From the NCBI RefSeq assembly GCF_000152885.1, contig NZ_CH672404.1, positions 374,291 through 438,290 of the forward strand: a DNA stretch of 64,000 bases, given 5' to 3'. Of this stretch, positions 1 to 64,000 are shown one piece after another. The stretch comes from Idiomarina baltica OS145 (lineage in GTDB: Bacteria > Pseudomonadota > Gammaproteobacteria > Enterobacterales > Alteromonadaceae). The notes beneath the pieces are model-generated. The model searched no databases, was not told where the DNA came from, and saw only the letters and a program-made list of their open reading frames with translations. Made by a program: the position numbers and the translations under genes. The number at the start of each line of letters is the position of its first letter. The first letter of the stretch is position 1.

Positions 1-582
1 GTCGGTTTCGGCATGTATTTGCTCAGGTAAAAGCTGCTGAGGTTGGTAAAACCATGTGAGTTGCCAATGATCACCTGCACTTGTTTTGTAATGTGCATTA
101 ATGAGCCGACCTTGTTTATCAAAGTGAAATTGCGTAAATCTCGGGTCGAGACGACCCAAGAGCCAATGGGGCAACTCATCTACCGGCAGCCGCATCCCAG
201 TGTATTGATAAAGCAGGTCTCGCGCTGAGCGGCTTTGTACCTGTTCGCCATCGACTTTTATCGTTGCAACCTGAGCGCTTATATTCAAATGGGCTAGTTC
301 CCCACGTAAGGGATGTGTAATCACAATATCTTGCTGTTGAGGCGACGAACGCCAACTGAGATAAGCACTGTCTTTACTGTTTGATTTGATTTCTGTCAAG
401 GCAAAGCGACCCGATAGCTGCCATCTATTTATTCGTTGCAAGCGTGTTTGGTGCGCTTGAACTTGCTGATTGGTAATATTAGTACCAACACTTTGTTGCG
501 GTGGTTCGGGTATGCTGCAGGCTGTTAAAACGAGGCTGCATAATAGCGTCAGCAATGTCCAACGAGAGATTTTTAACACCAC
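1..582 (-). CDS. lolB: Outer-membrane lipoprotein insertase LolB (3' end cut)
   Basis: LolB is the outer-membrane lipoprotein that accepts lipoproteins from LolA and inserts them into the outer membrane. The frame read on the minus strand from a GTG at 582 is open to the window edge, giving 194 residues of a protein usually near 200, so only the last few codons are missing. An N-terminal hydrophobic stretch ends in the lipobox LTAC (Cys about residue 22), followed by the LolB-typical RWQLSGRFAL and, later, LPVDELPHWLLGR. It has no ATG start; GTG at 582 or 579 are the candidates, with a weak GGCG upstream. It is divergent from hemA, the usual gammaproteobacterial arrangement (lolB-ispE-prs against hemA-prfA). 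The identification rests on motif and synteny and is firm; the exact start is uncertain. Confidence 0.88.
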   Translation of the reverse strand, partial: MVLKISRWTLLTLLCSLVLTACSIPEPPQQSVGTNITNQQVQAHQTRLQRINRWQLSGRFALTEIKSNSKDSAYLSWRSSPQQQDIVITHPLRGELAHLNISAQVATIKVDGEQVQSRSARDLLYQYTGMRLPVDELPHWLLGRLDPRFTQFHFDKQGRLINAHYKTSAGDHWQLTWFYQPQQLLPEQIHAETD

Positions 583-656
583 AGGGGAATTCGCCTTTAT
601 CAATTAAAGAGGATAGAACATATCGTTTTGCGTAGTTGACCAGAATTGTCTGTGAC

Positions 657-685
657 TTTCAATAATCCCTCCGATCACGTACAAT
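657..685 (+). promoter_or_regulatory. Candidate sigma-70 promoter of hemA
   Basis: The 149-bp lolB/hemA gap holds TTTCAA (657-662), a 17-bp spacer and TACAAT (680-685). This would start transcription about 40 bp before hemA. The -10 is good and the -35 matches consensus at only three of six bases, so this is a candidate only. No clear lolB promoter was picked out on the other strand. Confidence 0.35.
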
Positions 686-731
686 CCGCTCAGCGTTTTC
701 AACCCTCTGTTAGAGTAAACCGCGACTCCCG

Positions 732-2003
732 ATGACCATTTCAATTTTAGGCATAAACCATAGAACAGCACCTGTCGAGTTACGAGAGCGCGTAGCTTTT
801 GGTCCGGTGCAATTAGAACAGGCGTTGACTGAGCTTAAGCAGTTACCTGGAATTGAAGAAGCCATCATTGTATCGACCTGCAATCGTACTGAACTTTATT
901 GTCATGGTCATGCCGAACATCAGCCGATGCTGCATTGGTTGTCACAATTTCATGGCATCACGCCGAGTGAACTTGAGCAACATCACTATTATCATATTCA
1001 AGAAGATGCGGTTGCACATTTGATGAGTGTCGCTAGCGGTTTAGATTCATTGGTGCTTGGAGAGCCGCAGATACTAGGACAAGTGAAACAAGCATACCAG
1101 CAGGCGAAGCATTTTAATGTGGTGGGTGGTATTCTCGAGCGACTTTTTCAAAATACGTTCCGTGTTGCTAAAGCGGTTAGAAATGAAACCGAAGTTGGTC
1201 AAAATGCGGTGTCTGTCGCCTTTGCTGCTGTTAGTTTAGCTAAGCATATTTTCGGTGATTTAAAACATTCGAATGTACTTCTGGTGGGCGCTGGTGATAC
1301 GTCTGAACTGGTTGCTCAACATCTTGTGCAGCAAGGTGTTAGCTCTTTAAACGTTGCCAACCGCACTTTGCAGCGTGCCACCGAACTGGCTCAACGTGTA
1401 GGCGCCGAGGCACACAGTCTGAGTCAGTTAGGTGAGTTATTACCGAATGCAGATATCGTAGTTAGCTCGACCGCCAGTACTTTACCGATTATTGGTAAAG
1501 GGCGTGTTGAAAAAGCATTAAAGCAGCGTCGCCATAAACCCATTTTACTCATCGACTTGGCGGTACCTCGCGATATTGAGGAGCAAGTGAATGAATTGGA
1601 TGACGCGTACCTCTATACGGTTGATGATTTACAAAATATAATCAGCGAAAATATTAAGAACCGCGAGCAAGCCGCGCAGCAAGCTCGCAAAATTATTGCT
1701 CGGGAAGCCAACCAATTTTTAGATTGGTTACGCTCCCTAGATAGCGTTACGTTAATTAGGGACTATCGGCAACACACACAGAAAGTTGCGCAGCTCCAGC
1801 TAGAAAAGGCGTTGGCGATGTTGCAACAAGGCAAGCCAGCCGAGCAAGTCATGCAAGTTCTCAGTCACAAACTAACGCAACAACTCGCGCACCGACCCAC
1901 GCAGCTGTTAAAACAAGCGGGCGAGCAGGGTGACCAAACGACTTTGTCAGTGCTTCAGCGATTGTGGCTTGAGGATGATAATCAGAATAAGGAAACCAAT
2001 TAA
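732..2003 (+). CDS. hemA: Glutamyl-tRNA reductase
   Basis: HemA catalyses the NADPH-dependent reduction of glutamyl-tRNA(Glu) to glutamate-1-semialdehyde, the first committed step of C5-pathway tetrapyrrole synthesis. The 423-residue protein has the usual length. The catalytic cysteine lies in STCNRTELY (Cys50), the family signature [17 protein letters not shown] at about 103-119 and the nucleotide-binding loop GAGDT at about 186-190; the C-terminal part is the helical dimerisation domain. The ATG at 732 has no obvious Shine-Dalgarno sequence, but it gives the exact family N terminus. prfA follows after 2 bp, as in Escherichia coli, so hemA, prfA and prmC are very probably cotranscribed. Confidence 0.97.
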
Positions 2004-2005
2004 GC

Positions 2006-3094
2006 ATGAATCCATCGATAGAGCGCAAGCTTGAGGGATTAATTGAGCGTTATGAGGAAGTGCAAGCACTACTGGGCGAACCTGATATTATTTCAGAACA
2101 GGATAAGTTTCGTTCATTATCAAAGGAATACGCTCAGTTAGAAGAAGTAGTCAGTGCGTTTAATTCTTATCGACAGGCGCAATCTGATCTAACCGCTGCA
2201 CACGAAATGGCTGATGACGATGATCCCGAAATGCGTGAAATGGCAAATGAAGAGATTGCCGATGCTAAACAGCGGGTGGAAAGCCTAGAAAACTCATTGC
2301 AAGTACTACTGCTGCCTAAAGATCCAAACGATGATCGCGCATGTTACCTAGAAATCCGTGCGGGCGCAGGGGGTGATGAAGCGGCGATTTTTGCCGGCGA
2401 TTTGTTCCGCATGTACAGCCGTTATGCTGAACAACACGGATGGCGCGTAAGTACTGTCAGTGCTAACGAAGGCGAACATGGCGGTTATAAGGAAGTGATT
2501 GCGCAGTTAAGTGGCGATGGTGTCTATGGTCGTATGAAATTTGAATCCGGTGGGCATCGTGTTCAACGCGTACCTGAAACGGAATCTCAAGGGCGGATTC
2601 ATACGTCGGCATGTACGGTGGCGGTGTTGCCCGAAATTCCAGAGGCAGAAGCCATTGAAATAAATCCAGCTGACTTGCGCGTTGACACCTTTCGAGCGTC
2701 GGGCGCAGGTGGACAACACGTTAACCGAACGGACTCTGCGATTCGTATTACTCACTTGCCGTCGGGGGTGGTCGTTGAGTGTCAGGAAGAGCGCTCACAG
2801 CACAAAAACCGTGCCAAGGCGATGTCGGTACTGCAATCACGATTACAGCGCATGGAAGATGAGAAGCGCGCGCAAGAAGAAGCCAGTACCCGACGCAGCT
2901 TGGTGGGAAGCGGTGATCGTTCAGAACGTATCCGTACCTACAATTACCCACAAAGCCGCGTCACAGATCATCGTATAAACCTCACTCTATATCGCTTAGA
3001 TGAGGTACTTGAGGGCGGGCTTGACCTATTGTTGGACCCGATTATCACTGAACATCAAGCTGACCAGCTCGCTGCATTGTCGCAAGATAATTAA
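2006..3094 (+). CDS. prfA: Peptide chain release factor 1
   Basis: RF1 recognises UAA and UAG stop codons and triggers hydrolysis of peptidyl-tRNA on the ribosome. The 362-residue protein carries the codon-recognition tripeptide of the RF1 type, here PET at about 190-192 within [17 protein letters not shown], and the catalytic GGQ at 235-237 in [10 protein letters not shown]. That glutamine is the methylation target of the product of the next gene, prmC, whose start overlaps the prfA stop. Full length, no irregularity. Confidence 0.98.
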
Positions 3095-3942
3095 TGAACT
3101 TAAGTATCGAAGACGCGCTCAAGTGGGCGCGTCAACAGCTTGCAACGGATTCAGACTCAGCCGATGCTCAGGTTGACAGCCGCGTATTGTTATCTTACCT
3201 CCTCGATAAGCCATTGAGCTATTTCATGACGTGGCCGGAACGTCGTTTAACGGATGCACAATTTCAACAATTGCAAAACTGGGTTGCGCGACGTTGCCGA
3301 GGTGAACCCGTTGCTTATATTGTTGGTGAGCGAGAATTTTGGTCACTCTCTCTTGCGGTAGACAAAAGCACACTGATCCCCCGACCGGATACCGAATGCC
3401 TTGTAGAAACAGCACTGTCACTATCCTTACCGGCAGATGCACGGGTTTTAGATTTAGGTACTGGAACGGGCGCGATCGCACTGGCGCTGAAAAGCGAGCG
3501 TCCAGATTGGCAGGTGACCGCAGTCGATTGGTCAGCATCGGCAGTGTCGCTTGCTCAACGTAATGCGCGACGTCTTGGGCTTGCTGTTGAAGTTTTGCAC
3601 AGTCATTGGTTCGACAGTTTGGCAGATCGAAGCGTTTACGATCTAATCGTTAGTAATCCTCCCTACATTGCTGAGGATGATGCGCACTTAGCTCAAGGTG
3701 ATGTGCGTTTTGAGCCCCGTTCGGCACTTGTCGCGGAACGCGCTGGGATCGCTGATCTTCATCACATCGCAGAACAAGGTCACGCGTACCTGAAACCGAA
3801 CGGTTGGTTGCTAATGGAACATGGTTGGCAGCAAGCGCAAGCGGTTATAACTTTATTACGTGAATTCGGTTATAAAAACGTTAACATATGGCGAGATTAT
3901 GGTAATGTCGAACGAATCACTGGCGGACAGAAAGTGAAATAA
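3094..3942 (+). CDS. prmC: Release factor glutamine methyltransferase PrmC (HemK)
   Basis: PrmC N5-methylates the GGQ glutamine of release factors, using S-adenosylmethionine. The 282-residue protein has the N-terminal helical domain, then RPDTE at about 97-101, the SAM-binding LGTGTG at 121-126 and the catalytic NPPY at 188-191. It starts within the stop codon of prfA (one-base overlap), consistent with coupled translation of enzyme and substrate. A paralogue acting on ribosomal protein uL3 (prmB) lies at 30370. Confidence 0.96.
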   Translation: MNLSIEDALKWARQQLATDSDSADAQVDSRVLLSYLLDKPLSYFMTWPERRLTDAQFQQLQNWVARRCRGEPVAYIVGEREFWSLSLAVDKSTLIPRPDTECLVETALSLSLPADARVLDLGTGTGAIALALKSERPDWQVTAVDWSASAVSLAQRNARRLGLAVEVLHSHWFDSLADRSVYDLIVSNPPYIAEDDAHLAQGDVRFEPRSALVAERAGIADLHHIAEQGHAYLKPNGWLLMEHGWQQAQAVITLLREFGYKNVNIWRDYGNVERITGGQKVK

Positions 3943-3955
3943 GAGAGAGACCATT

Positions 3956-5425
3956 ATGAGCAATCAGTTCATGTTTGCTGATGAGCCGCAACACTCGCAA
4001 CCTGCACTCCTAAAAGACACATGGAAGGTGCTTATTGTTGATGATGAACCCGAGGTTCATGCGGTGACAAAATTGGCATTAAGCGATTTTGAGTTCCTCG
4101 GTCGAGGTCTTGATTTTTTCAGTGCTTTTTCGGGTGAAGAAGCGCGTCAATTGGTGGATCAACATCCTGATGCTGCCATTCTATTACTCGACGTGGTGAT
4201 GGAATCTGACGATGCGGGCTTGAAAGTCGCTCGTTATATTCGTGAAGAAGCGGATAACCACTACACTCGGATTATTCTTCGCACAGGTCAGCCAGGGCAA
4301 GCGCCCGAGCGTACAGTGATTGTCAATTATGATATCAACGACTACAAATCTAAAACTGAGCTTACTGCGCAGAAACTGTTTACTGCGGTGATGTCGTCGT
4401 TACGTTCGTACCGCGATATCATGTCGGTCGATCAAAGCCGTCAGGGCCTCGAGAAAATCATTGAAGCATCGGCCAACTTATATACATTGCAACCTATGCA
4501 ACAGTTTGTTGACGGTATTGTCCAGCAGCTCAGTTGGGTGATCGGCGGAGCCAGGCAAACGTTGTATGCAACGGCGACCGACGATGGCCGTGCTTACCGT
4601 GTTGTTGCCGCCAATGGCGAGGATAGCGACGTTGCGATGGGGCAAACTTTGCGTGCTGTATTACCGGGCAAGGCGCTCTCCGAGCTCGATAACGTCATCC
4701 GTGATAATAGCCATTATTATGGAGATGATTTTGTACTGATGTATTGTCGGAGCCATTGTCGTCCTCAAGGCTCTGTGTTGTTTATCGGTGGTATGTCGCG
4801 TGCGCTCACCGATGATGATCATCATGTCTTAAAGCTATTTGCTGAAAACGTGCAGAAAGCGCAAGACAATGTCGTGTGTATCGAAGATACAGACGTTCTT
4901 ATGGCGGGCATTGCTGACCAACTAGTGCGCCTGCAAGCAGTGCACTTTGATAGCAGCACCGTTGGCGGGTCTGAGGCTATTGCTTATCGCATCGGCACTA
5001 CGTTATTCGATGAGACCACCGCCATCAATATAAGTTGTGCGTTGACGCTATATACACGCGCTAAACCTTTGTTGTCGTGTATTGAGCCTAACGCAGCCGC
5101 TCACGAAACCAGTTGCCAACAACGAATTGCGACGTCACTGCGAGGACTGAAAAATGGTCAAGAACAAGCAACACAATTTGCTTTTACGGCGTTAATGGAT
5201 CGATTGGAGCGTTGGGATGGATTAGGTTTACCGGATGGCAAAAAGGGAAGCTCGATTGCTCAACCGACTCAAGTCATCTTGGTATCGGAACAAATCGCCG
5301 ATTGGCGCGCGCAGGGATTGGCAGAAAGTGATATGATTACGCGTTTGCAAGACGAACGCGGGCGTTATTACTCTCCCGACTTTTTAGATAACGTCATTAA
5401 ACACCTAAGCGGTGTCCTGGCGTAG
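3956..5425 (+). CDS. Response regulator, DUF3369 and degenerate HD-GYP
   Basis: This 489-residue protein begins with a CheY-like receiver: acidic pair D29-D30, phospho-acceptor D79 in LLLDVV, T110 and K131. A DUF3369 central region follows (roughly 160-320), then a C-terminal domain that keeps one HD-GYP trace, ERWDGLGLPDGKKG (about 418-431). The canonical HD pair with its following GK and the GYP triad are absent, so c-di-GMP phosphodiesterase activity is doubtful; a non-catalytic signalling role is my inference. The gene sits 13 bp after prmC with AGAGAGA before its ATG, inserted into the widespread prmC-sirB2 order. No partner histidine kinase is in the window. Family assignment is good; output and stimulus are unknown. 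Confidence 0.8.
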   Translation: MSNQFMFADEPQHSQPALLKDTWKVLIVDDEPEVHAVTKLALSDFEFLGRGLDFFSAFSGEEARQLVDQHPDAAILLLDVVMESDDAGLKVARYIREEADNHYTRIILRTGQPGQAPERTVIVNYDINDYKSKTELTAQKLFTAVMSSLRSYRDIMSVDQSRQGLEKIIEASANLYTLQPMQQFVDGIVQQLSWVIGGARQTLYATATDDGRAYRVVAANGEDSDVAMGQTLRAVLPGKALSELDNVIRDNSHYYGDDFVLMYCRSHCRPQGSVLFIGGMSRALTDDDHHVLKLFAENVQKAQDNVVCIEDTDVLMAGIADQLVRLQAVHFDSSTVGGSEAIAYRIGTTLFDETTAINISCALTLYTRAKPLLSCIEPNAAAHETSCQQRIATSLRGLKNGQEQATQFAFTALMDRLERWDGLGLPDGKKGSSIAQPTQVILVSEQIADWRAQGLAESDMITRLQDERGRYYSPDFLDNVIKHLSGVLA

Positions 5426-5477
5426 TCATGATTAGCGCGTCTACTGTGCATTTTTTTGACGGCAAGGAGAATTAATT

Positions 5478-5852
5478 TTGTATATCGCATTTAAACATTT
5501 GCACGTGCTATTTGTCGTGATTTCCGTGGCTTTATTTATGCTGCGTTTTTTCTGGGTGTTGAAGTCCCCTCAACAGTTACAGAAGAAGTGGGTGAAAATT
5601 GTGCCGCATGTGAACGATACTTTTCTTCTGTTAAGTGCCATCGCGATGATTATTATCGTTGGTGGGGCGCCTATTGGCGCAGCATGGCTGTCTAATAAAA
5701 TTATTGGCCTTGTCGGCTACATTATTTTTGGTCTAATTGCTTTTAAGGCGTCGAGTGCTGCTTGGCGTTGGGTTGGATTTTTAGGTGCTGTGGCTTGGTT
5801 ATTGTTTCTTTTCCATGTCGCTTATTCAAAAATGCCCGTACTGTTTGCGTAA
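5478..5852 (+). CDS. sirB2: SirB2 family membrane protein
   Basis: A small integral membrane protein (124 residues) of the SirB2/YchQ family, first noted for affecting invasion-gene expression in Salmonella but of unknown biochemical role. Four hydrophobic segments can be seen at roughly 8-25, 43-65, 72-92 and 97-118. The start is TTG, supported by AAGGAGA seven bases upstream at 5464-5470; no ATG would give the full family N terminus YIAFKHLHVLFV. Its place between prmC and sirB1 matches the conserved neighbourhood, apart from the response regulator inserted upstream. Confidence 0.88.
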   Translation: MYIAFKHLHVLFVVISVALFMLRFFWVLKSPQQLQKKWVKIVPHVNDTFLLLSAIAMIIIVGGAPIGAAWLSNKIIGLVGYIIFGLIAFKASSAAWRWVGFLGAVAWLLFLFHVAYSKMPVLFA

Positions 5853-5896
5853 AATACGCAAAACGCATTCACACACTCAATTTTACTTAGGTGACC

Positions 5897-6700
5897 ATGT
5901 CGTATTCTTTTCTTGAGTCCAGTGAACAAGAATGGCTACCAACAATTGATATTATTTGGGAAATCAGTCGTCAACTTGGCTATCGAAAGGTAGCCGATAT
6001 TGATGAATTTTGGCAACAAGTGGACAACTTTGGAGGTTTCGAGGAAGACGCCTCCGCGGCAGATAAAATGGCTCAGTTGGGACGTCATTTTTATCGCCAA
6101 TTGGGTTACAGCGATGCGCCTGAATCATGGGTTAAATCCCATCGAATTTTAATCCATGATGTGTGTATGCAACGCACGGGTGTGCCCTTGGTGTTAGCAA
6201 TGTTATTACACGCAGCGGCGCACCGTCATGGCTTGCATGTTCAACTGATTGACTTTCCCGGTTATCCGCTACTTAAATATGAAGCGCACAACCAAGCGTA
6301 CTTTTTTGATCCTCATACGGGCGAGTCAGTGCGCTACGAAGATATTGTTCATCGGTTCGATCACCTGATGGACGGAGATGCTGAATTCTGTTGGGAGTGG
6401 GCAGAAGCAACACCGCAGTCAGCGCTTATCGAAGCGTATCTGACTGAATTAAAACAATGCTTCATGGCTGAGGCTCGCTTCGAGAAAGCGTTGCGTTGTA
6501 TTGAGATGTTGCTCGTTTTACGGCCCAACGATCCCTATGAGATTCGAGATCGTGGTTATTTGTACGAAGAATTAGGTTGTCAGCATATTGCAGCAGACGA
6601 CTATCAATTTTTCGTTGAGCAATGTCCTGATGACCCCAGCGCTCAGTTGTTAAAGTTACAATTGGAAAATTATGCTGGACCGTCGCATATTGTTCATTGA
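5897..6700 (+). CDS. sirB1: SirB1 family protein, transglutaminase-like with TPR
   Basis: SirB1/YchA family protein (267 residues from this ATG; a GTG six bases earlier at 5891 is also in frame, but TTAGG spaced before the ATG favours 5897). The N-terminal two thirds is the transglutaminase-like SirB1 domain, with QRTGVPLVLAMLL and the histidine-rich DFPGYPLLKYE region; the C-terminal part carries tetratricopeptide-like helices (about 185-250). Its molecular function is not established. It completes the conserved prmC-sirB2-sirB1-kdsA context. Confidence 0.88.
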   Translation: MSYSFLESSEQEWLPTIDIIWEISRQLGYRKVADIDEFWQQVDNFGGFEEDASAADKMAQLGRHFYRQLGYSDAPESWVKSHRILIHDVCMQRTGVPLVLAMLLHAAAHRHGLHVQLIDFPGYPLLKYEAHNQAYFFDPHTGESVRYEDIVHRFDHLMDGDAEFCWEWAEATPQSALIEAYLTELKQCFMAEARFEKALRCIEMLLVLRPNDPYEIRDRGYLYEELGCQHIAADDYQFFVEQCPDDPSAQLLKLQLENYAGPSHIVH

Positions 6701-6744
6701 TAAAAACAGTTTAATAAGAATGATTAAAATTAAGGAGTATCCAG

Positions 6745-8867
<2,123 letters not shown>

Positions 8868-8876
8868 ACCGTTGCC

Positions 8877-10367
8877 ATGTTAAAGCCGTCACATATGCAG
8901 GCGCCAACTAAACTTACTGGCGTTGATGCGGCAAAAATTTTGTCGCGAGCAGTCGGCGGCTTGTTAGCATTGTTATCCATCGCAATGCTATTACCGTTTG
9001 CGGTAGCCGTCGCAAACAGCGAAAAAGAACAATGGACCTACCTCACGTTAGCTGTTATCGGTGTGGTAGTCGGTACCGCGTTGTTTCTACAAAAATCGGG
9101 TGATGCCAAATTACGAGCTAGACAAGTGTTTTTGCTGACATCACTCTGTTGGTTATCTGCAAGCCTATTCTCGGCACTGCCATTTATTTTCGCGCAACCC
9201 TACTTGAGCTTCGCAGATGCTTGGTTCGAATCAATGTCCGCCATCACCACGACAGGGGCTACGGTGATTGTTGGGCTTGATAACCTCCCTCGCGCGGTGC
9301 TGCTTTGGCGTGGCATGCTGCAATGGTTAGGCGGCATCGGTATCATTGTTATGGCGATGGCGATATTACCGTTTTTGCAAGTCGGTGGTATGCGACTTTT
9401 CCAAGCTGAATCCTCAGATATCTCCGGTAAATTTATGCCTCGTTCGAGCAATATGGTATTTGCGATTGGGCGAGTCTATATTCTTTTAACGCTTCTGGTG
9501 ATGTTGCTGTATTGGTTTGGCGGGATGCACACCTTTGACGCGATTGTGCACGGCATGACTACAATTGCGACGGCTGGCTTCTCCAATTATGATGCCTCGT
9601 TCGGACATTTTGCCGATAGCCCGTTTTTGATGATAACGGGAACACTCTTTATGGTCGCCGGTGCTTTGCCCTTTGTTTTATATATTCGTGCGCTGAAGGG
9701 GGATGTTGGTCCGCTGTATCAAGATTCCCAAGTACGTGCTTTTCTGATTTTTCTTGCCGTCGCAATTACCTTTATCACACTGGTGCACGGTACGCGTGGT
9801 CGAGATGTCTTTGATGCATTAATTCATACAGCCTTTAACGTGGTATCGGTCGTAACGACGACCGGCTACGCAAGCGAAGATTACGGACAGTGGGGAAACT
9901 GGGCATTAATGGTGTTTTTCTACTTGATGTTTGTCGGTGGTTGCACGGGCTCTACCGCTGGCGGTATGAAGATCTTTCGTTTTCAGCTCTCACAACTGCT
10001 ACTCAAAAAGCAGTTTAGTCAGCTAATACACCCGAACTTAGTTAGGGTTCAAAGTTACCAAGATCGCCGTGTCAATGATGCCTTACTGGGTTCTATGGTC
10101 GCCTTTTGTTTTATGTATTTTCTCCTCGTTGCATTTATCGCGCTAGGACTATCTTTGTTTGATCTTGATTTCCTAACGGCGATCTCGGGTGCCGCTTCTG
10201 CCGTAAGTAACGTAGGTCCCGGTTTGGGTGAAGTAATCGGTCCCTCGGGTAGCTTCGCGAGTTTAGAGAGTGGTGCTAAATTATTACTGGTGTTTGCCAT
10301 GTTAGCCGGGCGTCTAGAAATAATGACCGTGCTGATATTGTTTCATCGCCACTACTGGCGACACTGA
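8877..10367 (+). CDS. TrkH family potassium uptake protein
   Basis: Membrane-spanning translocation subunit of a Trk-type K+ uptake system (496 residues). The four pore loops can each be seen with their selectivity-filter glycine: TTTGATVI, TIATAGFSNYD, VVTTTGYASED and VSNVGPGLG. Between them lie the paired transmembrane helices of the TrkH/KtrB fold. It would work with the peripheral TrkA protein, which is not in this window. It starts 9 bp after kdsA and may share its transcript. TrkH versus the paralogue TrkI cannot be separated from sequence alone. Confidence 0.93.
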   Translation: MLKPSHMQAPTKLTGVDAAKILSRAVGGLLALLSIAMLLPFAVAVANSEKEQWTYLTLAVIGVVVGTALFLQKSGDAKLRARQVFLLTSLCWLSASLFSALPFIFAQPYLSFADAWFESMSAITTTGATVIVGLDNLPRAVLLWRGMLQWLGGIGIIVMAMAILPFLQVGGMRLFQAESSDISGKFMPRSSNMVFAIGRVYILLTLLVMLLYWFGGMHTFDAIVHGMTTIATAGFSNYDASFGHFADSPFLMITGTLFMVAGALPFVLYIRALKGDVGPLYQDSQVRAFLIFLAVAITFITLVHGTRGRDVFDALIHTAFNVVSVVTTTGYASEDYGQWGNWALMVFFYLMFVGGCTGSTAGGMKIFRFQLSQLLLKKQFSQLIHPNLVRVQSYQDRRVNDALLGSMVAFCFMYFLLVAFIALGLSLFDLDFLTAISGAASAVSNVGPGLGEVIGPSGSFASLESGAKLLLVFAMLAGRLEIMTVLILFHRHYWRH

Positions 10368-10397
10368 TACCTTTTTATCAAAACGTAGGACTAACTT

Positions 10398-11171
10398 ATG
10401 GATCCTTGGTTGCTTGCCTTTTTTGTAAGCGGTGCTAGTGGCTTGATGACAGCACTAGGTTCCAGTGTTGTTCTTATTGGCTGGCAACCGAGTCAGCGTC
10501 ATACCAATATTCTGCTTGGGTTTGCTGCTGGCGTGATGTTGGCTGCAGCGTTTTTCTCTTTGATTGTGCCGGCGCTAGAGATTGCCAGTAATCTCTATGG
10601 CGATGGGATCATTCCTCCGTTAATGGCGGTTACGGGTATCCTTGCTGGCGCTTTACTCATTGCGCTTATTGATAAGACCGTACCCCATGAGCATTTTATC
10701 AAAGGCACTGAAGGCCCCGTCAACTCACGTCTAAGTCGCTTGTGGCTATTCATTATCGCGATCACGATTCACAACATCCCAGAAGGCTTAGCGGTCGGTA
10801 TAACGGCTGCTGGCGAGGACTGGGACGCAACAATAGCGATTGCCTCCGGTATTGGTTTACAAAATGTGCCAGAAGGGTTGGCCGTTTCTTTGGCCTTGTT
10901 AGCCCTTAACTATTCGCGCTTTAAGGCGTTTTTAATTGGTGCTTTGACAGGGTTAGTTGAGCCAATAGGTGGTTTGTTAGGTGGGATTTTTGTTGGCTTA
11001 ACGGAGTGGCTGTTGCCTTGGGGGTTATTGCTTTCAGCCGGAGCGATGATTTACGTCATTAGCCATGAAATTATTCCTGAAACTCACCGCGAGGGTGAGC
11101 ATTCTAAAGCCAGTGGCGGGTTGATGGTTGGATTGGTCATAATGCTGTTTCTAGACGTATGGTTAGGTTGA
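10398..11171 (+). CDS. ZIP family divalent metal transporter
   Basis: A 257-residue inner-membrane permease of the ZIP family, which imports zinc and other divalent metals. About eight hydrophobic segments are present. The two signature helices carry the metal-binding motifs HNIPEGLAVG (about 127-136) and QNVPEGLAV (about 154-162), the second with Gln in place of His as in several bacterial ZIPs. It resembles ZupT-like proteins but the cargo cannot be read from sequence. It lies 30 bp after the TrkH gene. Confidence 0.9.
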   Translation: MDPWLLAFFVSGASGLMTALGSSVVLIGWQPSQRHTNILLGFAAGVMLAAAFFSLIVPALEIASNLYGDGIIPPLMAVTGILAGALLIALIDKTVPHEHFIKGTEGPVNSRLSRLWLFIIAITIHNIPEGLAVGITAAGEDWDATIAIASGIGLQNVPEGLAVSLALLALNYSRFKAFLIGALTGLVEPIGGLLGGIFVGLTEWLLPWGLLLSAGAMIYVISHEIIPETHREGEHSKASGGLMVGLVIMLFLDVWLG

Positions 11172-11197
11172 GTTCATTCTATAGAGGATAAAAAACC

Positions 11198-12142
11198 ATG
11201 TTTAAACGTTCAGTTTTAACCTTAACGTTGGCTAGCACTTTGAGTTTCAGTGCGATTGCAAGCGCTCCTCAGCAAAAGACTTCGGCGCCGGGCTATTACC
11301 GTATGATGTTAGGTGATGTCGAGGTAACGGCTATATCTGATGGTACGACAGAGTTACCGGTGCATCAGCTGTTACAAATGGATGCGGACAAGGTGCGTGA
11401 AAAACTCGCCGAATTTTATCGTCAGTCACCGTTGGAAACCTCGGTCAATGCTTACCTTATTAATGACGGTGAGTCTCTCATTTTGATAGATACCGGTGCG
11501 GGCTCAATGTTCGGCGCATCTTTAGGTAATCTCGTCCGTAACATCGAGGCAGCAGGCTACAGTACCGATCAAATCGATGAGGTGTATATTACTCACATGC
11601 ACTCAGACCATATCGGCGGGCTGATCGATGATGGAGAACGCGTGTTTAAAAATGCGACCGTTCGCGCGGATAAACACGACGCGGACTACTGGCTATCAAA
11701 GCAACAAATGCAACAAGTGCCTGAAGCACAACAGGGTGGTTTTAAAGCTGCGATGAAAGCCTTGGATGCTTACGCAGAAGCGGGTCAGTTTAAACCTTTT
11801 GTTGCGGGCGAAACGCTCGCCGGGAATATTAAAAGTGTGGAAGCCTACGGCCATACTCCTGGACATACGATGTATCGGTTGGATGCAGGTGACCAAACCT
11901 TAGTCTTTTGGGGCGATATTATGCACGTCGCGGAAGTGCAGTTTGATCAACCGCAAGTGACGATTGCGTTTGATAGTAATCAAGATGAGGCGCGAGAGCG
12001 ACGCATCAAAGCCTATGCTGAGGCAGAGAAAGAGGGTTATTATGTCGCGGGCGCGCATTTACCATTTCCTGGTGTGGGCCAAGTAAAAAGCGATGGCGAT
12101 GCCTATGACTGGGTACCTGTAAATTACTCGCCGATGTGGTAA
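11198..12142 (+). CDS. Exported metallo-beta-lactamase-fold hydrolase
   Basis: A 314-residue protein with a Sec-type signal peptide (KR start, hydrophobic core, cleavage probably after AIASA near residue 23) and an MBL-fold hydrolase domain. The zinc ligands are visible in ITHMHSDHIGG (HxHxDH), then GHTPGHT and WGDIMH. The family contains lactonases, thiolesterases and related hydrolases, and its substrate cannot be told. Its periplasmic location follows from the signal peptide. AGAGGA precedes the ATG. An inverted repeat sits just after the stop (12155-12180). Confidence 0.86.
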   Translation: MFKRSVLTLTLASTLSFSAIASAPQQKTSAPGYYRMMLGDVEVTAISDGTTELPVHQLLQMDADKVREKLAEFYRQSPLETSVNAYLINDGESLILIDTGAGSMFGASLGNLVRNIEAAGYSTDQIDEVYITHMHSDHIGGLIDDGERVFKNATVRADKHDADYWLSKQQMQQVPEAQQGGFKAAMKALDAYAEAGQFKPFVAGETLAGNIKSVEAYGHTPGHTMYRLDAGDQTLVFWGDIMHVAEVQFDQPQVTIAFDSNQDEARERRIKAYAEAEKEGYYVAGAHLPFPGVGQVKSDGDAYDWVPVNYSPMW

Positions 12143-12154
12143 CTTGCCATAATA

Positions 12155-12180
12155 TTTCAGCGAACACTTGATCGCTGAAA
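12155..12180. terminator. Stem-loop after the MBL-fold gene
   Basis: Perfect 8-bp inverted repeat TTTCAGCG / CGCTGAAA with a 10-base loop, 13 bases past the stop of the MBL-fold gene. There is no U-run after it, so it is at best a weak terminator; it could also act in the leader of the next gene. It overlaps the upstream-most ATG of the following reading frame (12168), which is one reason to reject that start. Confidence 0.4.
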
Positions 12181-12194
12181 CGACATCGATTAAA

Positions 12195-12210
12195 TTAAAC
12201 GCATGTTTAA
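12195..12210. promoter_or_regulatory. Probable PsrA operator
   Basis: TTAAAC-GCAT-GTTTAA: two 6-bp arms in perfect inverted repeat around four bases. The core AAAC-N4-GTTT matches the known binding pattern of PsrA, the TetR-family fatty-acid regulator (G/C-AAAC-N2-4-GTTT-G/C). It lies 18-33 bp before the preferred ATG of the PsrA-like gene, so it probably serves autoregulation. No equivalent site was found in the short gap before fadE. Confidence 0.6.
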
Positions 12211-12227
12211 AATGTGTGTTTCTAATC

Positions 12228-12905
12228 ATGTCTAATCTTAAAAGTCATGCTAGCGACGCCCCGTCATCAGTGCGGGCGTCGTCTAACAAGCCCTCAACAC
12301 AGAAGCGGATACTCGATACCGCCGAGCGATTGTTTGCGAAAGAGGGGTTTGAACAAACGTCTTTACGCCAAATTACCCAAGAAGCGGATGTTAATTTAGC
12401 ATCCGTCAACTATCACTTTGGTTCTAAGAAAGCACTCATTCAGGCTGTGGTAGCACGCTACATGGATGTGTTCATGCCTGCGCTGGATGAGGAGTTACGT
12501 GGTCTTGATGATGAATCAGCGCTAACAACATTGCAGGTGTTTGAAGCCTTCAAGCTGCCATTATTTTCGTTGAACGGTATTCATAAACGCGGCACCGAGC
12601 GCTTTCTTCGGCTACTCGGTTTTGCTTACTCAGAAACTCAGGGTCATTTACGACGCTATACGCAATCGGCATTTGGCAATGTGTTACAGCACCTTTTGGC
12701 GCTGTTACACCGAGCCAACCCAAAGCTTTCTGATGAAGAAATGTTTTGGCGCTTACACTTTGTACTTGGTGCGACTGTGTTTGCGCAGGTATCTGGGCAG
12801 GCACTGATTGAAATCGCCCGAGCTGAGTTTAATTATGAAGTGAATATTAAAACCGTCATTGAACATTTGATCGTATTTATAGCAGGTGGACTTGAACGTC
12901 CTTAA
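12228..12905 (+). CDS. psrA: TetR family regulator, PsrA-like
   Basis: A 225-residue TetR/AcrR regulator. The N-terminal helix-turn-helix is clear (RILDTAERLFAKEGFEQTSL, then ITQEADVNLASVNYHFGSK) and, together with the C-terminal domain, it strongly resembles PsrA, which represses beta-oxidation genes until it binds long-chain acyl-CoA or fatty acid. fadE immediately downstream supports this. The ATG at 12228 is chosen over the in-frame ATG at 12168 because the family N terminus is short and because the inverted repeats at 12155-12180 and 12195-12210 lie in the extra segment. Identity as PsrA rather than another TetR is inference from similarity, context and the operator. Confidence 0.8.
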   Translation: MSNLKSHASDAPSSVRASSNKPSTQKRILDTAERLFAKEGFEQTSLRQITQEADVNLASVNYHFGSKKALIQAVVARYMDVFMPALDEELRGLDDESALTTLQVFEAFKLPLFSLNGIHKRGTERFLRLLGFAYSETQGHLRRYTQSAFGNVLQHLLALLHRANPKLSDEEMFWRLHFVLGATVFAQVSGQALIEIARAEFNYEVNIKTVIEHLIVFIAGGLERP

Positions 12906-12967
12906 AGGCAGACAGCTCTGCTAGGTTGTTCTAGACTGACTGTAATTCCCATTGTTTGGAGAGTTGA

Positions 12968-15307
12968 ATGGAAATCTTGATATTAATTATCGTGCTGTTG
13001 GTCATTGTACTCGCAGTGGGTGATATTCGTCGCAGCTTAATTACTAAGCCGGTGTTCAAATTATTTAAACGCATTCTTCCGCCGTTGTCAGACACTGAAC
13101 GTGAGGCAATGGAGGCAGGTGACATCTGGTGGGACGGCGAGTTGTTCAGTGGACGTCCAGATTGGCAGAAGCTACTGGAAACGCCTGAGCCGAAGTTGAC
13201 CAGCGAAGAGCAAGCGTTCGTCGATAATCAGTTGGCTGAGTTATTGGATATGTTGGATGATTTTAAAATCGTTCAACAAGATAGAGATTTACCTAAACCT
13301 GTTTGGGACTTTTTACGCAAGGAGCATTTCTTTGCCATGATTATTGGTAAGGAATATGGTGGTTTAGATTTCTCTCCAGCGGCTAACTCTTACATTGTTT
13401 CGCGTATCGCGTCACGCTCTATCAGTGCTGCGGTATCGGTGATGGTGCCGAACTCTCTCGGTCCAGGCGAGCTGTTAACGCATTACGGTACGGATGAACA
13501 GAAAAACTATTGGCTTCCGCGTTTAGCGGACGGTACGGATATCCCATGTTTTGCATTAACGGGTCCTGAAGCAGGCTCTGATGCAGGTGCTATTCCCGAT
13601 GAGGGCATTATTTGTAAAGGTGAACACGAGGGCAAAGAAGTCGTTGGTATTCGTCTAAATTGGTCAAAACGTTATATCACGCTGGCGCCCTCAGCAACGG
13701 TGCTGGGTTTGGCATTTAAGTTGTACGACCCTGAAAACTTATTAGGTGATAAGAAAGAGCTGGGTATTACCTGCGCTTTGATCCCGACATCACACAAGGG
13801 GGTGGTCACTGGGGATCGTCACTTCCCGCTGAATCAAGCGTTTTTAAATGGGACCACCTACGGTGAAGATGTTTTCATTCCTTTAGAGTGGATCATTGGC
13901 GGCGCGGATTATGCGGGTAAAGGCTGGCGCATGTTGGTTGAGTGTCTATCTGCTGGTCGTGGTATTTCATTGCCCGCATTGGCGGCAGCTTCAGGTCACG
14001 TCACACAACGTATGACAGGTGCGTACGCTTATGTGCGGCAACAGTTCGGTTTACCGATTGGTGTATTCGAAGGCGTGCAGAGCGCTATGGGTAAAATTGG
14101 TGGAACAAACTATACCTTAGAATCGATGCGCCGGCTCACCGTATCTGCGTTATGTCAGGGCAAATCACCTTCGGTTGTTACGGCTATGACCAAGTACCAC
14201 ATGACTGAGATGGGTCGTGAGGTCATCGAACATGCGATGGATATTCACGCAGGTAAAGGGATTCAGCTAGGTCCACACAACTACCTGGGTCATAATTATA
14301 TGGCGACGCCGGTCTCGATTACGGTCGAGGGCGCGAACATTCTAACCCGTAACCTGATGATTTTTGGTCAGGGTGCAACACGCTGTCACCCGTATGTCCT
14401 AGAAGAAATGAAAGCCGCTTCGAACCCAGATGAAGAGCAAGGTTTAATGGCATTCGATGGCCTGCTGATGAAACATGTTGGCTTTGCCGTTAGTAATGTG
14501 TTCAGCAGCCTTTGGATGGGTTTAACAAGTTCGCGCTTTAATGAAACGCCGGTCAGTGGTGAAACGGGTCGTTATTATCAGCACTTAACGCGCTTTAGTC
14601 GTGGCTTAGCCATGGCAGCGGACGTGTCGATGCTAATGCTGGGTGGTGACTTAAAACGTAAAGAAATGATCTCTGCGCGTTTAGGTGATGTTTTGAGTCA
14701 CTTGTATATGGCGTCAGCGGTGCTGAAGCGTTTCGAGGACGAAGGACGACAAGCGGCTGACTTACCTTATGTGCATTATGCAGTGCAGAGCCACCTACAT
14801 AAGATTGGTTATGCATTTGATGGATTCTTCCGCAACTTCCCGAAACGTTCAGTGGCGGTACTCATGCGCGCAATGGTATTCCCATTGGGTAATCACTTTG
14901 CACAGCCGTCGGATGAGTTATTACAAGACATTAGTACTGACATGATGAAGCCGGGTATCACTCGCGATCGTCACACGTTCTTATGCTATTGGAAAGATGA
15001 TGAGAACGATATGACAGGTCATATGGAGAAAGCATTCTTAGCGATGTTGGATATGAAAGACGTCTATAAGAAGCTTCGTAAGGCCGAAAAACGCGGTGAG
15101 CTATCGGGTAACTTGAATGGTCAGGCGTTAGCCGATAAGGCGAAAGAGCTTAATATTATCAGTGCAGAAGAAGCCGATAAGCTGGCTCATACCGAAAAAC
15201 TTCGAATGACAGCGATTGGTGTCGATAGCTTTGCCCCCGGTATTATCGAAAACAATCAGTTCTATACCACGAAGGGTGATTTACGCAAACAAGCCGTGCG
15301 TGATTAA
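12968..15307 (+). CDS. fadE: Acyl-CoA dehydrogenase FadE
   Basis: FadE performs the first step of fatty-acid beta-oxidation, making trans-2-enoyl-CoA with FAD and passing electrons on through ETF. The 779-residue length is typical of the large gammaproteobacterial FadE, well above ordinary acyl-CoA dehydrogenases of about 385. An N-terminal hydrophobic anchor (about 3-20) is followed by the dehydrogenase core, including the FAD-contacting LTGPEAGSDAG, and a long C-terminal extension of the DUF1974 type. TTGGAGAG precedes the ATG. It lies 62 bp after the PsrA-like gene. Its electrons could reach the quinone pool through the ETF-QO encoded at 40861. Confidence 0.95.
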   Translation: MEILILIIVLLVIVLAVGDIRRSLITKPVFKLFKRILPPLSDTEREAMEAGDIWWDGELFSGRPDWQKLLETPEPKLTSEEQAFVDNQLAELLDMLDDFKIVQQDRDLPKPVWDFLRKEHFFAMIIGKEYGGLDFSPAANSYIVSRIASRSISAAVSVMVPNSLGPGELLTHYGTDEQKNYWLPRLADGTDIPCFALTGPEAGSDAGAIPDEGIICKGEHEGKEVVGIRLNWSKRYITLAPSATVLGLAFKLYDPENLLGDKKELGITCALIPTSHKGVVTGDRHFPLNQAFLNGTTYGEDVFIPLEWIIGGADYAGKGWRMLVECLSAGRGISLPALAAASGHVTQRMTGAYAYVRQQFGLPIGVFEGVQSAMGKIGGTNYTLESMRRLTVSALCQGKSPSVVTAMTKYHMTEMGREVIEHAMDIHAGKGIQLGPHNYLGHNYMATPVSITVEGANILTRNLMIFGQGATRCHPYVLEEMKAASNPDEEQGLMAFDGLLMKHVGFAVSNVFSSLWMGLTSSRFNETPVSGETGRYYQHLTRFSRGLAMAADVSMLMLGGDLKRKEMISARLGDVLSHLYMASAVLKRFEDEGRQAADLPYVHYAVQSHLHKIGYAFDGFFRNFPKRSVAVLMRAMVFPLGNHFAQPSDELLQDISTDMMKPGITRDRHTFLCYWKDDENDMTGHMEKAFLAMLDMKDVYKKLRKAEKRGELSGNLNGQALADKAKELNIISAEEADKLAHTEKLRMTAIGVDSFAPGIIENNQFYTTKGDLRKQAVRD

Positions 15308-15315
15308 CGCACGGC
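15293..15315. terminator. Stem-loop spanning the fadE stop codon
   Basis: Perfect 9-bp inverted repeat (GCCGTGCGT / ACGCACGGC) with a 5-base loop that contains part of the fadE stop codon. It is GC-rich and sits in the convergent gap with the S41 protease gene, so it may end or stabilise the fadE transcript. It lacks a U-run, so classical intrinsic termination is not assured. Confidence 0.45.
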
Positions 15316-15329
15316 TCTGGACGTGGTAT

Positions 15330-16664
15330 TTACTGTAATGTGGCGCGCTTATCTTTCATGGTAAAGATAGGCGCGTTTTTGTAAGCGGGTGTTGATACGT
15401 GCTCCATAGCTGCGGTACTCACTGGACACTGACCGTTAACAATGAAATCGCGAGCAGCACCGGTTAGCGGATCGGCAAACTCGCCCCAATCGGCGACAAT
15501 TGCATCATTTACTGGGCAGTCAGGCGATAGACCATCATAGTACTGACCTTGTCCCTCCGAGTTCACGGTTTCAAAATTAATAGCGAAGGTGACCTTATCG
15601 CATAACTCTTGTGGTTGTTGACCCACAGGTTTACCACAACTGGTTTCACCGATCGTGATCACATCAACGTGCGGCCGTAATGAGTTAATTACCAACTCAG
15701 AGGACGAGCAACTCGCCCCTGTGGTGAGTACAATGACTTGATCCAGATCGAGCTGACGGATGCCATCAACCAAACTAAAGGGCACCGTCTCATTTTGCGC
15801 CGCGTTATTATCATTGAAGCGATATTGAATGAAGGTTTTGCCCTGTACTTGCGTACCTGCGGTCTGGGTGGCAAGTTGGTTAGCATAACGAATTAACCCT
15901 CCGCCGTTGTATCGCAGATCAATCACTAAACGGTCGATGTTGTTGGCATCCAGTTCATTGAATACTTGATTGAGGTCGTTACCTGTCCGATTGATAAACG
16001 CATCAAGGGTAAAATAACCCACACTTTGACCATCAAGCTGCCAAATCGTTTGACCCATTACTGTGTTCGTTGCCACTTCATCCTTGGTAATAGTCGCGCT
16101 TTGCTCGTCCCCGGTCGGAGTTCGCCAGGTAATATCCCTTGTGATGCCTGACTCAGCAGGTCCCAATGCATCGTTGTAGGTCCCATTCGCGAGGAGTTGT
16201 GAAACGGGAACGCCATCGATCGCAATAATTTCGTCTGCACGGCGCATGCCAGCGTCCCATGCGGGTGAGTCTTGGTAGACGAAACGTAGTTTCACACGTT
16301 CAGCACTAATCTGTTGCTGAGAAAAACCAAAGCCTGCGTATTCAGCTGAGACAAACAGGGCGTCATATTCATCTTGCGTCAAAATATAACTGTATCGATC
16401 TTCGGGGGCACGCAATTCCTCAAGTAGTTGATAAACATCGTCATAGGCCTCAGGTTCAATGGTTTGCGGTAGGCTGTCGTTCCAAAAATAATCTTCCTGC
16501 ATGTACTCGAAGAAGCGTTGGTTTTGATCCGCGAACGAGCAACTGGCGAAGTTATTTCCTCCACCTGTGGTATTGCTGTTATCGGACGAAGAACCGCCAC
16601 AAGCGATAAGCGCAGCGCACAACGAGCATGATAAGACTGAACGTAGAGGTTTCATTTTGGCCAC
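15330..16664 (-). CDS. S41 family peptidase, lipoprotein
   Basis: A 444-residue predicted lipoprotein protease. The signal sequence ends in ALIACGGSSS (lipobox LIAC, Cys about 22) and a short Ser/Asn/Gly linker follows. A PDZ-like region (about 105-165, with FGFSQQQI and AGMRRADEIIAIDGVP) precedes the C-terminal-processing-peptidase type S41 domain. The nucleophile region GASCSSSELVINSLR and the upstream DLRYNGGG are conserved. It probably faces the periplasm on a membrane. It converges with fadE and is divergent from nagZ. Substrate unknown. Confidence 0.87.
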   Translation of the reverse strand: MAKMKPLRSVLSCSLCAALIACGGSSSDNSNTTGGGNNFASCSFADQNQRFFEYMQEDYFWNDSLPQTIEPEAYDDVYQLLEELRAPEDRYSYILTQDEYDALFVSAEYAGFGFSQQQISAERVKLRFVYQDSPAWDAGMRRADEIIAIDGVPVSQLLANGTYNDALGPAESGITRDITWRTPTGDEQSATITKDEVATNTVMGQTIWQLDGQSVGYFTLDAFINRTGNDLNQVFNELDANNIDRLVIDLRYNGGGLIRYANQLATQTAGTQVQGKTFIQYRFNDNNAAQNETVPFSLVDGIRQLDLDQVIVLTTGASCSSSELVINSLRPHVDVITIGETSCGKPVGQQPQELCDKVTFAINFETVNSEGQGQYYDGLSPDCPVNDAIVADWGEFADPLTGAARDFIVNGQCPVSTAAMEHVSTPAYKNAPIFTMKDKRATLQ

Positions 16665-16784
16665 TCTTGTTAACGACGTGTTAATGATCTTATTACATGC
16701 TTATTTTTTACAGGGGTCAAGCTGTACAATTCGGTCACCTCTGGCAAACTAACGGTTATCAACACGAACACATGAGACAATGAC

Positions 16785-17789
16785 ATGGCACAGGTAATGA
16801 TCGATATCGCGGGTACTGAGTTAACCGCCGAAGATAAGCAATTATTAGCGCATCCGGATGTTAACGGACTGATATTGTTCACCCGCAACTTTGTCAGTAT
16901 CGAACAAGTAGAAAGCCTCGTGGCGGCTGCTCGCGCCGCGTCTGAAACTCCCTTGTTAGTTGCTGTTGACCATGAGGGCGGGCGAGTACAACGGTTTCGC
17001 GATGGTTTCAGTGCTATCCCCGCAATGGCTCGTATCGCTGAGCTGCCGCACGATGAACAGCTAGCTGCAGCACAAGATTTGGGTTGGCTTATGGCACGCG
17101 AAGTAAGAGCCGTCGGTATTGATATTAGTTTTGCACCGGTATTAGACATTAATGGATGCAGCGAAGTGATTGGTGACCGTGCTTTTGCAAGCGACGTTCA
17201 GCAGGTCGCGCATATCGCGCAAGCATTTATTGAGGGCATGCATGAAGCAGGTATGGGTGCAACAGGTAAGCATTTTCCTGGACACGGCTCGGTAGCAGCG
17301 GATTCGCACTTTGCAGTGCCGGTTGACAGCCGCTCAAAAGAAGCCATTTTTAATACCGATCTCCCTGTTTTTGATATGTTGGCCGATCGACTTGCCGGCA
17401 TGATGCCTGCGCATGTGATTTACGAGCAGGTCGATCCGCAGCCAGCGGGATTCTCTCATTATTGGTTACAAACCATACTGCGCGAACAACTGGGCTTTAA
17501 CGGGCTGATTTTTAGCGATGATTTGTCGATGCAAGGAGCGACAGTGGTCGGCGATATGCGTCAGCGCGCTTTGGCAGCACTGCAAGCGGGTTGCGACATG
17601 GTACTGGTATGTAATGATCGCGATGCGGCCTTTGAACTACTGCAACAGCCGTTACCTGATACGTCGGCTCGCAGTCGTCAGCGCTTACAAGCGATGTTGG
17701 GCGCTGCTAATTACGAGCGTATGGATGAGCTACAACGCTCGAACCGTTGGCAGGAAGTGCAACGCTGGCTCGAGCGTATCAGCGGTTAA
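16785..17789 (+). CDS. nagZ: Beta-N-acetylhexosaminidase NagZ
   Basis: NagZ removes N-acetylglucosamine from anhydromuropeptides in cytoplasmic peptidoglycan recycling. The 334-residue glycoside hydrolase family 3 protein shows the NagZ loop KHFPGHGSVAADSH (about 162-175), which carries the catalytic histidine and aspartate, and the nucleophile region FSDDLSMQGA (Asp about 243). VDHEGGRVQRFR is also family-typical. It is divergent from the S41 gene; TACAAT at 16725-16730 in the 120-bp gap could be its -10, but no good -35 accompanies it. Its stop codon abuts that of queC. Confidence 0.96.
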   Translation: MAQVMIDIAGTELTAEDKQLLAHPDVNGLILFTRNFVSIEQVESLVAAARAASETPLLVAVDHEGGRVQRFRDGFSAIPAMARIAELPHDEQLAAAQDLGWLMAREVRAVGIDISFAPVLDINGCSEVIGDRAFASDVQQVAHIAQAFIEGMHEAGMGATGKHFPGHGSVAADSHFAVPVDSRSKEAIFNTDLPVFDMLADRLAGMMPAHVIYEQVDPQPAGFSHYWLQTILREQLGFNGLIFSDDLSMQGATVVGDMRQRALAALQAGCDMVLVCNDRDAAFELLQQPLPDTSARSRQRLQAMLGAANYERMDELQRSNRWQEVQRWLERISG

Positions 17790-18449
17790 TTAAGCTTCGT
17801 AGGGAAGGGGGTCGGTGACGCCATTGGCGGCAAAGGCCTCTAACCGCTCGACACAGGCACCGCATTTACCACAGGCTTTATCACGTCCGTTGTAGCAGGT
17901 CCACGTATCTGCGTAGTTCAGGTCCATACGCAAGCCGTCAGCGAGAATGGCATTTTTATCAACATCAAGGTACGGCGCAACCACTTCTACAGGTTCGTAG
18001 TTTGCCAACTGACTGACCACGTTCATTTGGCGTACAAATTCGGGGCGACAATCGGGATAAATTGCGTGGTCACCCGAGTGAGCGCCATAATAAACGGCAC
18101 TTGCGCCCTCGGATACGGCGTAACCGATCGCTAGTGACAACAAAATCATATTGCGGTTGGGTACGACTGTCGACTTCATTGAGGATTCTTCGTAATGCCC
18201 CTCAGGGATCTCAATGTCGTCAGTTAAAGAACTGCCCGCTAGCAAGGTGTTAATTGCGGTTATATCAACGATTTTATGAGGAATATTGAGTGCTTCGCAA
18301 ACTTTAGCGGCCACATCCAGCTCGCGCACATGGCGTTGACCATAATTAAAGGACAATGCCGATACTTCATGACCTTGCTCTAATGCTCTATTCAGTACTG
18401 TAAATGAATCCATTCCACCTGAATAAATGACAACCACCTTTTGCGACAT
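17790..18449 (-). CDS. queC: 7-cyano-7-deazaguanine synthase
   Basis: QueC converts 7-carboxy-7-deazaguanine to preQ0 in the queuosine tRNA-modification pathway, using ATP and ammonia. The 219-residue protein has the ATP pyrophosphatase loop [10 protein letters not shown] (10-19) and the C-terminal zinc cluster [15 protein letters not shown]. It is divergent from queE, which makes its substrate; only about 48 bp separate the two starts. I saw no preQ1 riboswitch fold in that gap. Confidence 0.96.
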
Positions 18450-18497
18450 TCGCTGACTCCCCGTATAATTAAGCTTCCAATCATTTTAGCGAAAATC

Positions 18498-19169
18498 ATG
18501 ACTTACCGCATTAACGAAATTTTTGAAACTCTGCAGGGTGAGGGGACCTTTACGGGTGTGCCTTCAATTTTTATCCGCTTACAGGGGTGTCCTGTTGGTT
18601 GCCCTTGGTGTGATACGCAACACACATGGGACGTGAAGCAAGAAGACCAAGTGTCAGTTGCAACGATGATGGCAAAGTCTGAGGCAACGTCCGAGTGGGC
18701 GGAGATGTCCAGTGCTGATATTGTCGAACTGATAAAGCAACGCGGCTATCGTGCTAAACATGTCGTGATTACCGGTGGCGAGCCTGCAATGTATGATTTG
18801 CGAGAACTGGGTGAGGTGCTGGAAGCCCAGGGTATGCGATTACAGATAGAGACAAGCGGTACTTATGAGTTGCTCATTACAGCCGGTACATGGGTGACAG
18901 TATCGCCTAAGCTCGATATGCCTGGGGGCTATTTAGTGCGCAGCGATTGCTTGAGTCGTGCCGATGAAATCAAGCACCCGATCGCGATGCAAAAACATAT
19001 AGATGCTTTAGATAGATTGTTGCAAGGACAAAAGCTTAAATCGGATGTGGTTATTTGTTTGCAGCCTATTAGTCAACGTCCACGAGCCACCGAACTAGCG
19101 ATGAAAACCTGTATTGAGCGCAACTGGCGTTTGTCGGTACAGATGCACAAATATCTGAATATCGAGTAA
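18498..19169 (+). CDS. queE: 7-carboxy-7-deazaguanine synthase
   Basis: QueE is the radical-SAM enzyme that contracts the ring of 6-carboxytetrahydropterin to 7-carboxy-7-deazaguanine. The ATG at 18498 gives MTYRINEIFETLQGEG, the exact family N terminus and a 223-residue protein; an in-frame ATG at 18441 would overlap queC and is rejected. The iron-sulfur motif is CPVGCPWC (CX3CX2C), followed by the family TQHTW. VVITGGEPAMYD is the conserved SAM-binding stretch. Divergent from queC, so the two steps are probably co-regulated. Confidence 0.95.
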   Translation: MTYRINEIFETLQGEGTFTGVPSIFIRLQGCPVGCPWCDTQHTWDVKQEDQVSVATMMAKSEATSEWAEMSSADIVELIKQRGYRAKHVVITGGEPAMYDLRELGEVLEAQGMRLQIETSGTYELLITAGTWVTVSPKLDMPGGYLVRSDCLSRADEIKHPIAMQKHIDALDRLLQGQKLKSDVVICLQPISQRPRATELAMKTCIERNWRLSVQMHKYLNIE

Positions 19170-19180
19170 GTTAAAGTTAG

Positions 19181-19204
19181 ATCGCCCTCGTTAGGTAGGG
19201 CGAT
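19181..19204. terminator. Inverted repeat between queE and the Tad locus
   Basis: ATCGCCCT / AGGGCGAT, perfect 8-bp arms around an 8-base loop, 12 bases after the queE stop. No strong U-run follows, so it is a probable but weak transcript end that separates queE from the pilus genes. Confidence 0.45.
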
Positions 19205-19257
19205 ACTCATATTTCCCTTCTATACTGCGGATTCCTTTCACAGCTCGAGGAATCAGT

Positions 19258-19548
19258 ATGTGTCAATTTAATCACTTAACTCGAACCCATCACCGCCAAC
19301 ACGGTCAGGGAATGACAGAATACATCATTATTGTTGCCTTAATTGCGGTTGCTGCAATTGGTGTGTATTCCATGTTTGGGCAAAGCTTACGAAACCAAGT
19401 CGCGGGTCTGGCTAAAGAGATGACAGGTCAAAGTGCGTCTTCGGAAATCAATCAAGCAAGACAGTCAGCACGTACCGCATCAACGGTAGCGAAAAAGAAT
19501 ATTAACTTAGGCAATTACGACGAAGCTAACCAAACGGAAGAACAATGA
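19258..19548 (+). CDS. flp: Flp-type pilin
   Basis: A 96-residue type IVb (Flp) prepilin. The short basic leader ends at HG, and cleavage there would leave QGMTEYIIIVALIAVAAIGV, with the Glu-Tyr at +5/+6 that marks Flp pilins, followed by the hydrophobic helix. The hydrophilic tail is longer than in many Flp proteins and rich in Ala, Ser and Gln. GAGGA precedes the ATG. It is the first gene of the Tad locus and the likely major subunit. No prepilin peptidase is in this locus, so processing must rely on one encoded elsewhere (inference). Confidence 0.88.
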   Translation: MCQFNHLTRTHHRQHGQGMTEYIIIVALIAVAAIGVYSMFGQSLRNQVAGLAKEMTGQSASSEINQARQSARTASTVAKKNINLGNYDEANQTEEQ

Positions 19549-20777
19549 ACCGTCTTCTACGTAGCCGAGGTATGGCACTACCGCTTTACCTAGCCTTATC
19601 AACCTTACTTTGTTTAGCGTTGCTCTCAGTCACTCAGTTAGGTCAACATGCGCGTCGACAGTTTTATCTACAAAGTGTCGCCGATAATGCTGCTATGAGT
19701 GCAGGTGTATTAATGGCGCGGCAGCTTAATTTTGCCGCGTTATTAAACCGAGCCCTGATTGGTAATCAAGTTGCACTTGCACAGTGGGTGGGCTTGCATA
19801 GTTGGTTCAATATGATGGTGTCATTAATCAACAATAGCGCCACGGTATTGTCCTTTGTTCCCGTTCTTACCGGACCTATGGTTACACTCAAACGAGCGCT
19901 TAAAGGTATTAAATTGGGCACTGAGCGTGGTTTGTCTGCCGTGGTTATGCTTCACGTTGCTATTATTCAAGCGATCTCGGCACTGCAGACCGTATTACAG
20001 CACACCTTAATTGCCGAAATTCCATTTTCGATCGAGGACGTGGTAGCGGCACATGACGACCGTTTAGAGTGGGACGCCTTTCATGGCGGCGGTATTGTTC
20101 CTTTTCCAGCGCTTTGGTGGCGGTTGACCCAAGTCGAGTCAACACGTGACAAAGAGCAGTCAGCGTTTTTTAAAACGCTAGTGCTGAAGAGCCGAGATCC
20201 GTTTTCTAAAAAGCGAACCTACAATTGGCTCGATACTTATGCACTAAAAATTCGTCGAGCCGGAGGTAGTGACTTGGCAACGCGTTGGAATGGTGAATGG
20301 AATTGGCATGCTATCGATACAGTTTCAGCGCACTGGCGTAAATATTGGGCATTCGGCAGTATGAAAGAGCGTTTGCCGCTGGCGTGGGGGGCTTCGGCAC
20401 AGTATGTTCGTGTAAAACGTTGGGCATCACTGTACGGTGAATCCGAGTGGATCAATCCATGGGCAACGTGGCTAGGTTGGCAGTCGATGCCGCGGCTCAA
20501 AGTGAAACAGCCTGCATTTCGCTTTGTTCGCTTACAACATAAAGCACGACTCGGTGCTGATAAAATTGTTATCAAAGTCACTGACCCTGAATCGGAGCAA
20601 CAAGCCGTGGCAAAAGCCGAAGTGTTTTTTTCGCGTCCCAATAGTTTATTTCCGCGCTCCGACAGCAAACACGAGAAGGAAAATCTATTCAATGCGCTTT
20701 GGCAAACAAAATTGTCGCCCCTATCGCTGATTGAACAAACTGTATTAGGCATCCAAGCCTATGAAAAGTCGACTTAA
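19545..20777 (+). CDS. TadG-like pilus assembly protein
   Basis: A 410-residue protein with one N-terminal membrane helix (about 9-27, after RSRGMALPLYL) followed by a conserved segment, QSVADNAAMSAGVLMARQLN, that resembles the start of TadG/TadE-type Tad-pilus proteins with their AD-AA-L-AG pattern. The remaining 340 residues, presumably periplasmic, I do not recognise; they are rich in Trp and basic residues. It overlaps the pilin stop as ATGA and the next gene by 17 bp, so it is clearly in the operon. The TadG assignment is by the N-terminal pattern and context only. Confidence 0.65.
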   Translation: MNRLLRSRGMALPLYLALSTLLCLALLSVTQLGQHARRQFYLQSVADNAAMSAGVLMARQLNFAALLNRALIGNQVALAQWVGLHSWFNMMVSLINNSATVLSFVPVLTGPMVTLKRALKGIKLGTERGLSAVVMLHVAIIQAISALQTVLQHTLIAEIPFSIEDVVAAHDDRLEWDAFHGGGIVPFPALWWRLTQVESTRDKEQSAFFKTLVLKSRDPFSKKRTYNWLDTYALKIRRAGGSDLATRWNGEWNWHAIDTVSAHWRKYWAFGSMKERLPLAWGASAQYVRVKRWASLYGESEWINPWATWLGWQSMPRLKVKQPAFRFVRLQHKARLGADKIVIKVTDPESEQQAVAKAEVFFSRPNSLFPRSDSKHEKENLFNALWQTKLSPLSLIEQTVLGIQAYEKST

Positions 20778-21324
20778 CCTACAATTAAATAGCGGTCACG
20801 TATTAGTCGAGTCGCTTATAGTGGCGGGACTTTGGGTGCTGTTGGTGCTGTCTATTGCTGATGAACTCTTACCCGCTGTCAAGACGAGCGAGACGACGTT
20901 AGCTCAACAGCGACACCGCATCTTTTCTGAGCCTGAAGATTCCGAGCTATTGCAACGCTCAAGTGATTATACCTCGGCTCAGGTCAGTCATCGCATTCTC
21001 GGACCGTTGGATAAACTCGTAAAGAATGAACTGGATATCGATAATTTCGTGCAGCCTGAACAAGAAACATCGCTATGGCCTATGGCGCAGATACGCAATG
21101 ATTGGTCGGCGAGGGATGATGCGGCGTTACGCGACCGTCCTGCAGGTTGGGTGATTAATCGTGTGTTAGACATGGGGTGGTTGAATGCAGTGCGTGACAT
21201 CATCGCTATTTTGCCTTTTGCCAGAGAGTTCTCAAGTGATTCATTAATTTGGGGCCATATTGATGACGAAATCGTCCCTGAGGAGGAAGAAACGTGCTCG
21301 CGGATATTCCAATGGCTTTGTTGA
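20761..21324 (+). CDS. TadE-like protein with prepilin-type N terminus
   Basis: A 187-residue protein whose N terminus reads SGHVLVESLIVAGLWVLLV. A prepilin-peptidase site after the Gly would put Glu at +5, the pattern shared by TadE-type pseudopilins. The rest is hydrophilic and has no recognised domain. It starts inside the end of the TadG-like gene and contains the start of the next gene (31-bp overlap). A role as a minor or pseudo-pilin is inference from the leader and the context. Confidence 0.6.
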   Translation: MKSRLNLQLNSGHVLVESLIVAGLWVLLVLSIADELLPAVKTSETTLAQQRHRIFSEPEDSELLQRSSDYTSAQVSHRILGPLDKLVKNELDIDNFVQPEQETSLWPMAQIRNDWSARDDAALRDRPAGWVINRVLDMGWLNAVRDIIAILPFAREFSSDSLIWGHIDDEIVPEEEETCSRIFQWLC

Positions 21325-21815
21325 TGTGGACATGGGCTGACCCCGCTCCAGTCCATGAGCTGATACGTTTAGTAGAGCCTGCACAGCCGGACTGGCATCA
21401 ATTAGAAGAACAGTTCCCTGATTGCCCTGTCACCACTGAACTCAAGCTATGGGTTTGTGAAATTGAACAAAAAATCTGGCTATTACATCAAGGAGAAAAC
21501 AAGCACTGGTGGTTATCATCGATAGACATGAATAAGCCAACAACGCAACCTCCGCCGATAAATATTGGTCTGAAACCATTCGGCTACGGGACGCAACAAG
21601 GCTATCAATATTGGCTGTTTATTGAGCCTGTTGGACGCGTTGCTATGCGACGACAACTTGAATTTCGGTTGAGTCAGTTAAAACGTCAACGATTATCCGT
21701 AAATAGCTCGCACGAACTCATTCATTTGCCTGCATTAAACAGCTTACTTAGCCTCTATAACTATAGCCAATGGACGGTATTGATATGGTTAAAGCATCAG
21801 CAGGACAAGCGCTGA
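21294..21815 (+). CDS. Unrecognised Tad-locus protein
   Basis: A 173-residue protein I do not recognise. GTG start at 21294 with an ideal AGGAGG at 21281-21286, so translation is well supported even though the first 31 bases overlap the preceding gene. It has no signal peptide or long hydrophobic helix and is unusually rich in tryptophan (WTWADP, WLLHQ, HWWLSS, YWLF, QWTVLIW). The compact, soluble character suggests a cytoplasmic accessory protein of the pilus machine, but no function can be assigned. It overlaps the next small gene by 31 bp. Confidence 0.6.
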   Translation: MLADIPMALLMWTWADPAPVHELIRLVEPAQPDWHQLEEQFPDCPVTTELKLWVCEIEQKIWLLHQGENKHWWLSSIDMNKPTTQPPPINIGLKPFGYGTQQGYQYWLFIEPVGRVAMRRQLEFRLSQLKRQRLSVNSSHELIHLPALNSLLSLYNYSQWTVLIWLKHQQDKR

Positions 21816-21976
21816 CAGAGTCACTGATATTGTTATTAATGTGCGCTGTATTTTTGTTTGGCACCGATTGGGGACAGTCGGTTGTAGAGCAACTCAGGCA
21901 ACTGGGAAACTTATTGACACTGCATTTTAAAACCATGCTCAACTTGATTAGCTTTGTACCAGGGAGTGGAATGTGA
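21785..21976 (+). CDS. Small prepilin-like protein of the Tad locus
   Basis: A 63-residue protein with the leader MVKASAG followed by QALTESLILLLMCAVFLFG, so cleavage after Gly would again place Glu at +5, and a single hydrophobic helix. Unlike the Flp pilin it lacks Tyr at +6. The ATG at 21785 is preferred over the one at 21770 because GGACGG stands seven bases before it. Its start lies within the previous gene and its stop overlaps the GTG of the cpaB gene. Probably a minor pilin or pseudopilin. Confidence 0.6.
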   Translation: MVKASAGQALTESLILLLMCAVFLFGTDWGQSVVEQLRQLGNLLTLHFKTMLNLISFVPGSGM

Positions 21977-22653
21977 AAGCGAAAAAGCAATGGGTCATTT
22001 TATTGCTCATGAGTATTGTGTTGACGGCTTTCACCTTGTGGTTATTGCGCTCATACCTTAACTACGAGACGGCTAAACGTTTGAAGGCTGAGACACCTCC
22101 TGAACAGGCTATCGTGGTATTTAACCAAGACTTAAAGGCCGGCACCTTGGTTGATGCTTCGATGCTATCGCTACGTCAGTATCCGACTCATTTAGTTAAC
22201 CCAGGCTGGATGACAGAAGACTATGTCGGCACGATCTTAGATCTACCTATCAAACGCGCAGTAACCGCAGGTTCACCCGTTGAAGAGACTCAATTCGAGT
22301 TGAACTATCAAAAGCGGATGGCCGATCGCTTACCTGAAAACCACTGGGCGATTACCCTACCGGTCGACCTGATGCAATTACACGATGGACAGTTGCAACC
22401 CGATGATCGTGTTGACTTAGTCAGTAAAAAACCAATGCAAGATAGCTTAAGTGTGGTGGAGAATCTTCGCGTGCTCTCCGTAAATGGGACTGATCTTGGT
22501 CAAGGGATGTCGGTTACTTTGGCGGTCTCGGCAAAGCAACGGTTCCGGTTAGGGCAGATGATCGGTGATGGCATACAGTGGTGGGTTCGTTCCACCGGTA
22601 AGCGGCAACCATGGCAGACATACGAGCGTCGTTCAGCAATTTTAGATTGGTAG
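21973..22653 (+). CDS. cpaB: Flp pilus assembly protein CpaB/RcpC
   Basis: A 226-residue protein with one N-terminal membrane helix (about 8-25) and an SAF-type domain (about 43-105: IVVFNQDLKAGTLVDASML and the following repeat), the make-up of CpaB/RcpC proteins that sit beside the Tad secretin in the periplasm and are thought to modulate pilus assembly. The start is GTG, supported by AGGGAG upstream and coupled to the previous stop (GTGA overlap). Slightly shorter than many CpaB proteins. Confidence 0.85.
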   Translation: MKAKKQWVILLLMSIVLTAFTLWLLRSYLNYETAKRLKAETPPEQAIVVFNQDLKAGTLVDASMLSLRQYPTHLVNPGWMTEDYVGTILDLPIKRAVTAGSPVEETQFELNYQKRMADRLPENHWAITLPVDLMQLHDGQLQPDDRVDLVSKKPMQDSLSVVENLRVLSVNGTDLGQGMSVTLAVSAKQRFRLGQMIGDGIQWWVRSTGKRQPWQTYERRSAILDW

Positions 22654-22666
22654 GAGCATTGATAGG

Positions 22667-23848
22667 ATGGTAAAGCGAATACTTATTATACTCTTTGCTG
22701 CTTGGGTTCAAACCAGTAATGCGGTCACCACCGAAAACTTGACCTTAACGGTGGGCCAAAGCGAACTATTAACTATCACACCCAGCACACAAGTGATGAT
22801 TGCTGATGAAGCGCTCGCACAAGCCAAATTGATCTCGCAAGATACGCTCTTAGTTCGTGGTTTATTGCCAGGTACTACCGATATGTGGTTGATCGGACCG
22901 AACGATAAACGTGTCGTTATCACCATTGTGCATGCGGTGCCGAAAACTATCGTTACGCGTTTAAAAACCTGGGCACGGGATTATCCGAATTTTAATGTGC
23001 ATGAAGAGGGTCAGCACATCGAACTGAGCGGAAGTTTACCAGCGCTAGAAAGAACGGCACTCAAGAAACTTATCGAACCTTATCCGAACATAATTGACCG
23101 AACCGTGTCGACGCGTGTCGACCACCCAATGCTTAGACTCAAAGTCACTATTTTGGAGATAAAGCAACAGTTTGTGCAGCAGTTAGGTATTCAATGGGAC
23201 TCGCAAATAGACGGCCCGAATTGGCAGTGGGGCCGTCAAGGGGGCGTGCAGTGGAGTCCTCTTCTGATGTCAAACATTCAACTACTCGAACAGCAAGGCG
23301 CTGCAAAATTGCTCGCTACCCCTGTTTTGACTACACAGAGTGGACAGCCCGCCTCATTTCTTGCCGGTGGTGAAATACCGATTCCACAAGTGGTAGGACA
23401 AGGTATGCAGGACGTGAGCTTTCGAGAGTACGGTGTACGCCTAACAATCGAGCCTACGGTGTCAGCTGAAAGTAAAATTACAGCCAAACTGAGTGCCGAG
23501 GTCTCAAATATCGATCCGGCGGTAGAAGTCAACGGTGTTCCAGGCATATTGACCCGTCGAACAGAGGCTGTACTAAGCTCGCGACACGGCGAAACTGTGG
23601 TTTTGTCAGGGTTGTTAAGTACGGATAGTAGTGAGTCAGAGGCGGGTCTACCTGGATTAAAGCAGTTACCTATCGCAGGAGAGGTATTTAAACATCGTGG
23701 TCAGCGAAACCAACATACCGAATTACTGATTTTTGTCACCAGCGAAATTGTTGCTTATGACCAACAGCGCCATCAACTGAAACAGCGCCATCAGCAACAA
23801 GCAAAGGAATGGTATTTACAAGCGGGTTGTATTGGACTCAAGGAGTGA
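22667..23848 (+). CDS. cpaC: Tad pilus secretin CpaC/RcpA
   Basis: The 393-residue outer-membrane secretin of the Tad pilus. A signal peptide ends near QTSNA, followed by the N-terminal pilus-secretin domain (about 22-95) with VGQSELLTI and the BON-like region, then the secretin core with LLATPVLTTQSGQPASFLAG, GGEIPIPQV and the C-terminal VVLSGLLSTD. Shorter than typical CpaC (about 450-500), chiefly in the linker between the N-terminal and secretin domains. It would form the pore through which the Flp filament leaves. Located between cpaB and the ATPase gene as in other Tad loci. Confidence 0.9.
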   Translation: MVKRILIILFAAWVQTSNAVTTENLTLTVGQSELLTITPSTQVMIADEALAQAKLISQDTLLVRGLLPGTTDMWLIGPNDKRVVITIVHAVPKTIVTRLKTWARDYPNFNVHEEGQHIELSGSLPALERTALKKLIEPYPNIIDRTVSTRVDHPMLRLKVTILEIKQQFVQQLGIQWDSQIDGPNWQWGRQGGVQWSPLLMSNIQLLEQQGAAKLLATPVLTTQSGQPASFLAGGEIPIPQVVGQGMQDVSFREYGVRLTIEPTVSAESKITAKLSAEVSNIDPAVEVNGVPGILTRRTEAVLSSRHGETVVLSGLLSTDSSESEAGLPGLKQLPIAGEVFKHRGQRNQHTELLIFVTSEIVAYDQQRHQLKQRHQQQAKEWYLQAGCIGLKE

Positions 23849-23850
23849 GG

Positions 23851-25062
23851 ATGAATAAGCAACAACTTAGACAAGCATTGAAAAATCATTTGCAGCAACG
23901 CCAAAGCGGGCTTCAAGATATGCCAGCAAATCAGTTACGAGAACACGCGAAACGCTATTTACTGGATTTGCACTCGCAACAAAGTGAAGTCTCGGAAGGA
24001 GCGGTGGCTGACGTGATTGACGAAGTTCTGGGCCTAGGTCCCATCGAGACTTTATTACGGGATGATAGCGTTTCTGAGATTATGGTTAATCGTCACGATC
24101 AAATTTTTATTGAGCGTTCAGGTAGGCTTGCAGATTCGGGCTTAACGTTTAGTGATGAGCCGAGCCTACGTCGCGTGATTGAGCGAATAGTGTTACCACT
24201 GGGGCGGCATATCGACGATTCCTCACCGATGGTCGATGCACGCCTACCGGATGGATCTCGTGTGAACGCGGTCTTACAACCTCTAGCCGTAAAAGGGAGC
24301 TGTATTACTATTCGGAAGTTTTCCGCAAAGCCCTTAACCATTGATGATTTAATTAACTATAAATCGCTATCACCTAAAGCTGCCGAATTTCTCAAACTGG
24401 CCGTTGAATGCCGACAGAATATTATTATTTCCGGAGGAACGGGGAGTGGTAAAACAACATTGCTCAATACGTTGTCTTCCTTCATTCCGAGTAATGAGCG
24501 AATCGTTACTATTGAGGATGCTGCGGAGCTTCGATTACAGCATCAAAACTTGGTCAGTCTTGAGGCTCGCCCGAAGAACCAAGAAGGCAAAGGGGCGATT
24601 CACATTCGCGATTTAGTTATTAACTCATTGCGTATGCGTCCTGATCGTATTGTGGTGGGTGAGTGTCGTGGTGCTGAGGCACTTGATATGTTACAGGCGA
24701 TGAATACGGGGCATGCGGGGTCACTAAGCACCGTCCATGCAAACACCGCACGAGATGCCGTGCGGCGGTTGGAAATTATGGTTTTGATGGGGTCTATGGA
24801 CTTGCCTGTGTTTGCCATTCGACAGCAGATTGCAAGTGCGGTTGACATCATCGTTCAAACCGCTCGTTTAAGTACAGGTGAACGCGTCGTAACCAGCATT
24901 GATGAAGTAACCGGAATAGATGGTGAAACATTGCAAATTGGTGCCTTATTTGCTCGTGAACGAGGAAAATCGGGCTTAGTTAGTCAGGGAATGCCCGCGC
25001 GATTCGCCGCGTCACAAGCGTCAGAAGTGAAAGAGAAAATTGCTCAAACGCTGATGGAGTAA
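23851..25062 (+). CDS. cpaF: Tad pilus assembly ATPase TadA/CpaF
   Basis: The motor ATPase that drives Flp pilus assembly, a member of the secretion ATPase family (GspE/VirB11 type). From the ATG at 23851, which has GGAGTGAGG just upstream, it is 403 residues; an in-frame ATG at 23809 would overlap the secretin gene and is not needed. The Walker A motif GGTGSGKT is near residues 194-201, Walker B in DRIVVGECRGAEALDM near 264, and the His-box in GSLSTVHAN. The N-terminal part contains the CpaF-specific LGPIETLLRDDSVSEIMVN. Cytoplasmic, acting on the TadB/TadC platform encoded next. Confidence 0.93.
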   Translation: MNKQQLRQALKNHLQQRQSGLQDMPANQLREHAKRYLLDLHSQQSEVSEGAVADVIDEVLGLGPIETLLRDDSVSEIMVNRHDQIFIERSGRLADSGLTFSDEPSLRRVIERIVLPLGRHIDDSSPMVDARLPDGSRVNAVLQPLAVKGSCITIRKFSAKPLTIDDLINYKSLSPKAAEFLKLAVECRQNIIISGGTGSGKTTLLNTLSSFIPSNERIVTIEDAAELRLQHQNLVSLEARPKNQEGKGAIHIRDLVINSLRMRPDRIVVGECRGAEALDMLQAMNTGHAGSLSTVHANTARDAVRRLEIMVLMGSMDLPVFAIRQQIASAVDIIVQTARLSTGERVVTSIDEVTGIDGETLQIGALFARERGKSGLVSQGMPARFAASQASEVKEKIAQTLME

Positions 25063-25066
25063 GGTG

Positions 25067-25912
25067 ATGTTAATCGCTGTCGTTGGCTGCGTTCTAATGA
25101 CTACCGTCGTGTGGCTGGCGTGGATGCGTCAGCTCAACAAGAATCGAATTCAAGCATTCGAGGGGACGCTTGCTCAACATACGCAGCGCTCACTACAAGA
25201 GTTTTTTGTATTTTTACCCGTTAAGTGGCTGATTCGAGGCTACTTGTTTGCGTGCGCTAGTTTACCTTTATTAGCGGGTTTGGTGTGGGGAGGCAAGGCA
25301 GCGCTAGTGACCCTGCTGGTATGCGTAGTGTCGCCTCCAGTTCTCTATCGAAGAATGAGAAATAAGCGCTATCGTGCGTTGCAAAGACAGCTGCCCATGC
25401 TGCTAATGAATCTATCCAATCAACTTAAGTCTGGTATGAGTATGGTGAATGCGGTAACGAGTTTATTTGATGAATTTGAAGCGCCGTTGGGGCAAGAGGT
25501 CAACGAGCTTATACGTCAAGTCAGGTTGGGTGATGACTTACCAACCGCGCTGACTGACTGGCAACGTCGAGTACCAATTTTTAGCATCACGTTGGTCGTG
25601 CAAGCGCTCACGCTGGGTTATCGCAACGGTGGACAACAATCGCAAGTGCTTCGTCGGTTGGCTGAAAATTTGGGTCAGCAACAAAAGGTACGCGACCGGC
25701 AGCAAGCGCTATCGGCACAGGGACGGATGCAAGCTTGGGTGCTTATCTGTATGCCGCTGGCGTTATTCTTGCTGCTTAACTGGATGAAGCCGACACATAC
25801 GGCTTATCTAACGAACACCTTGATAGGTCAGGTTGCACTCGGCGTGGCAATTGTGTTGACGCTCATAGGTGCGATGATGGTTAAGCGAATTTTAAATACC
25901 GATGATTTCTGA
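25067..25912 (+). CDS. tadB: Tad platform protein TadB
   Basis: An inner-membrane platform protein of the GspF family (281 residues), TadB type by position directly after the ATPase. Hydrophobic segments occur near the N terminus, around 60-95 and at the C terminus (about 225-275). The cytoplasmic middle has the conserved MLLMNLSNQLKSGMSMVNAV and RRLAENLGQQQKVRDRQQAL. The ATG at 25067 is preferred to the GTG three bases earlier, because GGAG is then spaced by seven bases. It overlaps tadC by one base. Confidence 0.85.
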   Translation: MLIAVVGCVLMTTVVWLAWMRQLNKNRIQAFEGTLAQHTQRSLQEFFVFLPVKWLIRGYLFACASLPLLAGLVWGGKAALVTLLVCVVSPPVLYRRMRNKRYRALQRQLPMLLMNLSNQLKSGMSMVNAVTSLFDEFEAPLGQEVNELIRQVRLGDDLPTALTDWQRRVPIFSITLVVQALTLGYRNGGQQSQVLRRLAENLGQQQKVRDRQQALSAQGRMQAWVLICMPLALFLLLNWMKPTHTAYLTNTLIGQVALGVAIVLTLIGAMMVKRILNTDDF

Positions 25913-26706
25913 TGCAGTTGATTGTCATTGTTGTTTGCCTATTTTTGTTGTGTTGTCTTACGAGTGCATTGCTAATTTGGCTAATGCGTAGACTTCGCCT
26001 TGGGCAATGGTGGGAATCGGTTTGCGACATGTTGTATCAAAAAATACCGGTGCGAACACGTGTGATGTTACGTCGCTGGTTTGATTTAGAGCAGCAAGCC
26101 GATAATTTTCAGGTGCGTGTGGTCACTTTTGCATGCGTCATCGCACTGCTCGCTTTAGTGAGTCTCGTTTTACAGTTGAGCTGGTTAATGATGATGTTAA
26201 CTTTACTTACTGCATTCATCATACAACGTGGTCAGCGGCAATTTCGTAGTAAACAAGCCCGAATATATCGGGAACTACCCGACTTTAGCGATTTGCTCGC
26301 GATGATGTTGGCGTCTGGACTGCCTTTGATTCCAGCGTTAGACCGAGTGTCTAAAGCATCTAGTATGGGCTACCTGGCTAACGAAATCAGCTATGTGGGG
26401 CAGCAAATTAGACGTGGACGAGATCTAACCAGTGCGTTCACAGGTTTAGCTGATCTTTATCGCGTGAACGCGCTCAGTGAGTGGTGCAAGTTGCTAAACA
26501 GAGGTTACCAACAAGGCAACAGTTTAACAGAGGCGCTGCTGTTTTTCTCTGAGCAGCTAAGAGATGAACAGCTCAATTTAGCAGAGAAGAAAGCGCAGGA
26601 AGCGCCTGTAAAACTCTTGCTTCCATTACTCAGTTGCTTTTTTCCGGTCAATTTCTTGGTCATTTTGGGTCCCATATTTATTCAGTTATACCAAGGGGGT
26701 TACTAA
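25912..26706 (+). CDS. tadC: Tad platform protein TadC
   Basis: The second GspF-type platform protein (264 residues), which pairs with TadB in the inner membrane. N-terminal membrane helix (about 3-22), a hydrophobic block near 70-105, then the conserved cytoplasmic segment ELPDFSDLLAMMLASGLPL and LAEKKAQEAPVKLLLPLL before the last helix. ATG overlaps the tadB stop (TGATG), and the next start overlaps its own stop, so translation is coupled through this stretch. Confidence 0.87.
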   Translation: MQLIVIVVCLFLLCCLTSALLIWLMRRLRLGQWWESVCDMLYQKIPVRTRVMLRRWFDLEQQADNFQVRVVTFACVIALLALVSLVLQLSWLMMMLTLLTAFIIQRGQRQFRSKQARIYRELPDFSDLLAMMLASGLPLIPALDRVSKASSMGYLANEISYVGQQIRRGRDLTSAFTGLADLYRVNALSEWCKLLNRGYQQGNSLTEALLFFSEQLRDEQLNLAEKKAQEAPVKLLLPLLSCFFPVNFLVILGPIFIQLYQGGY

Positions 26707-27125
26707 TGTTCAGTGAGCTATTGTGGCCGGATACTCACTATTTGACCGGCTTTAGAGAGCGCTTTCGTGGAGTAAAGGGAGTACGAGAACTGACGCCTTT
26801 AAGTGCCTTTTGGTTTCCCCGCTGTCAAACCGTGCATACTTTCGGTTTGCGCTTTCCTATCGATGTTGTCGCTTTGGATGCGCATGCTCGAGTTATCGCG
26901 ATTAAACGAATGCTAGAGCCAAACCGAGTTTACTGGCAGCCACGGGCGCAAACACTCATTGAGGTCTGCGCGCTGTGTCCGTATCCGCTTGAGTCATGGA
27001 TTGGCTTACAATTTCAGTTAGAAAGGAGACAAAATGAGAAGAATCGCTGGGCTATTCGCATTATCGTTGACGGCGTGCGCGAGCACTCCACAGTCCCCTC
27101 AGTACGCTCAGTACCAGCTAGGTAG
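26706..27125 (+). CDS. DUF192 family protein inside the Tad locus
   Basis: Residues about 35-105 match the DUF192 family (CQTVHTFGLRFPIDVVALD, then ARVIAIKRMLEP and the aliphatic ending QTLIEV), a small beta fold of unknown function. The protein is 139 residues, but the last 30 (110-139) are encoded in the stretch that also encodes the start of the tadD-like gene in another frame, and they look unlike any family member. The original stop may have been lost, leaving a 92-bp overlap. The in-frame ATG at 26634 is inside tadC and is rejected. Its role in pilus assembly is unknown. Confidence 0.75.
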   Translation: MFSELLWPDTHYLTGFRERFRGVKGVRELTPLSAFWFPRCQTVHTFGLRFPIDVVALDAHARVIAIKRMLEPNRVYWQPRAQTLIEVCALCPYPLESWIGLQFQLERRQNEKNRWAIRIIVDGVREHSTVPSVRSVPAR

Positions 27126-27471
27126 TGCTAAATCGTGGTATGAGCAGGGCGACCTACTGTCCGCTGAACAACAGCTAAATGCGCTCCATCAGAATGGTGC
27201 AGGGAGTGCTGATAGCTGGCGATTAATGGGGAACATTCATTTGCGTCAGCATCGGCTTGAGGCCGCGAGAGAAGCTTACAAACAATCCGTGAAGCTCAAT
27301 CCTCATGAGGCCGATGTCTGGCATAACTTGGCATTAACAGAGTTGCGACAAACTACAGCAACCTTGATGCGGGCGCGCACGGAACTACAACGTTTACCGG
27401 ACGAGGATGAGCGACTGCTTACCCTGTTACTTAAGCTGCAACGCGTCAAACTAGAGCATGAAAAAATTTAG
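27034..27471 (+). CDS. tadD: TadD-like TPR lipoprotein
   Basis: A 145-residue predicted lipoprotein: short signal with lipobox LTAC (Cys 14), then two to three tetratricopeptide repeats (about 30-100, with GNIHLRQHRLEAAREAYKQS and DVWHNLALTELR). TadD is the TPR lipoprotein that helps secretin assembly in Tad systems, and the length and context fit. AAAGGAG stands at the correct distance from this ATG, which lies inside the DUF192 frame, so it is translated independently. It overlaps the next gene by 14 bp. Confidence 0.78.
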   Translation: MRRIAGLFALSLTACASTPQSPQYAQYQLGSAKSWYEQGDLLSAEQQLNALHQNGAGSADSWRLMGNIHLRQHRLEAAREAYKQSVKLNPHEADVWHNLALTELRQTTATLMRARTELQRLPDEDERLLTLLLKLQRVKLEHEKI

Positions 27472-27856
27472 TCACGGCTATGCGGTGGGCTTAATGCTGC
27501 TTGCTATTACAACTTTGATGATACCCGCTGGCTTTTACATGATCACTTTGCAGCGCGGACATTGGCTTGCCGGCGCATTGTTACGGGAGCGAATTACCAT
27601 GCTCAATGACGCCTGGCAGGTTTTGTCATCACGGCTGCAAAGAACACCTTCACCCAGTGAATTCAATAACTATTTAACACAGTCAGAGGTGCCTTGGCGA
27701 GCTGATGTGACACTCGATAACGGCACGTACTTTGCGAAGATTCCATCAGTGACTCAGACTCAGGCGCGTTACCTGACGGACTACTTTAAAGTGATTCCAC
27801 TTGATAACGCGATTCGCGTAGAATTGCTGACCCGCCCCGACATTGTGCAGTATTAA
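27458..27856 (+). CDS. Unrecognised membrane-anchored protein, end of Tad locus
   Basis: A 132-residue protein with one N-terminal hydrophobic helix (about 10-30) and a hydrophilic domain of about 100 residues that I do not recognise. There is no Gly-x4-Glu prepilin pattern at the helix. It starts within the tadD-like gene and its stop overlaps the convergent smpB stop by 4 bp, so it is the last gene of the pilus run. Probably a pilus accessory protein by context only. Confidence 0.6.
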
Positions 27857-28332
27857 CGGACAGAGTGTTTAAGAATACGTGACTTCTGACGTTGCCAATC
27901 ACGCTCTTTTACCGTATCGCGTTTGTCGTGAGACTTTTTGCCTTTGGCTAAGTAGCACTCCAGTTTTACCCAGCAATGCTTCCAATACATGGCAGTTGCT
28001 ACGACAGCAAAGCCCTCGCGCTCTGAGGCACCGATAAGTTTATCAAGCTCTTTCTTCTTGAGCAGTAGTTTACGAGAGCGGTCGGGCTCACAGTAGACAT
28101 GACTGGATGCTTGGGTCAGTGGTTGGATCTCTGCTCCCAATAAATAAGCCTCGCCATTTTTCATAATGACGTAGCTGTCGCGGATGTTGACCTTTCCTTC
28201 ACGAATGCTTTTAACTTCCCAGCCTTGTAGACTGATTCCCGCCTCGAATTTTTCTTCAAGAAAGTATTCGTGACGTGCTTTCTTATTCAGTGCGATGGTC
28301 GAACTATTTGTCTGTGATTTTTTCTTACTCAT
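27853..28332 (-). CDS. smpB: SsrA-binding protein SmpB
   Basis: SmpB binds tmRNA and carries it to stalled ribosomes for trans-translation. The ATG at 28332 gives a 159-residue protein beginning MSKKKSQ, the usual form; an in-frame ATG 18 bases upstream is less likely. Core motifs are [33 protein letters not shown] and the basic C-terminal tail [14 protein letters not shown]. It is divergent from ratA-rnfH, the common gammaproteobacterial arrangement. The tmRNA gene itself is not next to it here; pilus genes occupy that side. Confidence 0.96.
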
Positions 28333-28440
28333 GGCAACTATTATACCCATGAAAAACTAAAAGAAAATTCATTTTAAGGGCTTCAATGAATACGTGTTTG
28401 AGTTATCATTGCGCTAAACGAAGTAAGCGATAGAGGATTC

Positions 28441-28872
28441 ATGCCTAGCATATCAAAAAGCGCGCTTGTCTCATACAGTGCTGAGCAGATGTTTAATTTA
28501 GTTAACGACATCGAATCATATCCTGAGTTTGTGCCGGGATGTGTTGGATCGCAAGTGCATGAGTCTGAGCCTGATTTTAAAATCGCAAGTCTTGATATTA
28601 GTAAGGCCGGCATTAAAAAAAGGTTCACTACGCGCAACCGTCTTTTCAAGCCAGAGCGGATAGATATGACGCTAGAAGATGGACCTTTTGAATCTCTGAG
28701 CGGTGGATGGCAATTCATTCCGCTTGCCGATGATGCCTGCAAAATTCAATTTGATTTAACGTTTGAGTTTTCAAACCGTTTATTGGGCATGGCATTTGGT
28801 AAGATATTCAGCGAAGTCACAGCGCGCATGGTCGATGCCTTTGCGAAACGTGCTAAGCAGGTTTATGGCTAA
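28441..28872 (+). CDS. ratA: RatA family SRPBCC/START-domain protein
   Basis: A 143-residue START-like (coenzyme Q-binding COQ10 type) protein. It matches RatA/YfjG through its length, NDIESYPEFVPGCVGS near the N terminus and the SGGWQFIPL and FEFSNRLLGMAFG segments. In Escherichia coli RatA was described as a toxin that blocks 70S assembly, while the homologues in eukaryotes and other bacteria support ubiquinone function; either role may hold here. Divergent from smpB, overlapping rnfH. Confidence 0.9.
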   Translation: MPSISKSALVSYSAEQMFNLVNDIESYPEFVPGCVGSQVHESEPDFKIASLDISKAGIKKRFTTRNRLFKPERIDMTLEDGPFESLSGGWQFIPLADDACKIQFDLTFEFSNRLLGMAFGKIFSEVTARMVDAFAKRAKQVYG

Positions 28873-29219
28873 TGATGGCGATGATGATGGTTGAAGTTGC
28901 TTATGCAACGCCAGAGCGACAAGCGATTGTTACGGTCACGGTTCCAGAAGGAACCGATGTGAAAACGTGTATTGAGCGGTCTGGAATACAGCAGCAATTT
29001 GTTGAAATCGATCTCGAACAACAAAAAGTGGGTATTTGGAGCAAGGCGACCAAACTAGATGCTCAGCCGCGTGATGGCGATCGCATCGAAATTTACCGTC
29101 CTCTAATAGCCGATCCAAAAGCGATACGTAAGAAGCGAGCGGAGCGGGCTAAACAAGAAGGACGCGCCGATAAGGTGACCGGTGGTCGTCCGGATACGAA
29201 ACGTCGAACGAGCGAATAG
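28872..29219 (+). CDS. rnfH: RnfH family ubiquitin-like protein
   Basis: A 115-residue protein of the RnfH (RatB) family, beta-grasp fold, function unproven. Conserved VEVAYATPERQ at the N terminus, DGDRIEIYRPLIADPK (about 77-92) and the basic C-terminal tail RKKRAERAKQEGRA are typical. The start is uncertain: several ATG codons lie in tandem between 28872 and 28889, and the family N terminus would be satisfied by the last of them. Overlaps the ratA stop by one base. Confidence 0.88.
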   Translation: MMAMMMVEVAYATPERQAIVTVTVPEGTDVKTCIERSGIQQQFVEIDLEQQKVGIWSKATKLDAQPRDGDRIEIYRPLIADPKAIRKKRAERAKQEGRADKVTGGRPDTKRRTSE

Positions 29220-29236
29220 GCGAAGTAGGAGTTGGG

Positions 29237-29713
29237 ATGAAGCTTTATATCATGCGACATGGTCAAGCCGAACCAATGTCTGATGCGTGGCCAGACAGCG
29301 AACGCCGGCTTACGGACGAAGGTATTACTGAAGTCCAGCAGGCAAGTGAATGGCTGAGTCAGCAATGTGAAAGTTTGGAACAATGCTATGCCAGCCCTTA
29401 TCGGCGTGCTCAAGAAACACAAAACGTGATGAATGAGCGGTTGAACTGCCAGCAACTTAAAACGTTATCTTGTTTAACACCAGAAAAGCGCGTTCATGAA
29501 ACGGTGACTGAGCTTGCTGCTGAAATTTCGGTGGCGGGTGTGACCACCGCTTTGATTGTTACTCATATGCCCTTAGTGAGTTACTTGGTTGCTGAAATCG
29601 ACAAAGCACAGCAACCACCGATCTTTGCAACGGCAGCAATCGCCGAAATTGAGTTTGATCCGCAGACGGGGACAGGACGCTTACAGCAACTGATGCAACC
29701 CGAGCATTGTTAG
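29237..29713 (+). CDS. sixA: Phosphohistidine phosphatase SixA
   Basis: A 158-residue histidine phosphatase with the catalytic RHG motif in YIMRHGQAE (residues 8-10) and the second histidine in LIVTHMPLVSYL (about 111). SixA removes phosphate from phosphohistidine, acting on the phosphotransferase-system protein NPr in Escherichia coli. The gene follows rnfH by 17 bp, with AGTAGGAG before the ATG, and converges with smrB. Confidence 0.92.
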   Translation: MKLYIMRHGQAEPMSDAWPDSERRLTDEGITEVQQASEWLSQQCESLEQCYASPYRRAQETQNVMNERLNCQQLKTLSCLTPEKRVHETVTELAAEISVAGVTTALIVTHMPLVSYLVAEIDKAQQPPIFATAAIAEIEFDPQTGTGRLQQLMQPEHC

Positions 29714-29716
29714 CAC

Positions 29717-30292
29717 CTATTCTGGAGACTGCAAAAGAATAAGTATGGCTGCATCGCCGCCGTATGCTCGCGGCGCTTGATGGAAAGCTCGAACCGCGGG
29801 ATGTTGAATAAGCCAATGAGGGAGTTGCTTTTTTAGAACCCCCGTCCCATGCCCATGCATTACTGAGCAGCACGTGATCAACTCGTTTTCGCAAGCTGTC
29901 AGCATTGCAGCAAGTTCTTGTTTGGCTTGCGCAACTGTCAGGCCATGTAAATCAAGTAACATCTCGGGGGCAAACTCGCCTCGCTTTAGTTGTTTCGTCA
30001 AGTAGCGACTTTCTCCAGGCGCTGTATAGTTGATTTTATCATCACCGAGATAGCCCTCGAAGTTGTCAGAGAAGGTATCGTTAACCACATCTTGAACTTG
30101 CTTTATCGCTTGTTTTTGCTGTTTGTGGCGCTTGCGGTTGACTTTTTGTCGCGCTGATAAAGGCTCAATCTCATCATTTTTTAACGGCTTGATACCCGCC
30201 ATAGCTTGTCGAAATAGCTGATGTTCGTCAGCATCTGACCGGCTTTCTTGGTCGCCACTATTTTCCAGTTTTGCTTTGTATTTTGAAGCCAT
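29717..30292 (-). CDS. smrB: Ribosome rescue endonuclease SmrB
   Basis: SmrB cleaves mRNA at collided ribosomes in the ribosome-rescue pathway. The 191-residue protein has a charged N-terminal extension (about 1-85), then the Smr domain with the catalytic DLHGLT (about 113-118) and HGHGTGVLKKQLPHWL (about 145-160). It is divergent from prmB, the same arrangement as in Escherichia coli, with 77 bp between the starts. Confidence 0.94.
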   Translation of the reverse strand: MASKYKAKLENSGDQESRSDADEHQLFRQAMAGIKPLKNDEIEPLSARQKVNRKRHKQQKQAIKQVQDVVNDTFSDNFEGYLGDDKINYTAPGESRYLTKQLKRGEFAPEMLLDLHGLTVAQAKQELAAMLTACENELITCCSVMHGHGTGVLKKQLPHWLIQHPAVRAFHQAPRAYGGDAAILILLQSPE

Positions 30293-30369
30293 GATGGATG
30301 ATTCCTAGCGCTGCTTAAGGTATCTTATACGGCAGTTAAGTATAACCGATTTACTAGCAGGGGATAAGT

Positions 30370-31296
30370 TTGGATTCAGAAGCTACTCAGCAAGCCGTGA
30401 ATGAACTACACACCATTGACGATATTTTGCGTTGGAGTGTTAGTCAAATGGGCAAAGCAGGTACTTACTTTGGCCATGGGTATGCAAACGCAGTGGAAGA
30501 AGCGCGTGCGTTGCTTGGCTACGTTTTATCGCTCACACCGGATGAACTCATCGATATGAGGCATTGTCGTTTAACTCAGCAAGAAAAGACACAGTACGTC
30601 GAGTTGCTCGGAAAACGCATTGCTGATAGGAAACCAGCTGCTTATCTTTTGAATCAAGCGTGGTTTGCAGGTTTACCTTTCTACGTCGATGAGCGCGTGT
30701 TAGTGCCGCGTTCGCCATTCGCCGAGCTTATCGAGCAAGGTTTTCAGCCCTGGCTTACTCACGCGCCTGAGCGTGTCCTGGACATGTGTACGGGCAGTGG
30801 CTGTATAGCGGTCGCGTGTGCCTACGCGTTCCCAGAAGCCGAGATCGATGCGACAGATATTTCTGCCGATGCGTTGAGCGTGGCTGAATTCAACATCGGG
30901 GAACATGGGCTTGAAGAGCAAGTCTTTCCCATTCAGTCGGATATATTTACCGGCTTGCAGGGTCAACAATATGACTTAATTGTAACTAACCCGCCTTATG
31001 TTGACGCTGAGGATATGTCTGATCTGCCAGATGAGTTTCGGCATGAACCTGAACTAGGTTTGGCGGCTGGCGACGATGGCTTGAGCCTCGTGGATACGAT
31101 GTTGTTAGAAGCGGCTGATCATTTAACAGATAACGGCTTATTATTTTGTGAGGTCGGTAATTCAATGGCAGCACTCGATGAGAAGTATCCTGAAACAGGC
31201 TTTATTTGGTTGGAATTTGAGCGCGGCGGGCACGGTGTCTTTGTGCTCAATAAAGCGCAACTCGAACACCATCGTGCTTGTTACGGAAAGGCGTAG
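30370..31296 (+). CDS. prmB: Ribosomal protein uL3 glutamine methyltransferase PrmB
   Basis: PrmB methylates a glutamine of ribosomal protein L3 (uL3) using SAM. The 308-residue protein shows the PrmB/PrmC family pattern: VPRSPFAELIE, the SAM-binding LDMCTGSGCIAVACA and the catalytic TNPPYVDAEDM. The start is TTG at 30370, supported by AGGGGA about seven bases before it; this gives the right N terminus for the family. aroC follows after 9 bp, as in enterobacteria. Confidence 0.95.
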   Translation: MDSEATQQAVNELHTIDDILRWSVSQMGKAGTYFGHGYANAVEEARALLGYVLSLTPDELIDMRHCRLTQQEKTQYVELLGKRIADRKPAAYLLNQAWFAGLPFYVDERVLVPRSPFAELIEQGFQPWLTHAPERVLDMCTGSGCIAVACAYAFPEAEIDATDISADALSVAEFNIGEHGLEEQVFPIQSDIFTGLQGQQYDLIVTNPPYVDAEDMSDLPDEFRHEPELGLAAGDDGLSLVDTMLLEAADHLTDNGLLFCEVGNSMAALDEKYPETGFIWLEFERGGHGVFVLNKAQLEHHRACYGKA

Positions 31297-31305
31297 GAGC
31301 GAGAA

Positions 31306-32376
31306 ATGGCCGGGAACACCTGGGGCAAATTATTTACAGTAAGCACTTTTGGTGAGAGCCATGGTGTGGGGCTAGGTGCAGTAGTCGATGGCTGCCCAGC
31401 CGGAATCGAGCTTAGTTGCGAAGATATTCAGCAAGCACTTGACCGGCGTCGTCCAGGGACCAGTCGCTATACGACACAGCGACAAGAACCTGACCAAGTT
31501 GAGATCTTGTCGGGCGTGTTTGAAGGGCGCACCACGGGGACCCCGATCGGTTTACTTATTCGCAATCAAGACCAACGCAGCCAAGATTACAGCGCTATTA
31601 AGCAACAATTTCGCCCAGGGCATGCCGATTATACTTATCAAAAAAAATACGGTATTCGCGATTACCGCGGTGGCGGTCGTTCATCCGCACGAGAGACCGC
31701 GATGCGGGTTGCGGCTGGCGCGATCGCAGCTAAGGTATTGGCTCAGCAAGGTATTAGCATTCGTGCCGCATTAACACAAATGGGGTCGGTTGTTGCGCCA
31801 GTTAAAGATTGGTCTGCTGTTAATGGGAATGCGTTTTTCTGCGCCAATCCCGATGCGGTCGAGCCTATGGATGCGTTAATTCGCGAGCTTAAAAAGCAGG
31901 GGGACTCAGTAGGTGCACGCATTTACGTTGAGGCCTGCGGCGTACCAGTTGGTTGGGGCGAGCCTGTATTCGATAGGCTTGATGCGGATATTGCTAAGGC
32001 ACTGATGAGCATTAATGCGGCTAAGGCGGTCGCTGTGGGTGATGGTTTTGATGTAGTCACCCAACGCGGCAGTGAACATCGCGACGAAATGACCATAGAA
32101 GGATTCCAATCTAATCATGCCGGCGGTGTGCTCGGCGGGATTTCAACAGGGCAGACGGTAAACGCAGAAGTGGCGTTTAAGCCCACCTCAAGTATTAGTA
32201 TTCCCGGTAAAACGATTACGACTGAAGGTGAAGCCGTTGATATCGTTACCAAAGGGCGCCACGATCCGTGTGTTGGTATTCGTGCTGTTCCTATCGTTGA
32301 GGCGATGATGGCTTTGGTTTTAGTTGATCATTTTTTACGTGATAGAGGTCAGAATGCAGGCGTCCAGCGAAGTTAG
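31306..32376 (+). CDS. aroC: Chorismate synthase
   Basis: AroC converts 5-enolpyruvylshikimate-3-phosphate to chorismate, the last step of the shikimate pathway, with reduced FMN. Full length at 356 residues, with the signatures [16 protein letters not shown] near the N terminus, [19 protein letters not shown] in the middle and [17 protein letters not shown] near the C terminus. GGAGCGAG lies before the ATG. It overlaps epmC by 23 bp. Confidence 0.98.
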
Positions 32377-32911
32377 CTGTGAGCACCAGTCACGTCACTA
32401 CCAGCAATTAGTCGATATTTTTAATCAGTGTTTTGCAGATACTGAGCACACGATATTGGTGCGCGGTGACGATGAGCCCTATTATCGTCCAGCCGCCGAA
32501 GGTGAAACTTATCATCAAGTGGTATTCGCTCACGGCTTTTTTGCTTCAGCACTTCATGAGGTAGCGCACTGGTGTATTGCTGGGCGGGTGCGACGCCATA
32601 TCTTCGATTACGGTTATTGGTATGTGCCTGACGGGCGTAATGCAATGCAGCAGCAACAGTTTGAAAAGGTCGAAGTGAAGCCACAAGCGCTCGAGAAATT
32701 ATTTTCCGTTTGTGCCGGGGTGCCGTTTCAGGTCAGTGTCGATAACTTATCGGGTGTTGAGGTTAATCGACAAGCATTTAATAGCAAAGTAAGCGATCAA
32801 CTTTTCGATTTTATGCGTACTTCATTACCGACAAGAGCGAAAGTTTTTGCTCAGGCATTATGTCGTTATTACCAACGACCTTGGCCTTCAGTCGAGTCGT
32901 TGGCACGTTAA
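32354..32911 (+). CDS. epmC: Elongation factor P hydroxylase EpmC
   Basis: EpmC (YfcM) hydroxylates the beta-lysylated lysine of elongation factor P, the last step of that modification. The ATG at 32354 with GAGG before it gives 185 residues; the ATG at 32324 lies deep in aroC and is rejected. The metal-binding HEVAHW (HExxH) is followed by CIAGRVRR and the family [12 protein letters not shown]. Its presence implies an EpmA/EpmB/EF-P system elsewhere in the genome. Confidence 0.93.
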
Positions 32912-32926
32912 CAACGAGGAGGAATT

Positions 32927-33058
32927 ATGAAACGCTATTTTGCGATGTTGATTGCGGTAATGGGTCTTGCAAGTTGTTCTACTATTGAGGGCATGGGACA
33001 AGATGTCGAAGATGCAGGCGAAGCTATCGAAGAGTCTGCGGATGAGAATGGAGCTTAG
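32927..33058 (+). CDS. Entericidin-like small lipoprotein
   Basis: A 43-residue gene in the gap between epmC and the NAD-kinase-like gene. AGGAGG stands directly before the ATG at 32927. It encodes a short signal peptide with lipobox LASC (Cys 17), then STIEGMGQDVEDAGEAIEES, which matches the entericidin A/B pattern (Gly-x-Gly-x-Asp-x3-x-Gly-x-Ala-Ile). Entericidins are tiny envelope lipoproteins, EcnA/EcnB forming an antidote/toxin pair in Escherichia coli; here only one copy is seen, so a toxin role should not be assumed. The mature part is strongly acidic. Confidence 0.8.
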   Translation: MKRYFAMLIAVMGLASCSTIEGMGQDVEDAGEAIEESADENGA

Positions 33059-33065
33059 TTAATAC

Positions 33066-34208
33066 ATGCAGTACAGCCGTCGTTTCTCGATTGGATTAGT
33101 GATAAACCCTTTTGCAGGTATTGGTGGTGCTGTTGCACTGAAAGGAAGTGACGGCGAGCATACTCGCCAAACAGCACTCGCGTTAGGTGCAACGCCAAAA
33201 GCCAATCATCGAGTAACGACGGCGTTGCAGCAACTGCAGTATCTAGCCAACCAGATCCACTTTGTAACGGCAGCAGGGTCTATGGGAGCTGACGCCGTCG
33301 CAGGGTTGGGCTTTGATTATAACATTGCATATCAACCCCAAGCGCAACAAACAGAAGCGACTGATACACAGGCTGCGATCAGAGCCATTCAAGAACACAA
33401 TCCCGATGTGATTGTATTTGCCGGCGGTGATGGAACTGCTCGTGATGTCTACACTGCGATTAAGCCGGAACAGTTGGTGCTCGGTATTCCTGCGGGGGTA
33501 AAAATTCACTCAGGTGTATACAGTATTAGTCCTAAAGCCGCATCTCGGGTTTTAGAAAATATGATAAGTGGTGGTCTATCCAGTGTCCGTTATGCAGATG
33601 TAATGGATATTGACGAAGATTTATTTCGTCAAGGTACGGTAAAAGCGAAACGTTTTGGCGAGATGTTAGTGCCTGACGAGTTGCAGTATATCCAAGCGGT
33701 GAAAATGGGCGGCAAAGAGAGCGATGAGCTGGTGTTGGCGGATATAGCCGCCGAAGTTGAAGAGCGCCTTGATGACGAACATTTAATTGTTGGTTCTGGT
33801 TCAACCATTAACGCCATTATGGAAGACATGGGATTGAATAATACGTTGCTCGGTGTTGACTGGGTCCACGATGGCGATGTTTTGGCACAGGATCTGACCG
33901 AATCAGAGCTCTATGAGCGTGTGAAGCAGGTTTCTTCAGGACAGGTTAAGCTGCTGCTCACTGTGATTGGTGGTCAAGGTCATGTGATTGGTCGCGGAAA
34001 CCAGCAATTAAGTCCACGTGTTTTAGACGCGGTGGGGCGAGAAAATGTTTGGTTAGTCGCCACAAAAAGTAAATTAAAAGGTTTGGAAGGGCGTCCGCTG
34101 CGAATCGATTCAGGAGATGATGCGCTCGACCACGCTTGGTCCGGCATGATTTCCGTTATTACGGGTTATCATGACGAGGTAGTCGTGCGCATTGAAGCGG
34201 TCGATTAA
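33066..34208 (+). CDS. ATP-NAD kinase family protein
   Basis: A 380-residue protein of the ATP-NAD/AcoX kinase family. The diagnostic GGDGT is in FAGGDGTARDVYTAI (about 117-131), preceded by the glycine-rich GLVINPFAGIGG near the N terminus. It is longer than the housekeeping NAD kinase NadK (about 290 residues) and resembles the second type found in many marine gammaproteobacteria (COG3199); the true substrate is not known. Its stop overlaps the convergent ferredoxin gene by 4 bp. Confidence 0.88.
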   Translation: MQYSRRFSIGLVINPFAGIGGAVALKGSDGEHTRQTALALGATPKANHRVTTALQQLQYLANQIHFVTAAGSMGADAVAGLGFDYNIAYQPQAQQTEATDTQAAIRAIQEHNPDVIVFAGGDGTARDVYTAIKPEQLVLGIPAGVKIHSGVYSISPKAASRVLENMISGGLSSVRYADVMDIDEDLFRQGTVKAKRFGEMLVPDELQYIQAVKMGGKESDELVLADIAAEVEERLDDEHLIVGSGSTINAIMEDMGLNNTLLGVDWVHDGDVLAQDLTESELYERVKQVSSGQVKLLLTVIGGQGHVIGRGNQQLSPRVLDAVGRENVWLVATKSKLKGLEGRPLRIDSGDDALDHAWSGMISVITGYHDEVVVRIEAVD

Positions 34209-34525
34209 AACTGACGCTTCGGTAGGTGGACAACGAGACCATCAAGCTCTTCAGTCATTTCTATCTGACAACTCAGGCGGCTGTTATCTTCCGGATCTAT
34301 TGCCATATCGAGCATGTCTTCTTCTTGCTCAGAGGCCTGAGGTAATTTACTTAACCAAGCTTTGTCGACATAAACATGACAGGTGGCACATGAGAGAACG
34401 CCCCCACATTCACCGACGATCCCATCGATGAAATTTTCGGTAGCGGCTTCCATGACATTGGTGCCTACATCAACTTCGGCCTCGTGTTGACCACCCTCGG
34501 CATCAACAAAATATACGGTTGGCAT
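34205..34525 (-). CDS. 2Fe-2S ferredoxin, adrenodoxin/putidaredoxin type
   Basis: A 106-residue [2Fe-2S] ferredoxin. The cluster ligands are in CGGVLSCATCH (C-x5-C-x2-C) with the fourth cysteine in SRLSCQIEM, and the CATCHVYV segment matches putidaredoxin-type proteins. Such ferredoxins usually serve cytochrome P450s or Fe-S assembly; no P450, ferredoxin reductase or isc gene is nearby, so the partner is unknown. It converges with the NAD-kinase-like gene and is divergent from the purine permease. Confidence 0.9.
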   Translation of the reverse strand: MPTVYFVDAEGGQHEAEVDVGTNVMEAATENFIDGIVGECGGVLSCATCHVYVDKAWLSKLPQASEQEEDMLDMAIDPEDNSRLSCQIEMTEELDGLVVHLPKRQF

Positions 34526-34634
34526 GATTCATTCCTTATACTGCATTCATAATTATTGCCCGATAGGATAGAATACGCGGCTTTTAAGCTCAATCCAAAA
34601 ATCGCATTTGTTGCACAAATAGGGTGGGAATTTC

Positions 34635-35945
34635 ATGCAAGCAGTGGCGGCTTGGTTAGATAAGTGGTTTGGCTTTTACAGTCGCGGTAGTTCGGTGAAA
34701 AAGGAAGTGATTGGCGGCGCTACGACCTTCTTAACCATGGCTTATATTATTTTTGTGAACCCATCGATTCTGAGTGAAGCAGGGATGGATTACGGAGCCG
34801 TTTTTGTTGCCACATGTTTAGCTGCTGCAATAGGTTGTTTTGTGATGGGGTTTTGGGCGAACTATCCAGTCGCCTTAGCACCCGGCATGGGGCTCAATGC
34901 GTTTTTTACCTATTCGGTCGTTGGCGGCATGGGGTACGATTGGCAGACTGCCCTTGGTGCTGTGTTTTTCTCTGGTATTACTTTCTTTATATTATCGGTT
35001 TTTCGCGTGCGGGAATGGATCATCCAGTCCATTCCAATGACCTTGCGGCGAGCGATCGCTGCGGGAATTGGCGCGTTTTTAGCACTTATTGGATTAAAGA
35101 ACGCGAATATTGTGGTGGCTAATGATGCCACCATCGTGACTTTAGGTCACTTAGGCGATCCATCGGTTATTCTCGCGGCGTTTGGTTTCTTTACGATTAT
35201 TGGACTGGCAGCACGAGGTGTTCAAGGTGCTGCGTTGATGAGTATTCTTGCTATCACCTTAATCGCCTGGGTCCTAGGTTACGTAGATTTTACAGGTATA
35301 GCTTCGATGCCGCCTAGCTTGGCACCGACTTTTATGCAGATGAACATCGAGGCTGCATTTGACTTAGGTATGCTATCGGTCATTTTTGCGTTCTTGTTTG
35401 TCGACTTGTTCGACACCTCAGGTACGTTATTGGCGGTTGCTCAGAAGGCCGGACTGGCTAAAAGGGATGGTAGTCTTCCTCGTTTAGAGCGGGCTTTGAT
35501 GGCCGACAGCACGGCTACAGTCGCTGGCTCAATGATGGGTACGTCGACTACCACCAGTTATGTCGAATCGGCCGCAGGTGTCGCCTCAGGCGGTAAAACG
35601 GGACTTGCAGCAGTGGTGGTCGGCGTTTTGTTTCTTTTAGCGATGTTTTTCTCGCCATTAGCCGGCATGATTCCACCGTATGCAACAGCCGGCGCAATTA
35701 TTTATGTCGCAGTATTGATGTTGTTTACTTTGCAGGATGTTGATTGGAATGACATTACCGAAGCTGCACCGGTGATGGTGGTGCTACTCATGACACCACT
35801 CACGTTTTCTATCGCAGATGGTATTGCGCTTGGGTTTATCAGTTACGTCGTTATTAAGCTTCTGGCCGGTAAGACTAAAGAGTTAACCGTTAGCGTGGTA
35901 TTATTGGCGTTATTATTTATTAGTAAATTTATTTGGTTGGGGTAA
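34635..35945 (+). CDS. NCS2 family purine permease
   Basis: A 436-residue transporter of the nucleobase-cation symporter 2 family, AzgA/GhxP/AdeP subgroup (hypoxanthine, guanine or adenine uptake). The subgroup signatures are clear: EVIGGATTFLTMAYIIFVNP near the N terminus, APGMGLNAFFTY (about 80-91), FVDLFDTSGTL and GTSTTTSYVESAAG. About 12 to 14 hydrophobic segments. GGGTGGG precedes the ATG. The xanthine phosphoribosyltransferase gene follows 6 bp later, so uptake and salvage of purines are encoded together. Confidence 0.92.
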   Translation: MQAVAAWLDKWFGFYSRGSSVKKEVIGGATTFLTMAYIIFVNPSILSEAGMDYGAVFVATCLAAAIGCFVMGFWANYPVALAPGMGLNAFFTYSVVGGMGYDWQTALGAVFFSGITFFILSVFRVREWIIQSIPMTLRRAIAAGIGAFLALIGLKNANIVVANDATIVTLGHLGDPSVILAAFGFFTIIGLAARGVQGAALMSILAITLIAWVLGYVDFTGIASMPPSLAPTFMQMNIEAAFDLGMLSVIFAFLFVDLFDTSGTLLAVAQKAGLAKRDGSLPRLERALMADSTATVAGSMMGTSTTTSYVESAAGVASGGKTGLAAVVVGVLFLLAMFFSPLAGMIPPYATAGAIIYVAVLMLFTLQDVDWNDITEAAPVMVVLLMTPLTFSIADGIALGFISYVVIKLLAGKTKELTVSVVLLALLFISKFIWLG

Positions 35946-35951
35946 CAGATT

Positions 35952-36437
35952 ATGGGTTGGCACTCAAATAGAGAGTTTTTTGTTTCTTGGGAAGAACTAC
36001 ATCGCGCTACACGAGAGTTGGCACACCGCCAGTTACCCGCTGAACAATATAAAGGTGTAATCGCGGTGAGTCGTGGCGGTTTAGTTCCAGCTGCGATTAT
36101 TGCACGTGAATTAAACTTACGTACTGTTGACTGTGTTGCGGTCAGTTCCTATGCACACGATCAGCAAAAAGATGAGTTGGCGCTATTGAAAGACGTATCA
36201 GCCACTGAAGATGGAGAGGGCTTCTTGGTTGTCGACGATCTTGTTGATACGGGCAATACCTTGAAGTTTTTACGTAAACGCTTGCCTAAGGCAAAGTTTA
36301 TCACCGTTTACGCTAAGCCTGCGGGTATTGAATTAGTAGACGATTATGTCGCTGATCTTGAACAAGAAACTTGGATTCACTTTCCGTGGGACATGCATTT
36401 GCACTATGTCGAGCCATTGGCGGGACAGGAAAGTTAA
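35952..36437 (+). CDS. gpt: Xanthine phosphoribosyltransferase
   Basis: Gpt salvages xanthine and guanine (and more weakly hypoxanthine), joining them to PRPP to give the nucleotides. The 161-residue protein has the PRPP-binding loop VVDDLVDTGNTLKFL (about 93-107) and IAVSRGGLVPAAI near residue 40; length and motifs match Escherichia coli Gpt. It sits 6 bp after the purine permease and is followed by a strong terminator. Confidence 0.96.
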   Translation: MGWHSNREFFVSWEELHRATRELAHRQLPAEQYKGVIAVSRGGLVPAAIIARELNLRTVDCVAVSSYAHDQQKDELALLKDVSATEDGEGFLVVDDLVDTGNTLKFLRKRLPKAKFITVYAKPAGIELVDDYVADLEQETWIHFPWDMHLHYVEPLAGQES

Positions 36438-36440
36438 GCT

Positions 36441-36472
36441 GATAAAAAACCCCGCATTTGCGGGGTTTTTAG
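36441..36472. terminator. Bidirectional intrinsic terminator, gpt/proS
   Basis: GC-rich stem CCCCGC / GCGGGG with an ATTT loop, an A-run before it and a T-run after it, between the convergent gpt and proS stops. It reads as an intrinsic terminator in both directions. Confidence 0.93.
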
Positions 36473-36477
36473 TGTGA

Positions 36478-38187
36478 TTATGCGTTGCGCAAGGTCTGAT
36501 TCAAAAACTCAAGCACGCTGTTAATCGGCATTTTTTGTTTGTCACGGTCACTACGTGATTGATACTCGACCATTTCTTCATCGAGATTACGTTCACCAAT
36601 GACGATTTGATGCGGCACACCGATCAATTCCATATCGGTAAACATAACACCTGGGCGTTCTTTGCGATCGTCGAATAGCACATCAAAACCGGCATCGCGA
36701 AGTTGCTGATAAAGTTCGTTAGCAACTTTTTGTACACGTGCCGACTTATGCATATTCATTGGTACAATGGCAACCTCAAACGGTGCTAACTCATTTGGCC
36801 AGTTGATACCGCGGTCATCGTGGAATTGTTCGATCGCAGCTGCGACAACGCGAGAAACACCGATTCCGTAACAACCCATGGTTAAGGTTTCGTGTTTACC
36901 CGTTTCCGACAATACACCCACCTTCATCGCATTGCTGTATTTCTTGCCTAATTGGAAAATATGACCAACTTCAATGCCGCGCGCAATCTGCAATGTGCCT
37001 TGACCACATGGACTCGGATCGCCTGCAACAACGTTACGAATGTCTTCTACAGCAGAGATTTCAGCATCGCGATCCCAGTTGACCCCAGTCAACCACTGAC
37101 CCTGTTTATTTGCGCCACAAGCAAAGTCTGCTAGCACAGCGGCACTGCGATCAACGATGACCGGCATTGATGCATTAACAGGACCGATAAAGGAGCCGTG
37201 ACAACCCATCAATTTATCGCTATCAAGCACCTCAATGGGCGCTGCGATCTGTGTTAGCTTTTCAGCTTTAATGGTATTCAGCTCGTGGTCCGCGCGCCAA
37301 ACTAACATGACGGCGTCAGCCTCCACTTCATCGCTGGCTTTGACCAAAGTACATTGTACTGCTTGTTGTGCATCGACAGCTAATGGCTGCAGGAAAGCAC
37401 TGACTTCATGACCTGTAACATCATGTACTTGTTTATCTTGACTGGGTTGTGAACGCTCTTTTTTCGGAGCGATTGCCTCTGCCATCTCCACGTTCGCCGC
37501 GTAGTCCGAACCATCAGAGAACGCGATGGCATCCTCTCCTGAGCCCGCTAGGACATGAAATTCGTGCGATGCGTGACCGCCAATCGAGCCTGTATCAGCA
37601 ATAACTGGTCTAAAGTCTAGACCTAAGCGTTGGAAGATACGGCAATAGGCGTCGTACATTTCATCATAGGCTTGCTGCAGTGACTCATCCGTTAAGTGGA
37701 ATGAGTATGCGTCTTTCATCATGAACTCGCGCGCACGCATCACCCCAAAACGAGGGCGAATCTCGTCACGAAACTTGGTTTGAATCTGGAATAGTGTCAA
37801 AGGCAACTGTTTATAGCTACTGACTTCTTTTCTTACCAACTCACTAATAATCTCTTCATGGGTCGGGCCTAACAAGAAATCACGCTCATGACGATCTTTA
37901 ATACGCAACAGTTCAGGGCCATAGTCTTCCCAACGGCCAGACTCTTGCCACAAGTCAGCGGGTTGCACCATCGGCATTAAAATTTCTAAGGCGTTGATAC
38001 GCTCCATTTCCTCGCGTACAACACGCTCAACTTTCTTCAATACACGAAGACCGGTCGGGGTCCATGTGTAGAGTCCCGATGCCACTTTTCGGATCATGCC
38101 GGCTCGCAGCATTAGCTGATGGCTGACAATCTCAGCATCAGAGGGCGTTTCTTTTAAAGTAGATAGTAAATATTGACTGCTGCGCAT
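36478..38187 (-). CDS. proS: Prolyl-tRNA synthetase
   Basis: ProS charges tRNA(Pro). The 569-residue protein is of the bacterial type, with an editing (INS) domain between class II motifs 2 and 3. Seen are the N-terminal [14 protein letters not shown], motif 1 ([18 protein letters not shown]), LLGPTHEE, motif 2 [19 protein letters not shown] and motif 3 [17 protein letters not shown]. It is followed on the same strand by the terminator at 36441 and preceded by trmO, the order known from Escherichia coli. Confidence 0.97.
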
Positions 38188-38262
38188 GGTCGAACAATCT
38201 CTATGTCAGTTGAACAAAATCGGAGGGAAGTTTAACAGCCTATCTGCAAGCGACAAAGCCTT

Positions 38263-38976
38263 TTACGGACAATAGCGGACAATTTTTTCTACGGTCACTC
38301 CGTTGTCCACAACTCGCCACTTTATATCTAAATCATATAGGCGACTTGCGTAGGTTTTATTGTCAGTTTTGTTCTTTTTGTAGGCGGGACGCACATCAAA
38401 GCTAAGCAATTCAACAATTAACGACTCAAGCTGCGGATAAATCTCTTTTTGCTGCTTTATGAAATGTGCCGCATCGCGAGCAAAAAAGACCGCTAAGCTG
38501 GCGCTAGGTGCTTCGGGTGCGAGTGAACTGCTGGCGTCGTCTATTTTGTCACAATACGGAATATAAGGCTTGATATCAATTAAGGGAGTGCCGTCAACTA
38601 AATCGGCACCGGCGACGACTAAATGAAAGTACGGTTCATTATTAACCGCTAATAATTTAACCGCCGACAAACCGATGTTGTTGGGTCTAAACGGTGAGCG
38701 GGTGGCAAATACGCCGACTTTTTGGTTTCCTCCAAGTCGCGGTGGTCTCACTTGTGCCTGCCACTGTGAGTCTTTGTTGTGATGAAACTGAAACACTAAC
38801 CAAAGATGACTGTGTTGCTCGATTCCGCTGAACGCTGCGGGATAATCGTAATCACCGCAAGGCTTGATGATGCCCTGAACGTGGGTAGCGAGTCCTGGTT
38901 GGCGCGGTACAGAAAACTTTTCAGGAAAAGGTGTGTGTATATGAGCGATGGTTTGGGGCATTAGGTTGTTTGTCAT
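38263..38976 (-). CDS. trmO: tRNA (t6A37)-N6-methyltransferase TrmO
   Basis: TrmO (YaeB/TsaA) methylates N6-threonylcarbamoyladenosine at position 37 of threonine tRNA, using SAM. The 237-residue protein has the N-terminal beta-barrel domain with AHIHTPFPEKFSVPRQPG, LVFQFHHN and VGVFATRSPFRPNNIGLSAV, all family-typical, and the C-terminal domain with LLSFDVRPAYK. A second ATG five codons in is possible as start. Lies 75 bp upstream of proS on the same strand. Confidence 0.94.
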   Translation of the reverse strand: MTNNLMPQTIAHIHTPFPEKFSVPRQPGLATHVQGIIKPCGDYDYPAAFSGIEQHSHLWLVFQFHHNKDSQWQAQVRPPRLGGNQKVGVFATRSPFRPNNIGLSAVKLLAVNNEPYFHLVVAGADLVDGTPLIDIKPYIPYCDKIDDASSSLAPEAPSASLAVFFARDAAHFIKQQKEIYPQLESLIVELLSFDVRPAYKKNKTDNKTYASRLYDLDIKWRVVDNGVTVEKIVRYCP

Positions 38977-39050
38977 TTATCTTAACTGTTAGCGGATTTA
39001 ACTAAATTTTGGTGGTTGGAAAAAATAGAAGCATTGCACTAAAGCTATAA

Positions 39051-39066
39051 AAACTTATCTAAGTTT
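39051..39066. promoter_or_regulatory. Inverted repeat upstream of the sigma-54 promoter
   Basis: AAACTTA-TC-TAAGTTT, 7-bp perfect arms with a 2-base spacer, ending about 27 bp before the -24 element that follows. A candidate activator site, although it is closer to the promoter than most enhancer-binding-protein sites. No protein can be named. Confidence 0.45.
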
Positions 39067-39090
39067 CTGTATTTAAAAGAAAAAATAACT

Positions 39091-39110
39091 TTGGCACACG
39101 CTTTGCTAAA
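39091..39110 (+). promoter_or_regulatory. Sigma-54 (RpoN) promoter
   Basis: TTGGCAC-ACGC-TTTGCTAAA: the -24 GG (39093-39094) and the -12 GC (39105-39106) are separated by the exact 10 bases required, and the flanking bases match the consensus TTGGCAC-N5-TTGCW. It points at the beta-repeat protein gene starting 87 bp downstream (39197). Initiation should occur near 39117, giving an 80-base leader. Confidence 0.82.
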
Positions 39111-39196
39111 TCTTTACTACAACATAACTGTTTAGTTTGACCTGTTCACGATGTTTGGAACGTCAGCTACAAAAATAACATAGAAAGGAAAGCAAC

Positions 39197-39856
39197 ATGA
39201 TGAAAAATAAAGTATGGCCCATAGCAATTTTTTTAGTCGGTGGTTTGACCGTGACTTCAGCAGCTTGTGCGCAAGACGTTGTAAAGCGTTCACATACATT
39301 CAACGTGTCTTCAGATACAGAGCTGAGTGTTGAAGCAGCCGTCGGAACAGTTGAATTCGTGAAAGGCGATATAAACTCACAGGTTGTCGAAGTTGAGCTC
39401 GTTATAGAGGCCAATGATGATAGTTTTTTCTATGGTGGTGGTGATATTAACAGCGTGCACTTAGAGGCCGATCAACACGGTAATGAATTAGAATTAAGTA
39501 TTGAACCGGATGACGAAGAGGTTGAAGTTACTTGGCGTATTACCTTACCCAAAATGAAAGGCGTTGATGCAGAGCTTGGTGTGGGTGAGATGTCTGGTGA
39601 ACTGTATACCACTAATGCCTCTTTTGAAGTGGGCGTGGGTGAGATTGACTTAGTATTGCACGGTAGTGACGTAGAGCGAGTAAAAGCCGAAGCCGGCATT
39701 GGTGACACCCGTATCCGCGGTTCGGTGCGTGGAAACTCGAATCGAGAGCGCGTATTAATGACCTCAGAGAGTGAGTTGACGAGTTCGGGTGAATATCGCA
39801 TTAAAGCGGAAGTCGGAGTAGGCGATATTACCTTAGATTTTGTGGAATTGAATTAA
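39197..39856 (+). CDS. Secreted DUF4097-like beta-repeat protein
   Basis: A 219-residue protein with a signal peptide (KNKVWPIAIFLVGGLTV, cleavage probably after CAQ or ACA near 25) and no Cys in the mature part. It resembles the DUF4097 putative-adhesin fold: five spaced copies of E-x-(G/A)-(V/I)-G-(D/E/T) occur near residues 46, 126, 144, 165 and 205, as expected for turns of a beta-helix. The mature protein is acidic, with DDEEVEV near 105. Function unknown. It is transcribed against its neighbours trmO and the RcsF-like gene, from its own sigma-54 promoter, with AAGGAAAG before the ATG. Confidence 0.75.
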   Translation: MMKNKVWPIAIFLVGGLTVTSAACAQDVVKRSHTFNVSSDTELSVEAAVGTVEFVKGDINSQVVEVELVIEANDDSFFYGGGDINSVHLEADQHGNELELSIEPDDEEVEVTWRITLPKMKGVDAELGVGEMSGELYTTNASFEVGVGEIDLVLHGSDVERVKAEAGIGDTRIRGSVRGNSNRERVLMTSESELTSSGEYRIKAEVGVGDITLDFVELN

Positions 39857-39867
39857 TGTATTGGCGT

Positions 39868-39897
39868 GGCGACAGTTACTGCTTTGGTACTGTCGCC
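39868..39897. terminator. Stem-loop between the DUF4097-like gene and rcsF
   Basis: GGCGACAGT / ACTGTCGCC, perfect 9-bp arms with a 12-base loop, starting 12 bases after the stop of the beta-repeat gene and running into the 3' end of the convergent RcsF-like gene. No U-run. A probable transcript end for the plus-strand gene. Confidence 0.5.
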
Positions 39898-40262
39898 TTG
39901 CCAACGCAACTGACTTGAGTGTAACACCGAGCGCTTGAATCTGTCGGAATATTAAAGCACTGTACAGCGAATACATCTGTCGCATTGAAACGTGCTGCAT
40001 CGTTACGAAGTGCTTGTTGAGCATCTAGAGTTGAAGCGGGGGCGCCACGAAAGGTGGCTTGGCAACTATCTCCAGTAACAACACTCAAGATCTTATGGCG
40101 ATTCGGGTTGAGCTGCTGGTCATGCAGCTCAACTTCGTTGGGGACGACATTGAGGGCTCTTAGAGCAGATTCTTGTGAACCATATTGGTTACCAGTTGAA
40201 CATCCAGCCATCAATGCACTGCAAAACACACCTGCTAAGAGTATTCGAATCCCCAATGACAT
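39876..40262 (-). CDS. rcsF: RcsF-like lipoprotein
   Basis: A 128-residue predicted lipoprotein (ALMAGCST, Cys 21) whose C-terminal half matches RcsF, the outer-membrane sensor that activates the Rcs envelope-stress phosphorelay in enterobacteria. VTGDSCQA corresponds to the RcsF segment of the same sequence type. The four mature cysteines (67, 102, 113, 119) have nearly the spacing of the disulfide-forming cysteines of Escherichia coli RcsF (74, 109, 118, 124), and SCVGKATV matches its C-terminal CIGSAL region. Synteny agrees: proS-trmO-rcsF in Escherichia coli, here with one inserted gene. Whether a complete Rcs relay exists cannot be seen. Confidence 0.78.
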   Translation of the reverse strand: MSLGIRILLAGVFCSALMAGCSTGNQYGSQESALRALNVVPNEVELHDQQLNPNRHKILSVVTGDSCQATFRGAPASTLDAQQALRNDAARFNATDVFAVQCFNIPTDSSARCYTQVSCVGKATVPKQ

Positions 40263-40283
40263 TCTCCAATTAAATACTTTTCA

Positions 40284-40697
40284 CTACTTTATCAAAAACT
40301 CTTCAAGTGCACGACCGTTGTCCAACGCGTTTTGTAGTGCTTTAGGCATACGCCCCTGACCTGTCCAAGTTTTTAACTCGCCGTTTTCGTCTTTAAATTC
40401 ATACTTAGGGGGTTTAGGTGCGCGCTTACGTTTTGGCGATACAAGTTTATCACCACCAATTTCATCTTCTAAAATGTCAGAAATATCAATGCCGGCTTCT
40501 TGCATGTTGCGCTTAAGTTCGGCGACTTTCTGACGTTTTTCTTCAAGTGCTTTTTCTTGTTCGAGTGCGTCTTCTTCACGCTTGCTGATTACATTTGAGA
40601 GTTTCTTTTGAATGTCATATAGCTCGTTTAAATCTAATTCTTTAAGGGCTGCGTTCAAACGACGTTCGTGTGAAATTATATTAATAAACTCGCTCAT
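40284..40697 (-). CDS. hns: H-NS family nucleoid-associated protein
   Basis: An H-NS-type DNA-binding protein of 137 residues from the ATG at 40697 (an upstream in-frame ATG at 40745 is not needed; GGAGAT stands before 40697). The N-terminal half is a coiled-coil oligomerisation domain (about 8-75, rich in Glu, Lys and Leu), a linker with SPKRKRAPKPPKY follows, and the C-terminal DNA-binding domain has the diagnostic TWTGQGRMPKAL. H-NS silences AT-rich DNA; its own upstream region (40698-40822) is AT-rich. Confidence 0.93.
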   Translation of the reverse strand: MSEFINIISHERRLNAALKELDLNELYDIQKKLSNVISKREEDALEQEKALEEKRQKVAELKRNMQEAGIDISDILEDEIGGDKLVSPKRKRAPKPPKYEFKDENGELKTWTGQGRMPKALQNALDNGRALEEFLIK

Positions 40698-40822
40698 GGA
40701 TTCATCTCCGATAATTAAGTAATGGGTGCAGTGTTTATAAAACAATTCTCACTGGTAATTCTATAAGTAAATGCTAAATACGAGATATATTACAATTGGA
40801 TTAGCTGTTTATTTATAAACAT

Positions 40823-40852
40823 AAAAAAAAGCGAGCTAAGCTCGCTTTTTTT
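40823..40852. terminator. Bidirectional terminator after the leucine operon
   Basis: A GCGAGC-TAA-GCTCGC stem with a run of eight A before it and seven T after it. It lies nine bases past the stop of the ETF-QO gene on the minus strand and so closes the long leucine-degradation transcript before hns. Confidence 0.92.
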
Positions 40853-40860
40853 CAATTGAA

Positions 40861-42507
40861 TTACATATTGGGGTAAGTCGGGCCGCCACCCCCCTCAGGG
40901 ACTACCCAAGTAATATTTTGACTCGGATCTTTTATATCGCAGGTTTTACAATGGATGCAGTTTTGTGCATTAATCTTAAACACATCTTTACCATCTTCTT
41001 CTACGACTTCGTAAACCCCCGCTGGGCAATAACGTTGTGCAGGCTCAGCGTATTCAGGTAAGTTGACAGTTAGGGGAATATCCGCATCTTTTAACTTCAA
41101 GTGGCACGGCTGATCTTCAGCATGGTTAGTATTGGATAAGAAAACCGACGACAAACGATCAAACGTCAATTTATTATCTGGCTTAGGATAATCTATCGGC
41201 TGATAATGACTTGCCTTTTCCGTGCATTTATAGTCGGGTGTCCACTCTTTAAATTTAAATGGTAATTTGCCACCAAAATAGTTTTGGTCAAGCGTATTGT
41301 AAGCACCACCTAGTACCGTGCCTAATTTGTGAACTGCGCCACCGAAATTACGTGAGCGGTACAACTCATCAAATACCCATGACTTCTCAAATGCGCTTTT
41401 ATAGACTTCCAAGTCATCATGCTGCTTGCCCTCAGCGAGCGCGTTAAATACAGTTTCTGCCGCAAGCATGCCAGACTTCATCGCCGTGTGATTACCTTTT
41501 ATCTTAGAAAAGTTCAGCGTGCCGGCATTACAACCTAATAGAATTCCGCCTGGGAAAGTCATCTTAGGTAATGAATAATAACCACCTTTAGCGATCGCTC
41601 GTGCGCCGTATGTCACACGCTTACCATTTTCTAATACCGCTTTAATCGCAGGGTGGGTTTTGAATCGCTGAAACTCTTGGAATGGGTTGAGATAAGGATT
41701 CTTATAGTTCAAGTCGATAATTAAACCGACATACACCTGACCATCATCGGCATGATATAAATACCCCCCTCCTGAACCGTTGTCATTAAGAGGCCAGCCT
41801 GCGGTATGTACAACTTTACCCGGTTTGTGTTGTTCAGCCGGAATATCCCAGATTTCTTTAAAGCCGATACCGAAATGTTGTGGAGTCGCGTCTTTATCGA
41901 GTTGAAATTGTTGCAATAATTGTTTGCCTAAATGACCACGACAGCCCTCAGCAAAAAGCGTGTATTTTGCACGCAACTCCATGCCTGGCATGTAGCCATC
42001 TTTTTCTGAGCCATCTTTTGCAACGCCCATATCGCCAGTGATAACACCGCCAATACTACCGTCTTCGTTTTTAATTAACTCACTTGCGGCAAATCCCGGA
42101 AAAATTTCGATACCTAGGCTTTCAGCTTGCTCCGCTAACCAACGGCAAATGTTACCCATGCTAACGATGTAATTACCTTCGTTATGGAAGGTTTTCGGTA
42201 CTGCAATATGCGGTAATTTACGACTATTTTGCGCATCGTTTAATAGCAGTATTTCATCCTCTGTGACGGCTGTATTGAGCGGCGCACCGCGCTCCTTCCA
42301 ATCTGGGAAGAGTTCGTTCATTGCGCGCGGCTCAAATACGGCGCCTGACAATATGTGAGCACCAATATCAGCACCTTTTTCAACCACACAAATCATCAGT
42401 TCTTGCTCATTCTCTTGAGCAAGTTGCCCTAGTCGACATGCTGCCGCCAGCCCAGATGGACCGGCGCCCACGATGACAACGTCAAAGTCCATACTTTCGC
42501 GTTCCAC
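40861..42507 (-). CDS. Electron-transfer flavoprotein:ubiquinone oxidoreductase
   Basis: ETF-QO takes electrons from reduced ETF, which collects them from acyl-CoA dehydrogenases, and passes them to ubiquinone at the membrane. The FAD-binding FDVVIVGAGPSGLAAACRL is at the N terminus and the C-terminal 4Fe-4S cluster in CPAGVY plus CIHCKTCDIKDP. I choose the GTG at 42507: GGAGG stands five bases before it, and it gives the family N terminus ERESMDF (548 residues). The ATG at 42525 overlaps the preceding stop as ATGA and is possible too. Last gene of the liu run, so its product can serve isovaleryl-CoA dehydrogenase. Confidence 0.93.
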   Translation of the reverse strand: MERESMDFDVVIVGAGPSGLAAACRLGQLAQENEQELMICVVEKGADIGAHILSGAVFEPRAMNELFPDWKERGAPLNTAVTEDEILLLNDAQNSRKLPHIAVPKTFHNEGNYIVSMGNICRWLAEQAESLGIEIFPGFAASELIKNEDGSIGGVITGDMGVAKDGSEKDGYMPGMELRAKYTLFAEGCRGHLGKQLLQQFQLDKDATPQHFGIGFKEIWDIPAEQHKPGKVVHTAGWPLNDNGSGGGYLYHADDGQVYVGLIIDLNYKNPYLNPFQEFQRFKTHPAIKAVLENGKRVTYGARAIAKGGYYSLPKMTFPGGILLGCNAGTLNFSKIKGNHTAMKSGMLAAETVFNALAEGKQHDDLEVYKSAFEKSWVFDELYRSRNFGGAVHKLGTVLGGAYNTLDQNYFGGKLPFKFKEWTPDYKCTEKASHYQPIDYPKPDNKLTFDRLSSVFLSNTNHAEDQPCHLKLKDADIPLTVNLPEYAEPAQRYCPAGVYEVVEEDGKDVFKINAQNCIHCKTCDIKDPSQNITWVVPEGGGGPTYPNM

Positions 42508-42521
42508 GTTAACCTCCATAA

Positions 42522-44747
42522 TCATGAGCTGATATCAATCGGCATCAGGCCATGATAGTTTTGCAATAGCTGTGTAATTTCGTCTGCGGGGACTGGTCGG
42601 CTGAATAAGTAGCCTTGTCCTATGCCACAGTCTCTACTTAATAAAAACTCGACTTGCTCGCTGGTTTCAATACCCTCAGCGACTAATTGAATATTTAGGT
42701 TCTTCGCTAAATTTATAATGGTTTGAACGATAACTGCATCGTCTTCGTTGTCTGGCAGATCGCGTACGAATGAGCGATCAATCTTGAGCGAAGTCACTGG
42801 AAAGTTTTTCAGGTAAGACAACGACGAATAGCCGACGCCAAAATCATCGATAGCAAGCGACATACCATGTTCACGCACCGAGTGCATAAAGTTGGTGTGC
42901 GATTGTATATTTTCGATAAACACTTGTTCCGTGAGTTCTAACTCAATACATTTAGGTGATAGTCGTGCTTCGCTTACATTATCAACAATGGTGTCAACTA
43001 AGTCAGGCAGATGTAACTGCTTACCCGAGATATTGATTGCCATTGTGAGATCATTGAAGCCCATTTCGTGCCACCGTTTAAGTTGGTTACAGGCGGTCCG
43101 CATGACGTATTCGGATAGTGGTATAATTAAGCCTGTATCCTCGGCGATAGGAATAAATTGGTCAGGGCCAATCACTGTACCATCATCTTTTACCCAACGT
43201 ACGAGCGCCTCAAGGCCTGTAATTCGGTGGCCAAGTAACTCTACTTTCGGCTGATAATAAACTTCTAAAGCCTCTTGCTCTACTGCATGACGTAGCTGTT
43301 TGACCATTTCTAATTTTTTTGCCAAATCGCGATGCACTGCTTGGCTATATATGTGATAGGTGTTGCGGCCATTATCTTTTGCTTGATAAAGAGCCGTATC
43401 AGCATTTCGAATTAAATACTCGGGATTATTGTCCGCATCTTCAGCGAATGCGATGCCAATGGATGCACTAATGAATAGCTCGTATTCATCGACATAGAAA
43501 TGGGCGTCGAGTGCTTGCAATAATTGATCGGCAAGCGTCAAGATGTGCTCACGGGATGTCGAGTGAGGTACGGCTAATAGAAACTCGTCCCCGCCCGAAC
43601 GAGCCAACACAGCTTCGTTGGGCGCAAGCTTTTTGATGCGGCGAGCTACCCGCTTGATCAGTTCATCGCCAACGGTATGACCGAGCGCGTCATTGACTTC
43701 TTTAAAGCGATCCAAATCAATAAATAATATTGCAGTAAGGCCGTTCTTGGCGTCATCAGCGAGCCATTCGGAAAGAATTCGCATTAACGCATTGCGGTTT
43801 ATAAGACGCGTCAGTGCGTCGTGTTCAGCAAGATATGCGATTTCTTTTTCAACGCGCTCTCGCTCGTCGATTTCTGAATAAAGTTCGATGTTCGCATCTG
43901 CGAGTTGCTGGGCTTTGTATCGGCTTTGAGCAACAATATAGAACACCAAGGTCAGCATCGCCGTGATGAATAACCCGGTAAATAACAAGGTGAGGGCAAG
44001 CCCTTGTCGTTCCTCTGCAAGCCGTGCGGGCGTCATCCACACATGCAATTGCCATTGTGAGCCTAGCAGCTGAAGGGTACGGCTAACGGCCCATTGGTCT
44101 CGCAAGGTGACGTCACCGGCAAACTGATAGAGCGTCTGACCGTCGCGACTAATAGCTACTTGATAACCTTCAGAAATATTCTGCCGAATGACATTATTTA
44201 ATAAATCTTGCAGACTAATGATCAATCCTAAAAAGCCTTGGCGCGAGGCATTTTCGATGCGCGAGAACATAACAATGTCGCTACCGATTCGCCCTAAGTT
44301 ACCGGCACTACCTATCATCGCATGCTGATTACCCTCAGACTTAAGGAGTGTCGTTGTCAGTTCAGAACCTTTGAAAGGCGTGCCTAATAATTGAGCTTGA
44401 CGATCGGGCGGATAGTATTTTTGAATGACTAAATCGGGGGATAACCACACCATAGCGGTGATACTTTGATAATAGAGTGAGATAATATTCGCATCGTCGT
44501 TCCATCTATCATCGAGCTCTTGTTTACTCTGCTTTAACTCACGCGCGAACAACTCAGTGGCGTATAAGTGCGCCACCAAGTTTTGTCGAACCTCGCGCTG
44601 AATATTATAAGCTTCGTTTTCAAGTGCCTCGCGTGCATCTATATTCTCTAGATAGCGTACATAGGAGAACGCGATGATTGAGATTAAGACCCCTGTTACT
44701 ATGGTAATAACGGCTTGCTTGGCACCCGCAAAAAGCTTTAAACGCAT
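42522..44747 (-). CDS. Membrane GGDEF-EAL cyclic-di-GMP enzyme
   Basis: A 741-residue sensor: membrane helix at about 10-30, extracytoplasmic domain at about 31-245 (CHASE-like, assignment uncertain), second helix at about 248-272, then a coiled linker, GGDEF domain and EAL domain. The diguanylate cyclase motif is intact (SGGDEF at 384-389), with no RxxD inhibitory site in front of it. The phosphodiesterase side keeps EALVRW (513), NISGKQL, ELTE, DDFGVGYSS (634), LKIDRSFV and AEGIET. Both activities are therefore possible. It starts 13 bp after aacS and overlaps the ETF-QO leader, so it appears to be inside the leucine operon. Confidence 0.92.
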   Translation of the reverse strand: MRLKLFAGAKQAVITIVTGVLISIIAFSYVRYLENIDAREALENEAYNIQREVRQNLVAHLYATELFARELKQSKQELDDRWNDDANIISLYYQSITAMVWLSPDLVIQKYYPPDRQAQLLGTPFKGSELTTTLLKSEGNQHAMIGSAGNLGRIGSDIVMFSRIENASRQGFLGLIISLQDLLNNVIRQNISEGYQVAISRDGQTLYQFAGDVTLRDQWAVSRTLQLLGSQWQLHVWMTPARLAEERQGLALTLLFTGLFITAMLTLVFYIVAQSRYKAQQLADANIELYSEIDERERVEKEIAYLAEHDALTRLINRNALMRILSEWLADDAKNGLTAILFIDLDRFKEVNDALGHTVGDELIKRVARRIKKLAPNEAVLARSGGDEFLLAVPHSTSREHILTLADQLLQALDAHFYVDEYELFISASIGIAFAEDADNNPEYLIRNADTALYQAKDNGRNTYHIYSQAVHRDLAKKLEMVKQLRHAVEQEALEVYYQPKVELLGHRITGLEALVRWVKDDGTVIGPDQFIPIAEDTGLIIPLSEYVMRTACNQLKRWHEMGFNDLTMAINISGKQLHLPDLVDTIVDNVSEARLSPKCIELELTEQVFIENIQSHTNFMHSVREHGMSLAIDDFGVGYSSLSYLKNFPVTSLKIDRSFVRDLPDNEDDAVIVQTIINLAKNLNIQLVAEGIETSEQVEFLLSRDCGIGQGYLFSRPVPADEITQLLQNYHGLMPIDISS

Positions 44748-44760
44748 GAATTAGACTCTC

Positions 44761-46707
44761 TTAACGACTGAGCTCTGGACGATCCTTAAACTCGTTCAAG
44801 GCATCGGGGTTCGCCAACGCATCGGTATTTTGCACAGGTTGTCCGTGCACAACATTACGAACCGCAAGTTCAACGATCTTACCACTAATGGTTCTTGGAA
44901 TATCGTTCACTTGTAATATAACCGCAGGCACGTGTCTAGGGGTAGCGTTTGCACGAATCGTTTGCTTGATGGTTTTTACTAAGGCGTCGTCAAGTTGCAC
45001 GCCCTCACGGAGACGCACGAATAGTACCACGCGCTCATCGTCATCCCATTGTTGACCGATAGCAATACTCTCTAGGACGACGTCCACCTTCTCAACTTGG
45101 CGGTAAATCTCCGCTGTGCCAATACGCACACCACCTGGGTTAAGTACTGCATCCGACCGACCGTAAATAATAACACCGTCATGTTCGGTTAACTCGGCAA
45201 AATCGCCGTGTGCCCAGATGTTATCGAAGCGTGCGAAGTAGGCGTTAAAATAGCGTTGGCCATCGTCATCACCCCAGAACCCAACGGGCATATTGGGAAA
45301 TGAATTCTCGCACACCAACTCGCCTTTTTGTTGTTTAACAGCTTCGCCTTGATCATTGTACACATTGACCGCTAAACCGAGTCCTCGACATTGTAACTCA
45401 CCGCGATAGACCGGCAGGATAGGGCAGCCTAGGGCGAAGCACGAAACAATGTCGGTCCCACCTGAAATTGATGATAAGCAGAGGTCAGTTTTGATATCGC
45501 GGTAGACGTAGTCAAAACTTTCTGGAGGCAAGACTGAGCCTGTGGTCAATATGCTCCGCAATGCTTTAAGTTCATGAGATTGACGCGGTTTGACATCGGC
45601 TTTTTCTAGCGCAGATAAATATTTTGCACTGGTACCGAACACGCTGATGCGCTCTTCATCGGCAATATCCCAAAGCACTTCCGGTTTAGGAGCGAATGGT
45701 GAACCATCAAACAAGACTAACTTAGCACCTAACGCGAGCCCGCTGACCAACCAGTTCCACATCATCCAGCCACAGGTTGTAAAGTAGAACAGCGTATCTT
45801 CACGACCTAAGTCAGTATGCAAGCCGTGTTCTTTGCAATGTTGCAATAACGTGCCGCCTGCACCGTGAACAATACATTTAGGCACGCCTGTGGTGCCTGA
45901 AGAAAACATAATATAGACCGGATGGTTGAACGGCTTTCTCACAAAATCAATATGGCTAGCATCATTGTCTAGGAAGTCCTCGTAACGCACCATGCGAGCG
46001 TCATCGACCACCTCTGACTGACCGCTAAAGTTAACAAGTACCAAATGCTCAACGGTCGGCAAGTTGTCTGCGATTTCGCTTACTTTATCCTTTATATTGA
46101 GATTCTTTTGGTTATAAAAATAGCCATCGACTGTCATCAGGACTTTCGGTTCAATCTGACCAAAACGGTCGAGTACACCTTGCACACCAAAATCCGGTGA
46201 ACAGGATGACCAGATTGCACCTAAGCTGGTGGTGGCAAGCATCATTACGATGGTTTCAATGCAATTGGGCATCATTCCTGCGACACGATCGCCACTCGAT
46301 ACACCCTGCGTTTTTAGTGCATGTGCAGCACGAGCAACTTGCAAGTAGAGTGCTTCATAGCTGAGCTCTTGGCGCTCACCGTTCTCGCCGCGAAATACCA
46401 GTGCGCTGTGGTTATCTTTATGGCGCAGTAGGTTTTCCGCAAAGTTTAACTCAGCCTCTGGAAACCACTTGGCACCCGGAAGCTTGTCTTTATCTTGAAC
46501 AATGACGTCGCCTTTTTCGCCAATCACATCAAAGTAATCCCAAATCAGCGACCAAAATGCTTCGTTGTTATCAATCGACCACTGATAGAGTTCGTGATAA
46601 TTCGCAAGACCCGCGTCATTATGCACGTTTATCTGTTGCAGGAAATCGCTCATGCGCGCTTCAGCGATTTGATCCGCACTGGGTTGCCAAAGTCGTTCTG
46701 CTGCCAT
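44761..46707 (-). CDS. aacS: Acetoacetate--CoA ligase
   Basis: AacS activates acetoacetate to acetoacetyl-CoA with ATP. The 648-residue adenylate-forming enzyme starts at 46707 (AAAGGA upstream); the in-frame ATG at 46779 lies inside liuE. Core motifs are MFSSGTTGVPKCIVHGAGG, SISGGTDIVSCF and YGRSDAVLNPGGVRIGTAEI, plus the C-terminal catalytic lysine region ISGKIVEL. Five bases after liuE, it takes the acetoacetate released by HMG-CoA lyase; the thiolase at 53697 can then cleave the product, replacing a succinyl-CoA transferase. Confidence 0.94.
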   Translation of the reverse strand: MAAERLWQPSADQIAEARMSDFLQQINVHNDAGLANYHELYQWSIDNNEAFWSLIWDYFDVIGEKGDVIVQDKDKLPGAKWFPEAELNFAENLLRHKDNHSALVFRGENGERQELSYEALYLQVARAAHALKTQGVSSGDRVAGMMPNCIETIVMMLATTSLGAIWSSCSPDFGVQGVLDRFGQIEPKVLMTVDGYFYNQKNLNIKDKVSEIADNLPTVEHLVLVNFSGQSEVVDDARMVRYEDFLDNDASHIDFVRKPFNHPVYIMFSSGTTGVPKCIVHGAGGTLLQHCKEHGLHTDLGREDTLFYFTTCGWMMWNWLVSGLALGAKLVLFDGSPFAPKPEVLWDIADEERISVFGTSAKYLSALEKADVKPRQSHELKALRSILTTGSVLPPESFDYVYRDIKTDLCLSSISGGTDIVSCFALGCPILPVYRGELQCRGLGLAVNVYNDQGEAVKQQKGELVCENSFPNMPVGFWGDDDGQRYFNAYFARFDNIWAHGDFAELTEHDGVIIYGRSDAVLNPGGVRIGTAEIYRQVEKVDVVLESIAIGQQWDDDERVVLFVRLREGVQLDDALVKTIKQTIRANATPRHVPAVILQVNDIPRTISGKIVELAVRNVVHGQPVQNTDALANPDALNEFKDRPELSR

Positions 46708-46712
46708 GTTAA

Positions 46713-47627
46713 TTATCCTTTTTTTGCCAATTCTGCGAGTGCTACTTGAGAGCGAGGGCCATGCCCAAGGTGTTGACAAATATCAGCACCTGCACGGACG
46801 AGTGCATCAAGCTCGACGCCCGTCTTAATGCCCATTCCGTTTAACATGTATACCACATCTTCGGTCGCTACATTACCGCTGGCGCCTTTTGCATACGGGC
46901 AACCGCCTAAGCCTGCCACCGCACTATCAACGGTATTCACCCCGAGTTCCAAACAGGCAAGAATATTTGCTAAAGCCTGCCCGTAGGTATTGTGGAAGTG
47001 CAATGCCAACTGGTTGGCCGGCACCACCTCAAGTACAGCCTTGACCATTTCAGCCGCTTGTAGCGGTGTACCCACACCAATCGTGTCGCCAAGGGACACT
47101 TCGTAACAGCCCATTTCGATCAATTGCTGCGCTACATGTGCGACATCTTTGAGTGGTACATCGCCTTGGTAAGGACAGCCTAGAACACACGAGACGTAGC
47201 CGCGTACGCGTACATTCGCTTGTCGTGCTTGGCTGATTACCGGACGAAAGCGTTCCAGTGACTCGTCGATAGAACAGTTGATATTACGCTGACTAAATTG
47301 TTCTGATGCGGCACCAAAAACGGCAACCTCATCAGTATTCACCGAGAGCGCGTTCTCCAATCCTTTTAGATTGGGCGTCAGAGCGGAGTAAGTAATCCCA
47401 GAGTGACGTTCTATCTGTTCCATGATCTCGCCACTGTCGGCCATCTGTGGCACCCACTTCGGGCTGACAAAACTAGCGCTTTCTATATATTTTAGGCCCG
47501 TTTTAGACAGGGCATTAATCAGCTCTATTTTAGCGGCGGTCGGAACCGCCACTTCATTTTGTAAGCCATCGCGTGGACCGACTTCGACGATATTGACTTC
47601 ATCCGGCATAGCGCTGCGTTTAAACAT
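46713..47627 (-). CDS. liuE: Hydroxymethylglutaryl-CoA lyase
   Basis: LiuE cleaves 3-hydroxy-3-methylglutaryl-CoA to acetoacetate and acetyl-CoA, the last step of leucine catabolism. The 304-residue protein shows VEVGPRDGLQNE near the N terminus, LGDTIGVGTP in the middle and GLGGCPYAKGASGNVATED (catalytic cysteine) toward the C terminus, all specific to HMG-CoA lyase. It starts 2 bp after liuD and ends 5 bp before aacS. Confidence 0.96.
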   Translation of the reverse strand: MFKRSAMPDEVNIVEVGPRDGLQNEVAVPTAAKIELINALSKTGLKYIESASFVSPKWVPQMADSGEIMEQIERHSGITYSALTPNLKGLENALSVNTDEVAVFGAASEQFSQRNINCSIDESLERFRPVISQARQANVRVRGYVSCVLGCPYQGDVPLKDVAHVAQQLIEMGCYEVSLGDTIGVGTPLQAAEMVKAVLEVVPANQLALHFHNTYGQALANILACLELGVNTVDSAVAGLGGCPYAKGASGNVATEDVVYMLNGMGIKTGVELDALVRAGADICQHLGHGPRSQVALAELAKKG

Positions 47628-47629
47628 GC

Positions 47630-49603
47630 TTACTCCTTCTCGGCAATAGCAACGAGTTCGTCACCATCACTCACTAAGTCACCCGAGGCAAAAAATACGT
47701 CAGTGACTTCACCTGCGCAATGCGCTTTAATGGTGTACTCCATCTTCATTGCTTCCATGATGACGAGGGCTTGGTCTTTCTCAACGTGGTCGCCTTTGCT
47801 GACCAAAACATCTGTGATTGTGCCATTCATCGGCGCGACCAGGCCTCCACCGGCGTTGTCATCGACCAAGGTATCAGCCACCTTATGGCGATGCAGTGTC
47901 ACTGGACCTTGTTCGGTAAATACAGTGAGTGTGTCATCACAGGTCGCAATGTAGCGCTGATAGCGATGACCGTTCACAACAACGTTGAGCTGATCATCTC
48001 GGATACTCGCTTGGATGGCAAAGCGCTCTTCGCCAATCGTCACGCTAAAGCCATTATCTGTTTGCTCGAGCTCAACATGATTCAGTTCTTCGCCGTCACT
48101 GAATTCAACCACGTGTACGGCGGCTTCGTTCAAGCGCAGTGCATCAGCACGATTCCACGGACTATTGTTGGTGTTGATTTGCGTTTGACGTTGTAATACA
48201 TCAAATACTGCCGCTTCAGTGCGTACCCAATTAAGATCTTGGGTCGACTCTGGGAACAACGATTGTTCATACTGTTGGATAAATTCAGTCGTGAGATCCA
48301 TGCGCATAAATGCTGGATGGCTTGCTAGCCGGTGTAAAAACTCAATATTTGTATGCAAGCCCGTCACACGGTACTGCTTCAAAGCGCGTTGTAACTTCAG
48401 TAAGGCGCGATCTCGGTCAGTATCCCAAACAATCAATTTGGCGATCATCGGATCGTAGAAGCTCGAGATTTCATCACCTTGCTCGACACCCGTATCGATA
48501 CGCACGCCGTCATTGACTGCGGGGGTACGAAGGTGACGGATTGTGCCCGTGCTTGGTAGAAAGTCGTTGGCCGGATCTTCCGCATAAATACGCGCTTCGA
48601 AAGCATGACCGTTAACGGTGACGGCGTCTTGCGTCAACGGTAAGCTGTCCCCAGAGGCGACCATGAGCTGCCATTCGACTAAGTCTAAGCCGGTAATCAT
48701 CTCTGTTACGGGGTGTTCGACTTGTAAGCGAGTATTCATTTCCATGAAGAAAAACTCGCCACTGGCGTCGTATAAAAACTCAACCGTGCCTGCACCCACG
48801 TAGTCAATAGCTTTTGCTGCTTTGACGGCAGCTTCACCCATCGCCTGACGGGTTGTTTCCGATAATGCCGGCGCAGGAGCCTCTTCAATGACTTTTTGGT
48901 GACGGCGTTGTACCGAACAATCTCGTTCTGCAAGGTATACCGCGTTGCCATGCTGGTCGCAGAATACTTGGATCTCTACGTGGCGTGGATTACGGATAAA
49001 GCGCTCAAACAAGACTTTGTCATTGCCAAACGATGATTTCGCTTCACGTTTTGCCGAACTCAGTGCAGATTTAAAATCCTGCTCCGATTCGACCACGCGC
49101 ATACCTTTACCACCACCGCCATAAGCGGCTTTTAAAAGCAGTGGGAAGCCAACCTCTTTAGCTTTGGCAAATAGCGTGTCTTCGTCTTGTTCGCTACCAT
49201 GATAACCCGGAACTAAAGGCACACCTGCTTCTTCCATAATGGCTTTAGCGGCACTTTTAGACCCCATTGCAGCAATCGCCGAAACCGGTGGCCCGACAAA
49301 AATAATATCATTCTGCTGACAGAGTTCAGCAAACGATTCATTCTCAGATAAAAAACCGTACCCTGGATGGATAGCATCGGCGCCGGCAGATTTTGCGACG
49401 TTGATAATCGTGTCTGCCTTTAAGTAACTTTCGTTGCTCGGTGCCGGACCAATGTAATAGGCTTCATCAGCAAGTTGCGTATGCCGTGCCTGTGCGTCCG
49501 CAGCCGAGTATACCGCAATGGTGCGGATACCCATTTGGCGTGCCGTTTCGATAACACGGCAAGCGATTTCACCACGGTTTGCAATAAGAAGTGATTGAAT
49601 CAT
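47630..49603 (-). CDS. liuD: Methylcrotonyl-CoA carboxylase, biotin-carrying alpha subunit
   Basis: The alpha subunit carries biotin carboxylase and biotin carrier activities, carboxylating 3-methylcrotonyl-CoA with the LiuB beta subunit. From the ATG at 49603 (MIQSLLIANRGEIACRVI) it is 657 residues; the in-frame ATG at 49633 lies within liuC. The biotin carboxylase domain (about 1-450) has ATP-grasp motifs KAAYGGGGKGMRVV and EMNTRLQVEHPVTEM; the C-terminal carrier domain has the biotinylated lysine in EAMKMEY (about 620). Confidence 0.96.
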   Translation of the reverse strand: MIQSLLIANRGEIACRVIETARQMGIRTIAVYSAADAQARHTQLADEAYYIGPAPSNESYLKADTIINVAKSAGADAIHPGYGFLSENESFAELCQQNDIIFVGPPVSAIAAMGSKSAAKAIMEEAGVPLVPGYHGSEQDEDTLFAKAKEVGFPLLLKAAYGGGGKGMRVVESEQDFKSALSSAKREAKSSFGNDKVLFERFIRNPRHVEIQVFCDQHGNAVYLAERDCSVQRRHQKVIEEAPAPALSETTRQAMGEAAVKAAKAIDYVGAGTVEFLYDASGEFFFMEMNTRLQVEHPVTEMITGLDLVEWQLMVASGDSLPLTQDAVTVNGHAFEARIYAEDPANDFLPSTGTIRHLRTPAVNDGVRIDTGVEQGDEISSFYDPMIAKLIVWDTDRDRALLKLQRALKQYRVTGLHTNIEFLHRLASHPAFMRMDLTTEFIQQYEQSLFPESTQDLNWVRTEAAVFDVLQRQTQINTNNSPWNRADALRLNEAAVHVVEFSDGEELNHVELEQTDNGFSVTIGEERFAIQASIRDDQLNVVVNGHRYQRYIATCDDTLTVFTEQGPVTLHRHKVADTLVDDNAGGGLVAPMNGTITDVLVSKGDHVEKDQALVIMEAMKMEYTIKAHCAGEVTDVFFASGDLVSDGDELVAIAEKE

Positions 49604-49614
49604 AAATAATCCCG

Positions 49615-50400
49615 TTAACTTTTGCTTTGCCACTGCGGCGCGCGTTTTTCTAGAAATGCAGTGAGGCCTTCTTGACCTTCATCTGATACGCGAATTTTTG
49701 CAATTTCTTCGATAGTAAATCGGCGCACCGGGTCACTCGTGGGTTGGTGTGCAACGCCACGAATAAGGCGTTTACACGCGCCCAAGGCTTGTGGTGAATT
49801 GTTTAATAGTGCCTCAAGAAGTGATGGCAAGGTGTCTTCAAATTCTTCAACAATTTCAGTGACTAATCCTGCTTGCAAGGCTTTTTCGGCAAAGAAACGT
49901 TCGGCGGTCAACATATAACGACGCGCTTGGCGTTCACCCATAACACGTACGACATAAGGGCTTATCACTGCGGGGATGAGGCCGATTTTGACTTCGCTCA
50001 GGCAAAAACTGCTTTTGGGTTGTGCTAAAACCATGTCGCAACAGGCGGCTAAGCCAACAGCGCCGCCAAACGCAGCGCCTTGCACGAGTGCGATGGTGGG
50101 TTTGCTTAACTGATCAAGTTGGCTCATTAAGCGATCGAGACCAGCGGCATCATCGATATTTTCTTGATAATCCTTATCCGCCATGGAGCGCATCCAGTTT
50201 AAGTCGGCGCCCGCGGAAAAGTTTTTGCCATTGGAACGCAATACTAAAACGCGCGCCTGTTCAGACTCCTCAACTTCAGTTAATGCGGCAACGAGCTCAG
50301 CGATCATTTTATCGTCGAAGGCATTGTGCACTTCTGGACGGTTCAAGGTAAGCCAAGCGACGCCACGAGAATCGATTGAAAATTCAGTGTATTCACTCAT
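49615..50400 (-). CDS. liuC: Methylglutaconyl-CoA hydratase
   Basis: An enoyl-CoA hydratase/isomerase-family protein (261 residues) placed between the two carboxylase subunits, where LiuC hydrates 3-methylglutaconyl-CoA to HMG-CoA. Family motifs are GKNFSAGADLNWM (about 58-70) and the oxyanion-hole GAAFGGAVGLAACCDMV (about 105-121) with the following FCLSEVKIGLIPAVI. Eleven bases separate it from both neighbours. The specific substrate is inferred from the operon. Confidence 0.93.
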   Translation of the reverse strand: MSEYTEFSIDSRGVAWLTLNRPEVHNAFDDKMIAELVAALTEVEESEQARVLVLRSNGKNFSAGADLNWMRSMADKDYQENIDDAAGLDRLMSQLDQLSKPTIALVQGAAFGGAVGLAACCDMVLAQPKSSFCLSEVKIGLIPAVISPYVVRVMGERQARRYMLTAERFFAEKALQAGLVTEIVEEFEDTLPSLLEALLNNSPQALGACKRLIRGVAHQPTSDPVRRFTIEEIAKIRVSDEGQEGLTAFLEKRAPQWQSKS

Positions 50401-50411
50401 GATTGCTCTCC

Positions 50412-52019
50412 TTACATCCGGAATACGCCGAACTGGCTGTCTTCAATTGGTGCGTTAAGTGAAGCGGCGATACTAAGGCCGAGCACATCGCGCGTTTGTG
50501 CTGGATCGATAATACCGTCATCCCACAAACGGCCCGAGGCGTAGTAGGGGTGACCTTGTTTTTCGTATTGCTCAACAATCGGCTGCTTCAGCTTGGCTTC
50601 ATCTTCCGCACTCAGTTGCTCGCCTTTACGTGCAAGGTTGTCCTTGGTGACTTGAGCCATTACACCGGCGGCCTGTTCACCACCCATTACCGAAATACGT
50701 GCGTTTGGCCACATAAACATCAGGGTCGGATCGTAGGCACGTCCGCACATGCCGTAGTTACCTGCACCATAGCTCCCGCCAATCAGCACGGTAAACTTAG
50801 GTACTTTGGCACAGGATACAGCCATGACCATCTTAGCCCCATGCTTAGCGATACCCTCGGCTTCATATTTTTTTCCGACCATAAAACCGGTGATGTTTTG
50901 CAAGAACACGAGAGGAATTTTACGCTGCGCGCACAACTCAATAAAATGTGCACCTTTTTGTGCACTTTCGGAGAATAAAATACCGTTATTTGCCACGATA
51001 CCGACGGGGTACCCGTGAATACGCGCAAAGCCCGTCACCAGCGTGGTACCGTAGTTCGCTTTAAACTCATCAAAATCAGAGTCATCCACGACACGCGCAA
51101 TCACTTCGTGAACATCGTAAGGCTTACGTAAATCGGTGCCAACGATGCCATAGAGTTCTTTTGCATCATAACGCGGCGGTTTGCTTTCGCGTTGATCTAA
51201 CTGAGTCGGTGCAGGACGGTTTAATCGTGCCACTGAACGGCGCGCTAATGCCAAAGCATGCTCGTCGTTATGGGCAAAGTGATCGGCAACACCTGAAACC
51301 CGCGTGTGTACATCGGCACCACCGAGTTCTTCGGCGCTGACTTCCTCGCCCGTTGCCGCTTTAACTAATGGCGGACCGGCAAGAAAAATAGTGCCTTGCT
51401 CTTTTACAATCACGCTCTCGTCGGCCATAGCAGGCACATAAGCACCGCCAGCTGTACATAGACCCATGACAACCGCGATCTGTGGAATGCCCTTAGCTGA
51501 CATGTTGGCTTGATTAAAAAAGATGCGACCAAAGTGATCTTTATCTGGGAATACATCATCCTGACGCGGTAGGTTGGCTCCGCCTGAGTCGACTAAGTAA
51601 ATACACGGCAAATGGCATCGTTCGGCAATTTCTTGCGCGCGCAGATGCTTCTTAACGGTTAACGGATAATAAGTACCGCCTTTTACCGTTGCATCGTTAG
51701 CAACGATCATGCACTCAACGCCTTCGACGCGACCAATACCCGCGACGACACCGGCCGCCGGCACATAATCGTCATACACGTCCCATGCAGCGAACTGACC
51801 GATTTCTAAAAACGCTGAACCAGCGTCAAGCAGCTTATTAATACGTTGGCGCGGTAACAGTTTACCGCGCGACAAGTGACGCTCTTGATATTTAGGACCG
51901 CCGCCTTGTTTAATTTGTTCGACTTTAGCGTTCACGTCATCAACGACCGCTTGCATCGATTCATAGTTCGCTTTGAACTGCTCGTCGCGGGTGTTGACTT
52001 TGCTTGCAAGAATAGCCAC
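50412..52019 (-). CDS. liuB: Methylcrotonyl-CoA carboxylase, carboxyltransferase beta subunit
   Basis: LiuB transfers carboxyl from biotin (on LiuD) to 3-methylcrotonyl-CoA. The 535-residue acyl-CoA carboxyltransferase has [20 protein letters not shown] near the N terminus, GGANLPRQ, and the conserved [20 protein letters not shown] and [10 protein letters not shown] of the C-terminal half. Length and AYVPAMADE pattern fit methylcrotonyl- rather than propionyl-CoA carboxylase, and the operon agrees. Confidence 0.96.
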
Positions 52020-52030
52020 AGCGTCTCCTT

Positions 52031-53200
52031 TTATTTGGACTCGTTGAACAACTCACGACCAATCAGCATACGGCGGATTTCTGACGTACCGGCACCAATT
52101 TCATAAAGTTTGGCATCACGTAACAGACGTCCAGTCGGGTATTCGTTAATGTAGCCGTTACCACCGAGCAATTGAATCGCATCAAGAGCAAGTTGAGTCG
52201 CTAGCTCGGCTGCATAAAGTATTGCACCCGCTGCGTCTTTGCGCGTGGTTTCACCACGGTCGCACGATTGCGCCACCGCGTAAACGTAAGCACGCGCTGC
52301 GTTAGTGCGCGTGTACATGTCCGCAACCTTACCCTGTACCAATTGGAACTCACCAATCGCTTTGCCGAATTGGTTACGATCATGGATGTACGGTACGACG
52401 GCATCTAGACACGCTTGCATGATGCCCAGTGGACCTGCCGCAAGTACCGCGCGCTCGTAATCCAAACCACTCATTAATACTTCAACGCCGCCATTGAGTT
52501 CGCCTAGAATGTTTTCAGCAGGCACTTCAGCATCTTCGAATACTAATTCGCAGGTATTTGAACCGCGCATTCCAAGTTTGTCGAGCTTTTGGGCTTGGCT
52601 AAATCCTGGGGTGTTTTTCTCAACGATAAATGCGGTGATACCACGCGAGGCTTTTTCGGCATCGGTTTTAGCATAAATCACAAAAACGTCGGCATCGGGA
52701 CCATTCGTAATCCACATTTTGTTGCCGTTCAGTACGTACTTGTCGCCTTTTTTCTCGGCTTTCAGTTTCATGCTGACCACGTCCGAACCCGCATTAGGTT
52801 CGCTCATCGCGAGCGCGCCTACATGTTCACCGGTACAGAGCTTAGGTAAGTATTTTTGTTTCTGTTCTTCGTTGCCGTTGCGTGCGATTTGGTTAACGCA
52901 CAGGTTTGAATGAGCGCCGTAACTTAAGCCGACAGAGGCTGATGCGCGACTTATTTCTTCCATCGCGATGACGTGTTCAAGGTAACCCATACCTGAGCCG
53001 CCATACTGTTCGTCAACTGTCAAACCGAGTAGACCCATATCCCCGAGTTTACGCCATAAATCACTTGGAAACTCATTGGCTTCATCAATTTCAGCTGCAC
53101 GAGGTGCGATTTCATCGCGTGCAAATGCGTTGACTGCTTCACGCAGCATGTCCGCGGTTTCGCCTAAGCCAAAGTTAAAAGAATTAAATTGCGTAATCAT
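52031..53200 (-). CDS. liuA: Isovaleryl-CoA dehydrogenase
   Basis: LiuA oxidises isovaleryl-CoA to 3-methylcrotonyl-CoA with FAD, handing electrons to ETF. The 389-residue acyl-CoA dehydrogenase has [40 protein letters not shown] and [11 protein letters not shown]; the catalytic glutamate falls in the region [11 protein letters not shown] (E in YER), the position used by isovaleryl-CoA dehydrogenases. First structural gene after liuR, overlapping it by 4 bp. Confidence 0.96.
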
Positions 53201-53619
53201 AATGACTCCTGAGATGAGACTACTTTCTTGGTTGTCGTTCGCACTGACTCAAGTTCGTCTTGGCAACGTTGCTCAAGGCCCGAGAGCTCAGTCAGTAATA
53301 CGTTGATATCTTCCATTTGTTGCTTGAGTGATGCCTTTTTCTCGGCGATTAACTCAAGTACCTTTTCTAACTGTGCAGCCGAACTATTGTCTGCGTCATA
53401 CAACTCAAATAAACGTCGGGTTTCAGCTAACGAGAAACCTAACCGCTTGCCGCGTAAAATAAGTTTAAGGCGGACGCGATCTTTATTATTGTAAATTCGA
53501 TGTTGACCTTGACGACGAGGCGATAGCAACCCTTCGTCTTCGTAGAAGCGGATAGAACGGGTCGTAATGTCAAATTGTTTTGCCAATTCGCCGATCGTAT
53601 AAGTGATTTTGTTACTCAT
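53197..53619 (-). CDS. liuR: MerR family regulator LiuR
   Basis: LiuR is the MerR-type regulator of branched-chain amino acid catabolism in many proteobacteria. The 140-residue protein has the winged helix [38 protein letters not shown], then the long dimerisation helix. It is the first gene of the run that it most likely controls, its stop overlaps the liuA start (ATGA type), and a perfect palindrome lies upstream at 53664-53679. No metal-binding cysteine cluster is present, so a small-molecule ligand is expected. Confidence 0.93.
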
Positions 53620-53646
53620 CAGACTTGCTTTTTAGTTGACCTAAGA

Positions 53647-53658
53647 TCTAAGCTTAGA
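53647..53658. promoter_or_regulatory. Second palindrome in the liuR/thiolase gap
   Basis: TCTAAGCTTAGA, a perfect 12-bp palindrome five bases from the LiuR-type palindrome. It may be a second regulator site or part of a promoter; it does not resemble the neighbouring palindrome. Confidence 0.35.
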
Positions 53659-53663
53659 GGAAG

Positions 53664-53679
53664 TTTACGTTAACGTAAA
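53664..53679. promoter_or_regulatory. LiuR operator
   Basis: TTTACGTTAACGTAAA, a perfect 16-bp palindrome in the 77-bp gap between the divergent liuR and thiolase starts. It has the form of the LiuR binding sites known from gammaproteobacteria (ACGT half-sites in a TTnACG/CGTnAA frame). It lies nine bases before the GGAGG of the thiolase gene, so bound protein could control both directions. I could not place convincing -35/-10 pairs around it. Confidence 0.85.
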
Positions 53680-53696
53680 GTGGTATTGGAGGAAAG

Positions 53697-54878
53697 ATGT
53701 CAAACGATTCGGTCGTAATTGTTGCCGCAAACCGGACAGCAATGGGGGGCTTCCAAGGTAGCCTGAGTGAAGTCAGTGCGCCTAATTTAGGGGCTACTGC
53801 GATTAAAGCTGCGTTAGGAAATAGCGGCCTCAAAGAAACCGATGTTTCTGAGGTCATTATGGGTAACGTACTGCCGGCGGGTTTGGGCCAAGCGCCCGCA
53901 CGTCAGGCGATGTTATATGCCGGTTTACCGCAAAGCACGGGTGCTACGACCATTAATAAAGTCTGTGGTTCGGGCTTAAAAGCAGCGATGTTTGCAACGG
54001 ACTTAATTCGTGCAGGCTCAGCGGACGTCGTCGTCGCGGGCGGTATGGAAAGTATGTCGCGTGCGCCTTACTTACTTGACAAAGGCCGTAATGGGTACCG
54101 TATGGGACATGGTCAATTGTTTGACCACATGATGCTCGATGGTCTTGAAGATGCCTATGAAGGCAAGGCGATGGGTTGTTATGCGCAGGACACGGCTGAC
54201 AAATACGGTCTTGACCGCGATGCAATGGATAACTTTGCGATTAACTCGCTAGAGAAAGCGCAGGCCGCTATTGAAAAAGGTTACTTCAAAGGTGAAATTA
54301 CGCCGTTGACTTATTCAACGCGCAAGGGTGATGTTACCGTAGATACCGATGAGCAGCCGGGTAAAGCACGACTTGATAAGATCCCACAACTACGTCCAGC
54401 GTTTAAGAAAGACGGCACTATTACAGCTGCCAACTCAAGCTCAATCTCGGATGGGGCTGCGGCGCTTGTATTGATGCGCGAGAGTGAGGCTGCTAAGCGC
54501 GGTTTGAAACCGCTTGCTCGCGTTAAAGGGCATGCAACTCATTCTCAGGCGCCTGCTGAGTTTACTGTGGCGCCTATTGGCGCGATGGACGCGTTGTTGA
54601 ACCAAGTCGGGTGGAGCAAAGAAGACGTCGATTTATGGGAAATCAACGAAGCGTTCGCCATGGTCACCATGTTAGCAATCAACGAAATGAAGCTTGATGC
54701 TAACCGCGTTAATGTCCACGGCGGTGCGTGTGCGTTGGGTCATCCGATTGGTGCCAGTGGCGCCCGTTTGCTGGTTACCTTGCTTCACGCATTGAAGCAA
54801 CGCGGCGAGAAACGGGGTATTACCTCACTATGCATTGGTGGTGGTGAAGCCGTCGCACTTGCCGTTGAAATGATGTAG
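53697..54878 (+). CDS. Acetyl-CoA C-acetyltransferase (thiolase)
   Basis: A biosynthetic-type thiolase of 393 residues, which interconverts acetoacetyl-CoA and two acetyl-CoA. The nucleophile cysteine is in NKVCGSGLKAAM (about 88-99), the second catalytic pair in HGGACALGHPIGASGAR (about 346-362) and CIGGGEAVAL at the end. GGAGG precedes the ATG. Being divergent from liuR across a shared operator, it very likely splits the acetoacetyl-CoA made by AacS. Its stop abuts that of the convergent DMT permease. Confidence 0.94.
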   Translation: MSNDSVVIVAANRTAMGGFQGSLSEVSAPNLGATAIKAALGNSGLKETDVSEVIMGNVLPAGLGQAPARQAMLYAGLPQSTGATTINKVCGSGLKAAMFATDLIRAGSADVVVAGGMESMSRAPYLLDKGRNGYRMGHGQLFDHMMLDGLEDAYEGKAMGCYAQDTADKYGLDRDAMDNFAINSLEKAQAAIEKGYFKGEITPLTYSTRKGDVTVDTDEQPGKARLDKIPQLRPAFKKDGTITAANSSSISDGAAALVLMRESEAAKRGLKPLARVKGHATHSQAPAEFTVAPIGAMDALLNQVGWSKEDVDLWEINEAFAMVTMLAINEMKLDANRVNVHGGACALGHPIGASGARLLVTLLHALKQRGEKRGITSLCIGGGEAVALAVEMM

Positions 54879-55748
54879 TCAACGGCTTAGGTTACGTTGC
54901 TGGCGCGAAGCCAAAATAACAGCAATAACAATTAAGCTCGCGCCCAGCAACCATCTTAACCAGTCGGTATCGTGTTGCCAAAACAACACGCTAACGAGAA
55001 TCCCAGCGGGAATTAAGGCATTATTCATAGCCGCGAGCTGTCCGGTATTGACCCATTTGCTGGCTAGGTTCCAGCCGAGATAGCCAAGGCCGGAGGCGAC
55101 AATGCCGAGCCACAACAAAATGCCCCATTGTAAGGGTGTAGTAGGTAGCATTTGGTGATTGCCAAACAGTAAAACACCTAAGCCAGAGACGAGGCTAGCA
55201 CCGGCAAAAAATGCGGCGAATTGTTGAATTTGATTTTGCGTTGAGCCGAGGTCTAAGCGTTTGTATGCCACTTGGCCGGCAGCGAAGCATAAATTGGCGG
55301 CTTGAATCAAAGCAAAGCCAATAATGAAATCAGCGCTTAGCCCCTGGTAACGAATGATGGCAGCGCCTAAGACTGAGATGGCGGCTGCGAGCCACCAAGT
55401 GAATGGTAAGCGGCGGCGCCCTAAAATGATTTCGTCGATGAGTGTAATGTAAAGCGGGGTGAATATCGTGAACAATAGTACCTCGGCGACACTCAAATAA
55501 AGAAATGCGTGATACAAAAACAAGTACATCAAGCCGATTTGTACGGCACCAATTCCGGCAAGTTGGGTCAGTGTTTTAACCGAATAGGCTTTGAGCTGAC
55601 GCCATTTGAATAATGGCAAGATAGTAAACAAAGCCAGTAGCATGCGGATAAACACGACCCAATAGCCATCAACTTGGCCGGCAAGGTATTCGCCAATGAG
55701 CGAGAAGCTTGCCGCCCAGAGTAACGTAATAAGAATTAAAAGTGGCAC
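54879..55748 (-). CDS. EamA/DMT family transporter
   Basis: A 289-residue drug/metabolite-superfamily permease with about ten hydrophobic helices arranged as two EamA repeats. Substrate unknown; family members export amino acids and other metabolites. It converges on thiolase with no gap and is divergent from mmsA. A role in exporting branched-chain amino acids or their products is only a guess from position. Confidence 0.85.
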   Translation of the reverse strand: MPLLILITLLWAASFSLIGEYLAGQVDGYWVVFIRMLLALFTILPLFKWRQLKAYSVKTLTQLAGIGAVQIGLMYLFLYHAFLYLSVAEVLLFTIFTPLYITLIDEIILGRRRLPFTWWLAAAISVLGAAIIRYQGLSADFIIGFALIQAANLCFAAGQVAYKRLDLGSTQNQIQQFAAFFAGASLVSGLGVLLFGNHQMLPTTPLQWGILLWLGIVASGLGYLGWNLASKWVNTGQLAAMNNALIPAGILVSVLFWQHDTDWLRWLLGASLIVIAVILASRQQRNLSR

Positions 55749-55762
55749 GGTATGCGTCTCTT

Positions 55763-55791
55763 TTAAGGATTATGAAAATTTGGTTTATAAA
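55763..55791 (+). promoter_or_regulatory. Weak candidate promoter for the valine operon
   Basis: In the 66-bp DMT/mmsA gap, TATAAA (55786-55791) is a good -10, but the best placed -35 (TTAAGG, 55763-55768) is poor. No LiuR- or PsrA-like palindrome was seen here. Confidence 0.25.
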
Positions 55792-55814
55792 ATAACACAA
55801 CAAGAAGGTGAGTT

Positions 55815-57311
55815 ATGTCTAAAAAAGTGCCTCTGTATATCGACGGAGAGTTTCGCGCTTCAAAAGCTGAGTCTTGGATTCCGGTAACCAATCCAGCGAC
55901 CCAAGAAGTGATTGCTGAAGCTCCATGCGCGACTCAAGACGAGATGGAAGCTGCTGTTGCGAGTGCACGAGAAGCCTTTAAAACGTGGAAAGAAGTGCCT
56001 GTTTCTGAGCGTGCTCGTGTCATGATGCGCTATCAGGCATTGCTTAAAGAACACCAAGAAGAAATTGCAGAAATCTTAGCGCAAGAGACTGGAAAAACCT
56101 TTGAAGATGCCAAAGGTGATGTATGGCGCGGCATTGAAGTGGTTGAGCAAGCCGCGAACATTCCATCATTGATGATGGGTGAGACGGTCGAAAACGTAGC
56201 ACGCTCTATCGACTCTTACAGCTACATTCAGCCGCTCGGTATTTGTGCGGGTATCACGCCGTTTAACTTTCCCGCGATGATCCCATTATGGATGTTCCCG
56301 ATGGCTATTGCCTGCGGTAACACTTTCATCTTAAAGCCTTCAGAACAAGATCCATTGACGCCAACACGCTTAGTTGAGCTATTTGAGCAAGCGGGCGCGC
56401 CTAAAGGCGTACTGCAGGTGATTCACGGTGGTAAAGACCAAGTTGATTTCGTTTTAGACCATCCTGAAATTCATGCGTTATCATTTGTTGGGTCAGTACC
56501 TGTCGCCGAATACATTTATCGTCGTGGTACGGAGAACGGTAAACGCGTACAAGCGTTCGCGGGTGCTAAAAACCATTGTGTCATCATGCCTGATGCCAAT
56601 AAGCAGCAAGTCATTAACAACCTCGTCGGTGCTTCTGTCGGAGCGGCAGGCCAACGTTGTATGGCAATTTCAGTCGCAGTATTTGTCGGCGCGGCGAAAG
56701 AGTGGATCCCTGAAGTCGCTGAAGCGATTGCAAAAGTTCGTCCAGGCGCTTGGAACGATGAGAACGCAGCGTACGGACCTGTCATTAGTCCACAAGCTAA
56801 AGAGCGTATTGAACAAATGATCACCGACGGTGAAAATGAAGGTGCCAAGCTACTTGTCGATGGTCGTGGTTGCACCGTGGAAGGCTTGCCGGACGGCAAC
56901 TGGGTTGGCGCAACGGTATTCTCTGAAGTCACCGCTGATATGGATATCTATAAAAAGGAAGTCTTTGGTCCCGTGCTTAGTATGATGGAAGTCGAGGACC
57001 TAGACGATGCACTGACGTTGGTGAACAACAACCCGTACGGTAACGGCACGTCAATCTTCACTTCGAATGGTGCGGCAGCGCGCAAATACCAACACGAAGT
57101 CACTGTCGGTCAGGTCGGTATCAATATTCCTATCCCGGTGCCATTGCCATTCTTCTCGTTCACTGGCTGGAAACGTTCATTCTTTGGTGACTTGCATGCT
57201 TATGGTAAGCAAGCGATCCGCTTCTACACCGAAACCAAAACCGTGACTGCGCGTTGGTTTGAGAGTGATATTGAGGCGAGTGGACCTAATATGTCTATTC
57301 ACCTGAAGTAA
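55815..57311 (+). CDS. mmsA: CoA-acylating methylmalonate-semialdehyde dehydrogenase
   Basis: MmsA oxidises methylmalonate semialdehyde to propionyl-CoA at the end of valine degradation. The 498-residue aldehyde dehydrogenase has the MMSDH-type [20 protein letters not shown], catalytic cysteine in GQRCMAIS (about 281-288), [15 protein letters not shown] and the C-terminal [29 protein letters not shown] precedes the ATG. First gene of a five-gene, closely spaced plus-strand run. Confidence 0.96.
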
Positions 57312-57334
57312 TTGATAAGTTAAAGGTAGTTAGC

Positions 57335-58492
57335 ATGAACTTTGAATTAACAGAAGACCAACAAGCCTTTGTCGATACTGCCAAAGCGTTTGCGGATAAA
57401 GAACTTGCACCTAACGCAGCGCGCTGGGATGAAGAAGCTCATTTCCCCATCGAGGTTTTCCGTAAGGCGGGTGAGATGGGCTTTATGGGAATGTATACCC
57501 CAGAAGAGGCGGGTGGTTTTGGCATGAGTCGTTTAGACTCAGCACTTATTTTCGAACAATTAGCGGGTGGTTGTACAGCCACCACCGCGATGATGACCAT
57601 TCATAATATGGTGACCTGGATGATTGGCTCATTCGGTCAACAAGACGTCATCGATGAATGGGTGCCAGAATTAGTGACGGGTGAAAAGCTCGGCTCTTAC
57701 TGTTTAACTGAGCCAGGCTCTGGTTCAGATGCCGCAAGTTTACGCACCAGCGCTAAAAAAGAAGGCGATGAGTACGTTCTCAACGGTTCTAAGATGTTTA
57801 TTTCAGGTGCCGGTTCAACGGATGTGATGGTGGTCATGGCACGCACTGGAGAGGCGGGCCCTAAAGGTATTTCTGCCTTTGTTGTACCAGCCGATGCAAA
57901 GGGCATCAGCTATGGCAAAAAAGAAGATAAAATGGGTTGGAACGCTCAACCTACCCGTCTGGTAACCTTTGAGGATGTGCGTATCCCAGCCAAGAACTTG
58001 TTGGGTGATGAAGGAGAAGGCTTCAAGTTCGCGATGATGGGACTGGATGGCGGTCGTATCAATATTGCGGTCTGTTCCGTAGGTACTGCGCAGGCAGCAT
58101 TAGAGACGGCGTCTGCGTATATGCACGAACGCAGTCAGTTTGGTAAACCGTTAGCAGCATTCCAAGCGCTTCAGTTTAAACTGGCGGACATGGCGACTGA
58201 GCTTGTTGCAGCACGTCAAATGGTTCGATTAGCTGCTTCGAAAGTGGATAACAATGATCCCGATAAGACAACCTATTGTGCGATGGCTAAACGCTTTGCC
58301 ACGGATATCGGTTTCCAAGTGTGTAATGAAGCACTACAAATCCATGGTGGTTACGGCTATATCAAAGAATATCCGCTTGAGCGCCATGTTCGTGATGTGC
58401 GCGTTCATCAAATTCTTGAGGGAACCAACGAAGTGATGCGACTGATCATTGCACGTCGCATTCTAGCTGATAGCGACCGCCAAATTTTGTAA
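57335..58492 (+). CDS. Acyl-CoA dehydrogenase, probable isobutyryl-CoA dehydrogenase
   Basis: A 385-residue acyl-CoA dehydrogenase in the valine cluster. Motifs: CLTEPGSGSDAASLRTSAKK (FAD and substrate contacts), MFISGAGSTDVMVVMARTG, and the C-terminal QIHGGYGYIKEYPLERHVRD and LEGTNEVMRLIIARRI. Short-chain enzymes of this type oxidise isobutyryl-CoA to methacrylyl-CoA, which fits the neighbours; substrate is inferred from context. Electrons go to ETF and the ETF-QO at 40861. Confidence 0.9.
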   Translation: MNFELTEDQQAFVDTAKAFADKELAPNAARWDEEAHFPIEVFRKAGEMGFMGMYTPEEAGGFGMSRLDSALIFEQLAGGCTATTAMMTIHNMVTWMIGSFGQQDVIDEWVPELVTGEKLGSYCLTEPGSGSDAASLRTSAKKEGDEYVLNGSKMFISGAGSTDVMVVMARTGEAGPKGISAFVVPADAKGISYGKKEDKMGWNAQPTRLVTFEDVRIPAKNLLGDEGEGFKFAMMGLDGGRINIAVCSVGTAQAALETASAYMHERSQFGKPLAAFQALQFKLADMATELVAARQMVRLAASKVDNNDPDKTTYCAMAKRFATDIGFQVCNEALQIHGGYGYIKEYPLERHVRDVRVHQILEGTNEVMRLIIARRILADSDRQIL

Positions 58493-58501
58493 GGAGTCGG
58501 C

Positions 58502-59638
58502 ATGCAAACTCCCGTAATTCTTGAAACAATCAACGCCGGTGACAAAGTCATCGGCGTTGCTACGCTAAACTCTGAAAAATCACTCAACGCGCTCAGCTTG
58601 GCAATGGCAGAAACACTGCTGCCCCAATTACAAGCCTGGGCTGATGATCCTCGGGTGGCTTGTGTTTGGCTGCAAGGCGCAGGTGAAAAAGCGTTTTGTG
58701 CCGGCGGCGACATCGTTGCTATGTACAAAGCGATGCAAGCACAGCCCGGCCAATTAGTTGAAGAAGTCGAGAACTTCTTCACTACGGAGTATCAATTAGA
58801 TTATGCCATTCAGACCTATCCAAAGCCGATCATCTGCTGGGGTGATGGTATTGTGATGGGCGGTGGTATGGGTCTAATGAATGGCGCCAGTCACCGCATC
58901 GTAACAGAACGCTCATTGCTGGCGATGCCGGAAGTTACCATCGGTTTATACCCCGATGTGGGGGCAACGTATTTCTTGAACCGGATGCCGGAAGGTTGTG
59001 GTGCATTCTTAGGGATGACTGGCGCGACTATGAATGCGTCTGACGCTCTTTTCCTTAATCTTGCTGATCAGTTCGTCGGTCACGAACATAAAGCTCAAGT
59101 CATCGAAGCACTACAGGCTATTGAATGGGGGGATACGGGCGCACTGAATCATCAAAAAGTAACCGATACACTCGAGCGTCTTGCTGAACAGGATGATACT
59201 GCGCTACCCAGTCCTCAGGTTGAACCCCATCTTGAGACCATACAACAATGTATGTCTGCAAGTAGTGTGACTGAAGCGACCCAACGAGTTTTGGCCGAGC
59301 AACAAGACGATAAGTGGTTCCAGAAGGCGCAAAAAAATCTAAGTCATGGTTGCCCAATCACGCCTCACTTAGTGTGGCAACAAACTCATCATGGTGCGGA
59401 TCTGTCATTAGCAGACTGCTTTAGATTCGAGCTTACATTATCGTGTAATTGCGCCGTGCGTGGTGATTTCGCCGAGGGTATTCGTGCATTACTCATCGAC
59501 AAAGACAAACAGCCGCAGTGGCAGTTTGCAAGCGTAGGCGATGTGACGGAAGAGGCCATCGACGGGTTTTTCGACCCACCGTGGGGCGAGCGTACACATC
59601 CATTAGCAGCGCTTGAGCAAGTGTTGATGAAAAAATAA
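58502..59638 (+). CDS. 3-hydroxyisobutyryl-CoA hydrolase
   Basis: A 378-residue member of the enoyl-CoA hydratase/isomerase superfamily, of the longer HIBYL-CoA hydrolase type (ordinary hydratases are about 260). GDGIVMGGGMGLMNGASHRI forms the oxyanion hole, and the hydrolase-specific AMPEVTIGLYPDVGATYFLNR follows. It frees 3-hydroxyisobutyrate for the dehydrogenase encoded next. AAGGAG stands before the ATG. The run has no separate ~260-residue hydratase for the preceding step. Confidence 0.92.
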   Translation: MQTPVILETINAGDKVIGVATLNSEKSLNALSLAMAETLLPQLQAWADDPRVACVWLQGAGEKAFCAGGDIVAMYKAMQAQPGQLVEEVENFFTTEYQLDYAIQTYPKPIICWGDGIVMGGGMGLMNGASHRIVTERSLLAMPEVTIGLYPDVGATYFLNRMPEGCGAFLGMTGATMNASDALFLNLADQFVGHEHKAQVIEALQAIEWGDTGALNHQKVTDTLERLAEQDDTALPSPQVEPHLETIQQCMSASSVTEATQRVLAEQQDDKWFQKAQKNLSHGCPITPHLVWQQTHHGADLSLADCFRFELTLSCNCAVRGDFAEGIRALLIDKDKQPQWQFASVGDVTEEAIDGFFDPPWGERTHPLAALEQVLMKK

Positions 59639-59667
59639 TAACTATCGACAACAAGAAGGAGTCGAAC

Positions 59668-60564
59668 ATGGCGAATGTCGCATTTATCGGATTAGGCAAC
59701 ATGGGTGGACCGATGGCCATGAACTTGGCTAAAGCAGGTCACAATGTAAATGCGTTTGATTTATCGAAAGACGCCCTAGCACAGGTTGAAGCTGCGGGCG
59801 CCCGAGCCTGTGCAAGCCCTCGCGAGGCGGTTGAAGGCGTGGAGTTTGTCGTCAGCATGTTACCGGCCGACCATCATGTCGAGTCGGTCTACTTAGGTGA
59901 TGAGGGACTTGTACACGTATTGACGGATAAGCAGTTGGTCATTGATTGCAGTACCATCTCTTCGGAAGCTGCGATCTATGTGGGTGAACAATTACAACAA
60001 GCGGGTATTGCCTTTATTGACGCACCGGTTTCAGGTGGTGTCGGTGGCGCCAAAGCGGGGACCTTAACGTTCATCTGCGGTGGCACTGAGGGCAATGTGG
60101 ATCGTGCACGCACCGTACTCAATGACATGGGCAAAAATGTGTTCCGCGCGGGTGATGTCGGTGCGGGTCAAATCGCCAAAATATGCAATAATATGCTGCT
60201 TTCAGTACTGATGGTAGGTACTTCTGAGGCATTGCAACTTGGTAAAGCCAATGGTCTTGATCCGAAAGTATTGAGTGAAATCATGTTGCAAAGTTCAGGT
60301 CGCAACTGGACATTAGAAGTCTATAATCCGTGCCCTGACGTGATGGAAGGTGTACCATCGAGTAATGATTATCAGGGTGGCTTTATGGTTGATCTGATGA
60401 GTAAAGACTTGGGTCTCGCCCAGCAAACCGCATTAAAGTCGGGCGCTGCTACGCCGATGGGCGCTTTAACCCGTAACCTCTATCATGGATGGTCGCAGCA
60501 GGGCCATGGTCGACAAGACTTCTCGAGTATTTTTAACTATTTGACACCGATCTCGAAAAAATAA
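59668..60564 (+). CDS. mmsB: 3-hydroxyisobutyrate dehydrogenase
   Basis: MmsB oxidises 3-hydroxyisobutyrate to methylmalonate semialdehyde with NAD+. The 298-residue beta-hydroxyacid dehydrogenase has the Rossmann motif IGLGNMGGPMAMNLAKAG at the N terminus, the substrate-binding DAPVSGGVGGAKAGTLTF and the catalytic lysine region GQIAKICNNMLL. AGAAGGAG precedes the ATG. Product is the substrate of MmsA. Confidence 0.96.
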   Translation: MANVAFIGLGNMGGPMAMNLAKAGHNVNAFDLSKDALAQVEAAGARACASPREAVEGVEFVVSMLPADHHVESVYLGDEGLVHVLTDKQLVIDCSTISSEAAIYVGEQLQQAGIAFIDAPVSGGVGGAKAGTLTFICGGTEGNVDRARTVLNDMGKNVFRAGDVGAGQIAKICNNMLLSVLMVGTSEALQLGKANGLDPKVLSEIMLQSSGRNWTLEVYNPCPDVMEGVPSSNDYQGGFMVDLMSKDLGLAQQTALKSGAATPMGALTRNLYHGWSQQGHGRQDFSSIFNYLTPISKK

Positions 60565-60575
60565 AGAGGCAGTTC

Positions 60576-61340
60576 ATGCAAGTAAAAGATAGCGTAATTG
60601 TAATCACAGGTGGCGCACAAGGCTTAGGCTTGGCGATGGCAGAAGATTTTGCCAAGCAAGGCGCACAACTGGCGTTAATTGATATTAACGGTGATGTATT
60701 AGGTGATGCACAAGAAGTCTGTGAAAAGTTGGGTGCTAAAAAAGTGATCGGCTATGAAGTCGATATTACCGATGAGGAATCAGTCGAGACGGTATTTGAG
60801 CAAATTCAACAAGAGTTTGGTGGCATTGATGTCTTAGTTAATAACGCCGGTCTATTGCGTGACGGGTTATTGATTAAGTTCAAAGATGGCGAAATCAAGC
60901 AGAAGATGCCACTGCAACAATTCCAGTCGGTGTTGGATGTTAACCTTACCGGTACCTTCCTGTGTGGTCGTGAAGCGGCAGCGCAAATGGTTAAAGCCGG
61001 CAAGAAAGGTGTCATCATTAATATCTCGAGCGTCGCACGTGCGGGTAATATCGGTCAAACTAACTATGCTGCCACCAAAGCCGGTGTTGTGGCAATGACG
61101 GTTACTTGGGCGCGTGAACTCGGTCGTTATGGTATTCGTTGCGGTGCTATCGCGCCAGGCTTTATTGAAACACCGATGACTGCCCAAATGAAGCCAGAAG
61201 CGGTAGAACGTGCTTTATCCATGGTACCTCTAAAACGTTGGGGTCAGCCGACTGAGATCGCTCATAGCGCGCGTTATATCATTGAAAACGACTTCTTCAG
61301 TGGTCGCGTCGTGGAGATTGACGGTGGTGTGCGTTTATAA
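60576..61340 (+). CDS. SDR family oxidoreductase
   Basis: A 254-residue classical short-chain dehydrogenase: TGGAQGLGLAMAEDFAK (nucleotide binding, about 11-27), NNAGLLRDG, catalytic Ser in NISSVARAG and YAATK, and the FIETPMTAQM loop. It resembles 3-oxoacyl-ACP reductase FabG and 3-hydroxyacyl-CoA dehydrogenases. Eleven bases after mmsB and the last gene of the valine run; similar SDR genes occur in such clusters in related bacteria, but its reaction is unknown. Confidence 0.85.
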   Translation: MQVKDSVIVITGGAQGLGLAMAEDFAKQGAQLALIDINGDVLGDAQEVCEKLGAKKVIGYEVDITDEESVETVFEQIQQEFGGIDVLVNNAGLLRDGLLIKFKDGEIKQKMPLQQFQSVLDVNLTGTFLCGREAAAQMVKAGKKGVIINISSVARAGNIGQTNYAATKAGVVAMTVTWARELGRYGIRCGAIAPGFIETPMTAQMKPEAVERALSMVPLKRWGQPTEIAHSARYIIENDFFSGRVVEIDGGVRL

Positions 61341-61377
61341 TTAAACGCTAAACCGAACCCCATGTGGCTCATAGCTT

Positions 61378-61424
61378 AGCGTCTCTGTTATAGTATTCGT
61401 TGCTCGAGTGCTAACAGAGACGCT
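61378..61424 (+). promoter_or_regulatory. Long stem-loop before the 150-residue gene, covering its ribosome site
   Basis: AGCGTCTCTGTTA and TAACAGAGACGCT are perfect 13-bp arms with a 21-base loop. The 3' arm contains the only purine-rich (AGAGA) site before the ATG at 61430, so the folded RNA would hide it. TATAGT (61389-61394), a possible -10, overlaps the loop edge, so the element could instead be an operator on DNA. Confidence 0.6.
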
Positions 61425-61429
61425 TAACT

Positions 61430-61882
61430 ATGAAAATGACGTATCCCTTACTGTTTAAAACCATTCCGATCTGTGCGATTTGGCTCGCACTGTGCATTTT
61501 AGCGTTAGCCTATTTAGAGTGGCCAAACGATTTATTGTCGCAAATACTCACATCTATCGTTGCGCTCGCGAGCGTTGTTTTCGCGTTTAAGCTATCCGGC
61601 GAAATCTTCTTTAAACAAATTAATTTGAAGCAATCAGAGCTCAGTTACACGCAGGCATGGTCTCAACCTCGTACGAAACGCTGGGCTGATGTTACTGAGG
61701 TCGACTACTCACCTCTATGGCACTCATTTAAGCTGAAGTTCGATAACGGCGAGCAGTTAAATGTCAGCGTAATTTTGACCCACCTTACTGAATTTTTGGG
61801 CTTAATGGCACACGAACTGCCCCGCGATAAGTATATCGATGCGGTGAATAAGTTCAGTGGCGCGATGGGCGGGGATAAATGA
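61430..61882 (+). CDS. Small membrane protein of unknown function
   Basis: A 150-residue protein I do not recognise. Two hydrophobic helices (about 5-26 and 34-53) are followed by a hydrophilic region of about 90 residues (SELSYTQAWSQPRTKRW, then WHSFKLKFDNGEQLNVSV), which has the alternating pattern of a small beta domain such as a PH-like fold. It lies 2 bp before gcvA and is probably cotranscribed with it. The ATG has a hairpin in front of it. Confidence 0.7.
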   Translation: MKMTYPLLFKTIPICAIWLALCILALAYLEWPNDLLSQILTSIVALASVVFAFKLSGEIFFKQINLKQSELSYTQAWSQPRTKRWADVTEVDYSPLWHSFKLKFDNGEQLNVSVILTHLTEFLGLMAHELPRDKYIDAVNKFSGAMGGDK

Positions 61883-61883
61883 C

Positions 61884-62792
61884 ATGCGAAAATTGCCGCC
61901 GCTGAACGCGCTTAAATCTTTCGAAGCTGCAGCACGCCATTTGAGCTTTACCAAAGCGGCAGAAGAACTATTCGTTACCCAAGCCGCGGTGAGTCATCAA
62001 GTCAAAGCGCTGGAAGAATTTTTGCAAATTAAGTTGTTTATTCGGCGTAATCGGACACTATTACTGACCGAAGAAGGCCAGGCGTATTATCTGCAGTTAA
62101 GAGATATTTTTGCGCAACTAATACAGGCGACTGACAAGTTAAGACTGGTCTCTGAAAAGGGGGCCTTGACCGTCTCAGTGCCACCGAGCTTTGCTATTTT
62201 GTGGTTCGTGCCCCGCTTGAGCAGTTTTCGGGAGGCGCACCCGGATATGGATATTCGTATTAAGGCCGTGGATGAAATTACCGGCTCACTCACCGACGAC
62301 GTCGATGTCGCCATTTATTATGGTGATGGGCGCTGGCCAGGGGTAAAGAGTTACCGTTTGCACAAAGAGTATTTGTGGCCAGTGTGTTCACCTATTTTGG
62401 CTGAACGCATGAACGTCCAGACCCCGGCCGATTTGCTAAAGCATACGCTGTTGCATGATGAAACACGGAATGCCTGGAACGACTGGTTTGAAATGGTGGG
62501 CGAAAGAAAACCGATAAAAGATGGTGGGCCTGTATTTAGTCACTCAAGCCTCGCATTACAGGCAGCGGTGCATGGGCAGGGCATTGCCTTGGCGAATCAC
62601 GTTTTGGCTAAACCAGAAATTGATAGCGGGCACTTGATACGTATTTTTCCTCAGGCGCTGCGCCGTAATAAGGCATTTTATCTTGTCTGCCGTGACAATC
62701 AGTCAGAAATCGGTAAGATCGCCACCTTTCGCAACTGGATCATGCAATTGGTGCACGAAGAAGAACGCGCCTTCGAGTTGAAATCAGAATGA
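61884..62792 (+). CDS. gcvA: LysR family regulator, GcvA type
   Basis: A 302-residue LysR-type regulator that resembles GcvA, the activator/repressor of the glycine-cleavage operon. Helix-turn-helix at about 20-45 (SFTKAAEELFVTQAAVSHQV), then RRNRTLLLTEEGQAYY and VSVPPSFAILWFVPRLSSFR. The start at 61884 gives the family N terminus; the ATG at 61857 is inside the previous gene. GcvA followed by a DUF423 gene and rlmM is the Escherichia coli order. The target gcv operon and a gcvB small RNA are not here. Confidence 0.88.
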   Translation: MRKLPPLNALKSFEAAARHLSFTKAAEELFVTQAAVSHQVKALEEFLQIKLFIRRNRTLLLTEEGQAYYLQLRDIFAQLIQATDKLRLVSEKGALTVSVPPSFAILWFVPRLSSFREAHPDMDIRIKAVDEITGSLTDDVDVAIYYGDGRWPGVKSYRLHKEYLWPVCSPILAERMNVQTPADLLKHTLLHDETRNAWNDWFEMVGERKPIKDGGPVFSHSSLALQAAVHGQGIALANHVLAKPEIDSGHLIRIFPQALRRNKAFYLVCRDNQSEIGKIATFRNWIMQLVHEEERAFELKSE

Positions 62793-63415
62793 AGCATCTA
62801 AAGGGAACGACCTATCAAGTCGTAGGTGAAAGCAACGCGCAACGTATCGTCTTTTTTCATGGCTCGGGGGGTGGCCCAGATACCCCTTTTATGGAGTTTT
62901 TTACCGACCAGTGGCAAGCACTCGGTTTTGAGATCGTACGCCCGGACTTTCCGTACTGGCAAAAAGTCCGAGCAACTGGAGTTAAGCGTCCGCCGGATAG
63001 GATGGAACGTCTAGTAGAGCAAATGCAGATGTGGTTATCTGCGTTGCAGCAAGACGGTAAACCTACTTGGTTTGCAGGGAAGTCACTGGGAAGTCGAGTC
63101 ATGTTGCGACTGGCGGATGAATTTGAAGCGCAGGGTCAAATCGCGCTGGGATTTCCATTTAATCCACCGTCTAAACCCGAGCGCTCTCGCTTAGACGAGT
63201 TAGGGTATGCACGTAGTCCCGGATTAATTATCGAGGGGACGCGCGATCCATTTGCAAAACAGGTTCGCAATAGCGCGTTAATATTGCCGTCACATTGGCA
63301 GATTCAATGGCTTGAGGGCGGTGATCATGGGTTTGAACCGACTGCCGCTAAACGTCATTTACGTGAGCGCTTATGGCTTCAGGCGAGCCGACTTACTGAG
63401 GAGTTTTTAAAATGA
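62789..63415 (+). CDS. Alpha/beta hydrolase, KANL3/Tex30-like
   Basis: A 208-residue alpha/beta-hydrolase-fold protein. The oxyanion HGSGGGPDTPF (about 24-34), the nucleophile elbow GKSLGSRVML (Ser about 95) and the C-terminal acid and histidine (EGTRDPF, GGDHGFEP) are complete, so it is likely catalytic. Substrate unknown. ATGA overlap with gcvA and again with the DUF423 gene indicates coupled translation. It is inserted into the gcvA-DUF423-rlmM order known in Escherichia coli. Confidence 0.85.
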   Translation: MKHLKGTTYQVVGESNAQRIVFFHGSGGGPDTPFMEFFTDQWQALGFEIVRPDFPYWQKVRATGVKRPPDRMERLVEQMQMWLSALQQDGKPTWFAGKSLGSRVMLRLADEFEAQGQIALGFPFNPPSKPERSRLDELGYARSPGLIIEGTRDPFAKQVRNSALILPSHWQIQWLEGGDHGFEPTAAKRHLRERLWLQASRLTEEFLK

Positions 63416-63783
63416 TGAGTCAGTTATTGATAATTATTGCAGCACTATATGGTGCGGTAGCGGTTGCACTCGGGGCATTCGCGGCACATGGGTTAAAGAG
63501 TCGATTGAGTGAACAGTTACTGACGGTATTTCAGACCGGTGTGACCTATCAGTTCTATCATACACTCGCGTTATTGCTGGCGGGATTATGGCTTCGGTTT
63601 GCCCCCTCACCATGGGTCGCTGCCGCGGGCATCTTCTGGGCGTTAGGTGTGGTATTATTTTCAGGTAGTTTATATGCGCTGGCGCTGACCAGCATCAAAT
63701 GGTTTGGTCCGATAACACCGCTCGGTGGTTTGTTATTTATTTTGGGTTGGATTTGCTTATTAGTTGGAGCAGTTAAAGCATGA
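63412..63783 (+). CDS. DUF423 family membrane protein
   Basis: A 123-residue protein with four hydrophobic helices, of the DUF423 (YgdD) family. AVALGAFAAHGLKSRLSEQLL near the N terminus and FQTGVTYQFYHTLALLLAG are family-typical, as is FGPITPLGGLLFILGW. Function unknown. Overlaps both neighbours as ATGA. Confidence 0.9.
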   Translation: MMSQLLIIIAALYGAVAVALGAFAAHGLKSRLSEQLLTVFQTGVTYQFYHTLALLLAGLWLRFAPSPWVAAAGIFWALGVVLFSGSLYALALTSIKWFGPITPLGGLLFILGWICLLVGAVKA

Positions 63784-64000
63784 ATGGATTGGTATTGCTG
63801 TGTCGTGCAGGTTTTGAAGGGGATTGTGCGGCAGAGATCCAAGAAAAAGCAGCCGCACTCGGTGTATATGGGTATTGCCAAACACAGGCCGATCAAGCCT
63901 ATGTGGTTTATCATTGCCAAGCAGAAGAAGCGGATCATTTAGCCAAAAAATTACCATTAAAAGAACTCATCTTCACCCGCACGTTTTTTGTTCTTTTAGC
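63780..64000 (+). CDS. rlmM: 23S rRNA 2'-O-ribose methyltransferase RlmM (3' end cut)
   Basis: The first 73 codons of a frame open to the window edge. MNGLVLLCRAGFEGDCAAEI, later VVYHCQ and the LPLKELIFTRTFFVLL segment match the N terminus of RlmM (YgdE), which methylates C2498 of 23S rRNA. The start overlaps the DUF423 stop as ATGA, and the order gcvA-DUF423-rlmM supports the call. The SAM-binding domain lies outside the window. Confidence 0.88.
   Translation, partial: MNGLVLLCRAGFEGDCAAEIQEKAAALGVYGYCQTQADQAYVVYHCQAEEADHLAKKLPLKELIFTRTFFVLL

Follow-up and report, generated by a model that had tools for sequence, protein, structure and literature searches.

An exported Toastrack protein of Idiomarina baltica is a probable unlinked member of the PspF regulon

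In the phage-shock (PSP) response, PspA holds the activator PspF, and stress frees PspF for sigma-54-dependent transcription, as described in the available part of PMC9239133. The same part gives only two known targets for E. coli PspF, the psp operon and pspG, and describes the DUF4097 domain of LiaG as extracellular. A survey of PSP systems (PMC11237479), in the portion accessible to us, lists Toastrack as a PSP partner and reports PspF operons with Toastrack from some Alphaproteobacteria and a few spirochaetes. It connects Toastrack with the phage-shock network chiefly through neighbouring genes and gene fusions, and proposes for it a platform role that is inferred to be intracellular. Shewanella pspF under ArcA offers no precedent, as far as the accessible part of PMC2262068 goes. 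Among the open-access matches listed, taken by their titles and the starts of their abstracts, none described a Toastrack, DUF3192 or DUF2884 gene of these bacteria as controlled by PspF.

We analyzed a 64-kb stretch of DNA (the window) from a 2.77-Mb assembly (G000) that is 98.9% complete. The gene at 39197-39856 appears to be an unlinked member of the PspF regulon that provides an exported arm of the phage-shock response, a reading to which we assign a probability of roughly 80%. The promoter, the psp-type site with its conservation, the fold and the export signal presented below were computed. The sequence-only reading that preceded this work had regarded the gene as independently regulated; it looks instead as if it belongs to the PspF (phage-shock) regulon.

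The open reading frame, on the + strand, encodes a protein of 219 residues which, from homology and the predicted structure, is putatively an exported, acidic, stand-alone Toastrack (DUF4097-type) beta-helix protein. Residues 1-25 resemble a signal peptide with an AxA ending at residue 25, in agreement with the sequence-only reading, and the predicted mature protein has a pI of 4.2. That reading had also counted five E-x-G-like repeats, of which four are strict xGxG(D/E) repeats and the fifth is degenerate (VG, residues 49-50). We aligned 28 of the 31 orthologues of the first set, leaving out two near copies (L059 and L061) and one with an unclear start (L081). This alignment shows no variation at V49, at G50 or at the glycine pairs 128/130, 146/148, 167/169 and 207/209, and all 28 proteins are acidic. 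A home-made rule detected a hydrophobic start and a cleavage-like motif in 28/28, with a strict AxA in 19/28. As to a possible uncleaved anchor of the LiaG type, this motif pattern tends to speak for cleavage. A lipoprotein reading of C24 was rejected, since this residue varies among the orthologues and inspection by eye showed no lipobox.

The protein has no Pfam match at E ≤1 and no NCBIfam match. At the same limit, 13 of the 28 aligned orthologues match DUF4097, eight match LiaF-like_C and four match Toast_rack_N, with a best E of 1.1e-4. The predicted structure has a middling pLDDT of 73.5 and a pTM of 0.72. Its best match among solved structures is 4QRK (CLOSPO_03726 of Clostridium sporogenes, a member of another phylum), with a VIA-align Z of 14.1 over 174 residues at 2.9 Å and 20% identity, and a Foldseek E of 4.1e-8. 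The next matches are 4YGU (Z 9.5), 7MUC chain AM (9.3), 3PET (9.1), 3LJY (8.5) and 4OPW (8.4); 7MUC chain AM belongs to the Legionella Dot/Icm core complex and has the helix part in common with our model. RTX domains and serralysins matched at Z under 5. By its modeled fold, the protein is a Toastrack (DUF4097-type) beta-helix, and the structure prediction, which had been suggested as a check, thus replaces the earlier description of the protein as unknown. The titles of 3PET, 4OPW and 4YGU (putative adhesin) and of 4QRK (putative cell adhesion protein) would suit a secreted adhesin unrelated to membrane stress. However, structure titles are annotations, the available part of PMC11237479 cites 4QRK and 4OPW as Toastrack examples, and the psp-type control described below points to stress, so that we regard an adhesin as decidedly unlikely.

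The nearest named relatives of the protein come from Idiomarina sp. MD25a (93% identity), an Idiomarinaceae MAG (93%) and I. fontislapidosi (87%), in a listing that may omit records of the window's own genome. The gene was matched in 31 of 98 genomes, its own included, comprising 19/19 of the genus and 12 others. An order-wide search yielded 41 matches in 39 of 394 genomes. Loci were obtained for 30 of these matches, namely 7 repeats of the first set, 16 new orthologues and 7 weak matches that are treated as distant, and 11 weak matches without loci were left out.

The gene is located between trmO (38263-38976) and rcsF (39876-40262), which were both identified by Pfam on the − strand; the − strand gene at 36478-38187 is, as we take it from its sequence, proS. 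In E. coli K-12, proS, trmO and rcsF are contiguous, and the sequence-only reading was correct in describing this order for enterobacteria, as far as E. coli K-12 represents them, and in placing the gene on the opposite strand between trmO and rcsF. This position is kept throughout the genus, and rcsF is the next gene and convergent in 18/18 congeners as well as here, which would fit an envelope-stress module with rcsF that senses outer-membrane stress together with the Rcs system. Outside the genus, however, two of the 12 first-set orthologues lie beside trmO (L070 and L079), ten have other neighbours, and the rcsF cluster is the next gene in none of the 12; the promoter travels with the gene, whereas the neighbour does not. 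Therefore, the module with rcsF proposed in the sequence-only reading was ruled out as a highly improbable arrangement, although the envelope-stress role in the same proposal fits. The adjacency is a trait of the genus, and rcsF is an incidental neighbour. A strong hairpin just 3′ of the stop codon (39861-39904; −27.6 kcal/mol, z −6.7) overlaps the 3′ end of the convergent rcsF. It has no T run and received no call in the terminator scan, and we consider it a candidate two-way terminator.

Upstream of the gene, the −24/−12 element of a putative sigma-54 (RpoN) promoter (TTGGCACACGCTTTGCT, 39091-39107, + strand) reads TTGGCAC-ACGCT-TTGCT. The GG at 39093-39094 and the GC at 39105-39106 give the correct spacing, and the element attains the full score against the sigma-54 consensus; the scoring weights were set by us. 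The exact core TGGCAC-N5-TTGC occurs once in the window, at this element, and matches with at most one mismatch number 5 in the window versus 6.3 in shuffles. Genome-wide there are 10 exact cores, and 10 in the reversed control. Because these counts are close to those of the shuffled and reversed controls, the motif by itself is no proof, and conservation is the test. An element scoring at least 12 was found upstream of 44/47 orthologues (29/31 in the first set and 15/16 in the later set). The sequence-only reading had described a near-ideal sigma-54 promoter with the right spacing and an 80-base leader, and both are upheld here from the sequence. The conservation just given also runs counter to a refuting outcome that it had named, a lack of conserved GG/GC elements before orthologues. 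The expected transcript start at 39117/39118 is 79-80 bases 5′ of the open reading frame, and the leader of about 79 bases (39118-39196, + strand), as read from the sequence, would carry the ribosome-binding region AGAAAGGAAAG before the ATG. The 3′ part of the leader is kept in the three nearest relatives. A simple consensus scan found no sigma-70-like promoter in 38900-40320 (2.6 in shuffles).

The genome has a pspF gene that is divergent from pspA, pspB and pspC, all of which were assigned by NCBIfam equivalogs over their cut-offs. They are followed by genes for a 454-residue protein and a TIGR01620 family protein. PspF matches TIGR02974 with 547.5 bits (cut-off, 443.55) and is 58% identical to E. 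coli PspF in an alignment that includes the C-terminal end. PspF is present in 25/25 orthologue-bearing genomes checked. A search of the whole genome for pspG (PF09583) gave no match. Across the genomes, pspG was matched in 0/31 of those with the Toastrack gene and in 6/67 of those without it, but this lack of co-occurrence may reflect lineage only because the pspG genomes belong to other families.

We built a psp matrix solely from the psp promoters beside pspF in 30 genomes, including the window's own, which gave 38 unique sites. These promoters contain a pair of TTAGTNTATTTNRCTAAY-type sites with a spacing of 20 bp. Outside the training set, 20/22 psp regions scored at least 10 (the region of L197, which scored 3.7 and whose locus is perhaps cut by a contig end, was counted as a miss), and the PspF site that precedes pspA in E. 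coli K-12 scored 19.9. A score of 10 alone is not rare, with the 95% point of the best score at 10.1 in 351 AT-rich windows of 200 bp. In the window, a PspF-type enhancer site (TTAGCGGATTTAACTAAA) at 38989-39006 on the + strand (best register 38988-39005 on the − strand) scores 14.3 on its better strand, and the psp sites of the same genome, which are part of the training set, score 15.5 and 15.6. The site precedes the sigma-54 element by 102 bp. Across the four nearest genomes, the site and the −24/−12 element are conserved, whereas most of the intervening spacer is not. A second tandem site in this promoter is weak (2.2), and the IHF-like match in the spacer is poor (3 mismatches). Judged by the psp matrix, 38989-39006 is the likely activator site of the gene.

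The sequence-only reading had placed the site of an enhancer-binding protein elsewhere, at a 16-bp inverted repeat (AAACTTA-TC-TAAGTTT, 39051-39066). The repeat does exist, but its significance does not hold. When the 220-bp intergenic region was shuffled with its composition kept, 14% of the shuffles contained an equally good one, and an alignment read by eye shows that it is absent from the three nearest relatives, one of which has another palindrome and two none. It was therefore ruled out as an activator site and probably arose by chance. It sits in the part of the spacer where many relatives have an IHF-like site.

The two elements were examined together in a joint test that required a sigma-54 score of at least 12 within 330 bp and a psp-type site of at least 10 located 70-125 bp before the core, with both score thresholds set by us. 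The test was passed by 35/47 orthologues in 9/16 genera, with the passing sites 78-119 bp before the core. Within the first set, 21/31 passed (15/19 in the genus and 6/12 outside it), and 14/16 passed among the orthologues unused before. The joint arrangement is also present where the gene neighbours differ. As controls, 0/7 distant profile matches passed, as did 2/309 other genes of the same loci (open reading frames of at least 100 residues); one of these two is divergent from an orthologue and has a common site with it (L078), and the other is the orthologue L081 itself. Column-shuffled matrices gave 0-6 passes in 47, with at most 2 for 39/40 matrices.

The 12/47 orthologues below the joint threshold speak against control by PspF. 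In L055-L057, L069, L070, L075, L079 and L169, the sigma-54 element is present and the psp-type sites are weak (6.8-9.5); L055-L057 and L069 are the four of 18 congeners with weak sites. No psp-type site was found in the tested range of L076, but the psp region of its own genome is also low (7.3), and thus the matrix may not fit this lineage. L071, L077 and L163 have no sigma-54 element of score 12, yet PspF is encoded in their genomes (G034, G054 and G347). Such cases would favour a reading in which another sigma-54 activator (flagellar, nitrogen or other) drives the gene and the PspF-like site is coincidental, and the genome does have six strong matches to the activator domain, PspF among them. 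On the other hand, comparison with the shuffled matrices shows that the psp matrix detects the site specifically, the site is found before 14 of the 16 previously unused orthologues, and the 20-bp tandem layout is kept across relatives. Moreover, of the 10 exact cores counted genome-wide, only that of this gene has a psp-type site; the other nine have none, the next best score being 4.0. Another activator therefore appears unlikely.

The tandem layout and the IHF-like sites were evaluated in 40 of the 47 orthologues (L071, L076, L077, L079, L081, L159 and L163 were left out). Relative to the best site, a weaker second one is most frequent at a distance of 20 bp, the spacing of psp promoters. 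Partners scoring at least 4 were found at 20 bp in 12/40, at 19 and 21 bp in 6 each, and at any other distance between 10 and 32 bp in at most 2. IHF-like sites with at most one mismatch are present between site and core in 29/40, compared with 8.0 in shuffles. A test of helical phase, made with 27 hand-chosen distances (about one for each close cluster), is exploratory and carries no weight; the 14 distances outside 86-92 bp gave p 0.013 at 10.5 bp, with a broad peak at 10-11.5 bp.

The site at 38989-39006 is just 13-30 bases upstream of the start codon of trmO, and it might accordingly belong to this divergent gene, with the sigma-54 element using a different, unseen enhancer. However, six orthologues that are not beside trmO (L072, L073, L074, L078, L080 and L081) still have a psp-type site at 78-119 bp, which makes this explanation exceedingly improbable. 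Because of the same short distance, binding of PspF there could also affect trmO.

We searched the whole genome for the pattern of site, gap and core and obtained 2 matches, the psp operon and the gene described here. The reversed control also gave 2. The same pair, the psp operon and the Toastrack gene, was recovered in three further genomes (G009, G010 and G014). A narrower pattern, whose gap range fell short of the window's own site, gave 0 matches versus 2 in the control. The argument rests on which genes are matched and not on their number.

Ten further pattern matches from other genomes, picked by eye, were read. Those in G019 and G027 are upstream of DUF2884 proteins (assigned by Pfam in G019 and by its place in the DUF2884 search in G027), that in G015 is upstream of a DUF3192 lipoprotein, that in G073 is upstream of a PGPGW membrane protein, and those in G007 and G035 are upstream of small secreted proteins without a Pfam match. 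Nothing clear was found at the matches in G011 and G020. The match in G030, a genome in which the search for the window gene found no counterpart, is upstream of a beta-repeat lipoprotein (L212:1686-2510, + strand), with a psp-type site of 11.5 and a sigma-54 element. This lipoprotein resembles the profile of the orthologue alignment (hhalign 92%, E 5.5e-7) and has no Toastrack match in Pfam. The match in G034 is upstream of a second PspA; this further PspA gene (L209), which is on a contig other than that of pspF, has a sigma-54 element and a psp-type site of 12.2.

The DUF2884 and DUF3192 families were then surveyed with an upstream range of 420 bp. Both elements were found at 11/30 DUF2884 loci (L216, L217, L223, L226, L229, L230, L232, L233, L235, L236 and L245), with loci available for 30 of 42 matches; the family is absent from all 19 genomes of the window's genus searched. 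For DUF3192, the best copy per genome has both elements in 2/30. Second copies in the window's genus have them in 7/9, the own genome included and those of G006 and G013 left out. One of the nine (L208) was already among the pattern matches, and hence 6/8 are independent. The second copy of the own genome is outside the window, in L276 (G000:C9:455500-459500, match 457703-458008), with a sigma-54-like element TTGGTGCGATTTTTGCT and a psp-type site of 15.4 at −81. Taken together, we think it fairly probable, with some reservation, that in these marine bacteria PspF commands an exported phage-shock layer scattered over the chromosome, consisting of the periplasmic Toastrack protein and a DUF3192 lipoprotein and, in other genera, of a Toastrack-like lipoprotein and proteins of the DUF2884 family. 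This layer might take the place of pspG. A larger PspF regulon is thereby predicted, with its genes named.

The following course of events can be proposed for the Toastrack gene, in which we infer binding by PspF, induction by membrane stress, the location of the product and its docking role. In E. coli, PspA releases PspF under inner-membrane stress, and the same release would initiate the response here. Freed PspF would bind the site at 38989-39006, the DNA would bend, aided in many relatives by IHF, and the complex of sigma-54 RNA polymerase would be opened at 39091-39107 to produce a single-gene transcript. The product would be exported by the Sec pathway and lose its signal peptide after A25, and in the periplasm it would take up the fold of a small, acidic beta-helix of the Toastrack type. 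The outer-face location is argued from the signal peptide in this protein family. The protein would most likely serve as a protein-docking platform on the outer side of the inner membrane under stress, by analogy with extracytoplasmic LiaG, which may act in this way in the Bacillus Lia/PspA system.

If this is correct, the membrane-stress response acts at either face of the inner membrane, with Toastrack as a PSP partner on the periplasmic side, contrary to the intracellular inference in the available part of PMC11237479. An unlinked cis-regulatory connection would also be independent evidence for a part of Toastrack in the phage-shock response. Our analysis would place Toastrack outside the cytoplasm in these species and provide a system of one gene and one domain for testing what it does.

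Compared with known systems, the promoter resembles those of the psp operon and pspG in enterobacteria, where a sigma-54 element and a psp-type site are spaced about as far apart as here; the 20-bp tandem and the IHF-like site of that layout also occur in the Toastrack relatives. Like the Toastrack gene, pspG stands alone outside the psp operon, and PspF controls it, according to the available part of PMC9239133, but it belongs to the PF09583 family, whereas the product here is predicted to be an exported beta-helix. LiaG and YvlB of Bacillus subtilis, the DUF4097 partners of PspA/LiaH, similarly tie a DUF4097-type domain to a PspA-type stress response. However, LiaG is membrane-anchored and encoded in the liaIH-liaGFSR locus under the control of a two-component system, whereas the present protein has a predicted cleaved signal peptide, sigma-54/PspF-type control and no linkage to psp genes. 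The Toastrack genes of some Alphaproteobacteria and a few spirochaetes are also linked to PspF, but as neighbours within operons. In our case, the link is a shared cis-site at a locus apart from the psp genes, in bacteria whose pspF-pspABC locus is of the classical kind, and the protein is apparently exported. The regulator is known and the fold is known; what appears to be new is their pairing, its place and its layout.
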